NCBI GenBank assembly: GCA_023150835.1
Contig: JAKLKB010000116.1
Location: 1-36,109, forward strand
Reading direction: 5' to 3'
DNA length: 36,109 nucleotides
From: Myxococcota bacterium
GTDB taxonomy: Bacteria; Myxococcota_C; UBA6777
Part shown: one piece after another, positions 1 through 36,109 of the stretch
Numbering within the stretch: the first letter of the stretch is position 1
Layout: each line of letters starts with the position of its first letter
Notes under the pieces: generated by a model
Database searches by the model: none
Seen by the model: the letters and a program-made list of their open reading frames with translations, nothing else
What the model was told of the DNA's origin: nothing
Made by a program: the position numbers and the translations under genes

Positions 1-200
1 CGCCCTCCCCCGTGAACAGGGGAGGGAGCGAAAGTCGGAAGCAGCGGGGATTTTGTTTTTTCATGACGCACGCTGTTTGCACGAGACGCAGACGCTGCCC
101 GTTCCAACTTCCCCCCGTTCACGGGGGGATTGAGGGGGGGGAGAAAAAAAAGGCGATCAAGACCGACTCTACGAGGTTTCCACCTTAACAAGGCGCGTAT
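1..200 (+). mobile_element. R1 element, copy A (left end outside window)
   Basis: Right part of a dispersed element also found at 12431-12669 and 22402-22610. It is nearly identical to those copies over its whole length. It has a perfect hairpin with CCCTCCCC/GGGGAGGG arms near position 3 and a second hairpin of six C then six G near 112-129. It ends at 184-200 in the terminal repeat CTTAACAAGGCGCGTAT. The right end abuts a GGGG-loop-CCCC palindrome at 201-213, as in the other copies. It has no coding capacity that I trust. The left terminus is missing because the window starts inside it. Confidence 0.72.
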
Positions 201-318
201 GGGGTTTCACCCCACACCCCACAAGGGAGCGAAGCCCCCTTGACCCCGTGAGGGGCGAAGACAGCATAGGTTTTTCAAGCAAACGGCTCTGTCGCTTGAA
301 GTGTCGCGAACACGGCTT
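200..318 (-). repeat. R2 three-hairpin repeat, copy A
   Basis: Reverse-oriented copy of the R2 family (others at 5084, 12318 and 30941; fragment at 17818). Read on the minus strand it begins CCGTGTTCGCG, passes a CTTCAAGCG block, then folds into consecutive hairpins. The second has AAGGGGGC/GCTCCCTT arms around a TTC loop; the third has TGGGGT/ACCCCA arms around GAA. It lies directly downstream of the S9 peptidase gene in the same orientation, so it could end or protect that transcript. That role is inference. Confidence 0.7.
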
Positions 319-365
319 CTTTGGGCCGCTGCGTCAGTCCTCTGTGTCAAACGCGATGTTGTGGC

Positions 366-3059
366 TTAGCGAGGGCGAGGTGGTCCGAGGTGGTGTTGAA
401 AGAAGCGGATCAGTCGGTCGTTCAGGGCACGCAAGGGACGAGCGCGGCGTACCATGTGCGTCATATTGGAGAGGGGGAGAAATTCGTGATCTTTTTGGGC
501 GAGCAAAAATGCGTGAGACAGCTTGAGCGAATGAAGGAAAAAGACGTTGTCATCGGCGGTTCCGTGTATCAACAACAACGGTCGATTGAGTTTGGAGGCA
601 TCGAGCAGGGCATTGGAACGGGCGTAAGCTTGGGGATCTTGTTGTGGCAAACCAAGAAACCGTTCGGTGTAATGGGTGTCGTAGTCCATCCAATCCGTGA
701 CGGGCGCACCTGCCACACCAGCATGAAAGACATCAGGGCGGCGCAACGTCGCCATCACCGAGAAGTATCCGCCAAAAGACCAGCCATACACCCCCACTCG
801 ATGCAGATCGATCTGCGGGATCAGCTTAGCGACTTCTCGAAGGCCCGTGATCTGATCTTCGAGCGGCTTGGCGATAAAGTCCCCTTGGATGGCGCGCTCC
901 CACGCACGTGTCCGCCCGGGCGTTCCGCGACCATCAACACTCACCACCAAAAAGCCTCGATCGGCCAGCCATTGCGCAAACAAAAAGTGACCGCGCACCG
1001 CATTCACCATCCGATACCCCGGACCTGCGTACACATACAACAACGTGGGATAACGCAAGTGGGCTTGAAACCCTTTGGGAAAGATCACCGCAGCGCGCAA
1101 GGCTTGTTCTCCAACCTTGAGCAAACGAACGTTGGGGATCACCTTCGGATCTTCCGATCTATCCGCGATCTGGGCGATCACCTCACCACGCGCAAAAGCA
1201 TCGCGTGGAGGCGTTGTTGTTTGTGTCGAGGATTTTTTATCCGCAGAGGTCGGAGGCATCGGCGTTTTAGAAGATGGCGAACCCTGAACAAGGATGGGAC
1301 GGTAGGCAGGTTTGGGCATACTCAGCGGAGGCATCGAGCGGTAGGCAGGTTTGGGCATACTCGGCGAAGACTTCGCTCGTTCGGCAAGTTTGAGTGTGGG
1401 ACTCCCAAGCGGCGGGTCCAAACGCCGAACGGTGTAAGAGGTGCTTGCTTCCATCGTCGCAGCCGTCAGAACATACAACAAGGCCGATTTTCCGTGACCG
1501 AAATGCCCCGAATGAACACCCGCTTTGTAAGTCAGGCGTTGCATCCGCCATTGTTCGCCCTGCAACGCCACGCGATACAGATGCCCTTCGGTCGGTTCGG
1601 GGCTTGCGGAGAGATAAGCCGTCCCACGCACAGCGTCCACCGCAAGCAGCCGCCGATAGCCCATCGCACGCGGCGTCAAGACCCGCACAAACGCGCCCTT
1701 GGCATCGCGCAGTTCGAGTTGCCATCCCCCACCTCGCTCGCTCGACCACAAAAAGGACCGACCATTTGGCAACCAATGCGGAACACTCTGATCGATGTTT
1801 AACCACGCTGCATCGCGCTCTTCGAGCAACATCCGCAACGCTCCTGTCGTCGTATCCACCGCCAAAAGCTGCGCATGACGCTGTAGACGATCTTGAACAA
1901 GCAGCGTCAACGGCGCACCTTTTGACCAACGAACGGTATTGAGATACGGAAAGCTCTTGCGATCCCACTCGATCCAACGGGTCTTTCCGCTCGCCAGATC
2001 CAATAACCCCAACCGCACGATCGCATTGGCCTTGCCCGGGCGCGGATAACGCTGCTTGTGCGGCTTGCTCTGCGGCTGCGCTGCGTTGGGCAAATAGATC
2101 CACTCCACACCGCGTTCATCCGTCTGTTGGTACAAGATCTGCCGACTGTCAGGCGACCACCAATAACCACGCATCCGCCCCATCTCTTCTTGTGCAACAA
2201 ACTCCGCCGTCGCATGGGTGATGCCTTCTGTGCGCTTTGTCAGACGCCGCTCTTTTCCTGTCGCGATCTCCACGACGTACAGATCTCCCCCACGCACCAC
2301 AGCGATCTGTTTCCCATCAGGCGAAAACCGCGCATCGATCGGATACCCCGCCTTGCTATCCAAGACGCGCACCCGCCCACTCGCCCGATCATACAGATAC
2401 AACTTGCCTGACAACGGCAACAACAAAGAACCACCGTCAGGGGCCATCCGATACGAGACCAAACCACGCGCCGCCAAACGCAGCCGTTCACGCCGCGCCT
2501 TTTCTTCAGCGCTTAAATTCTCCCGTACACCCGCAAGCAGCGTCTCTGCGGTCAACAACACCCGCTCTCTGCCCGTCGTCAGATCCAACGCATACAGACT
2601 CCGCACAAAGCTCCGTGGACCCGAACGCAAAAACAACAATTGCTTCCCGTCCTCCGTAAACGAAAAATGGCTCGGCTTTCCCATCCGAAAACGAAAGGTC
2701 TTTGCGTAACGTGTCAAAAAGTCTTCTTTCTCCGACCCCGCCACCGCCCCACCTCGCAGAGAAGGATGCTGCCCCACAGGCCGCTGCACGGGTCGAATAA
2801 CCTCCCCCACAGGCCGCTGCACAGGTCGAATAACCTCCCCCACAGGCCGCGCCTTTACAGGATGTGACGGTACAAGTCGAACAACGTCCCCCACAGGCCG
2901 CGAAGACGGACGTTCTGCCCATGCTCGACCCCCGAGCCACCCTGCCCCAAGCCACTTGACCCCTCCATACCTTCCCCCAGACCACGCCCCGCAAAACACC
3001 ATCCCTCCAACGATCCACCCCAAGACGGGGCGCAACCACAACGCACGCAAAACAGACAT
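366..3059 (-). CDS. Secreted S9 family peptidase, dipeptidyl-peptidase IV-like
   Basis: Serine exopeptidase of the prolyl oligopeptidase clan, 897 aa, predicted to release N-terminal dipeptides from peptides outside the cytoplasm. A signal-like hydrophobic segment lies at residues 7-25, followed by a Pro/Val/Arg-rich linker with repeats of RPVGEVIRPVQ. Next comes a DPP-IV beta-propeller carrying EFVAQEEM, which matches the family's Glu-Glu site that binds the substrate amino terminus. The C-terminal hydrolase domain has GWSFGGY (nucleophile about Ser761), HGTADDN (Asp about 837) and a late His near 868. I chose the ATG at 3059 because GGAAAGG lies just upstream and longer frames run into the 43-bp repeat array. 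It is divergent from the methyltransferase at 3563. The family call is firm; exact specificity is inferred. Confidence 0.93.
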   Translation of the reverse strand: MSVLRALWLRPVLGWIVGGMVFCGAWSGGRYGGVKWLGAGWLGGRAWAERPSSRPVGDVVRLVPSHPVKARPVGEVIRPVQRPVGEVIRPVQRPVGQHPSLRGGAVAGSEKEDFLTRYAKTFRFRMGKPSHFSFTEDGKQLLFLRSGPRSFVRSLYALDLTTGRERVLLTAETLLAGVRENLSAEEKARRERLRLAARGLVSYRMAPDGGSLLLPLSGKLYLYDRASGRVRVLDSKAGYPIDARFSPDGKQIAVVRGGDLYVVEIATGKERRLTKRTEGITHATAEFVAQEEMGRMRGYWWSPDSRQILYQQTDERGVEWIYLPNAAQPQSKPHKQRYPRPGKANAIVRLGLLDLASGKTRWIEWDRKSFPYLNTVRWSKGAPLTLLVQDRLQRHAQLLAVDTTTGALRMLLEERDAAWLNIDQSVPHWLPNGRSFLWSSERGGGWQLELRDAKGAFVRVLTPRAMGYRRLLAVDAVRGTAYLSASPEPTEGHLYRVALQGEQWRMQRLTYKAGVHSGHFGHGKSALLYVLTAATMEASTSYTVRRLDPPLGSPTLKLAERAKSSPSMPKPAYRSMPPLSMPKPAYRPILVQGSPSSKTPMPPTSADKKSSTQTTTPPRDAFARGEVIAQIADRSEDPKVIPNVRLLKVGEQALRAAVIFPKGFQAHLRYPTLLYVYAGPGYRMVNAVRGHFLFAQWLADRGFLVVSVDGRGTPGRTRAWERAIQGDFIAKPLEDQITGLREVAKLIPQIDLHRVGVYGWSFGGYFSVMATLRRPDVFHAGVAGAPVTDWMDYDTHYTERFLGLPQQDPQAYARSNALLDASKLNRPLLLIHGTADDNVFFLHSLKLSHAFLLAQKDHEFLPLSNMTHMVRRARPLRALNDRLIRFFQHHLGPPRPR

Positions 3060-3081
3060 ACCTTTTCCTTTCCGTGTAGGA

Positions 3082-3468
3082 GTGACACGAAATCCGCAGG
3101 GTGTGTGATCGTCAAACGTAGGGGCAGCCCCCTGTGGCTGCCCAAAAACAGGGCCATTACACCGAAGCAGCCCCATGTGGCTGCCCAAAAACAGGGCCAT
3201 TACACCGGAGCAGCCCCCTGTGGCTGCCCAAAAACAGGGCCATTACACCGGAGCAGCCCCCTGTGGCTGCCCAAAAACAGGGCCATTACATCGGAGCAGC
3301 CCTCTGTGGCTGCCCAAAAACAGGGCCATTACACCGGAGCAGCCCCCTGTGGCTGCCCAAAAACAGGGCAATTACAGCGCAGCAGCCCCCTGTGGCTGCC
3401 CAAAAACAGGGCAATTACAGCGGAGCGCACCAACATCGCGATCACATACGACCCGAATATCGTACGAC
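3082..3468 (+). repeat. R3 terminal-inverted-repeat element, copy A (core expanded)
   Basis: R3 copies begin with a GATACGAnATCCG-type end and finish with a GGATATCGTATG-type end, which is an imperfect inverted repeat of the start. Here the left end is at 3082-3105 and the right end, GAATATCGTACGAC, is near 3455-3468. The usual single palindromic core (GGGCAGCC-CCCTGT-GGCTGCCC) has become seven 43-bp units. The element fills most of the 503-bp divergent space between the S9 peptidase and the rRNA methyltransferase, so promoters for both genes must lie in or beside it. Confidence 0.7.
3124..3424. repeat. Seven tandem 43-bp palindromic units
   Basis: Successive GCAGCC starts fall at 3124, 3167, 3210, 3253, 3296, 3339 and 3382, an exact 43-bp period. 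Each unit contains the GGGCAGCC/GGCTGCCC-type inverted repeat around CCCTGT, followed by AAAAACAGGG, which could pair with that loop. Differences between units are few, mainly CC to CA and ACC to AGC in the last two. There are no unique spacers, so this is not a CRISPR array. Because 43 is not a multiple of three and the unit lacks stops, long artefactual open frames cross it in several frames. Confidence 0.95.
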
Positions 3469-3562
3469 ACAGTTCATCAAAAACAAACCACTTCGCCCTC
3501 GGAGCGCTTGTAGTGTACAAAAGCAAAGCACAAAGGCAAACCCCAAGGAGAGTAAACGCATC

Positions 3563-5035
3563 ATGGGCAAACGAAAGCCACGCAACGAAGAAGTGTTTGA
3601 AGTCGAAGTCACCGCGCTTGGCCGAAAAGGGATCGGCATCGCGATCGCTCCCGATGGCGATCCCATCGAGATACGTGGTGTCCCACCCGATACAGTCGTC
3701 GAAGTCCGCGCCCGTCGCAAACGCAAGGGCTTGTGGGAGGCCGTTCCGTTGCGCATCGTTCGTTATCCCGCATCCGCCGAAACACCGCGCTGTGCGGTGT
3801 TTGAGATGTGTGGGGGCTGCACACTCCAAGGACTCCAGCTACACGCGCAGCGCACCGCCAAACAACGAACCGCCATCAACGATATCGCCCGTGCCATGAA
3901 CCTTTCCAGCGAAGAGCTTGCACAACAAGTCACGATCCACCCAACACGCGGCCCTGAACAAGCCTACGCTTACCGAAACAAAGTCGAACTCACTTTCGGC
4001 GCACAGCGCTTCCTCGACAAGACGGATCTTGATGCAGGCTTGCCGTTTGATGGCCGTTACCTTGGCTTCCATGCCCCCGGTCGATTCGACAAGATCGTCG
4101 ATGCGGCCCGCTGCGAACTGATCAGCGAACCCGCCAACCAACTGCTCGCCATCGTTCGCCAACAAGCCCTAACACCCGATGCTCCGCCGACTTGGGATCC
4201 ACGTACTCACACGGGCTTCTGGCGTCATCTGCTCTTGCGCGAAGGATTCGCCAGCGGAGAACATCTGATCGGACTCTACACGGCTCCCGCCCAAACCCCC
4301 GAACAAGAAGCGGCAGTATCGCGGCTTGCAGATGCCCTTCAACACGCCTCGCTCGCTTTCAACCATCGCCTCGCAGGGATCGTCTGGTTTGAAAATGACT
4401 CGGTGGGTGATGCCGCTCAAGGCTCGATCCGTCAGGTATGGGGCCGACATTGGCTCCACGAACGCCTCGGATCCATCGGCTTCCAACTCTCGATCCAGTC
4501 CTTTTTTCAAACTTCCACCCTCGGCGCAAAACTGCTTTACGATACCCTTGGCGACGCGATCACGTCCTCCCATCGGCGCTTGTACGATCTTTATTGCGGC
4601 ATCGGCTCGATCGGACTTTATCTCCACCAACGTTTCGATCAGATCATCGGCATCGAAGAGATCCCCCAAGCCGTCGAAGATGCCCGCCAAAATGCCCAAC
4701 GCAACGGCATCCACCACACCACCTACCACGCCGCCCGCGTCGAAGAAGCCCTCGATCTCCTACCCACCACACAACACGATCACACCTTGATCGTCGACCC
4801 GCCCCGGGGTGGTTTGCATCTCAGCGTCGCAAATGCCCTTGCACGCGCCCCGGGTGACGAATTGCTTTACGTCGCCTGTCACCCCGCATCCTTGGGCAGA
4901 GACGCTCTCCCTCTCGCTCGCGGCGGATGGCGCCTCGCTCATCTGTGGTTTGTCGACCTCTTCCCCCAAACCTATCACATCGAAGCCATCGCACGCTTTG
5001 AACGCCAACCTAAAAAAAATCCGCCCCCCCTATAA
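3563..5035 (+). CDS. rlmD: 23S rRNA (uracil-C5)-methyltransferase, TrmA/RlmD family
   Basis: SAM-dependent methyltransferase of 490 aa that makes 5-methyluridine in RNA, most likely 23S rRNA. A TRAM-like RNA-binding domain spans about residues 8-66. Cys77, Cys83, Cys86 and Cys184 give the C-x5-C-x2-C...C pattern that binds a [4Fe-4S] cluster in RlmD-type enzymes. SAM motif I is DLYCGIGSIG (342-351). DPPRGG is at 412-417, the catalytic Cys439 sits in VACHP, and Glu474 in the FPQTYHIE motif is the likely base. The ATG at 3563 has AAGGAG 12 bases upstream; the open frame further upstream is only the repeat array. RlmD is the best guess, but RlmC or an RlmCD-like target cannot be excluded from sequence alone. 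Confidence 0.93.
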   Translation: MGKRKPRNEEVFEVEVTALGRKGIGIAIAPDGDPIEIRGVPPDTVVEVRARRKRKGLWEAVPLRIVRYPASAETPRCAVFEMCGGCTLQGLQLHAQRTAKQRTAINDIARAMNLSSEELAQQVTIHPTRGPEQAYAYRNKVELTFGAQRFLDKTDLDAGLPFDGRYLGFHAPGRFDKIVDAARCELISEPANQLLAIVRQQALTPDAPPTWDPRTHTGFWRHLLLREGFASGEHLIGLYTAPAQTPEQEAAVSRLADALQHASLAFNHRLAGIVWFENDSVGDAAQGSIRQVWGRHWLHERLGSIGFQLSIQSFFQTSTLGAKLLYDTLGDAITSSHRRLYDLYCGIGSIGLYLHQRFDQIIGIEEIPQAVEDARQNAQRNGIHHTTYHAARVEEALDLLPTTQHDHTLIVDPPRGGLHLSVANALARAPGDELLYVACHPASLGRDALPLARGGWRLAHLWFVDLFPQTYHIEAIARFERQPKKNPPPL

Positions 5036-5083
5036 CCCATCCAACCGATCCGACCCCGACACGAAACACGCCACCCACCAAAC

Positions 5084-5199
5084 CCCGTGTTCGCACTCCT
5101 TCAAACGGCACCGCTGTTTGTTTGGATATCTCTGTTCACCCCGTCTATACGGGGTCAAGGGAGCCGCGCTCCCTTGCGGGGCGTGGGGTGGAACCCCAC
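5084..5199 (+). repeat. R2 three-hairpin repeat, copy B
   Basis: Plus-oriented copy starting 48 bases after the rRNA methyltransferase stop. It shows three hairpins in succession: ACCCCGT/ACGGGGT with loop CTAT, AAGGGAGC/GCTCCCTT with loop CGC, and GTGGGGT/ACCCCAC with loop GGA. The stems match the other copies and all the loops differ. As at copy A, it sits just downstream of a gene and points the same way. No U-tract follows, so it is not a classical intrinsic terminator. Confidence 0.75.
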
Positions 5200-5229
5200 A
5201 AAGACCATCCAACCCACAAAGACCATCCA
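5195..5229. repeat. 18-bp tandem duplication
   Basis: The block CCCACAAAGACCATCCAA occurs at 5195-5212 and again from 5213, with the last base differing. It overlaps the end of R2 copy B. A related CACAAAAACCATCCAAC block follows R3 copy E near 23650. No function is visible. Confidence 0.7.
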
Positions 5230-5268
5230 CCCCGCACCCCTCACAAGAAACACGCTGCGGCTCGCTGT

Positions 5269-6618
5269 CTAGCGCGATGGTTCGAGGCGCAAAGATCGCC
5301 ACCACGCGCCATCTATCGGCTGTTTGTGTGCGCCCCGCGCCAAAAAGCCCGTCAGATACACTTCGAGACCGCCTTTCGCGGGTGGGGCCGGCCAGATCAA
5401 GATCGGATCGGGGAGATTGTGCGGGATCACCAACACAGGATGCAGGGAGCGCGCACAATCCCCAAAGTCCACCCCGTAGATCGGGAACTTTGAAAAGTTA
5501 TTCACATAGAACACCGAGGGGCGGTAGTTGTAGATCGCCGCGAGATCATAGGGCAGATAAAACAAGCCGCGATGCCGCATCAATTGAAGGGTCAAGCGCA
5601 GATCATCCATCAGCTTCGGAGAGGGCCGCGCCAACGACGGGGCCAATGCTTCTTGTGTGCGCGCTGCGATATCCACCAAAGGCTCATCCGAGCGAAACGC
5701 CCCACCACTCGCCACAAACGAAGCATTCCCCACAAATTCGGGGGGGATCCCTGCAAGCCGCTCTCGCCCATCCAAGACGCTGACTTGACCGCACGCCACC
5801 GAAGCTGACGCATGAAAAAGCTGCGCACAGCTTCGAGAAAGATGCGCACACAACAACGCATACAAGCCGATCTCTTTTCCTGCTGTCTCTTCGGTGCGTT
5901 TGCGCAGCCCTGCGAGGGCCTCTTGCGATAAAAAGATCGGTCGTGTGCGCTGCAAGATCCCACCGAATAAAAACAGGGGCAAGCCCGACATCAGCTTGAG
6001 AAAGCTTGGCTTGATCCAGCCCGCTGCAACGACGCGTTCGCGGACTTCTTTTTTGGACAGCAACGGCTCTGTCGGCTGGAAGACTTGTACCAACGATTGA
6101 TCCAAACATGGCGCAACCATCGACTTTCCAGCGTAAAGCCGCCCCCAGTTTGCCACCATCGTGTAAAAGCTGTTTCCATCCATCAAAGCATGCGAAGAAC
6201 ACACGCTCAGCACCGTACCGTCATGGAGAGAGCTTACACAGATCGCGATCCCCGCTTCTTTTCCGCGCCGAAAAGCTTTTTTGTCAGGCGGCCTAGCAAA
6301 AGACTGTGCCAACGTATGATCCGCCTCGATATCCGCGATCTTGATATCGAACCGCTCCGCTGTATGAAACGGCACCCCTGCGTTGTCGAGTGCGATGCCA
6401 ACCCCTTGTTTCATCCGCCCCGCAAGATGCGGATAATCCGACAGCAACAACCCCAATGTCTCCTTGAGGCGCTCCACATCCAACAGCGCATCAAAGATCC
6501 ACGTCCCTCGGATGATCAACGCTTGGTTCACCTCGTCCAAAGGCGTGAGCCGCCACACAGCCCCGACAGGTGCGGGATCTTTGGCTTGGATCAGCAGCGG
6601 CGGTCGAACAACAGACAT
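5269..6618 (-). CDS. BAHD-like / condensation-fold acyltransferase
   Basis: Predicted CoA-dependent acyltransferase of 449 aa that would move an acyl group onto an alcohol or amine. The N-terminus has the family's LTPLD and DYPHLAGRM blocks (about 25-69). The catalytic H-x3-DG motif is HALMDG at 143-148 (His143, Asp147). A late VDFGD motif resembles the structural DFGWG of BAHD enzymes, with the last residues changed. I start at the ATG at 6618 because GGAGGAGC lies 5 bases upstream; the longer frame adds an unrelated N-terminus. BAHD members are best known from plants and fungi, and bacterial relatives are sparse and mostly uncharacterised. Wax-ester synthase and peptide condensation domains share the motif, but the N-terminal blocks fit BAHD better. 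The substrate is unknown. Confidence 0.75.
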   Translation of the reverse strand: MSVVRPPLLIQAKDPAPVGAVWRLTPLDEVNQALIIRGTWIFDALLDVERLKETLGLLLSDYPHLAGRMKQGVGIALDNAGVPFHTAERFDIKIADIEADHTLAQSFARPPDKKAFRRGKEAGIAICVSSLHDGTVLSVCSSHALMDGNSFYTMVANWGRLYAGKSMVAPCLDQSLVQVFQPTEPLLSKKEVRERVVAAGWIKPSFLKLMSGLPLFLFGGILQRTRPIFLSQEALAGLRKRTEETAGKEIGLYALLCAHLSRSCAQLFHASASVACGQVSVLDGRERLAGIPPEFVGNASFVASGGAFRSDEPLVDIAARTQEALAPSLARPSPKLMDDLRLTLQLMRHRGLFYLPYDLAAIYNYRPSVFYVNNFSKFPIYGVDFGDCARSLHPVLVIPHNLPDPILIWPAPPAKGGLEVYLTGFLARGAHKQPIDGAWWRSLRLEPSR

Positions 6619-6685
6619 TTGCGCTCCTCCTTCGGCACGAAACAAGCGTCGCCAGACATGGGATCCCCTGTATGCGTAGCCCACC

Positions 6686-7693
6686 CTATTCTTTGTACGG
6701 ACCCAAAAACTTGCCTCCGTTGAAATGGATTAGATGGTCTGGAGAATCGGCGATCCAAACTTCGGTTTCCCATGCGATATCTGGTGCGAACTTCCGAAAC
6801 GTTGCTCGGTCAAGAAATGCGGTGATGTACACGATCTCGGCTGTACAGTCTGTGGTTAGGCGTTTGAGTTCTTCAAGCCTCACGGGTGTGATCGGGCCTG
6901 AACTATGGACTGCTTCGATCAAAAATAGCCAGTTCTTCGACGAACTGTACGCAAGAACATCGGGGAGTTCATCGTGTGCGATTTCAAAGAAGGACAACGC
7001 CGCCAATTGACGCTCGTCGCACAGAAGCAGTTTCTTTGCCGTGTCGCCAACATAGAGCACCTCGCACTCAAAACCGTAGCGAGGAAGAAACTCCTCAATG
7101 ATAGCCTTCTGCAACTCGTTGTGTTTGCCGGGTGAAAACTCCAATTTTTGCCCGCTTGGAAGCGATACGCTCACCCTTTTTATCTCTCTTTGAGAAGAGA
7201 GCCTATCGCGCAACGTGCCTGTCTGGGCAAGAAGTTCGTCAACATCTTTTTCCCACCCCTCGTTGCCGTACGAGCGGACGACGTCGATGTATCGAGGACT
7301 CAAAGCATAACCTCGCGTCGGGTTGTTTGTCGCCGCATTTGGATCGTTTGCACTACGTTCGACGATCCCTGCGACTGTAGCCAACTTCAAATCTTTACGG
7401 CGGATATCGTCGTACGATCCACTCGATATAGATTCGCCAAAGTGGCTGTTGATGTAGTCGATCATCTGCCTTGTTTGGGGAGTCCATCCGTCTCCACTTT
7501 GCTTGGCTTTTGGCCAGTCTATCGAGCACTTCACATCAAGAACCGCCAAAAACGCCATCGCCATCCGCTCAAGACGGCGCTCAGTTAAACCGTCGAACGG
7601 AATGCCTAAGCTGTTGAGGATATGAAGAGCCTCGTTGATGACTTTCTTCGTCGAGTCCGATTTTTTGGTCGTAGGGATAAAATCAGGTGTCAA
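6686..7693 (-). CDS. Type II restriction endonuclease, BsuBI/PstI family
   Basis: Site-specific DNA endonuclease of 335 aa. Family blocks are visible: an N-terminal helix-rich part with FDGLTERRLERMAMAFLAVL (about 33-52), then the YINSHFGESISSGSYDDIRR stretch, the NPTRGYALS block, and a C-terminal nuclease core with DELPDVLAY followed by NWLFLIEAVHSSGPI, the region that holds the family's metal-binding acidic residues. The start is TTG at 7693: a strong GAGGAGGG precedes it by 6 bases and the next ATG would remove about 43 conserved residues. It follows the methyltransferase stop by 3 bases, so the two are almost certainly co-transcribed. Relatives cut CTGCAG; that target is inferred here. 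Codon use looks more AT-rich than its neighbours, consistent with transfer. Confidence 0.87.
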   Translation of the reverse strand: MTPDFIPTTKKSDSTKKVINEALHILNSLGIPFDGLTERRLERMAMAFLAVLDVKCSIDWPKAKQSGDGWTPQTRQMIDYINSHFGESISSGSYDDIRRKDLKLATVAGIVERSANDPNAATNNPTRGYALSPRYIDVVRSYGNEGWEKDVDELLAQTGTLRDRLSSQREIKRVSVSLPSGQKLEFSPGKHNELQKAIIEEFLPRYGFECEVLYVGDTAKKLLLCDERQLAALSFFEIAHDELPDVLAYSSSKNWLFLIEAVHSSGPITPVRLEELKRLTTDCTAEIVYITAFLDRATFRKFAPDIAWETEVWIADSPDHLIHFNGGKFLGPYKE

Positions 7694-7696
7694 GCA

Positions 7697-8728
7697 TTAC
7701 CCTCCTCGCGATTCCATTGCGAAAAGTTCTGGTTGTACAGGTAAGTTCCGATGCATAATTTCGGAGTTTGAAAAACGATGATCTGACTTCAAGTATTCGA
7801 CAACGGAACAGGCGATTGCGTAAGCGAACAAAGGAGGCACTGCGTTGCCGACCTGGTAGTATTGGCTTGTTTCTGTTCCAGAGAACTCAAACCAGTCAGG
7901 AAAACTCTGAAGGCGCGCAGCTTCACGAACGGTGATTCTTCTCCTCCTGCCGTCTGGGAGGCGCAGCCGATGCATATCTCCGGTTGCACCCGCCAAGTTT
8001 CTACAGGTAAGGGTTCGTGCCGGGCGGTCGAGGTGAAGGTCGCGCGGGGTGACACATTTGGATGCCTTCTCATAATTGGCGACGTACTCGTCCATTCTTG
8101 CGGTAAGAAACTTGGCATCATTCGGAATTGAGACAGCCAATTCACCGAGGGCTTCACCAGCCGTCACCCGAGCAGAAGTTTCCTTCGGGAACTGAAAATC
8201 CCCACGATGCCCAACAACAACGAGTCGCTCTCGATTTTGAGGGACACCAAATCCAACAGCGTTAAGCAACCGATATTCAACCACATAATTCAATTCTTTA
8301 AGTCGGGCTAGGATCTCTTCAAAATAACGCTTGTTTCGATACAAAAGACCACGCACATTCTCAAACATCCAAATATCAGGATCGACTTTCTTGATAGCTT
8401 CGACGAAAATGGGAAAACCGTCCCTCGGGTCTTGGAGGCCCAGTTGCTTTCCTCCGACGCTGAATGGCTGACAGGGGGGGCCACCGATCACGATTTGAGC
8501 AGGAGAATACTCTTCTCCAAGATCGAGCCGCTTGCGTTTGCAGGGGCCGTTCAGGTTGAGTGAGTAGGTGTTCGCGTAATCGGATTCCATTTCGTATCCA
8601 CTCGTACGAATGCCACATGCCTCAAAGCCGAGAGCCAGTCCTCCACATCCAGCAAAAAGGTCGATCGCGTCGTACTGAAACGACGCTGGTCGCGTCAACT
8701 TCTCTTTTAATTCGTCCAAATAAGTCAT
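7697..8728 (-). CDS. DNA (cytosine-5)-methyltransferase of the R-M pair
   Basis: m5C methyltransferase of 343 aa that protects the host target of the adjacent endonuclease. Motif I is DLFAGCGG (23-30) and motif IV is GGPPCQPFS with catalytic Cys86. Motif VI is MFENVRG (Glu123), motif VIII has QNRER (Gln164, Arg166, Arg168), then comes a short target-recognition region. Motifs IX and X are RLQSFPDWF and YYQVGNAVPP. I start at the ATG at 8728, where the methyltransferase fold begins. A GTG three codons upstream is an alternative, and neither has a strong ribosome site. Many BsuBI/PstI nucleases are paired with N6-adenine enzymes, so the cytosine enzyme is a notable partner, although C5 partners for the CTGCAG site are known (M.AplI). 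Confidence 0.95.
   Translation of the reverse strand: MTYLDELKEKLTRPASFQYDAIDLFAGCGGLALGFEACGIRTSGYEMESDYANTYSLNLNGPCKRKRLDLGEEYSPAQIVIGGPPCQPFSVGGKQLGLQDPRDGFPIFVEAIKKVDPDIWMFENVRGLLYRNKRYFEEILARLKELNYVVEYRLLNAVGFGVPQNRERLVVVGHRGDFQFPKETSARVTAGEALGELAVSIPNDAKFLTARMDEYVANYEKASKCVTPRDLHLDRPARTLTCRNLAGATGDMHRLRLPDGRRRRITVREAARLQSFPDWFEFSGTETSQYYQVGNAVPPLFAYAIACSVVEYLKSDHRFSNSEIMHRNLPVQPELFAMESRGG
7700..7707 (-). promoter_or_regulatory. Ribosome binding site setting the TTG start of the endonuclease
   Basis: On the minus strand GAGGAGGG lies within the last codons (Arg-Gly-Gly) and first stop base of the methyltransferase gene, 6 bases before the endonuclease TTG. An ATG only 4 bases upstream of that TTG, in another frame, stops after four codons. 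Translation of the nuclease is therefore tied to the end of the methyltransferase reading frame, and the weak TTG start may keep nuclease levels low. Confidence 0.75.
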
Positions 8729-8799
8729 GAGTTTCACGCCCGATGTATTTCTCTGAACACGGCGCAACCGTGACCAAGAACCCTGTCGCAAAAGCAACG

Positions 8800-11577
8800 C
8801 TAACGATCTTGGTGGCGTGCGCCCCATTGAAAACCAAACGAAAGGCTCGGATCAAAACGAAAAGCCACAGGGCCGTGGATGAACTTCTTTTCGGGGTTGT
8901 TGTTGAGGGGCCGAAAGATGCCACGAAAGACGATCATGCGAAATCCCAGCGCAAGAAAAAGGCCACTGGTGATCCCGATGCGAAGCTCATTATTCCAGCG
9001 AAAGTCGTGCAAGTTGAGACCGTCTTTGCCCTGACCGATCACAAACGTCATGTTGTACTCGGCTTTGGACTTGAGCGTCAACGGAACCTGCCCAAGCTTT
9101 ACGAATGTCCACCCCTCCACCTCATAATCGACCGAAAACCCCAAAGAGCTATCGAGGTTGACACGCGCAGGGATATTCACAGGATCTTTCAAGGTCAAGC
9201 CGGGCGCCCATTCTTTGCGCCAGACCCCACCGAGCCGCATGGTGATCTTGGAGTCGTATTGAAAGCTAAGCCCCAACTTGGCGCGAGTCTCGAAGTGATG
9301 GAATATCTCGGTGCTTCCGCTGTTTTCAAAGAACTTTTGCGGCGAAAGATCGGGACGTTGGGTGGTGGTGGTTTCCGTCTCAAGCAGCGCCTCGATAAAA
9401 GGCGAGGCCACTTCCCACTTGGTATCTTTGAACACATTCTTCAAAAAATGCCAGTGGTACTGGGTTTTCAACGTCACTTGGTCGGTGCTTTCCTGATAGA
9501 TGCGCGGATCGATCGGACCTGCGGGCGGGCCTTTGCTCCACTGAATGCTCGTATCCAAGGCATAATTGATATGGAGTTCCGTCACCCACAGATGTTGAGA
9601 AGTCTCCATCTTGAGGGAGCTTTGAAGCTGGCCTTGGGCATTGAACTTCTCGTAGAATCCGCCATTAAACTCTTCGTGTTGGGTGTAGACCACATTGATA
9701 TTGATCGGCTCGATGCTGAGCGCCGTAAAGCCCGCTTGGAAAGAGAAGTTGAACGTCCACGTCGGCTTGGCCTCGATATCTTGGAGTTTGCCGTGATGGG
9801 GGATCACTTGTTCTCCCGCCAGATCGGTCTTTTTGGGGTCGCGTCGAAATCCCTTGAATTGATGAAAACGAAAATGATCGACCAAGGCTTGCCGCAACAA
9901 CAGCGGATAACCGCCCGCCCGCGTCAACACCGACATCCGCAAGATCGCAGACTTCGCCAGTTTGGGGTGTTCGCCCATTGCGATGCTTTGGGTGGTGACA
10001 AGATGATAATGCAGCTTTTCCTCGATCTTTCGACCATTCACATTGCTTGAGGACACGCCCACAAAAGAAAATGGCTTGGACGTAGGCCCCGCAGATTCGG
10101 AGGTTTCGATCAGGGCCGTCAGGTCTTTTCCTGTCAGGGTGAGGATCGCAAGCGGTTCTTCCCGAGGGATGGCCCGAAACAGATCATCCATGCTGATATG
10201 CTGCTTGATCGGAAAGACGCCCCCTCCAAATGCCGACGCTGGCAAAAACGCCACTTCTGCCTGCCCTTGCAGCCGCAGCCAGTCCAACACATACTGCCGA
10301 AACTGCTCTTCACTCATGCCATCATCGCCTTGTATCCGCCCGTTTCCAAGCGGTGCGCCCCAGTTTTGGCAGTAGGTTTTTTCCCACCGCAATAATTCTG
10401 CTCGCAGACGTGCATGAGTGTGCTTTTCTTCGGCGGCGAAAAAACGATGATCCACGCGGTCGATCTGGACTTTTCCGTCTTTGCGGCGCAACGACCAACG
10501 CAACTGACCAAGCTGTGCGCCGTGTGGACGCCCGCCCACGATCCACGTCACCGCGCCATTTTCGGCGTAATGCGTGATCATCCCTGTTGCCTTGCCTTTG
10601 GACATTCGACTGGCCACGATCACGTCGATCCCTTCGACTTCGGAGGCCAACTTGCGTGCGTGACTGCCGTTGGAGTCGCCGACTTCGAGATCCGAAAGCA
10701 CCACCACGATATCCGCTTTGTGCTTTTCGCGCAGTTCTTTGACGCGCTCTTTGGCGAAATCATCGGGCGCAACCAACGTGATCTTCCGAGCGCTCGGTTC
10801 TTGCGCCCCCTCAGGCATGGACTCGGGACTTAGATGAAACACTCCGATGCGCCAAGGCCCACGCTGGATCACAAAGGTCGAAGGAGCGACTTGGGTCGGT
10901 TGCTCTTTCAACGCATCGAGCGGATGCTCCGACGGGATCTTCTTGACGTTGGCCAGCGAGAAACGCACACCCGCCGCTCGTGCGGCCTCCAACATCAGCT
11001 TGATCTGACGCAACTCCGTTCCAAAGTCCGCCGCCCCGATCCCCAACACGTCGTACTCCATGAGCGCGAGGTATTTGGCCAAAAAAGCGGCCCCCGTTTG
11101 TGCCCCAAGATGGAGGATATAACGCGCCGAACGATCAGGCGCGAAGCTGTCCCCTGTCGAAAACAGCAACGGCTTGAGCAAGCCCTGTTTCGCGTGTTCT
11201 TGGCGTATCGACTGGATCAATCCAAGGAGGTTCGCCATATCGGGCGGTGTTTCTTCTTGGGTTTCATCCTTTTTCTTCGGGCAAAAGAACGACCGCCAAC
11301 GCCCCCCCAGATCGGTGTGATAAAGCAGCGTCAGCTCGTCGTGTCTCTGCGATGCAACCAACGGCAGCACAGGGGTTTGCGTCGATATCGAGGGTGGGGA
11401 GATGGGAGAGGTCTTCGTTCGAGTAGAGGCATCGGCCTTGGCGGGATTCTGTTTTGGGGTGGCTGTGTCCCCAACGTTGGGGGTTGATTTTCCCGTGTGT
11501 GGGGGAGTTTGAGCAAAAGAAAAACGGTGCAAGCAACCAAAAAGTCCGAGCAATAGGGCAACAAACAAACGTGCCAT
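8800..11577 (-). CDS. Degenerate 5'-nucleotidase-like protein with C-terminal beta-barrel-like domain
   Basis: Exported protein of 925 aa. A hydrophobic signal (3-15) is followed by a Thr/Pro-rich linker to about residue 75. Residues 80-440 resemble the UshA-type metallophosphatase fold, but ligand positions are altered: the Asp-x-His motif reads HTDLGG, GNHE reads GAADF, and the GHSH position reads ASRMS. Only TGDS keeps its acidic residue. The C-terminal 5'-nucleotidase domain follows (LPASAFGGGVFP, then AILTLTGKDL). About the last 300 residues alternate aromatic and polar positions like an outer-membrane barrel. I predict no phosphatase activity and a surface or substrate-binding role. The start ATG at 11577 is preceded by a weak GAGAA; the upstream extension lacks a signal peptide. 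The closest named relative is unknown. Confidence 0.7.
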   Translation of the reverse strand: MARLFVALLLGLFGCLHRFSFAQTPPHTGKSTPNVGDTATPKQNPAKADASTRTKTSPISPPSISTQTPVLPLVASQRHDELTLLYHTDLGGRWRSFFCPKKKDETQEETPPDMANLLGLIQSIRQEHAKQGLLKPLLFSTGDSFAPDRSARYILHLGAQTGAAFLAKYLALMEYDVLGIGAADFGTELRQIKLMLEAARAAGVRFSLANVKKIPSEHPLDALKEQPTQVAPSTFVIQRGPWRIGVFHLSPESMPEGAQEPSARKITLVAPDDFAKERVKELREKHKADIVVVLSDLEVGDSNGSHARKLASEVEGIDVIVASRMSKGKATGMITHYAENGAVTWIVGGRPHGAQLGQLRWSLRRKDGKVQIDRVDHRFFAAEEKHTHARLRAELLRWEKTYCQNWGAPLGNGRIQGDDGMSEEQFRQYVLDWLRLQGQAEVAFLPASAFGGGVFPIKQHISMDDLFRAIPREEPLAILTLTGKDLTALIETSESAGPTSKPFSFVGVSSSNVNGRKIEEKLHYHLVTTQSIAMGEHPKLAKSAILRMSVLTRAGGYPLLLRQALVDHFRFHQFKGFRRDPKKTDLAGEQVIPHHGKLQDIEAKPTWTFNFSFQAGFTALSIEPININVVYTQHEEFNGGFYEKFNAQGQLQSSLKMETSQHLWVTELHINYALDTSIQWSKGPPAGPIDPRIYQESTDQVTLKTQYHWHFLKNVFKDTKWEVASPFIEALLETETTTTQRPDLSPQKFFENSGSTEIFHHFETRAKLGLSFQYDSKITMRLGGVWRKEWAPGLTLKDPVNIPARVNLDSSLGFSVDYEVEGWTFVKLGQVPLTLKSKAEYNMTFVIGQGKDGLNLHDFRWNNELRIGITSGLFLALGFRMIVFRGIFRPLNNNPEKKFIHGPVAFRFDPSLSFGFQWGARHQDR

Positions 11578-11644
11578 GTGTTTTCTCGTGTGCGTTGCGC
11601 AGCGTGGGGTCTGCGTGTTGTATGCTGAAGCATTCCGAAAAACA

Positions 11645-12091
11645 TCAATTGCAAGTCGTCCCTGCGGGACAGAGGCATTGTCCGGGGATCGATTCGCTTG
11701 GGATATCGCCTTTGCTGGGATCTTGGCAGACAAAGCCTTTTTTGGTGGACATCACCGCTCCCGTTTTTGGGTCGGTGATCTTGTTGCAATCGGCGGCTTG
11801 GAAACAGACGCGGTGGCAATGCGCATCGGGTTGGTTTTTATCGCACACACAAGCCCCTGCGTTGCAGACATACCCGCTTGGGATCGAAGTGTTGTTGGCC
11901 CCCGCTCGTGGGGTCTGATCGCACTCCTCATTTTTCGTGCATTCGGTTAAGCACATCAGATCGCGGCAGCCGTACCCTTGACAAACAAAGTGCGATGTAC
12001 ACACCCGAGAACGGCATCCCACCAAAGAAACACAAAAAACAACCGTCCCTAAAAAAACCAGCAAGAGCCTCTTTTTGACATAATTTGCCAT
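11645..12091 (-). CDS. Small Cys-rich lipoprotein
   Basis: 148-aa protein with a clear lipoprotein signal: positively charged start, hydrophobic core, and VSLVGC with the modified Cys near residue 26. The mature part has about twenty cysteines in C-x-C and C-x3-C patterns, such as CNAGACVC and CLCPAG, so it is probably disulfide-bonded in the periplasm or on the surface. The ATG at 12091 follows GAGGGTG at good spacing. It lies 67 bases upstream of the nucleotidase-like gene on the same strand, so the two may be co-transcribed. I do not recognise a named family; the pattern resembles short EGF-like or plasmid-stabilising Cys motifs only loosely. Function unknown. Confidence 0.75.
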   Translation of the reverse strand: MANYVKKRLLLVFLGTVVFCVSLVGCRSRVCTSHFVCQGYGCRDLMCLTECTKNEECDQTPRAGANNTSIPSGYVCNAGACVCDKNQPDAHCHRVCFQAADCNKITDPKTGAVMSTKKGFVCQDPSKGDIPSESIPGQCLCPAGTTCN

Positions 12092-12114
12092 CGTTTACAC
12101 CCTCAAGACAAAAC

Positions 12115-12234
12115 GAATACGATATCCGAGTGATGTGTACACAAAGGAGAGTACGTAGACGCCCGACTCTTGGGCAGACCCCTGTGTCTGCCACTACATC
12201 CTTACGATCACACAACGGGCGGATCTCGTGTCAC
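12115..12234 (-). repeat. R3 element, copy B (reverse orientation)
   Basis: Complete single-core copy, about 120 bp. On the minus strand it starts GTGACACGAGATCCGCCCG and ends ACTCGGATATCGTAT. The core hairpin has GGCAGAC/GTCTGCC arms, where other copies have GGCAGCC/GGCTGCC, a paired double change that keeps the stem. Its loop reads ACAGGG in element orientation where the others read CCCTGT. It lies just upstream of the Cys-rich lipoprotein gene. Confidence 0.75.
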
Positions 12235-12317
12235 ATGCGCTGTTTTTCGTTTGGAAAAACGCACAAACCGAACACACAAAGAGCCGCCTGTTGACAACAA
12301 AAGCCGTGTTCAAAAGC

Positions 12318-12431
12318 CGTGTTCGCAAAACTTCAAGCGGCTGTGCTGTTTGCTTGAAACACCATCGATCACCCCGCCAACACGGGGTCAAGGGGGCAAA
12401 GCTCCCTTGTGGGGCGTGGGGCGCTGCCCCA
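12318..12431 (+). repeat. R2 three-hairpin repeat, copy C
   Basis: Plus-oriented copy with the CCGTGTTCGC head and the hairpin series: second hairpin loop AAA, third hairpin GGGGC/GCCCC with loop GCT at 12418-12430. It is preceded by a short direct duplication of AAGCCGTGTTC. R1 copy B begins immediately after the third hairpin. Both flanking genes are on the minus strand, so this copy does not follow the 3'-end orientation seen at copies A and B. Confidence 0.75.
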
Positions 12432-12669
12432 TAGGCGTTAGGTTAAGCGCTTGTTGGCCCCCCCACCCCAGCCCTCCCCCGTGAACAGGGGAGGGAGCGA
12501 AAGTCGGAAGCAGCGGGGATGTTGTTTTTTCATGACGCACGCTGTATGCACGAGATGCAGACGCTGCCCGTTCCAACTTCCCCCCGTTGGCCGGGGGGAT
12601 TGAGGGGGGGAGAAAAAAAAGGCGATCAAGACCGACTCTACGAGGTTTCCACCTTAACAAGGCGCGTAT
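12431..12669 (+). mobile_element. R1 element, copy B (complete, 239 bp)
   Basis: Complete copy running from ATAGGCG at 12431 to CGCGTAT at 12669. The two ends are inverted repeats of the pattern ATAsGCG-N4-GTTAAG. Internal hairpins match copy A; the second has loop GTTGGC rather than GTTCAC between its C and G runs. It is flanked on both sides by palindromes with the same arms, GGGGC/GCCCC, but different loops (GCT left, AAA right). No open frame inside looks coding. Non-autonomous mobility is inferred from the termini and copy C. Confidence 0.78.
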
Positions 12670-12716
12670 GGGGCAAAGCCCCACGTATCCCAAACCGAAT
12701 TGTGTCCCTTCACGCT

Positions 12717-15062
12717 CTATTTGCAATCAAAGAAACGCACATCATAAGAAAAGACAGTGCCGATCTGAACGGTGTAGGATTCGCCAGCAAGGGGCAGACG
12801 GGGCTTAAACGTGATCCCGCTGGGGTGTCCATAACCTGAGATGCGACCGGTGGTAAGGGTTTGAACGTCGTTGTCGCTTTTTCGGGTGAGAGTGACGGAA
12901 GACACCGCAGAAGTCGAGTACTTGGAGCTTGTGAAGGACCAGAGATCGACGACGGAATAGCCCGAGCCCATGGCTTGTATCGGGACGGGTCCAGCGGGTG
13001 GAAAAGCGACGTAGTCGACTTGGCCGGTTCCAGAGCGATCAAAAGAGTACATACACGAAGCAACGCGCCAGCGGCCCGATCCAGTCGCCAAGCCGAAGGC
13101 CGTCTTGCCCATCCCGGGAGAGATGATCCAGAGGCGATGCCCGAGGGAGGGGGTGCCGCGATCCGCGATGTACTGTGTGACAGTTTCAGCGGGATGGCCG
13201 ACGCCCCACGAAAGGTTACTCGATCCTGATCCTGCGGCTCCACCCGAGGTATAGCAATTCCATGTACTCGGCGGACTGTGTGGATTGGGACCCGCGCCGG
13301 GTCCGTCGTTGTTGGCTTGAAGGACCGCGCATTCTTGCATCTGCTGTTTGAGCGTGGTTTGCTCGGTGACACCGGGCAATCCAACGAGATAGCGATACAG
13401 GCTGACGCGGCGGATGGCATCATCGATCGAAGCTTGTGAGATGGTTCCGGGGTCGCACCCTCCGGCGCTTTGAAAGTTGGCTTGGCTTGTGATGGGGAAG
13501 TCCGCCTTCCATCGCGTGCAGACTTCTTGATCGGTGCGAAGGGCTGGATCCGTCGGCTTTACACAGCTTCCCCCGCTGCATACGTTTCCGCCGCTACAAG
13601 AAGATTGTTTGACCCACTTGAAACAGCCCGTCGCATCGGCTTGACACGCCTCGATATCGTTGGCGGCACAACGCGTTGCCCCGCTGGTACAGGGATTCGG
13701 ACAGGCCGACGCACAGGTATTTCCTTGGCAGCTTTGGCCGCTCGGACAAGCGCTGGCCTTCCATTCGGTGCAGCCGCTGGTTGCTTTTTCGCAACGCTCG
13801 ATCTGCGCCCCCGCACAACGGGTTGCCGCCGCTGTACACGCATCTTGACAAGCGCCCTTGCAAGCGTTGTTTTCGCAGATCTGTCCCGCCGCACAAGGCC
13901 CTTTCTTCCATACAAGGCAGCCATTCGCATCTTTGGCGCACGTCTCCACATCGGTGGCCCCTGCACAACGACTTGCTCCCGCTGTGCAGGCGTCATTACA
14001 AGCGACTTGGCACTTGTTGTCGCGGCAGCTTTGCCCGACAGGACAAGCCGCCGCGCTCCAAGCATAACACCCGCTCCCATCGCGCTCACAGCGCTCGATC
14101 TGTGCGCCTGCACAACGCGTCTGCCCACTTTGACAAGCATTCTGACACGTCGCTGCTTCGCACTTTCCGGCCTTACAAGTCTGCCCCGCAGGACAATCCA
14201 CCACCACACCCCATATTGGGCAGTTTGTGTCGATATCCTTGGCGCACGTTTGATAACCCGCCCCCAAACATTGGGTCGCTCCCACGGTGCAGACATTCAA
14301 ACAAGACTTCGAGCAGATCCCGCCCTGACACAACTCACCCGTCGCACAAGCCGCCGTCGCTCCCCACTGATAACAACCATTCCCGGGATCTTCACAAGCT
14401 TGCACCCCATTTTGCACACAGCGTTTTTCATCTTTTTGACAAGAAGAAGTGCAGCCTCCTGTTCCTTTGCAGCGCCCTTCTTCGCAAGTTTGGTTGCTTG
14501 TGCAGCGTTGGGTGGTGTTCCAGATCGGACACGACAAGCCCGGTTGTTTGGCGCAGACTTGCACGCTGTTTGCTTCGCAGCGCACCGCACCATCTTGGCA
14601 AGTCCCTACGCATCCTGCGACGCCTTGACACACACCGTCTTTGCAAGCCGCTCCCGCAGGACACATCCGATACGGCTTCCAATCGGGACAGTCTGCGGTC
14701 GCCTCTTTTTGGCATAACATCACTTCTTCGCCTTGGCACTTGGTTGTTCCCGCAACACAGGCCCCCGGACATCCTGCTTGAAGCAAACACAACGCCCCTT
14801 GGTTTGTGGTCGTGCAGCGCATCCCGCTCCCACAAGCCCGCAAGATCCAACCCGAACAAGCGCGCTCTGGGATCTTCTCGCAATGCAAAACTCCCTTCTG
14901 CTGAGGATCACAGCGCGTTGAACCTTCTTTGCAGGGTTCACACTCGATCGGCCCGCCGCAAGCCCCCACGCCCCAACCCAAACAGAAAAACATCGACCAC
15001 AACACAACACGTCCAAACCATCGAACGTTCGGTTGCTTTTGTTTTGCTTCTTGCATCCCCAT
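12717..15062 (-). CDS. Cys-repeat lipoprotein with C-terminal CAP (SCP/PR-1) domain
   Basis: Large surface lipoprotein, 781 aa. The signal ends in GVGAC, giving a lipid-modified Cys. The middle, to about residue 510, is a tandem array of roughly ten Cys-rich units of about 45 residues, each with C-x-G-x-T/S-RC, a second Cys pair and often a GC-x-W core, probably disulfide-linked. After about residue 530 comes a CAP domain with RYLVGLPGVT near its start, a C-x-HSPP-type segment, then SLGHRLWIISP, the conserved GHR-W block with the ligand His. CAP proteins bind sterols or glycans or act as proteases in other lineages; the role here is unknown. The ATG at 15062 has AAGGAG 8 bases upstream; a second ATG two codons later is possible. 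Confidence 0.85.
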   Translation of the reverse strand: MGMQEAKQKQPNVRWFGRVVLWSMFFCLGWGVGACGGPIECEPCKEGSTRCDPQQKGVLHCEKIPERACSGWILRACGSGMRCTTTNQGALCLLQAGCPGACVAGTTKCQGEEVMLCQKEATADCPDWKPYRMCPAGAACKDGVCQGVAGCVGTCQDGAVRCEANSVQVCAKQPGLSCPIWNTTQRCTSNQTCEEGRCKGTGGCTSSCQKDEKRCVQNGVQACEDPGNGCYQWGATAACATGELCQGGICSKSCLNVCTVGATQCLGAGYQTCAKDIDTNCPIWGVVVDCPAGQTCKAGKCEAATCQNACQSGQTRCAGAQIERCERDGSGCYAWSAAACPVGQSCRDNKCQVACNDACTAGASRCAGATDVETCAKDANGCLVWKKGPCAAGQICENNACKGACQDACTAAATRCAGAQIERCEKATSGCTEWKASACPSGQSCQGNTCASACPNPCTSGATRCAANDIEACQADATGCFKWVKQSSCSGGNVCSGGSCVKPTDPALRTDQEVCTRWKADFPITSQANFQSAGGCDPGTISQASIDDAIRRVSLYRYLVGLPGVTEQTTLKQQMQECAVLQANNDGPGAGPNPHSPPSTWNCYTSGGAAGSGSSNLSWGVGHPAETVTQYIADRGTPSLGHRLWIISPGMGKTAFGLATGSGRWRVASCMYSFDRSGTGQVDYVAFPPAGPVPIQAMGSGYSVVDLWSFTSSKYSTSAVSSVTLTRKSDNDVQTLTTGRISGYGHPSGITFKPRLPLAGESYTVQIGTVFSYDVRFFDCK

Positions 15063-15161
15063 CCGATCTTCTCCTTGCGGCCCGCTCGATCCATCTCCAC
15101 AAACGCACGCTGCTCTGCCCTGTTGCGCCTTTGCGCCTCCCAACATGACCCTTGCGCGGCG

Positions 15162-15794
15162 TCACTTGGTCCCAAAGATCCGATCTCCTGCATCGCCTAG
15201 CCCCGGCACGATGTAGCCATGATCGTTGAGGTATTCGTCCACGGCTGCCGTATACACGGGTGTATCGGGATGGTGCTTGTGGAAATAGGCCAAGCCTTCG
15301 GGCGCTGCAAGCAAACACAAAAACTTGATATTGCGCGGTTTGCGCGCTTTGATCCGTTCGACCGCTGCGGCTGCTGAATGGCCTGTCGCCAACATCGGAT
15401 CGACCACGATCACCGCACGCTCTGTAATGTCTTCGGGGATCTTGAAATAGTATTCCACAGGCTGCAACGTCGCAGGATCCCGATACAAACCAAGATGACC
15501 CACCCGCGCAGAAGGCATCAACTGCAACAGACCGTCTAAGATCCCCGTCCCTGCCCGCAAGATCGACACGATCAAGATCTTTTTCCCCTCAAGCAACGGT
15601 GCTTGCATCGGGGCCAACGGTGTTTCAATCTCCTCCATCACCAGAGGCAGATCGCGTGTCACCTCGTACCCCAACAGCAAACTCACCTCGCTGAGCAATC
15701 GACGAAAGCTCGCTGTACTGGTCTCTTTTCGCCGCATAATCGTCAACTTGTGCTGGATCAGTGGGTGTGAGATCACGTGGACTTCAGGCGTCAT
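15162..15794 (-). CDS. upp: Uracil phosphoribosyltransferase
   Basis: Cytosolic pyrimidine salvage enzyme that makes UMP and pyrophosphate from uracil and PRPP. The 210-aa length is typical. The N-terminal HPLIQHKLT block, the [11 protein letters not shown] segment, the PRPP-binding loop [11 protein letters not shown] and the C-terminal uracil-binding [12 protein letters not shown] are all present. The ATG at 15794 is preceded by AGGAGG at ideal spacing. It is divergent from the globin operon, with 224 bases between the two starts, where I see no clear operator. The 99-bp gap to the CAP lipoprotein start on the same strand leaves co-transcription possible, but no functional link is evident. 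Confidence 0.97.
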
Positions 15795-16018
15795 CCAAAC
15801 CTCCTATCTTCGGTGTTCTTGATCGCATTTCAATTCAATGTACGCCCTTCATGCAGAAAGGCACGTCATCCTACACCACACATCCCCACAGCGAAAGATG
15901 GCGCGCCTCTGCCCCTCGACACAAACATCCTCATACGCCATCTCTATCCAAAGACGACGCCCCCCACGCACTGCGTCGCTCACAAAAACAATCCACTCTT
16001 ACGCCAAGGAAAAAACGC

Positions 16019-16462
16019 ATGACCCAACCGCACCCACCCGAAAACACACCCCTGACTTCAGCCTTTCCGAGCGATTACGAGCGCATCGGTGGGGAGCCTG
16101 CCCTCCGTCGCATCGTCGAACAATTCGTTGGGCGCTTTTATGATGATCTGATCATCGGTTTTTTCTTTACCAAGATCGATCGCAACCGCTTGATCCAGCA
16201 CGAATTGGAACACGCAAGCCAACACCTTGGCGGCCCACATACCTATCAAGGCCGTCCGATCGGCTCGGCGCATCGGCCTCATCGCATCAATGCCGGCCAA
16301 TTTCATCGCCGCCTGTGGATCGTCGAACAGACTTTGCGCGCCCATCACGTCGACGAAGAGATCATCCAAGCATGGCTCGAACAGGAGCGAAAGCTCTTCA
16401 ACGCCATCACCCAAAATCGCCAATGTGTGGAACCCATCGACACACAGACAAAGGAGTCTTGA
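16019..16462 (+). CDS. Truncated hemoglobin, group I-like
   Basis: Small heme protein of 147 aa that would bind O2 or NO. It opens with the typical YERIGGE-ALRRIV helix. FYDDLIIGFFF follows, with Tyr41 near the B10 site. LGGPHTYQGRPIGSAH matches the group I pattern GGP-x2-Y-x-GR-x4-AH, making His85 the likely proximal heme ligand. A C-terminal helix with WLEQERKLF completes the fold. The ATG at 16019 has AAGGA 8 bases upstream. Its TGA overlaps the ATG of the next gene, and a sterol-desaturase-like di-iron protein follows, so the globin may serve O2-dependent chemistry in that operon (inference). Confidence 0.88.
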   Translation: MTQPHPPENTPLTSAFPSDYERIGGEPALRRIVEQFVGRFYDDLIIGFFFTKIDRNRLIQHELEHASQHLGGPHTYQGRPIGSAHRPHRINAGQFHRRLWIVEQTLRAHHVDEEIIQAWLEQERKLFNAITQNRQCVEPIDTQTKES

Positions 16463-16878
16463 TGAATCCGTTGTTTTTGGGCCTAGCAGCAGGCGGGATC
16501 GTGATCATCGTTATGCTACATTATGTTTTAGGCCAAACCAAAACCCGAGAGATGCCGCAAGAGCAGGAGATCCGCGATCGTTTTCATGCAGCGATCGGTG
16601 AAACGCCCGAAGCTCTCGCCCTCTGCCAAACCATGGCTTTTGCCCTTGACCGCAAAAGCCAACAGATCTGGGTGTTGTTTGTGCATGGTCTACACCTCAA
16701 CTTGCGCAGCTATGGGCGCTCAAGTATCCGCTCTTTGCGCATCCAAGGACCCCCGCTTTGTCTCGATCTACGCATCCGATCTTTTGATCGAGGGCGTTTT
16801 TGCGATACATTGCGCGAAGATCAACAAGCACAGGCTGCCCGTTTGTGCGAAACCGTCGCATCATGGGGCGCTGCGTAG
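16462..16878 (+). CDS. Small membrane-anchored protein of unknown function
   Basis: 138-aa protein with one N-terminal membrane helix (about residues 4-24, LFLGLAAGGIVIIVMLHYVL), followed by a soluble domain rich in Arg, Gln and Leu. I recognise no family. The start ATG overlaps the globin stop in a TGATG arrangement and has AAGGAG upstream, so translation is coupled. The hydroxylase starts 13 bases after its stop with its own TAGGAG. Its place between a heme protein and a membrane di-iron enzyme makes an accessory or anchoring role plausible, but nothing in the sequence shows this directly. The cytosolic side of the soluble part is predicted only from the short N-terminus. Confidence 0.72.
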   Translation: MNPLFLGLAAGGIVIIVMLHYVLGQTKTREMPQEQEIRDRFHAAIGETPEALALCQTMAFALDRKSQQIWVLFVHGLHLNLRSYGRSSIRSLRIQGPPLCLDLRIRSFDRGRFCDTLREDQQAQAARLCETVASWGAA

Positions 16879-16891
16879 GAGAAAAAAGACC

Positions 16892-17788
16892 ATGCCACCG
16901 ATCCACCTACCCGATCCAGTTCAATACGCGATCCCGGGCTTTGTGGCGCTAATCATCTTGGAGATGTTGATCGGAAAGCTCCGTCACAAGGCCGAATATG
17001 AGATCCGTGACACCATCGCCAGCCTATTGATGGGCTTTGGCAATCTCTTGACCAAACTACTCACAGGATTCATCACTCTTGCCGTCAGCGTTTGGGTGTA
17101 CCAATACCGCCTATGGACCGTCCCCTTTGCTTGGTGGGCCTTTGTCCTGATCTTTTTCGCCGAAGATCTCTGCTACTACTGGTTTCACCGCATCAGCCAC
17201 GAATCCCGATGGCTGTGGGCGGCTCACGTCAATCACCATTCCTCCCAACACTACAACCTTTCCACCGCACTGCGCCAAACATGGACGGGGTTTCTCTCGG
17301 GGGGATGGCTGCTTTGGCTTCCTTTGGCCTTTCTCGGCTTTCATCCCGCCCTGATCGCCTTCCAAGCAGGCATCAGCCTTGTCTATCAGTTCTGGATCCA
17401 CACCGAAGCCATCGATCGCCTCGGACCTCTCGAATGGATCCTCAATACCCCTTCCCACCACCGCGTCCACCACGCCACCAATCTCAACTACCTCGACAAA
17501 AATTATGGGGGGATCTTGATCCTCTGGGATCGGATATTCGGCACTTTTGAAGCCGAAGACCCCAACGAGCCTTGCGAATACGGCATCCTCAAGCCACTCG
17601 CGACCTTCAACCCCTTCCAGATCGCTTTCCACGAATGGTTCGCCATCCTCCAAGACGCCCTCAAATCCAACCCCTTGTCTGTGCGCCTGCGTTATCTCTT
17701 TGGCCGCCCCGGCTGGAGTCCCGACGGCTCCACGCTCACCGTCCCCCAAATGCGCGCCGCACAACAGCAAAAACAAAACAACCCATAA
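16892..17788 (+). CDS. Fatty acid hydroxylase / sterol desaturase superfamily protein
   Basis: Integral membrane di-iron oxygenase, 298 aa. The eight-histidine signature is complete: HRISH (99-103), HVNHH (112-116) plus His120, His170, and HHRVHH (189-194). Membrane segments lie around residues 12-30, 42-70, 78-97 and 133-167. The enzyme class uses O2 and electrons to hydroxylate or desaturate a lipid, with the active site on the cytosolic face. The C-terminal part after about residue 215 is short and has no cytochrome b5 or reductase domain. Bacterial members act on sterols, carotenoids, alkylglycerols or fatty acids; the substrate cannot be read here. It is the last gene of the globin operon. 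Confidence 0.9.
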   Translation: MPPIHLPDPVQYAIPGFVALIILEMLIGKLRHKAEYEIRDTIASLLMGFGNLLTKLLTGFITLAVSVWVYQYRLWTVPFAWWAFVLIFFAEDLCYYWFHRISHESRWLWAAHVNHHSSQHYNLSTALRQTWTGFLSGGWLLWLPLAFLGFHPALIAFQAGISLVYQFWIHTEAIDRLGPLEWILNTPSHHRVHHATNLNYLDKNYGGILILWDRIFGTFEAEDPNEPCEYGILKPLATFNPFQIAFHEWFAILQDALKSNPLSVRLRYLFGRPGWSPDGSTLTVPQMRAAQQQKQNNP

Positions 17789-17817
17789 ACGACTCTACGC
17801 AACATATTGCAAAAAAA

Positions 17818-17860
17818 CCCGCGTTCGCGCCACTCCACGCGACAGAGCCGTTGATTTGAG
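17818..17860 (+). repeat. R2 fragment, copy E
   Basis: Head segment only of R2 (CCGCGTTCGCG, then the ACTCCACGCGACAGAGCCG block that matches copy A). It begins 30 bases after the hydroxylase stop in the same orientation. The hairpin part is missing and the 9-bp tandem array starts where it would be expected. Confidence 0.6.
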
Positions 17861-17873
17861 AGACCTCTGCTCA

Positions 17874-18071
17874 TTTCCGTACATTCCGTACATTCCGTAC
17901 ATTCCGTACATTCCGTACATTCCGTACATTCCGTACATTCCGTACATTCCGTACATTCCGTACATTCCGTACATTCCGTACTTTCCGTACTTTCCGTACT
18001 TTTCGTACTTTTCGTACATTCCGTACTTTTCGTACTTTTCGTACATTCCGTGCTTTCCGTACATTCCGTGG
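17874..18071. repeat. Tandem array of 22 nine-base units (ATTCCGTAC)
   Basis: Twenty-two consecutive units with an exact 9-bp period. Units 2-12 are identical ATTCCGTAC, and the later units vary at a few bases (TTTCCGTAC, TTTTCGTAC, ATTCCGTGC). The variants are ordered, with the homogeneous block at the left and degenerate units at the right, as expected from slippage spreading from one end. The period is divisible by three, so both strands stay open (Ile-Pro-Tyr or Met-Tyr-Gly repeats), but no start, ribosome site or flanking domain supports a protein. Downstream to 18187 I see only a possible decayed R3-like core at 18130-18170. Confidence 0.97.
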
Positions 18072-18187
18072 ACTCTTCTTTTCGATATCCTCTGCGTGAT
18101 GCCCGCGTTTTGTACCCATGTAAGAGGGGCCATCTGTGGCTTCACCTAACGCCTAGGGTGGCAAAGCCCCATCACCTATCCTACGGA

Positions 18188-20800
18188 CTATTCGTTTTCA
18201 GTCATCTTGGGTAGCGGCCAGCGTCGGAAAAACACTTCCATCAGGGCAGGAAGAAAGACAAGGCAGCCAAACAGCAGGGTGATCAGGCCGATTACTGCGG
18301 TCCATCCCATACTGCGCAGCCCGATATGATCCGAAAAGATCAGCGAAGCAAAGCTGATGACGGTCGTCAACGACGCCATAAAGATCGGACCTCCCATCTC
18401 AAGCTGCACACCCAGCGTCCCCAGTTCGGGTTCTTCGTGATAGCGATGGATCAGATGCACACCCGAGTCGACACCGATCCCCAGCAACGACGGGATCACC
18501 ACGATGTTAAAGAGATTGATCGGCAGGTGGAACACCACTTGGATGATCACCAAACCAAACAGGCCCAACAACAACGGCCACAAGGACATCAGCGTCAGTC
18601 GCAGCGAACGCAAACTCACAAACACCAACAGCGCCACCAACAACAAACTCGCCAAGATCACCACAGGACTGTCGCGTTGAAGGTACTCGATGATCCGCGC
18701 CAAGACGATCGCTTCTCCCGACGGGGAATAGGTCATCCCGCCGACTTTCATCGGCTGCAAGATCTCGCTTAATTGCACCGCATGCCAACCATTCGAGGTT
18801 TTCATGGTGTGTTCTACCGTGACAAGATACCCGTTGATCCTGCGGTAATCATTTTTCTCGTACAAGACGAGATCGCGCTGTATAAACAGGGGAAGATCGC
18901 GCACACCAAAGGCAGAGGCATTGAGCATCTTGCGAAAATCACGAAGCTGCTGGCGTTGTTTGGCGTCCTTGATATCATCGTCTTCGATATCTTGGCTGTC
19001 GAGATAACGCTTGATCTTGCGTAGCCATTGCAGTTTGGCCTGTTGTTCGGAAGGAACGAGATCCAGAGCGCTCAGCGTTGCTTTGACCCGAACATCGGCC
19101 TGTTTGCGTTGCTGGTATTCGGTGCGTGCGCGCTTCATAATCCGTTCTTGGAGTGTCTTGGTATCGGGTTGATTGTCTGTGATGTACACGACAGGACTGG
19201 TGTCTTGGCGGGAGATCTTTTTGAATTTTTCCCATCGCTGGTTTTGCTCGCGCAGCCCGCCTTGTTGGAAAGACAACTTGGTGAAATCGTACTCAAAAGG
19301 CAGCCGAGGCAAAAGCACCAAAAAAGCCACAACAGTCACGATCCCCAGAAACATGACGCTCCGAGAGAACGGGAAGTCATGACCCCAATGGCGCGTTCGG
19401 ATCACCGAAACAGCCCCAGCCATCGGCCCCCGATGCTCAAAGATCGCGATCATCGCAGGCATCACGGTACACATCGCCAACAAACACAAGAAAACACCCA
19501 CGCCCCCGATCAAACCAAACTGCGAAAATCCCCGAAAGCGGCTGATCATCAGCGCAAAAAAGCCCGCTGCTGTGGTTGCCGCTCCCACCGCGATCGCCAA
19601 ACCCGTCCAACGAAAGGTGTGTTCGAGCGATTCGTCGATGCTGTGGCCTTTTTTGCGCTCTTCGAGATAACGATCCAACAAGTAGATCCCATAATCGATC
19701 CCCAACCCCAACAACAACACCGCAATAAACCCCGTCAGCGTGTTGAGATAACCGATCATCAGATAGGTCAGGCCCATCGTCCACAACAAACCCATCCCCA
19801 GCGGGATCGGGATCAACCACAACGACCGCTTGCGCCGAAAAAACAAAAACAACAGCAGCATCAAGATCCCTGCCGTCGCTCCAAACGATTGAAAGAGTTC
19901 ACGGCGTATCCCGTCGTATTCTTGAAGGGCCGCCAAAAATCCCCCGCTATAGGTCACTTCCATCTTCGGATGAAAGCGTTTCGCATCGACTTCTTTGGCG
20001 AGCCTCATCAGGTCCGGGATAAATTGCTTGCCAAAGTCCAGATCCGTCGAGACACCACGCGGGCGGATCACCAAGGCCGAATGGACGTTGCCGCCTTGAT
20101 CCACCCGCATCGCTTCGGGAAATCCTTCGCTGCGATCGCGGTATCTGTCTTCGATATCTTTGTAATCAAACCCCGGATCTTTCGCCTCTTTGCCGATCAG
20201 ATCCAACGATGACTGTTTTTTGCGCATCTCATAGCGGATCTTTTGCCGTAGCCGATCATAGAGCTTGCCGAGATCATCGACGCCCAAATAAAGCAACTGA
20301 TGCTTTTCAAAAAACGCTCGTTCCATCCGATGATACGCAAAGATCACCATCGGCGTCTTTTCAAAATGGCGCAGCCATGCGGAAACTTGGGACTGGATGT
20401 AAGCATCTGGATAACGAGAAAGGTGGAAGATATCGCGCAACATCCCGTGCATCCGCTCATATTGATCATCGAGCGCCGCTTCGATGGTGCTCGGAGGCGG
20501 CGCAAAAAGCTCCGTCAAACGGTCGCGCAAAGCCAGCAGATACGCTTCGTTTTGTTTTGCATCGGGAGACGTTGCGATCACAGCCTGATAGCCGAGACCA
20601 TCGTTGGCTTCGATCACACGCTTGAGCGTCTTGGAAGAGGGCAGATCCTTCGGAAGCAAGGTCAAAAAGTCATTTTTGAGTTCGAGTTTTGTGGACCACC
20701 ACAAACAAAAGCCCGAAAAGATCAAGGCTGCGATCAACGTTGTCCACGGATTGCGTCGGCAAAGGTGCGAGATCGCTAGAGGGAAGGAAAAAAACCGCAT
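18188..20800 (-). CDS. MMPL/RND-family lipid exporter
   Basis: Inner-membrane transporter of 870 aa with two MMPL-type halves. Each half has one helix, a large periplasmic domain and a five-helix bundle. The paired signatures GLGIDYGIYLLDRY in the first half and GIGVDSGVHLIHRY in the second hold the Asp residues used for proton coupling in this superfamily. The first helix (about 18-36) is followed by LPKDLPSSK, typical of hopanoid-associated HpnN-like and other lipid-moving members. I start at the ATG at 20800, with GGGAG about 10 bases upstream; the longer frame adds a soluble segment before the first helix. No hopanoid gene is nearby, so the cargo is unassigned. Confidence 0.88.
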   Translation of the reverse strand: MRFFSFPLAISHLCRRNPWTTLIAALIFSGFCLWWSTKLELKNDFLTLLPKDLPSSKTLKRVIEANDGLGYQAVIATSPDAKQNEAYLLALRDRLTELFAPPPSTIEAALDDQYERMHGMLRDIFHLSRYPDAYIQSQVSAWLRHFEKTPMVIFAYHRMERAFFEKHQLLYLGVDDLGKLYDRLRQKIRYEMRKKQSSLDLIGKEAKDPGFDYKDIEDRYRDRSEGFPEAMRVDQGGNVHSALVIRPRGVSTDLDFGKQFIPDLMRLAKEVDAKRFHPKMEVTYSGGFLAALQEYDGIRRELFQSFGATAGILMLLLFLFFRRKRSLWLIPIPLGMGLLWTMGLTYLMIGYLNTLTGFIAVLLLGLGIDYGIYLLDRYLEERKKGHSIDESLEHTFRWTGLAIAVGAATTAAGFFALMISRFRGFSQFGLIGGVGVFLCLLAMCTVMPAMIAIFEHRGPMAGAVSVIRTRHWGHDFPFSRSVMFLGIVTVVAFLVLLPRLPFEYDFTKLSFQQGGLREQNQRWEKFKKISRQDTSPVVYITDNQPDTKTLQERIMKRARTEYQQRKQADVRVKATLSALDLVPSEQQAKLQWLRKIKRYLDSQDIEDDDIKDAKQRQQLRDFRKMLNASAFGVRDLPLFIQRDLVLYEKNDYRRINGYLVTVEHTMKTSNGWHAVQLSEILQPMKVGGMTYSPSGEAIVLARIIEYLQRDSPVVILASLLLVALLVFVSLRSLRLTLMSLWPLLLGLFGLVIIQVVFHLPINLFNIVVIPSLLGIGVDSGVHLIHRYHEEPELGTLGVQLEMGGPIFMASLTTVISFASLIFSDHIGLRSMGWTAVIGLITLLFGCLVFLPALMEVFFRRWPLPKMTENE

Positions 20801-20946
20801 CGGCTCGCGCTCCCTGTTGAGGGCCGTATGTATCGTTTCTGCAACACCGTTGCACACAAAATACACAAAAGAAGAAAGATCCTGCGGACTTCGGCGTCTG
20901 CTTCAGGATGGAGATAACACGGCGTGCGGAGGCTTGCGAATTTTGT

Positions 20947-20970
20947 ACCGCCCCTCCACGTCAGGGCGGT
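20947..20970 (-). terminator. Possible terminator hairpin after the DoxX-like gene
   Basis: Perfect ACCGCCC/GGGCGGT arms around a 10-base loop, 65 bases past the DoxX-like stop. On the minus strand it is followed by ACAAAATT, which is only weakly T-rich, so termination is uncertain. Confidence 0.35.
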
Positions 20971-21034
20971 AGCCGTTCTCAGCGGTCGGATCGGAGGATT
21001 GAAGGTCAGAGGTTCGGGCGGATGCGCTCCGTTC

Positions 21035-21445
21035 CTAGAGCTTAGGGGATTGCAGGATATACCAGAGGATCGCAGTCAGACTGGCGTAATAAAAAGAATT
21101 GGCAGCCCCCGCAAAATCAAAGGTCACACGCTGACCAAAGCACAGGATGGAAAACAAAAAGATCGCCCCAAGAAGTCCCCAACTCATCCAATAGCGCGGC
21201 GTCCCAAGCGCGCTCACCCCAAAACTCAAGGCAGCCAAAACAAACAGCACCGCCACCACCAGCTCGATCAACGCGATCGTCCACCACAACAAGGGCAGCG
21301 GAGCCAAACGACCCAGCCAACTCTTCGCAAATTGCTCGCGAAACCAATCAGGAACCCCGCCGCCAAGCAGCTTGGACAGCGAAGCCTCCCCAAACACCAC
21401 CAGAAAAAGCACGACGATAGCACATTGAAAAACCAGCGATTGCAA
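21035..21445 (-). CDS. DoxX-like small membrane protein
   Basis: 136-aa integral membrane protein with about four helices (near residues 5-20, 48-72, 80-104 and 114-132). The helix pattern, an N-terminal FGEASLSKLLGG turn and a Trp-Phe-rich first loop resemble DoxX/MauE-type proteins, some of which take part in thiol or quinone redox chemistry. No Cys pair is visible, so a redox role is not supported directly. The start is a TTG at 21445 with AAAGGAG 8 bases upstream; no ATG exists before the first helix. It is followed, 234 bases later, by the MMPL exporter on the same strand, with a possible terminator between them. Confidence 0.65.
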   Translation of the reverse strand: MQSLVFQCAIVVLFLVVFGEASLSKLLGGGVPDWFREQFAKSWLGRLAPLPLLWWTIALIELVVAVLFVLAALSFGVSALGTPRYWMSWGLLGAIFLFSILCFGQRVTFDFAGAANSFYYASLTAILWYILQSPKL

Positions 21446-21468
21446 GGGCGCTCTCCTTTTTGTGTGGG

Positions 21469-21598
21469 GTGATACGAAATCCGCCCGTTGTGTGCGTAAA
21501 GAGGTCGGTGCAGCACCCTGTGGCTGCCCTAGAATCGGGTGCCTACGTACTTCCCTTTGCTGTGTGCATCACTCGGATATCGTATGACTCTGTACGCC
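21469..21598 (+). repeat. R3 element, copy C
   Basis: Complete single-core copy, 130 bp, from GTGATACGAAATCCGCCCG to CTCGGATATCGTATGAC. The core stem is shortened to GCAGC/GCTGC around ACCCTGTG. It lies between the pdxH end and the DoxX-like start, beside that gene's ribosome site. Confidence 0.78.
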
Positions 21599-21685
21599 CC
21601 GAACACAAGGACAAAACCGATCAGGGCGGTGTGTTCGGACTTTTGGACAAGGTATGTCGTGTAGGCGCAAACCAACGAACGGGCA

Positions 21686-22330
21686 TCATGGCGCAAGGCG
21701 TTCGAGGACCCAACCTTCACCCTCGCGGCGATAGTTGACGCGGTCGTGCAAGCGACTGGGGCGACCTTGCCAAAACTCGATGGCCTCGGGTTCGAGGCGA
21801 TAACCGCCCCAATGCGGAGGGCGCGGCACAAGCTCGGTGTGGGCGTATTGATCAGCGATCTCGCGCTCGCGTTGTTCGAGGGCTTGGCGATTGGGCAAGA
21901 CCGCACTTTGGGGAGAGGCCCACGCCCCGATCTGACTGGCTTTTGGGCGTGTACGAAAGTATTCATCCGACTCGATCGCCGAGACTTTTTGGATCCGCCC
22001 GTCGATACGCACTTGTCGTTGCAAGGCCGACCACCAAAACACCAACGAAGCATACGGATTTTCCGCCATCTGCTGCCCTTTGTGGCTGTTGTAGTTGGTA
22101 AAAAATACGAAGCCTTTTTGATCGAACCCTTTGAGCAAGACCACACGGGCGGTTGGGCGGCCTGTTGCATCGGCGGTGGCAAGCACCATCGCGTTGGGTT
22201 CGTGGACTTCGGCTTGAAGGGCTTCTTGGAACCAGTAACCAAATTGATCGAATGGGTTGGGATGTACGGATGACTCGTCCAGTTGCTCTCGTGTGTATTC
22301 TTCCCGCAAAGCGGCGATCTTTTCGTTCAA
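21686..22330 (-). CDS. pdxH: Pyridoxamine 5'-phosphate oxidase
   Basis: FMN enzyme that oxidises pyridoxamine or pyridoxine phosphate to pyridoxal 5'-phosphate, the last step of vitamin B6 synthesis and salvage. The protein is 214 aa, the usual length. It has the [21 protein letters not shown]-binding strand, [10 protein letters not shown], and the C-terminal signature [14 protein letters not shown] choose the TTG at 22330 because AAGGA lies 7 bases upstream and the product then begins at the conserved N-terminal helix. The ATG choices further upstream lie in the end of R3 copy D and would add about 18 repeat-encoded residues. Confidence 0.95.
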
Positions 22331-22352
22331 GGTTCGATCCTTTCTGTTTGAA

Positions 22353-22703
22353 GTGATACGAGATCCGCCCATCGTATGCGCCAATATGTAGGGGCAGCCC
22401 CATAGGCGCCTTGTGAAGCGGAGGAAAGCCCCCCACCCCGCCCTCCCCCGTGAACAGGGGAGGGAGCGAAAGTCGGAAGCATCGGGGATTTTGTTTTTTC
22501 ATGACGCACGCTGTATGCACCAAATGCAGACGCTGCCCGTTCCAAGGGGGGAGAAAAAAAAGGCGATCAAGACCGACTCTACGAGGTTTCCACCTTAACA
22601 AGGCGCGTATGGGGGCAGCCCCCTGTGGCACGGCTGCCCAAAAACAGGGCGTCTACAGCGGATCGCGCCTACCCTTCGCGCACATCTCTCGGATATCGCG
22701 TGG
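22353..22703 (+). repeat. R3 element, copy D (interrupted by R1)
   Basis: The left end GTGATACGAGATCCGCCC (22353-22370) leads to GTAGGGGCAGCCCC. That sequence is then broken by R1 copy C and resumes at GGGGCAGCCCCCTGTGG (22612). The right end CTCGGATATCGCG is at 22688-22700. If R1 and one duplicated palindrome are removed, the core matches the uninterrupted R3 copies, apart from a CAC insertion in the hairpin. The remaining gap to the GST start (22704-22898) holds only a GCGGCGGACCGCCGC palindrome near 22770. Confidence 0.8.
22402..22610 (+). mobile_element. R1 element, copy C (complete, 209 bp, with target duplication)
   Basis: The termini ATAGGCGCCTTGTGAAG (22402-22418) and CTTAACAAGGCGCGTAT (22594-22610) are inverted repeats identical at 15 of 17 positions. 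The flanks are GGGGCAGCCCC on the left (22391-22401) and the same 11 bases on the right (22612-22622), with one extra G between. The element lacks about 30 bases that carry the second hairpin in copies A and B. Insertion inside R3 copy D with a flanking duplication is the best evidence that R1 moves. It encodes no transposase. Confidence 0.85.
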
Positions 22704-22898
22704 CTTGTTGGATGGGGGCTTGGGTTGGATTCGAATGCGCCGTGCCGACACAACCCACGCGAGAGCAGCGGCGGACCGCCGCCCTTCCGAACGTACGATG
22801 CCCCGCTGTACAACGATCTACCGCACTTCACAAGCCCCTTTTTTTGTACTATACACCCAAACGGAACCATCCAACCGCGTAATTTCTAGGAGTATCTC

Positions 22899-23516
22899 GT
22901 GAAACTGTACTGTCACCCCGCCTCGCACAATGTGCGCCGTGTTCTCGCGCTGATCAAACACCTTTCTTTGGATGTCGAGATCTGCGAAGTCGATCTGTTC
23001 CAAGGCGCAACCCGTAAGCCCGAGTATCTTGCGATGAATCCCTTTGGAGGCGTCCCTGCTTTGCAAGATGGCGACTTCGTTTTGACCGAAAGCAACGCCA
23101 TCATGCAATACCTCGCCTCACAAAAGCCCAACTCCCTGTGGCCCGAAGATCTCCGACTGCGCGCCGATATCACACGCTGGCAATTTTGGGAGACGGCCCA
23201 ATTCGGCCTCGCCTGTAGCGGCCTGCTCGTCGAATATCTGCTCAAAGGGATGCGCGGCCAAGAACCCGACCCGACAAAAGTCCAAGAAGCGCTGTCCCGT
23301 TTTAACCGAGCAGCCGGCATCATGAACACACACCTCGCCAAACACGACTACCTTGTCGGCGATCAACTCACCCTCGCCGACCTCTCCATCGCTGCCGATC
23401 TCACGTACGCCACCGTCTCCCGTATCCCACTCGAAACCTACCCCCACATCCAACGCTGGTACGAGCGCATCAGCGCCCTCCCCGCTTGGCTTGCCACACA
23501 GCCCCAAAACGGCTAA
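22899..23516 (+). CDS. Glutathione S-transferase family protein
   Basis: Cytosolic GST-fold protein, 205 aa. The N-terminal thioredoxin-like domain starts KLYCHPASHNVRRV, with a Ser or Cys at the usual activating position. NPFGGVPAL carries the cis-proline, and TESNAIMQYL is the glutathione-contact Glu-Ser motif. The all-helical C-terminal domain (about 85-200) has LVGDQLTLADLSIAADL, the conserved N-capping segment. The start is GTG at 22899 with TAGGAG 6 bases upstream. It stands alone on the plus strand and converges on the kinase gene. Many such bacterial proteins detoxify electrophiles, but no substrate can be read here. Confidence 0.93.
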   Translation: MKLYCHPASHNVRRVLALIKHLSLDVEICEVDLFQGATRKPEYLAMNPFGGVPALQDGDFVLTESNAIMQYLASQKPNSLWPEDLRLRADITRWQFWETAQFGLACSGLLVEYLLKGMRGQEPDPTKVQEALSRFNRAAGIMNTHLAKHDYLVGDQLTLADLSIAADLTYATVSRIPLETYPHIQRWYERISALPAWLATQPQNG

Positions 23517-23552
23517 GGCGAAACGGGCATCGTTCCTTTGGCCTCGTGCGGG

Positions 23553-23648
23553 ACTCATACAAAATCCGCTCATCGTGTACACGAAAAATGTAGGGGCAGC
23601 CCCCTGTGGCTGCCCTATTACAGGGCGTCTACAGCAAATCGCACCGAC
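23553..23648 (+). repeat. R3 element, copy E (right end decayed)
   Basis: Left end ACTCATACAAAATCCGCTC, then an intact core (GGGGCAGCC-CCCTGT-GGCTGCCC, followed by ACAGGGCGTCTACAG). The right terminal repeat is not recognisable. It lies in the convergent space between the GST and the kinase, where a terminator for both would be expected; the core hairpin could serve that purpose. Confidence 0.7.
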
Positions 23649-23708
23649 CCCACAAAAACCATCCAACGACATCGGTGTCTGTTCTGCTCCGAAAGCCAAG
23701 GCTTGCTC

Positions 23709-25118
23709 TCACAAGCCCGCTCCCTTTCGGGGCGGGTCATTGACGTCAGCGCTCAAAAACACGCGAGCATGGGTTTTGGCCGTAAGTTTCTGACAAGCGT
23801 CATGCAGGATCTTTTGGATCGCATCGGCATCTTCGGGGGTATACAGCAGGGTGAGGGTTTGTGCGCGAACTTCGGAGAGACCGCGCACCGAGCGATGATG
23901 CGCAAAGTGTTGAAGGATCGCCGAACAATCGGGAAAACGCTGATCGGGATCGTTGGCGGTGGCGCGGCGCACAAACGCAGCAAGATCGTCTGGGGCATTT
24001 TCCACAACGCGGGTGATATCCAAAGAGGGCGTGTGAAGCTGCATTTGTAAAACTTTGGTCGAATTGGGCGCAGGGAAGGGCTTTTTGGCGGTGAGCATAA
24101 TAAACGCGACGACCCCGAGAGCGTAGATATCGACACGATGGTCAAAGGGTTTTCCAGCGATCTGTTCGGGGGCGACGTATCCGGGTGTTCCCATAAAACC
24201 ATCGGAGATATCGGCATCTTTTTCAACACGCGGGGCTTGGGCGATCCCAAAGTCCATCAGTTTGACGCGGCCAGTGCTTTCGAGAAAGATGTTGGCAGGT
24301 TTGATATCGCGGTGGACAACCTTGTGTTCATGGGCGTATTGGAGCGCGGAGGCGGTTTGAACAAGGATCTCGCGGGCCTCATCAAAAGAGGTCTTGCCCT
24401 TGAGTTGGATGTGTTCACCAAGGTTCTGGCCTTGGAGTTTTTCCATCACGATAAAGTACGTACCATAGGCTTCTTCGGCGTCGTACACTTGCACGATATT
24501 TTCATGCGAAAGGTTTGCGATCAGTTGTGCTTCGGCTTGGAAGCGCTTGACGAAGGAGATGTTGTAGCTAAGCGAGTGATCGAGCATCTTGACGGCGACT
24601 TGGCGATCGAGGGTTTGGTGCTGGCCGTTGAAGACGATGGCTGTCCCCCCGCGCCCGAGCCGACTCACCAACGTGTACTTGCCGACTTGGCGCATCTTTT
24701 CGGATTCAAGAAGGCGCTTCGACAAGATCTCGGTCAAAAAGCGGGCGATGGCGGGATGTTGTCGCAACAGCAAGTCGACTTCTTGCTTCTTCATCTCAAG
24801 ACAGACGCACTTGCTATCCCCAACAACGATCACATCTGCCGAGCGCTTTTCCCCCGTCAACAGGGCCATCTCACCAAAGACGTTGCCTGCTTCAAGGCGT
24901 GCCGTAAAACGCACCGCACCATCCGCATCAAGGATCGGGATCAACACTGCCCCTTCCATGATCACGTACATCGCATCGCCGTCTTCGCCTTTGCGCAACA
25001 CAGCTTCGTTGGGTGCAAAGCTCCTTCGGTTGGCCTTTTCGACGAGGCGCTCGGCTTCCTCTTCGGAGAGGGTACTAAAGGCTGGGATCTTCAGAAGGAT
25101 CTCGACGTCTTTGTTCAT
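23709..25118 (-). CDS. Ser/Thr protein kinase with N-terminal cyclic-nucleotide-binding domain
   Basis: Cytosolic signalling kinase of 469 aa. Residues 10-135 form a cNMP-binding fold with the phosphate cassette FGEMALLTGEKRSADV (Glu83, Arg92), which keeps both key ligand residues. The Hanks-type kinase domain spans about 148-405: glycine loop GRGGTA, VAVK (Lys177), HRDIKPAN (Asp271), MDFG (289-291) and APE (316-318). The C-terminal 60 residues are of unknown type. There is no membrane helix, unlike PknB-type kinases. The domain order suggests direct gating of kinase activity by cAMP or cGMP, as in eukaryotic PKG, which is inference. ATG 25118 follows AAGGA by 10 bases. The MBL-fold gene lies 89 bases upstream on the same strand. 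Confidence 0.92.
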   Translation of the reverse strand: MNKDVEILLKIPAFSTLSEEEAERLVEKANRRSFAPNEAVLRKGEDGDAMYVIMEGAVLIPILDADGAVRFTARLEAGNVFGEMALLTGEKRSADVIVVGDSKCVCLEMKKQEVDLLLRQHPAIARFLTEILSKRLLESEKMRQVGKYTLVSRLGRGGTAIVFNGQHQTLDRQVAVKMLDHSLSYNISFVKRFQAEAQLIANLSHENIVQVYDAEEAYGTYFIVMEKLQGQNLGEHIQLKGKTSFDEAREILVQTASALQYAHEHKVVHRDIKPANIFLESTGRVKLMDFGIAQAPRVEKDADISDGFMGTPGYVAPEQIAGKPFDHRVDIYALGVVAFIMLTAKKPFPAPNSTKVLQMQLHTPSLDITRVVENAPDDLAAFVRRATANDPDQRFPDCSAILQHFAHHRSVRGLSEVRAQTLTLLYTPEDADAIQKILHDACQKLTAKTHARVFLSADVNDPPRKGAGL

Positions 25119-25170
25119 CAGAAAATGTCCTTATCCAAAGCAATGGGCCAAAAGTTCAAGGAACGCAGAT

Positions 25171-25225
25171 CGTAGACGATCAGAGGCGCAAGACCATTCG
25201 TAGACGATCAGAGGCGCAAGACCAT
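25171..25225. repeat. 27-bp direct duplication at the MBL-fold gene 3' end
   Basis: A 27-bp block starting CGTAGACGATCAGAGGCGCA occurs at 25171-25197 and 25199-25225, one base apart. The right copy covers the last codons and stop of the MBL-fold gene; the left copy repeats that end beyond the stop, in the gap before the kinase. It looks like a recent slippage duplication. Confidence 0.95.
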
Positions 25226-26032
25226 CCCTTCGCGAGCGACGCGTGCGCCCGGCAGAGCGATATCCATCTCGGCTTGGACCTGATCGAGAAAGTCGTCATC
25301 ATGTGTCGGATCATGATGAAAAGTGACCAACATTCGGGCTTGTGCAGCTTTTGCAAGCCGAACGCCTTCTTGCCATGTCGAGTGGCCCCATCCGACAAAA
25401 CGGGGGTATTCTTCGTCTGTGTATGTGCTGTCATAGATCAAGATATCGGTCCCTCGGACCAGATCAAGGATGGCTTGATCGATCCCGTCGTGTCGGTGTT
25501 CGGTGTCGGTGATGTAGCAGACCGATCGGCCACCCGCTTCGACGCGATAACCCGTCGCACCGCCGGGATGGTGAAGCGGAGCTGTACGGATCGTCAAGCC
25601 TTCGATCAGTTGGAGAGAATCACCCGCTCGAAAATCGTGGAAAGAAAGCTGCGCAGACATCGCCTCGGGATCCACAGGAAAAAACGGATGCGCAATAATC
25701 CGATGCACCACAGAACGCAGATCTTGGCCTTCGGCGAGATGCCCTGCCCACACTTGGATCTGTGTCGTCGGATGGTACACAGGCGCAAAAAACGGCAAGC
25801 CGTAGATATGGTCAAGATGCGTATGCGAAAAAAACAGATAAAACGGATGAGGCGACGGTAACGTCAAGACATCACCAAGCCGCTTGAGACCGCTGCCCGC
25901 ATCAAAGATCAACAGATGCTCGTTAAATCGCACTTCCACACAAGAAGTATTTCCGCCATAGCGCAGCGTCTCTGGCCCCGGACAAGGGATGCTTCCGCGT
26001 ACGCCCCAAAATCGAACAAAGAAATCCCTCAC
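25208..26032 (-). CDS. MBL-fold metallohydrolase (phosphodiesterase-like)
   Basis: Predicted zinc hydrolase of 274 aa. It opens with FVRFWGVRGSIPCPGPETLRYGG, the usual start of this MBL branch. The metal motif is SHTHLDH (His70, His72, Asp74, His75), followed by a HHPGG segment, YITDTEH with the bridging Asp, and a late FHHDPTHDDD His. The same branch includes proteins annotated as cyclic-nucleotide phosphodiesterases and PhnP-like phosphodiesterases; the substrate here is unproven. I prefer GTG 26032 (GGGAG about 10 bases upstream); TTG 26035 is equally possible. The longer GTG at 26083 adds a Phe-rich leader without a ribosome site. It precedes a cNMP-binding kinase on the same strand, so the two may form a signalling pair. 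Confidence 0.85.
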   Translation of the reverse strand: MRDFFVRFWGVRGSIPCPGPETLRYGGNTSCVEVRFNEHLLIFDAGSGLKRLGDVLTLPSPHPFYLFFSHTHLDHIYGLPFFAPVYHPTTQIQVWAGHLAEGQDLRSVVHRIIAHPFFPVDPEAMSAQLSFHDFRAGDSLQLIEGLTIRTAPLHHPGGATGYRVEAGGRSVCYITDTEHRHDGIDQAILDLVRGTDILIYDSTYTDEEYPRFVGWGHSTWQEGVRLAKAAQARMLVTFHHDPTHDDDFLDQVQAEMDIALPGARVAREGMVLRL

Positions 26033-26263
26033 CAACGCGACGCTCCCTTCTCTCCCAAAAAAAAGAAACACGCCCAACAACACACGCCCAAAGAACGTAC
26101 TGCGTGTTTTGTGACATACTCACCCACAAGAGTCGATCCCTTCAAAACCATCCGACACCACCGCACACGCGGCAAAAAACGTTGCGAGGTTAACAGCCTT
26201 CACCTACAGCGTCAAGTTGCAGACCTCCGCATACCACACGCTCGCGTCCCCTTGCTGCGCACG

Positions 26264-27184
26264 TTACGACGACGGATCCCCTATGCGCAAAGGCCCATCA
26301 CAAGGGAGTGTTTCGTGAAAAGGCCGCAAGTCTAGCTGCGTACGCCCATCTGGGAGACGCTCGATCACGTCCACAAATCGCCGATTCCACAAGATATCCG
26401 ATGCCGTATACAAAAAATAAGCGTGAACCGTCTGTGCCAACACACCGTCGATCCCCGTCAAGGACAAAAAGATCCGCATATCCGAGCGTTTCATCTCTTC
26501 AAAGCTCATACCATACAACGGACTCTCTTGATTGATCGGATGGATCACCGTCCAACTCAACAAAAACAGCGGAGATGTGCTGCGTTGCAGCTTCATATCG
26601 TGCAAGCGCTTCATCACATCGCCCTCTTTTGTCCGCTCGTCGAGCAACACCGTCATCGAAAGATTGGCCTCGATGATGTTGGATCCACGCCGATTGGCAA
26701 GCCGAAACACCAAGCAGGGAACGCCATCGCGCTCATGGATCACCATGCACCGACTAAACAACACCCGCGCTGTAGGCCGCGCAAACTTCGCAAAGATCAG
26801 CCCCGTCGTCATCGCCACGCACACGATCCCCACCAACGCCTCGATCGTAACGATCAGATTCGCCCATACCCCTTGCGGTGAGATCACCCCATAGCCGATC
26901 GTCGAAAAGGTCTGCACACTAAAAAAAAACGCATCCAACCATCCCCCTTTGCTGCCTTGCAAACTCTGTGGGATCAACCAATACGCCGTCGCAAACACCG
27001 CATTGATCGCAAAATAAAAGCAAGCCGCCAACACAAACAGCCAACGCCACTTGCTTTGCAGCAACGACGCATACACATCCTCGATCGGAGAACGCCGCCC
27101 ACCGATGATCCGCATCATCGCCGCAGGTTCTTGTACGGCTTGAGACAGATGCACCGTCGAGACTTTCGAACGAGTCATCCTCAT
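26264..27184 (-). CDS. Inward-rectifier potassium channel, KirBac type
   Basis: Tetrameric K+ channel subunit of 306 aa in the inner membrane. An amphipathic slide helix (about 34-45) leads into TM1 (46-70). The pore helix and selectivity filter are FSTIGYG (93-99), and TM2 spans 107-131. The cytoplasmic immunoglobulin-like domain follows, starting FRLANRRGSNIIEANLSM and containing the SWTVIHPINQESPLYG block that Kir proteins share. ATG 27184 is 2 bases after the upstream stop, so translation is probably coupled; a second ATG at 27178 is possible. It is the last gene of a five-gene envelope set, and no other channel or pump gene is nearby. The lipid or pH control seen in other KirBacs cannot be judged. 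Confidence 0.94.
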   Translation of the reverse strand: MRMTRSKVSTVHLSQAVQEPAAMMRIIGGRRSPIEDVYASLLQSKWRWLFVLAACFYFAINAVFATAYWLIPQSLQGSKGGWLDAFFFSVQTFSTIGYGVISPQGVWANLIVTIEALVGIVCVAMTTGLIFAKFARPTARVLFSRCMVIHERDGVPCLVFRLANRRGSNIIEANLSMTVLLDERTKEGDVMKRLHDMKLQRSTSPLFLLSWTVIHPINQESPLYGMSFEEMKRSDMRIFLSLTGIDGVLAQTVHAYFLYTASDILWNRRFVDVIERLPDGRTQLDLRPFHETLPCDGPLRIGDPSS

Positions 27185-27186
27185 CG

Positions 27187-28095
27187 CTACACATCCAACG
27201 CATAAGTATAAGAAAAGCGCAAAAACCACCGACCATAATAACCCGCAAATGCCCAAAATCCGTAACTGTACATCCCGCCCATCGCTTCAAACCGACCCAC
27301 ACCCGGCTGATCCCACGAAGCATACAAACGATATCCCCCCGTCGCTGGACCCAACACTTCGTTGTCTAAAAAATTCATGATCCCCGCCCCGATCTCCAAC
27401 ACGCTCCCTCCGAGCTTTGGAAACCTAAAGTCGATCTTCACCCGCATATCGTACACATAAAACACTTCGAGATATTCGGTCCCAAAATACAGCGGATTGC
27501 GATACACTTCTGGCCGCGTCAACTCCATCCGCAAAACCAGCCCACCATCAAACGCAAAATAGCGCGTGTCCACATGATGCAAAAACAACACGCTGTTCTC
27601 GCCTTTTTGGATATCCCCGTAGCTGTTGTGCATCATCAAGATCCCCAACGAACCGTCCCGCACCAACGGCAACGGGATATGCACAAAACCGCCCACATAA
27701 TACCGCAACGCATCTCCCGCCCCGGGCGGCGCATAACGAATCCCCGCCCGAAGATCCAATATCCGATCCATCCGAAAACGATATTGAACCTCAGGGGCCA
27801 CCCCGCTGTCTAACCCCGTATGATCCGACGTGATATGCAAACGACCCTCGAAAGCGTGTTGAAAACGCTTCGCTGGCTTTGTCGTCGGCTCCGCTGCTTC
27901 AACTTCACCCACACACACCAACACACACCCCCAACAAACACACCATCGCCCCCCGACAGATCCGCCCCGACCGAGCCACCCCATCCAGCGCCCAATCCAC
28001 CGAGACTCACTCCAAGCCTCGCCAAGATGCCCAATCCACCGAGACCTTTGCACTTGACCACACAAAGATCTGAACCACCGCCGCAACAGGCTCAT
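27187..28095 (-). CDS. Probable outer-membrane beta-barrel protein
   Basis: 302-aa exported protein of no family I recognise. A long basic, Trp-rich leader with two SRWIG repeats precedes a hydrophobic Cys-rich core and a probable cleavage near EVEAAEP (about residue 60). The rest alternates Gly, Tyr, Phe and polar residues in strands, ends with FLRFSYTYALDV and lacks helices, which fits a barrel of about ten to twelve strands. The start ATG at 28095 overlaps the previous stop in ATGA and has AGGAGG 7 bases upstream. An internal ATG at 27984 would give a cleaner signal peptide but lacks a ribosome site. It sits between another barrel-like protein and the KirBac channel. Confidence 0.7.
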   Translation of the reverse strand: MSLLRRWFRSLCGQVQRSRWIGHLGEAWSESRWIGRWMGWLGRGGSVGGRWCVCWGCVLVCVGEVEAAEPTTKPAKRFQHAFEGRLHITSDHTGLDSGVAPEVQYRFRMDRILDLRAGIRYAPPGAGDALRYYVGGFVHIPLPLVRDGSLGILMMHNSYGDIQKGENSVLFLHHVDTRYFAFDGGLVLRMELTRPEVYRNPLYFGTEYLEVFYVYDMRVKIDFRFPKLGGSVLEIGAGIMNFLDNEVLGPATGGYRLYASWDQPGVGRFEAMGGMYSYGFWAFAGYYGRWFLRFSYTYALDV

Positions 28096-29384
28096 CGCGC
28101 ACCTCCTGCGGTGTTTTTCAACCACTCAGAAAAGCGGATATCCACAACCAACTCCGCACCAAAGGAAGGGAACTGCAAAAAGTACAACGTGTACAGGTTG
28201 GTTCGGATCGGCGGAGGGTTGGGATACCATTGACCGATCATGGCGAGACGCACCGAAACAGCGCGACCCAAAGAAAAGTCCACACCCGCTCGCCCCCGCA
28301 ACAGCAAGGTCTGTTCGAGGTTAAAGTTCAGATGCGCGTAGGCTTGGGCATGAACGCCCAGCCACGGCAACGGCGTCATATACCATTCTAGCCCAACGTG
28401 GCCATTGAGCGCAGGTGTGATCGCATTAAAACCGCTGAGATTGTCGCGATTCGTTGCCCCCAAAAGTGTCGCACTAATCGGCAACAACACCAGATGCAAG
28501 TGATTCATATCGTACTGATACGGCCTTGCATCCCGAAACCAAAATGGGATCCGTACCCCCATCCTCACACTTAATCCTGCATCCGAGACGTGCATCTCCG
28601 CACCGCTGCGCAAGATGCTCAGATCATAATAAAAATGGATCTGCGGATGCACATGCACCGCCACATCCACATCAAAGATGTTGTAGCCGTAGTTCACCGT
28701 GTCATAACGATCCGCTCGACCATTTTCTTCAAATGCCAAAAACAACGAAAACGGCCGCCATCGAAAACGCTTAATCGCATCATACGCCGTCAACCGCACC
28801 CCCAAAGAAAACGGCAGATTCAACGGCGAATACGCATCATGTACCGCTTGCAACAACTGCGCTCCGATCTGCAACTCCCACCGTGCAATCGCCCCCTTAC
28901 GCGGCCAAAGAAAATCCACAAACGCAATCGGCAAACGCTCACTATCCGGCATCTCTGGACGATCCGCCACAGGCGCAGGACCCATCGTTGCGGGCTTTCC
29001 TGCCGATAGCGGCTTTTCCGCCACAGGCGCAGGGCCCATCGTTGCGGGCTTTCCTGACGATAGCGGCTTTTCCGCCACAGAGGCAGGCTTCGCCGTTGTG
29101 GGCTTTCCTGCCGATAGCGGCTTTTCCGCCACAGAGGCAGGCTTCGCCGTTGTGGGATTTCCTGACGATAGCGGCTTTTCCGCCACAGAGGCAGGTCCAA
29201 CTGTCGCCTTTTTTCCTCCATTTATCGGCTTTTTCGCCAAAGATACGGGTTCCACCCCCGCTGTTTTTCCTGTGGACATCGTGGTTTTTGGCGGTTGAGC
29301 GTACACACAGACGCCCCCAAGCACCGATATCCACACACCCACCGCAAACACCCATAACCACCTAGCACCGCACAGACTACCCAT
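28092..29384 (-). CDS. Exported repeat-linker protein with C-terminal barrel-like domain
   Basis: 430-aa protein. The signal peptide ends near VCVYAQ (residue 30). Residues 52-141 are five 18-residue repeats (KPLSSGKPTT-x2-PASVAE type), rich in Lys, Pro, Ser and Ala and probably an extended spacer. Residues from about 165 to the end alternate aromatic and polar positions and finish with strands typical of an outer-membrane barrel. The spacer could cross the periplasm or bind peptidoglycan; this is inference. The ATG at 29384 has only a weak GAGAAAGA upstream and starts 18 bases after the phosphoesterase stop. Its TGA overlaps the next gene's ATG. No named family is recognised. Confidence 0.72.
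   Translation of the reverse strand: MGSLCGARWLWVFAVGVWISVLGGVCVYAQPPKTTMSTGKTAGVEPVSLAKKPINGGKKATVGPASVAEKPLSSGNPTTAKPASVAEKPLSAGKPTTAKPASVAEKPLSSGKPATMGPAPVAEKPLSAGKPATMGPAPVADRPEMPDSERLPIAFVDFLWPRKGAIARWELQIGAQLLQAVHDAYSPLNLPFSLGVRLTAYDAIKRFRWRPFSLFLAFEENGRADRYDTVNYGYNIFDVDVAVHVHPQIHFYYDLSILRSGAEMHVSDAGLSVRMGVRIPFWFRDARPYQYDMNHLHLVLLPISATLLGATNRDNLSGFNAITPALNGHVGLEWYMTPLPWLGVHAQAYAHLNFNLEQTLLLRGRAGVDFSLGRAVSVRLAMIGQWYPNPPPIRTNLYTLYFLQFPSFGAELVVDIRFSEWLKNTAGGAR
28962..29231 (-). repeat. Five 54-bp tandem coding repeats
   Basis: Five in-frame units of 54 bp encode the 18-residue spacer repeats. Units 2-3 (TTAKP type) and 4-5 (ATMGP type) form near-identical pairs, which suggests expansion by unequal exchange. 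Copy number probably varies between strains. Confidence 0.93.
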
Positions 29385-29402
29385 CGTTTGTTCTTTCTCA
29401 CG

Positions 29403-30302
29403 CTAAGGCGTTTGCACCTTCCACTTGAGGTATCCTTCCACTTCGATCGGAACGAGAGTGGTTTTGACTTCCTTGGCGTCGACATCGACGCGCAAGATCA
29501 TCTTGCTTGGGCTGTTCTCTTTGAGCGCCGAGGCTGTAATGTAGCGGATGCCGTTGATCGACACGCTCCGGTACAGGTGGCTGTGGCCCATCAAAACATG
29601 CTTCACGTTGTACCGCTCAAACAACGCAGCAAAGGTCTGTTCCTCTCGCGAAAAAGAATGGCTCTCCAGCACATAATCCAAATCCCCATATATCGGGAAG
29701 TGCATTACGGCGATCCGATGCGTGGCCGTGTCTTGCTTGAGTTGTTGTTCCAACCACAACCGCTGCGCTTGCCCAAAGGTTCCCGTTGCGTTGTCAAGAA
29801 TGTAGAGGCTTGTGTGTGGCAACTTGAGCAAACGTACCGTCGTTCCATAATAATCGCGCCATAGCCGCCAGCCATCCCCGAAAAAGTCGTGGTTCCCCGC
29901 ACACCAAAAGATCGGTAGTCCTAGCTTTTTCATCTCCCGATCCACAAAGCCGTATTCTTCGGAGGTTCCGCTCTGGGTGTTGTCGCCCCCTGAGATCAAA
30001 AAATCCACAGGGTTGTTCTTCAGATACGCACCCAGCACCTCGATCGCTGGCGCACGCAACGCCGCCACCAACCGCTCGTCCACTTGGATATCCGCAAAAA
30101 ACACAAACGAATAGCGCGCTTTTTGTTGTACTGCCGCAGGCTCAAGCAATACCTGCGGAGGCAACAACTCCATCCGCTTGTTCGCGTCGTATTCTTCCAC
30201 CGGCACAAAAAAGCGGCAACTCCACAACCCCAACCCACAAACCAAGCCGATCCCGATCAACCTCGCCCAAAGACGCAGCCCATCCCGCAGCTTGCACCTC
30301 AT
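29403..30302 (-). CDS. Calcineurin-like metallophosphoesterase lipoprotein
   Basis: 299-aa lipoprotein (signal to GLWSC, modified Cys29) with a calcineurin-like phosphoesterase domain from about residue 64. Metal motifs in order are FADIQ (71-73, where the family usually has Asp-x-His), GGDN (Asp107), CAGNHD (137-139), VMHFPIYG and MGHSH. The first His is replaced by Gln, a change seen in some members, so activity is likely but not certain. The predicted site is the periplasmic face of a membrane. The start ATG overlaps the upstream stop in TGATG, with GGAGG 10 bases upstream. It is the second gene of the five-gene envelope set. Confidence 0.87.
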   Translation of the reverse strand: MRCKLRDGLRLWARLIGIGLVCGLGLWSCRFFVPVEEYDANKRMELLPPQVLLEPAAVQQKARYSFVFFADIQVDERLVAALRAPAIEVLGAYLKNNPVDFLISGGDNTQSGTSEEYGFVDREMKKLGLPIFWCAGNHDFFGDGWRLWRDYYGTTVRLLKLPHTSLYILDNATGTFGQAQRLWLEQQLKQDTATHRIAVMHFPIYGDLDYVLESHSFSREEQTFAALFERYNVKHVLMGHSHLYRSVSINGIRYITASALKENSPSKMILRVDVDAKEVKTTLVPIEVEGYLKWKVQTP

Positions 30303-30892
30303 CAAGATCCACCCTCCTGCGCAGCGCGGCGTTCTTTGGCGCGTTGCTGTTGCACCCATGCCGCTTGTTGACGCAAAAGGCGCTCGCTCGCCAGTTCTTG
30401 ACGCTTTGCCAACGCCAACGCATAGCTGCCTTGGACATTCAACAAAGCACTTTGGGCTTGATTCATCGTCGCGATCTGCACAAGCACTTTCCCTGTCCGA
30501 TCTGCACAAAATACCGTAGCATCCGAACCAAACAACAGCGCTCGACGATGCCTTGCAAGGTAGGCGTTGCTGCGTTTCCCCTGCGCATCCTTCAAAAACA
30601 ACACCGCCGAATACACAGGAAACGCATTCGGCCACGCCACCCCCAAGCGATAACAATACCCCGCCTCCACTTCAAAGGTCTGCTTCACGATCGGCCCACC
30701 TCGCAGCACCAACGGCCCTTCGACGTGTGCATAACTCTGCCTCACCGCCACTCCTTTGGCCACCTGTCGCAATGTCTGCTCGTCGTCTTCTTTCTCTTTG
30801 AACATGAACGCACAACCCCCCTGCAAAAGGCCCCATCCGAAGCTCCACATCACGATCCAAAACACCCCATGACTTTTTCTTTTTCGCCGCAT
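30302..30892 (-). CDS. Lipoprotein of unknown function, first gene of the envelope set
   Basis: 196-aa protein with a basic start, a hydrophobic helix and LLQGGC (modified Cys27). The mature part is a small beta-rich region (about 45-140, with VLRGGPIVKQTFEVEAGYCYRLGVAWP) followed by a C-terminal helix rich in Arg, Gln and Ala that ends AKERRAAQEGGS. I recognise no family. I use the ATG at 30892 because the longer frame adds a non-signal leader. The ribosome site is weak (AAAGAAACAAG). The stop overlaps the next gene in TGATG. Upstream lies R2 copy D, and the dipeptidase is divergent. Confidence 0.75.
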   Translation of the reverse strand: MRRKRKSHGVFWIVMWSFGWGLLQGGCAFMFKEKEDDEQTLRQVAKGVAVRQSYAHVEGPLVLRGGPIVKQTFEVEAGYCYRLGVAWPNAFPVYSAVLFLKDAQGKRSNAYLARHRRALLFGSDATVFCADRTGKVLVQIATMNQAQSALLNVQGSYALALAKRQELASERLLRQQAAWVQQQRAKERRAAQEGGS

Positions 30893-30940
30893 CTTGTTTC
30901 TTTGCTCTGTATCAGGACTTGCGCATTTGGTTTGTTTTGT

Positions 30941-31055
30941 GGGGCGAGGTACCACACCCCGCAAGGGAGCCTCGCTCCCTTGGTCCCGTGTTGGCGGGTG
31001 ATCTTTGTTTTTTCAAACAAGCAACTCTGCCGCTTGAACTTCCGCGAACACGGGG
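30941..31055 (-). repeat. R2 three-hairpin repeat, copy D
   Basis: Reverse-oriented copy. Second hairpin AAGGGAGC/GCTCCCTT with loop GAG; the first is CCCGCCAACACGGG. The third hairpin is imperfect (GGGGTGTGG-TACCTCGCCCC). It lies in the 413-bp divergent space between the lipoprotein and the dipeptidase. Apart from R2 I see no convincing promoter in 30893-31305. Confidence 0.72.
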
Positions 31056-31305
31056 GTTTTTGACGAGCCGTTCCTGCACTCAACGAACCAGACGACCCGA
31101 CCAAACCGCCCGTTGACGCTTCATCCGAGGCCCAAGGCTTATGCCCCGTTGACATCGAAGATGCAGCGTGACGAATTCAACCGACCATACAACAAGCCCT
31201 TGGTGGCGAAAAGAAGCCGCTCTTGCTTCCACCCTTTTTTCTCCTTCTCCGCCCTCCAAGAAACTATCCACGCAACGTCCGATACCACCGAAAGAAACAT
31301 CGCCG

Positions 31306-32325
31306 ATGAACGCCCCACAATGGTTTGATGGACACCTTGACCTCGCTTGCTTGGCCCTGATGGGACGCGATATGCTCGTCCCCCCCGAAGATGCCCAAGG
31401 ACCACCACAGCCCGCCTCCCTCACCTTCCCCAGTATGCAGCAAGGCCATATCGTCCGCTGCATCGGCACGATCTTTACTGCACCCAACTTTTCTGGCCCT
31501 TGCGGCTACCCTCGCGAAGATTCCGTCGAAGGCGCACACCTAGCCGGCCTACGTCAACTCACCATGTACCAGATCTGGCAAAAGACCCGTGTCATCGACT
31601 TGATCACTCACCGCGAACACCTCGATCAGACCTCCACACGACCACAAGTCTTGCTTTCGATGGAAGGCGCTGATCCGATCCGTCATCCCGAAGAAGTCGC
31701 TTGGTGGCATACCCAAGGACTTCGCCTCGTCGGCATGGCATGGAACCAAGGCACCCGATACGCGGGCGGAAACGCCCGACCCGGCCCTCTCACCACCGAA
31801 GGCCGCGATCTCGTCCATGCCCTCGACCAACACGGCATCATCCACGATCTCTCCCACCTCTGCGACCAAGCCGCCGAACAACTCCTCGACCTCTCCGACG
31901 GCCCCATCATCGCCAGCCATTCAAGCAGCCGCACCGCCCTCCACAGCCAAGATCAACGCCACCTCCCCGATTCCTTGATCCGCGCCATCAGCCAACGCGG
32001 CGGCATCATCGGCCTCAACCTACTCAGCCAATTTCTCCACCCCAACGGACTCAAACAACGCGCCTCCCTTGATGACGCCATCGCGCAGATCGAAGCCCTG
32101 TGCGAACGTATGCAACGCCGCGATGGCATCGGCCTCGGCAGCGATCTCGATGGCGGATACGGCGCAAATGCCCTTCCCCTCAGCATCCAAGCCCCCCGCG
32201 ACTTTATCAAGATCTGCGATGCCCTTGCACTTCACGGCTGGAGCGACCACGACATCCAAGGCTTCGTCTCCCACAACTGGCTGCGGTTTCTCCACAAGCA
32301 CCTCCCCTCACACCCTTCCCCCTAA
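31306..32325 (+). CDS. Zinc dipeptidase, peptidase M19 family
   Basis: Membrane-dipeptidase-type metallopeptidase, 339 aa, that would cleave dipeptides, including some with a D residue. Ligand motifs are visible: DGHLDL near the start (His10, Asp12), SMEGAD with the bridging Glu, IHDLSH and IIASHSS with the two later His, and GSDLDGG with the catalytic Asp. The TIM-barrel segments between them match the family, including GLRLVGMAWN. There is no signal peptide, so it is probably cytosolic, as in many bacterial members. The ATG at 31306 has a weak AAAGAAA upstream. The open frame further upstream has no support. It stands alone on the plus strand; 32326-32516 downstream holds nothing I recognise. 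Confidence 0.94.
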   Translation: MNAPQWFDGHLDLACLALMGRDMLVPPEDAQGPPQPASLTFPSMQQGHIVRCIGTIFTAPNFSGPCGYPREDSVEGAHLAGLRQLTMYQIWQKTRVIDLITHREHLDQTSTRPQVLLSMEGADPIRHPEEVAWWHTQGLRLVGMAWNQGTRYAGGNARPGPLTTEGRDLVHALDQHGIIHDLSHLCDQAAEQLLDLSDGPIIASHSSSRTALHSQDQRHLPDSLIRAISQRGGIIGLNLLSQFLHPNGLKQRASLDDAIAQIEALCERMQRRDGIGLGSDLDGGYGANALPLSIQAPRDFIKICDALALHGWSDHDIQGFVSHNWLRFLHKHLPSHPSP

Positions 32326-32516
32326 TACGACACCACTCGCTCCCAACGTACACAAAACAGCACAAACCTTCTTTCTCGTCATATTGAACGCTCCTCTCCT
32401 TTGTGCGTACAAAAACCTTAGTCCACCGCACCACCGATTCCAAGAACGACGCCAGAGAACAAAGACAACTGAATACGCTTTGAAAAGTTTCTACGCTGCC
32501 TTGGAGAGTCCTCGAC

Positions 32517-32545
32517 TTGACTTCTCTCGCTCAACTTGCGATATC
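32517..32545 (+). promoter_or_regulatory. Candidate sigma-70 promoter for the toxin-antitoxin pair
   Basis: TTGACT at 32517-32522 and GATATC at 32540-32545, separated by 17 bases. The -35 is close to consensus and the -10 is weak. The expected start point near 32552 falls right before the palindrome at 32555. Confidence 0.45.
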
Positions 32546-32554
32546 GTTTCCGAA

Positions 32555-32569
32555 TGTAACTCAGTTACA
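32555..32569. promoter_or_regulatory. Candidate operator palindrome of the toxin-antitoxin pair
   Basis: TGTAAC-TCA-GTTACA is a perfect six-base inverted repeat with a 3-base centre, 33 bases before the toxin ATG and overlapping the predicted transcription start. The size and symmetry suit a dimeric helix-turn-helix repressor such as the antitoxin encoded two genes on. MqsA-type antitoxins bind similar short palindromes; binding here is inferred. Confidence 0.6.
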
Positions 32570-32602
32570 CAAGGCGAGCAAAAAACACGGAGGCTGGGTT
32601 GA

Positions 32603-32929
32603 ATGGCGAAGAAACATCGCCCAAAGATTGAAAATCCTCTTGGAAGAGCAAGAGCTTGCTGGACAAATGGTGACGTTGTCTTTATGCCTCATGCTCTCCT
32701 GCGACAAGAAGAGAGGCAGATTACCGATCCAGAGGTCGGGCAAATTATTTTGGGAGGCTTTCACGAAAAATCAAAAGACGAATACAAAGAAAATCTAAAA
32801 GAGTGGAATTATGCCCTGCGTGGAAGAACGATAGATGGGCGAGATCTTCGGATTGCTGTTGCTTTTGAGCTTTCTGAGCTTGAAGAAACTTTATTGATCG
32901 TGACTGCAATTGAAATCAAAGCGACATGA
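32603..32929 (+). CDS. DUF4258-type toxin of a type II toxin-antitoxin pair
   Basis: 108-aa protein whose central segment FMPHALLRQEERQITDPEVGQIILGG (His30, Arg34, Glu37, Arg38) matches the DUF4258 pattern, a BrnT/RelE-like small fold thought to act as a ribonuclease. The C-terminal strands (LRIAVAFEL, LLIVTAI) complete the sheet. GGAGG lies 9 bases before the ATG at 32603. The stop overlaps the antitoxin start in ATGA. The order toxin then antitoxin is the reverse of most type II pairs but is usual for MqsR/MqsA and HigB/HigA. Another open frame from 32517 covers the same region but has no ribosome site. Base use is more AT-rich than the neighbouring dipeptidase, which suits a transferred module. 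Confidence 0.8.
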   Translation: MAKKHRPKIENPLGRARACWTNGDVVFMPHALLRQEERQITDPEVGQIILGGFHEKSKDEYKENLKEWNYALRGRTIDGRDLRIAVAFELSELEETLLIVTAIEIKAT

Positions 32930-33453
32930 TGAGGTCAAAAGAAATGGAAGAAAAAGTATGGCTCGATACACGCTTCGGATTCCCTGTTGAGCTTCGCGGT
33001 GTCAAATCCCGCATCATCCGAGGGGAAGAAGTCCCGATGATCAATGCAAATCATCTCCGCTTTGCTGTCATCGCAGGGTTGATCTTGAAGCCCGGACGCT
33101 TGACGGGCAACGAAGTCAGATTCCTTCGACTGTGGATGGAGTTGACTCTTTCTCAGCTTGGCTCGGAGCTGGGCGTGACCCATCCTGCCGTACTCAAATG
33201 GGAAGCCAAAGAAAACAATCCTTCAAGTATGGGAAAAGCTGTGGAGATCCAGCTACGTCTGCTTGTTCTCTCTAAGTTTGCTCAAACGATGGAAGAACAA
33301 AAAAGCACAGAAGCGCCACAAACCGTACAGCAGCTCGAAGAAAAGATACCCTTCGATTCTGCCGGTCCTTTGGCGTTCGGACATATGTTGAAAACCGTCG
33401 CCACGGCTGTCAAAATGCAGCCTTCCACCCCCGTTCTTCAGATCTCCGCTTGA
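32926..33453 (+). CDS. Helix-turn-helix antitoxin, MqsA/HigA-like
   Basis: 175-aa DNA-binding protein. The helix-turn-helix is at about 72-93 (LTLSQLGSELGVTHPAVLKW) and resembles the MqsA C-terminal domain. The N-terminal 60 residues would neutralise the toxin, but they lack the CxxC pairs that bind zinc in MqsA. A C-terminal tail of about 70 residues, rich in Gln, Thr and Pro, is longer than usual. The ATG at 32926 overlaps the toxin stop; an ATG at 32944 with GATGAGG 9 bases upstream is an alternative that would shorten the protein by 6 residues. Autorepression through the palindrome at 32555 is likely but not shown. Confidence 0.82.
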   Translation: MMRSKEMEEKVWLDTRFGFPVELRGVKSRIIRGEEVPMINANHLRFAVIAGLILKPGRLTGNEVRFLRLWMELTLSQLGSELGVTHPAVLKWEAKENNPSSMGKAVEIQLRLLVLSKFAQTMEEQKSTEAPQTVQQLEEKIPFDSAGPLAFGHMLKTVATAVKMQPSTPVLQISA

Positions 33454-33468
33454 AAGCACATCGCCCGA

Positions 33469-33663
33469 TCACATCAAAGTTCCAAGCTTTTCCAACACCT
33501 CATCCACCGTCTCTCCAACTCTTCGTTCCCGCGCTTCCTCGTCGTCTGCATCCCTCAACAATCGCTGCATCCGCTCGTATTCTCTCCGATAACCCTCAAC
33601 CAACTCCTCTTCCGTATACTCTTTTCGCAAACGCAACAACTTCCGCGCTTCCAAACCCTCCAT
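33469..33663 (-). CDS. Small charged helical protein, 64 aa
   Basis: Short protein made almost wholly of charged helix (YTEEELVEGYRREYERM, then LLRDADDEEARERR), suggesting a coiled coil or a partner-binding peptide. AGGAGG sits 8 bases before the ATG at 33663, which favours a real gene. It ends 16 bases from the antitoxin stop (convergent) and follows the C2-domain gene by 67 bases on the same strand, so it may belong to that transcript. No family is recognised and the function is unknown. Confidence 0.6.
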   Translation of the reverse strand: MEGLEARKLLRLRKEYTEEELVEGYRREYERMQRLLRDADDEEARERRVGETVDEVLEKLGTLM

Positions 33664-33730
33664 CTCACCACCTCCTCTTCCTCAAAACCTCACGCGCTCC
33701 AAAACACCGCCACACACCCATCCTTTAACT

Positions 33731-34477
33731 TCACAACACTTGCCATTGATCCGACCGCAGCAGCTTTTGAACCTCTGAGCGCATCGATTGCCAAAGCCCC
33801 AAAAGCTTGCTTTCTAGCTCGTTCACTTTCTTTTGAAGCTGTTCGATCTTTTCGTTGTCACGGTACTTTGCGCCAAGCTGCACGCTCAAACGCGCTGCCG
33901 CTTCCTGCTTCTCCGTATGAGTCTTCGCGTACGGAACATCAAACTGCCGACCCAACGCCAACAGACGCTCTTTCTGTTCATTTGTGAGTGCTACGCGCTC
34001 TAGCCTTTTGATCGCCCGTTCCACCCACGCCATCGGCGTCTCGTGTTTTCTCTTCACTTTCAACCGCAGCCTTGCCACTTGTCCAAAAGACCAATCTTCT
34101 TTCGCTTCTAATTGCCCCATCTCCGCGTCCATCTGCCCGATCAGATCATCAAAATGCCTGTCTTTGTCGATCATCCGTATGTGCATCCGCGTCTTCGCTG
34201 GCAGACGAAAAATCACCGTTTGCTTCCATTGAGGGCGATAGCTATCCATCACCACACGGGTCTGGAACTTTTGCCCCCCTCCCTCGATCACCACAAACGG
34301 ATCTGGTGCCTGCTTCCAAGGAAATCCCCAATCCCATTTCTTCCCGTTCGCTTTCGTCGACCGAATCTCCGCCTCCACGATCTCCACCTCCCATTCCACA
34401 ACCCCCTTCCCCCATGCTTCTCCTACCAACCCGCACCACAAACTCACCCAAACAACCACCTTCCAAAACGCCCACAT
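33731..34477 (-). CDS. Secreted C2-domain-like protein with C-terminal coiled coil
   Basis: 248-aa exported protein. The signal peptide ends near GEAWGKG (residue 22). Residues 25-125 look like a C2 beta-sandwich: VEWEVEIVEAEI, then DPFVVIEGGGQKF, YRPQWKQTVIF (the typical N/RP-x-W-x2 strand) and MIDKDRHFDDLIGQ with Asp residues where calcium loops occur. A helical C-terminal half holds a coiled coil (about 205-240, IEQLQKKVNELESKLLGL). C2 domains bind membranes or calcium in eukaryotes; secreted bacterial ones are uncommon. GAGGAGG lies about 5 bases before the ATG at 34477; the longer frame lacks a signal. It lies between the 64-aa gene and the coiled-coil gene. Confidence 0.75.
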   Translation of the reverse strand: MWAFWKVVVWVSLWCGLVGEAWGKGVVEWEVEIVEAEIRSTKANGKKWDWGFPWKQAPDPFVVIEGGGQKFQTRVVMDSYRPQWKQTVIFRLPAKTRMHIRMIDKDRHFDDLIGQMDAEMGQLEAKEDWSFGQVARLRLKVKRKHETPMAWVERAIKRLERVALTNEQKERLLALGRQFDVPYAKTHTEKQEAAARLSVQLGAKYRDNEKIEQLQKKVNELESKLLGLWQSMRSEVQKLLRSDQWQVL

Positions 34478-34678
34478 ATCCGCCTCCTCTCCTCTCACTT
34501 CTCGGCCACCTACCGCTCGCAACCTATCACGAGGGACCTCGCCCTGCCAACGAACAGTGAGGGGGCAAGAAGAGCGCGGCACGCTCTGCCTCTGCTCCCG
34601 CTTGCTTTGTCGCTTGCGCGTGTGCCCTGCCCGACCTTCCCTGCCCTTCCCTCCCTGCTCTGCTTGACACCCCTCTTC

Positions 34679-35689
34679 TCAATTTGCGTCTGGCGTCGGA
34701 TGGTTCGGATCTGTCGGATTCGCTGGCTTCTCAGAAGCCTTCGCGTCCTTTTGCTTCTTGGCTTGACCCTTGCCGCTTTTGTTACTGGCTTTTTTCGCGC
34801 TTGTCGTGGGTGTGGTCGCGTGCAGTTCGATCTGTGCAAGAACCTCTGGCTGACCGTCGTAAATAAATCGCAGATACCGCGCCATCTCTCGTTGAATGCG
34901 CACAAAATACGTCCACGCCTGATCCCGCAATAGGCGCGCTTTCTCCAACGCTGCTTTTTCCTTCGACGGTGCCAACAGCGACTCTGCCAGCCTTGGCATC
35001 GCGTCCATCTCCTCCTCCGTCAACAGCTCCTTCTTCAAAAGCACGCTCCGATAACGCTTCACCGCCGAATGCAGATCTTTCAGATCATCCGCTCGATCTT
35101 CGTAGCCTGCCCCCGGGCGAACTTCCTCCAACACTCGCTGTACATCGGCATCCCCTCGACCCACCACCTTCAACACATCCACCACCCGTCCCTTCAATTC
35201 CCCTGCTTCTTCGTACCTCTTGCGCAGTGTCTGTGATCTCGGATCGATTAACGCCACGTCTCGCCTTGCCCGCCAAAAGGCCAACGCTGCCACTCGCAAC
35301 TGACCCAGTTCTCCCTCCGGCAGGATCTTGAAATGCTTCCGCAATCCCGACAACGCATCCTGATACAGCACTTCCACCCGCTGCGCATACCCCGAAACTC
35401 GCCCTCCACTCAACCGAACCTGCTCCACCTCTGCCTTCTTCAACCGACATATCTCTGGCAACAGCACTTCGAGCGCTTCCTTTGCCTCTTGCGCTGGTTC
35501 TTCGTCTTCTTCCGCTTCCGATACCTCCGCGCTTGCGCTCTTTGGGTCTTCCTCCGCCTCTGCTTTGGCTTCTGATGCCTCTGCGCTTACAGGCTTTTGA
35601 GCTTCCTCCGCCTCCGCTCCCTCTGTTTGTACCTTTCGCGTCTCTTGGCTCTCTTCTTTCAAGCCTTTCTGCTTCTTGGCCTTTGCCAT
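34679..35689 (-). CDS. Glu/Ala-rich helical protein of unknown function
   Basis: 336-aa protein without signal or membrane segment. The first 70 residues are low complexity, with repeats of the SAEASEAKAEAEEDPKSA type, then a long helical domain (about 75-300) with many Leu, Arg and Glu residues. The tail is rich in Lys, Ala and Pro. I recognise no family; the composition suggests a scaffold or DNA-associated protein, which is only a guess. The ATG at 35689 is preceded by GGAGAGGGA. The open frame extends upstream to 36082, but that part crosses two 42-bp direct repeats and R3 remnants and has no ribosome site. It is the first gene of the minus-strand set that contains the C2 protein, with 201 bases between them. 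Confidence 0.7.
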   Translation of the reverse strand: MAKAKKQKGLKEESQETRKVQTEGAEAEEAQKPVSAEASEAKAEAEEDPKSASAEVSEAEEDEEPAQEAKEALEVLLPEICRLKKAEVEQVRLSGGRVSGYAQRVEVLYQDALSGLRKHFKILPEGELGQLRVAALAFWRARRDVALIDPRSQTLRKRYEEAGELKGRVVDVLKVVGRGDADVQRVLEEVRPGAGYEDRADDLKDLHSAVKRYRSVLLKKELLTEEEMDAMPRLAESLLAPSKEKAALEKARLLRDQAWTYFVRIQREMARYLRFIYDGQPEVLAQIELHATTPTTSAKKASNKSGKGQAKKQKDAKASEKPANPTDPNHPTPDAN

Positions 35690-35858
35690 CGCTCCCTCTC
35701 CTTTTCTGTCAAGGTCACTACTCCGAAACACACGCACCGCACTCAACGCACGCGACATCTGCTTCTGTTCCTTACCTAAATCCTTAAACGCCCCTCCCTT
35801 TTCGCATAACGCCTCATCAAAGGGAAGAACCTGATCCCACAAAACCAACCCGTCTTCG

Positions 35859-35942
35859 CCTTCTTTTGGCACCCACCACCACCCCAAAAACCTGTCATCA
35901 CCTTCTTTTGGCACTCCACACCACCCAAACCAACCTGTCATA
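35859..35942. repeat. Two tandem 42-bp units
   Basis: CCTTCTTTTGGCAC starts a 42-bp unit at 35859 and again at 35901, both ending CCTGTCAT plus two bases; the middles differ at several sites. They lie upstream of the Glu/Ala-rich gene. Confidence 0.85.
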
Positions 35943-36040
35943 CGACATCCGAGCAAGAGGGTGTCTAACGCAGCGATATCTGAACGCGATATCTCCGCGT
36001 AATGTGTGATCGTAAAAATGTAGGGGCAGCCCCCTGTGGC
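35938..36040 (+). repeat. R3 remnants, copy F
   Basis: GTCATACGACATCCGAG (35938 on) matches the R3 right end in reverse. GCGATATCTCCGCG at 35986 followed by ATGTGTGATCGTAAAAATG matches the left end and leads into GTAGGGGCAGCCCCCTGTGG, where the copy breaks off. The pieces look like two overlapping, decayed insertions. From 36041 to the window end I see nothing I can name. Confidence 0.6.
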
Positions 36041-36109
36041 ACTTGGACCAACTAATGCCAAATCACGAAAAAGGCTGGACAATTGAAACGAATCTTGTTC
36101 GTTGAAACA

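Follow-up and report, generated by a model that had tools for sequence, protein, structure and literature searches.

R1, a repeat found throughout a Myxococcota genome of 7.56 Mb (239 contigs), is with a probability of about 0.9 a MITE, a gene-less derivative of an IS186/IS421-type element of the IS4 family that would have transposed into GGGG-N5-CCCC hairpins. It combines (i) the features of a MITE, being short (under about 600 bp), devoid of a transposase gene, bounded by terminal inverted repeats, flanked by a target duplication and present in many copies with presence/absence at syntenic loci, and (ii) those of IS186/IS421-type elements, namely CAT-initial 18-bp ends, an 11-bp duplication and a preference for GGGG-N-CCCC. 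Elements that have R1 ends and enclose a transposase occur in the same genome as relics with pieces only.

Ends, targets and copy number of R1

The window analysed here, a stretch of 36,109 nucleotides, is the entire contig C56 of the source genome and contains three R1 copies (Table 1). Only the right end of copy A is visible, because the contig starts inside this copy. The right end is identical across copies A, B and C; the same termini that an earlier note had ascribed to all three therefore hold for this end, while the left end of copy B differs and that of copy A is cut off. In copy B, the left end CATAGGCGTTAGGTTAAG agrees with the right end of the same copy at 13 of 18 positions. The 17-bp ends of copy C, ATAGGCGCCTTGTGAAG and ATACGCGCCTTGTTAAG (reverse complement), match as inverted repeats at 15 of 17 positions, as first reported, and the reported 11-bp sequence was recovered on both sides. 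The left side of this copy lacks one C of the run, and the left end is the odd one out among the copies listed. Copy C lies at 22401/22402–22611, and the element proper begins with C, as is seen in copies with G5/C4 targets. Copy C splits an R3 unit: excision in silico of the element together with one 11-mer yields ...ATGTAGGGGCAGCCCCCTGTGGC..., which resembles the R3 units located near 3112 and 23584 and agrees with the restoration of an R3-like core described before.

Table 1 R1 copies and flanking target sequences in the window
Feature	Position	Strand	Description
R1 copy A	1–201	+	left part lost at contig end; right end as in other copies
Right flanking palindrome of copy A	202–212		GGGTTTCACCC
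Left flanking palindrome of copy B	12419–12429		GGGCGCTGCCC
R1 copy B	12430–12670	+	241 bp; shares its right end with copy C; left end CATAGGCGTTAGGTTAAG
Right flanking palindrome of copy B	12671–12681		GGGCAAAGCCC, unlike the left one
Duplicated 11-bp target of copy C, left	22391–22401		GGGGCAGCCCC; shares C22401 with the element
R1 copy C	22401–22611	+	211 bp, gene-less; ends CATAGGCGCCTTGTGAAG (left) and CATACGCGCCTTGTTAAG (right, as reverse complement)
Duplicated target of copy C, right	22612–22622		GGGGCAGCCCC; runs on into the remainder of the interrupted R3 unit

We set the element frame, CATA...TATG, by copies whose targets are asymmetric, with five G but four C (e.g., L008). In this frame, the ends of R1 comprise 18 bp, CATA[C/G]GCG...AAG, and the duplicated target comprises 11 bp, GGGN5CCC. 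Left and right ends match at 12–15 of 17–18 positions, and in typical copies at 12–13 of 18 only. A pattern search for GGGN5CCC adjoining an R1 end, with one mismatch allowed, returned 280 matches in the source genome and 49 in the genus-mate (G001, Myxococcota MAG KLAP109, the nearest relative among the genomes compared); three genomes from other genera of the family had no match, and neither did the reversed pattern used as control. The 280 ends correspond to at least about 140 elements, and to more if contig breaks or decay conceal an end. Searching the genome with copy B gave at least 41 matches, the best 40 of 266 candidates being scored. R1 measures 160–280 bp, roughly 240 bp, and 36 complete copies are mostly 179–277 bp long; the copies read hold neither a transposase nor a passenger gene, and the R1 interior has no resemblance to the transposase gene found in relics.

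Copy statistics were taken from the listed places and from an 812-kb sample. Identical 11-bp GGGN5CCC sequences stand on both flanks in 20 of the 25 complete copies obtained from the listed matches of GGGN5CCC plus end, compared with a mean of 2.1 and a maximum of 9 in 100,000 trials in which flanks were randomly re-paired. Together with the 280 ends, this bears out the initial description of a small mobile element with terminal inverted repeats and target duplication, and it contradicts the case, considered in the earlier note, that no other copies are flanked by duplicated palindromes. In 91 of 100 listed sites (tally count), the outer bases of the pentamer, N1 and N5, complement each other, so that a typical site has a stem of five pairs and a loop of three bases. 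The 812-kb sample contains 83 GGGGN5CCCC sites, compared with 22 after one dinucleotide shuffle; an R1 end adjoins 44 GGGN5CCC sites of the sample. Many R1 copies are hosted by the hairpins of the intergenic repeat families R2 and R3, of which the sample contains ~52 and ~66 like units, respectively (loose patterns, both strands).

This nesting bears on the idea that recombination or gene conversion between the palindromic repeats R2 and R3, and not transposition, is the main means by which R1 spreads. Such a route would be in line with the frequent position of R1 inside other repeats, with the high similarity of its copies and with the unequal flanks of 5 of the 25 complete copies (strict set), copy B among them. 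Each of the 20 remaining copies, however, is flanked by matching loop pentamers, which recombination between different repeats is not expected to yield. Furthermore, genuine insertion sequences have ends that match those of R1, the relics contain transposase pieces, and the flanks of one copy (L005) are unlike R2 or R3, which suggests insertion into an unrelated single-copy GGGG-N-CCCC site. We consider recombination as the main route highly improbable. Unequal or damaged flanking palindromes were seen at L018 (G000:C235:6214-6452), L010 (C201:76242-76486), the window copy at 12430-12670 and others; they could stem from assembly joins or from copies recombining with one another.

R1 contains many internal hairpins and is surrounded by palindromic repeats, as might be expected of a repeat of the REP/BIME kind on which a Y1 (RAYT) enzyme acts, or of a structural RNA or terminator maintained by selection. 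Y1 enzymes are not known to leave a target duplication, whereas R1 has 11-bp duplications; Rfam contains no family matching R1, and a possible later use in gene regulation would not account for its spread. We give these origins next to no credence and retain transposition of a MITE. Tandem repeats of other kinds were observed in the window as well: about twenty 9-base units TTCCGTACA that decay toward one side (17875-18069), 43-base units from the R3 hairpin core with seven copies in register (3116-3447), and 54-base units within a long open frame (28963-29281), probably of a repeat protein.

Relation to IS186/IS421 and transposase relics

The earlier note did not name a family. R1 belongs with IS186/IS421 of the IS4 family, judged by its ends, its target and the transposase relics. 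We compared R1 with IS421/IS186 copies at 17 distinct sites in enterobacterial plasmids and viral contigs. These elements are 1338–1339 bp long and end in sequences like CATAAGCGCTAACTTAAGGG, with a 10–11 bp duplication at 14 of the 17 sites and a GGG-CCC palindrome at 11; one copy (L230) has exactly GGGGCAACCCC twice, and an unequal-flank case occurs here too (L269). GGGG(N6/N7)CCCC is given as the preferred target of IS186, with saiSree et al. 2001 among the sources cited (PMC6925257). R1 likewise has a duplication of the 10–11 bp class and GGG-N-CCC palindromic targets. The IS186/IS421 ends CATAAGCGCTAACTTAAG agree with the R1 variant/relic end CATACGCGCTAGGTTAAG at 15 of 18 positions and with typical R1 ends at 13 of 18; between R1 variants and IS elements, 13–16 of 18 end positions are common in most pairs, the lowest value being 12. 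IS186/IS421 encodes its own transposase and occurs in few copies (median of 3 places in E. coli genomes having any), whereas R1 is gene-less, far shorter and present in its many copies.

Further elements resemble R1 in part. A 1.42-kb IS4-family element on the Acinetobacter towneri plasmid p4SAAt401 (L227:2340-3758) has perfect ends CATACGCGCCAACTTAAG that agree with the R1 right end at 15 of 18 positions, an 11-bp duplication ACCTAAACACC and a transposase that aligns with the R1 relic; unlike R1, it is autonomous, and its single copy lies outside any GGG-CCC palindrome. The target of IS231A is GGG(N)5CCC. The IS231 subgroup is characterised by CAT ends, 10–12 bp duplications and the end consensus CAT-------AA--TAA (PMC2266710, a review of IS4). 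IS231 and MIC231 of the Bacillus cereus group are like R1 by description, in IS4 family membership, CAT ends and duplication length. The R1 right end fits CAT and, at positions 15–17, TAA, but R1 ends have TT or AG at positions 11–12 and not AA; assignment to the IS231 subgroup proper was rejected on this ground. Classification as a MIC was rejected as well, since MICs hold a passenger gene and the R1 copies read hold none. In the alphaproteobacterium Rhodoplanes tepidamans, a gene-less stretch of 178 bp (L144:2428-2605) has the ends CACAGGCGCCAAGTTAGG and CATAGGCGCCAGGTTCAG and GGGGCGGCCCC-like flanking palindromes; it differs from R1 in being a single copy by end pattern, in its interior and in its distant host, and its likeness may be a chance match, although both ends and flanks fit.

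Pieces of a transposase gene were found at four places in the source genome. The C235 relic (about 14.72–15.08 kb) has R1-type ends and holds the first 66 residues of the protein, MKHTPKERTSS..., as well as a stretch resembling a ribosome-binding site; in C214, R1 ends enclose a later piece of the same gene; in C126, one R1 end accompanies the first 53 residues; and in C174, a piece up to FDGSVVNRLGEKGSTWRMH is present with no R1 ends. Searched singly, the relic pieces gave no firm match. A joined reading, which spans two copies and was used for searching only, matched the NCBIfam profile transpos_IS4_1 with E=8.2e-6 (residues 18–151 on profile positions 7–165). The relics cover the N-terminal half of this profile, and the C-terminal part bearing YREK is missing from every relic. 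A tblastn search of plasmids with the joined reading gave three weak matches, in transposase genes or gene pieces, and all three carry R1-like ends, which constitutes independent support because the ends were absent from the query. One match is the Acinetobacter towneri element described above, with CATACGCGCCAACTTAAG at either end; the ends of the Methylocystis plasmid match are CATAGGCGCTAGGATAAG and CATAAGCGCTAGGATAAG, and the Komagataeibacter plasmid match has CATAGGCGCTAACTTTAG at one end. The Komagataeibacter transposase aligns with the relic reading at a pairwise E=3e-14 and is about 40–43% identical to IS421/IS186. IS elements with ends close to those of R1, for which the earlier note had proposed to look, were found in other hosts, namely IS186/IS421 and plasmid IS4-family elements.

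A transposase of another family could in principle move R1, with short ends and a GC palindrome that resemble those of IS186/IS421 through convergence. The end likeness is based on 18 bp, and an intact transposase of the relic type was found in none of the five genomes of the phylum examined. Against this stand the two R1-ended elements that hold pieces of the same IS4-type gene, the plasmid elements that were reached via the relic protein and nevertheless have R1-like ends, and the agreement in 11-bp duplication and target. We regard convergence as exceedingly improbable and keep the derivation from an IS186/IS421-type element. An intact partner may be present in the source genome and unassembled, because the assembly is 93% complete and broken at repeats; whether lost or unassembled, this partner presumably resembled the relics. 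The previous statement that the window contains no transposase for R1 agrees with our searches, in which relic and plasmid transposases had no match there. The relic peptide had no match in viral contigs either, and the Komagataeibacter transposase matched IS421-type copies in them.

Several resident candidates for the partner were rejected. The DDE_Tnp_1 genes of the genome (IS982-like, IS1182-like and another IS4 element) have no R1-like ends, and L047 (C28), a candidate with another interior, proved to be a truncated R1. A different IS4-family transposase, above the cut-off of transpos_IS4_2 and with an intact ORF, was observed at L061:1288-2355 (G000:C103); the candidate inverted repeats there, CTCGCTACATGACAG, differ from those of R1.

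According to the mechanism that we propose, the transposase of a full-length relative would bind the 18-bp ends of R1, excise the element and insert it into a GGGG-N5-CCCC hairpin by cut-and-paste. Staggered cuts 11 bp apart, followed by repair, would duplicate GGGN5CCC on both sides, and the R2 and R3 hairpins would provide many of the landing sites. The cut-and-paste chemistry and the action in trans are inferred for R1 by analogy with the IS4 family.

Presence and absence in the genus-mate

The genus-mate lacks copy B at the syntenic locus (C244), where both sides are 92–97% identical; GGGGCGTGGCGTCACACCCCACATATCCC stands there in place of the palindromes and R1 of the source genome and is not a clean palindrome. 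The site of copy C is also occupied in the genus-mate, by an R1-ended element with a longer interior of the 567-bp type. Two genus-mate contig ends lie at this site, one reading GTAGGGGCAGCCCC then CATAGGCGC and the other GTATGGGGGCAGCCCCCTGTGG; copy C either predates the divergence of the two genomes or marks a hotspot that was used twice. The earlier note had raised the prospect that relatives carry R1 at identical places throughout, which does not apply to copy B. At a third locus (C57:9932), the genus-mate has no R1, yet its intergenic sequence there is too altered for a clean empty site, and at C57:5396 contigs end in the comparison.

Two genus-mate elements of 567–568 bp (L099:1028-1595 and L100:1218-1784) have R1 ends, equal GGGCGCTGCCC flanks and a different, palindrome-rich interior, which lies in opposite orientation relative to one end in the two elements. 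The interior between the same R1 ends thus differs in the genus-mate; no gene was found inside these elements, which were rejected as candidate partners.

Across 36 elements, nearest-neighbour identity reaches 100% over aligned bases and median pairwise identity is 91.5%, and some R1 copies at separate loci are identical across all aligned bases. Judged from these identities, the spread of R1 looks recent, with gene conversion as a caveat.

Implications for the genome and the IS family

The term "undescribed" in the earlier note is fair for the particular element as far as the literature was searched, in which nothing relevant on MITEs of IS186 was found; the kind of element is well known. New, as far as checked, are the host, the copy number, the nesting in hairpin repeats and the partner relics, and what is remarkable about R1 is mainly its copy number and its nesting in other hairpin repeats. 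A more layered ecology, in which R1 at its copy number of at least about 140 is specialised on R2/R3 hairpins as safe pads and may still move via a transposase outside the assembly or of external origin (e.g., on a plasmid), possibly one that reads the extruded hairpin rather than the sequence, is conceivable and in our estimate rather unlikely.

The repeat structure of this genome is explained in part by R1, which is probably also behind many of the contig breaks. For annotators, the R2/R3 palindromes are landing pads and not part of R1. Insertions into intergenic hairpin repeats are probably cheap, and the GGGG-CCCC preference known from E. coli can direct a mini-element into such repeats. 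R1 adds an uncultured Myxococcota lineage to the range of IS186/IS421-type transposition, there in a non-autonomous form with many copies.
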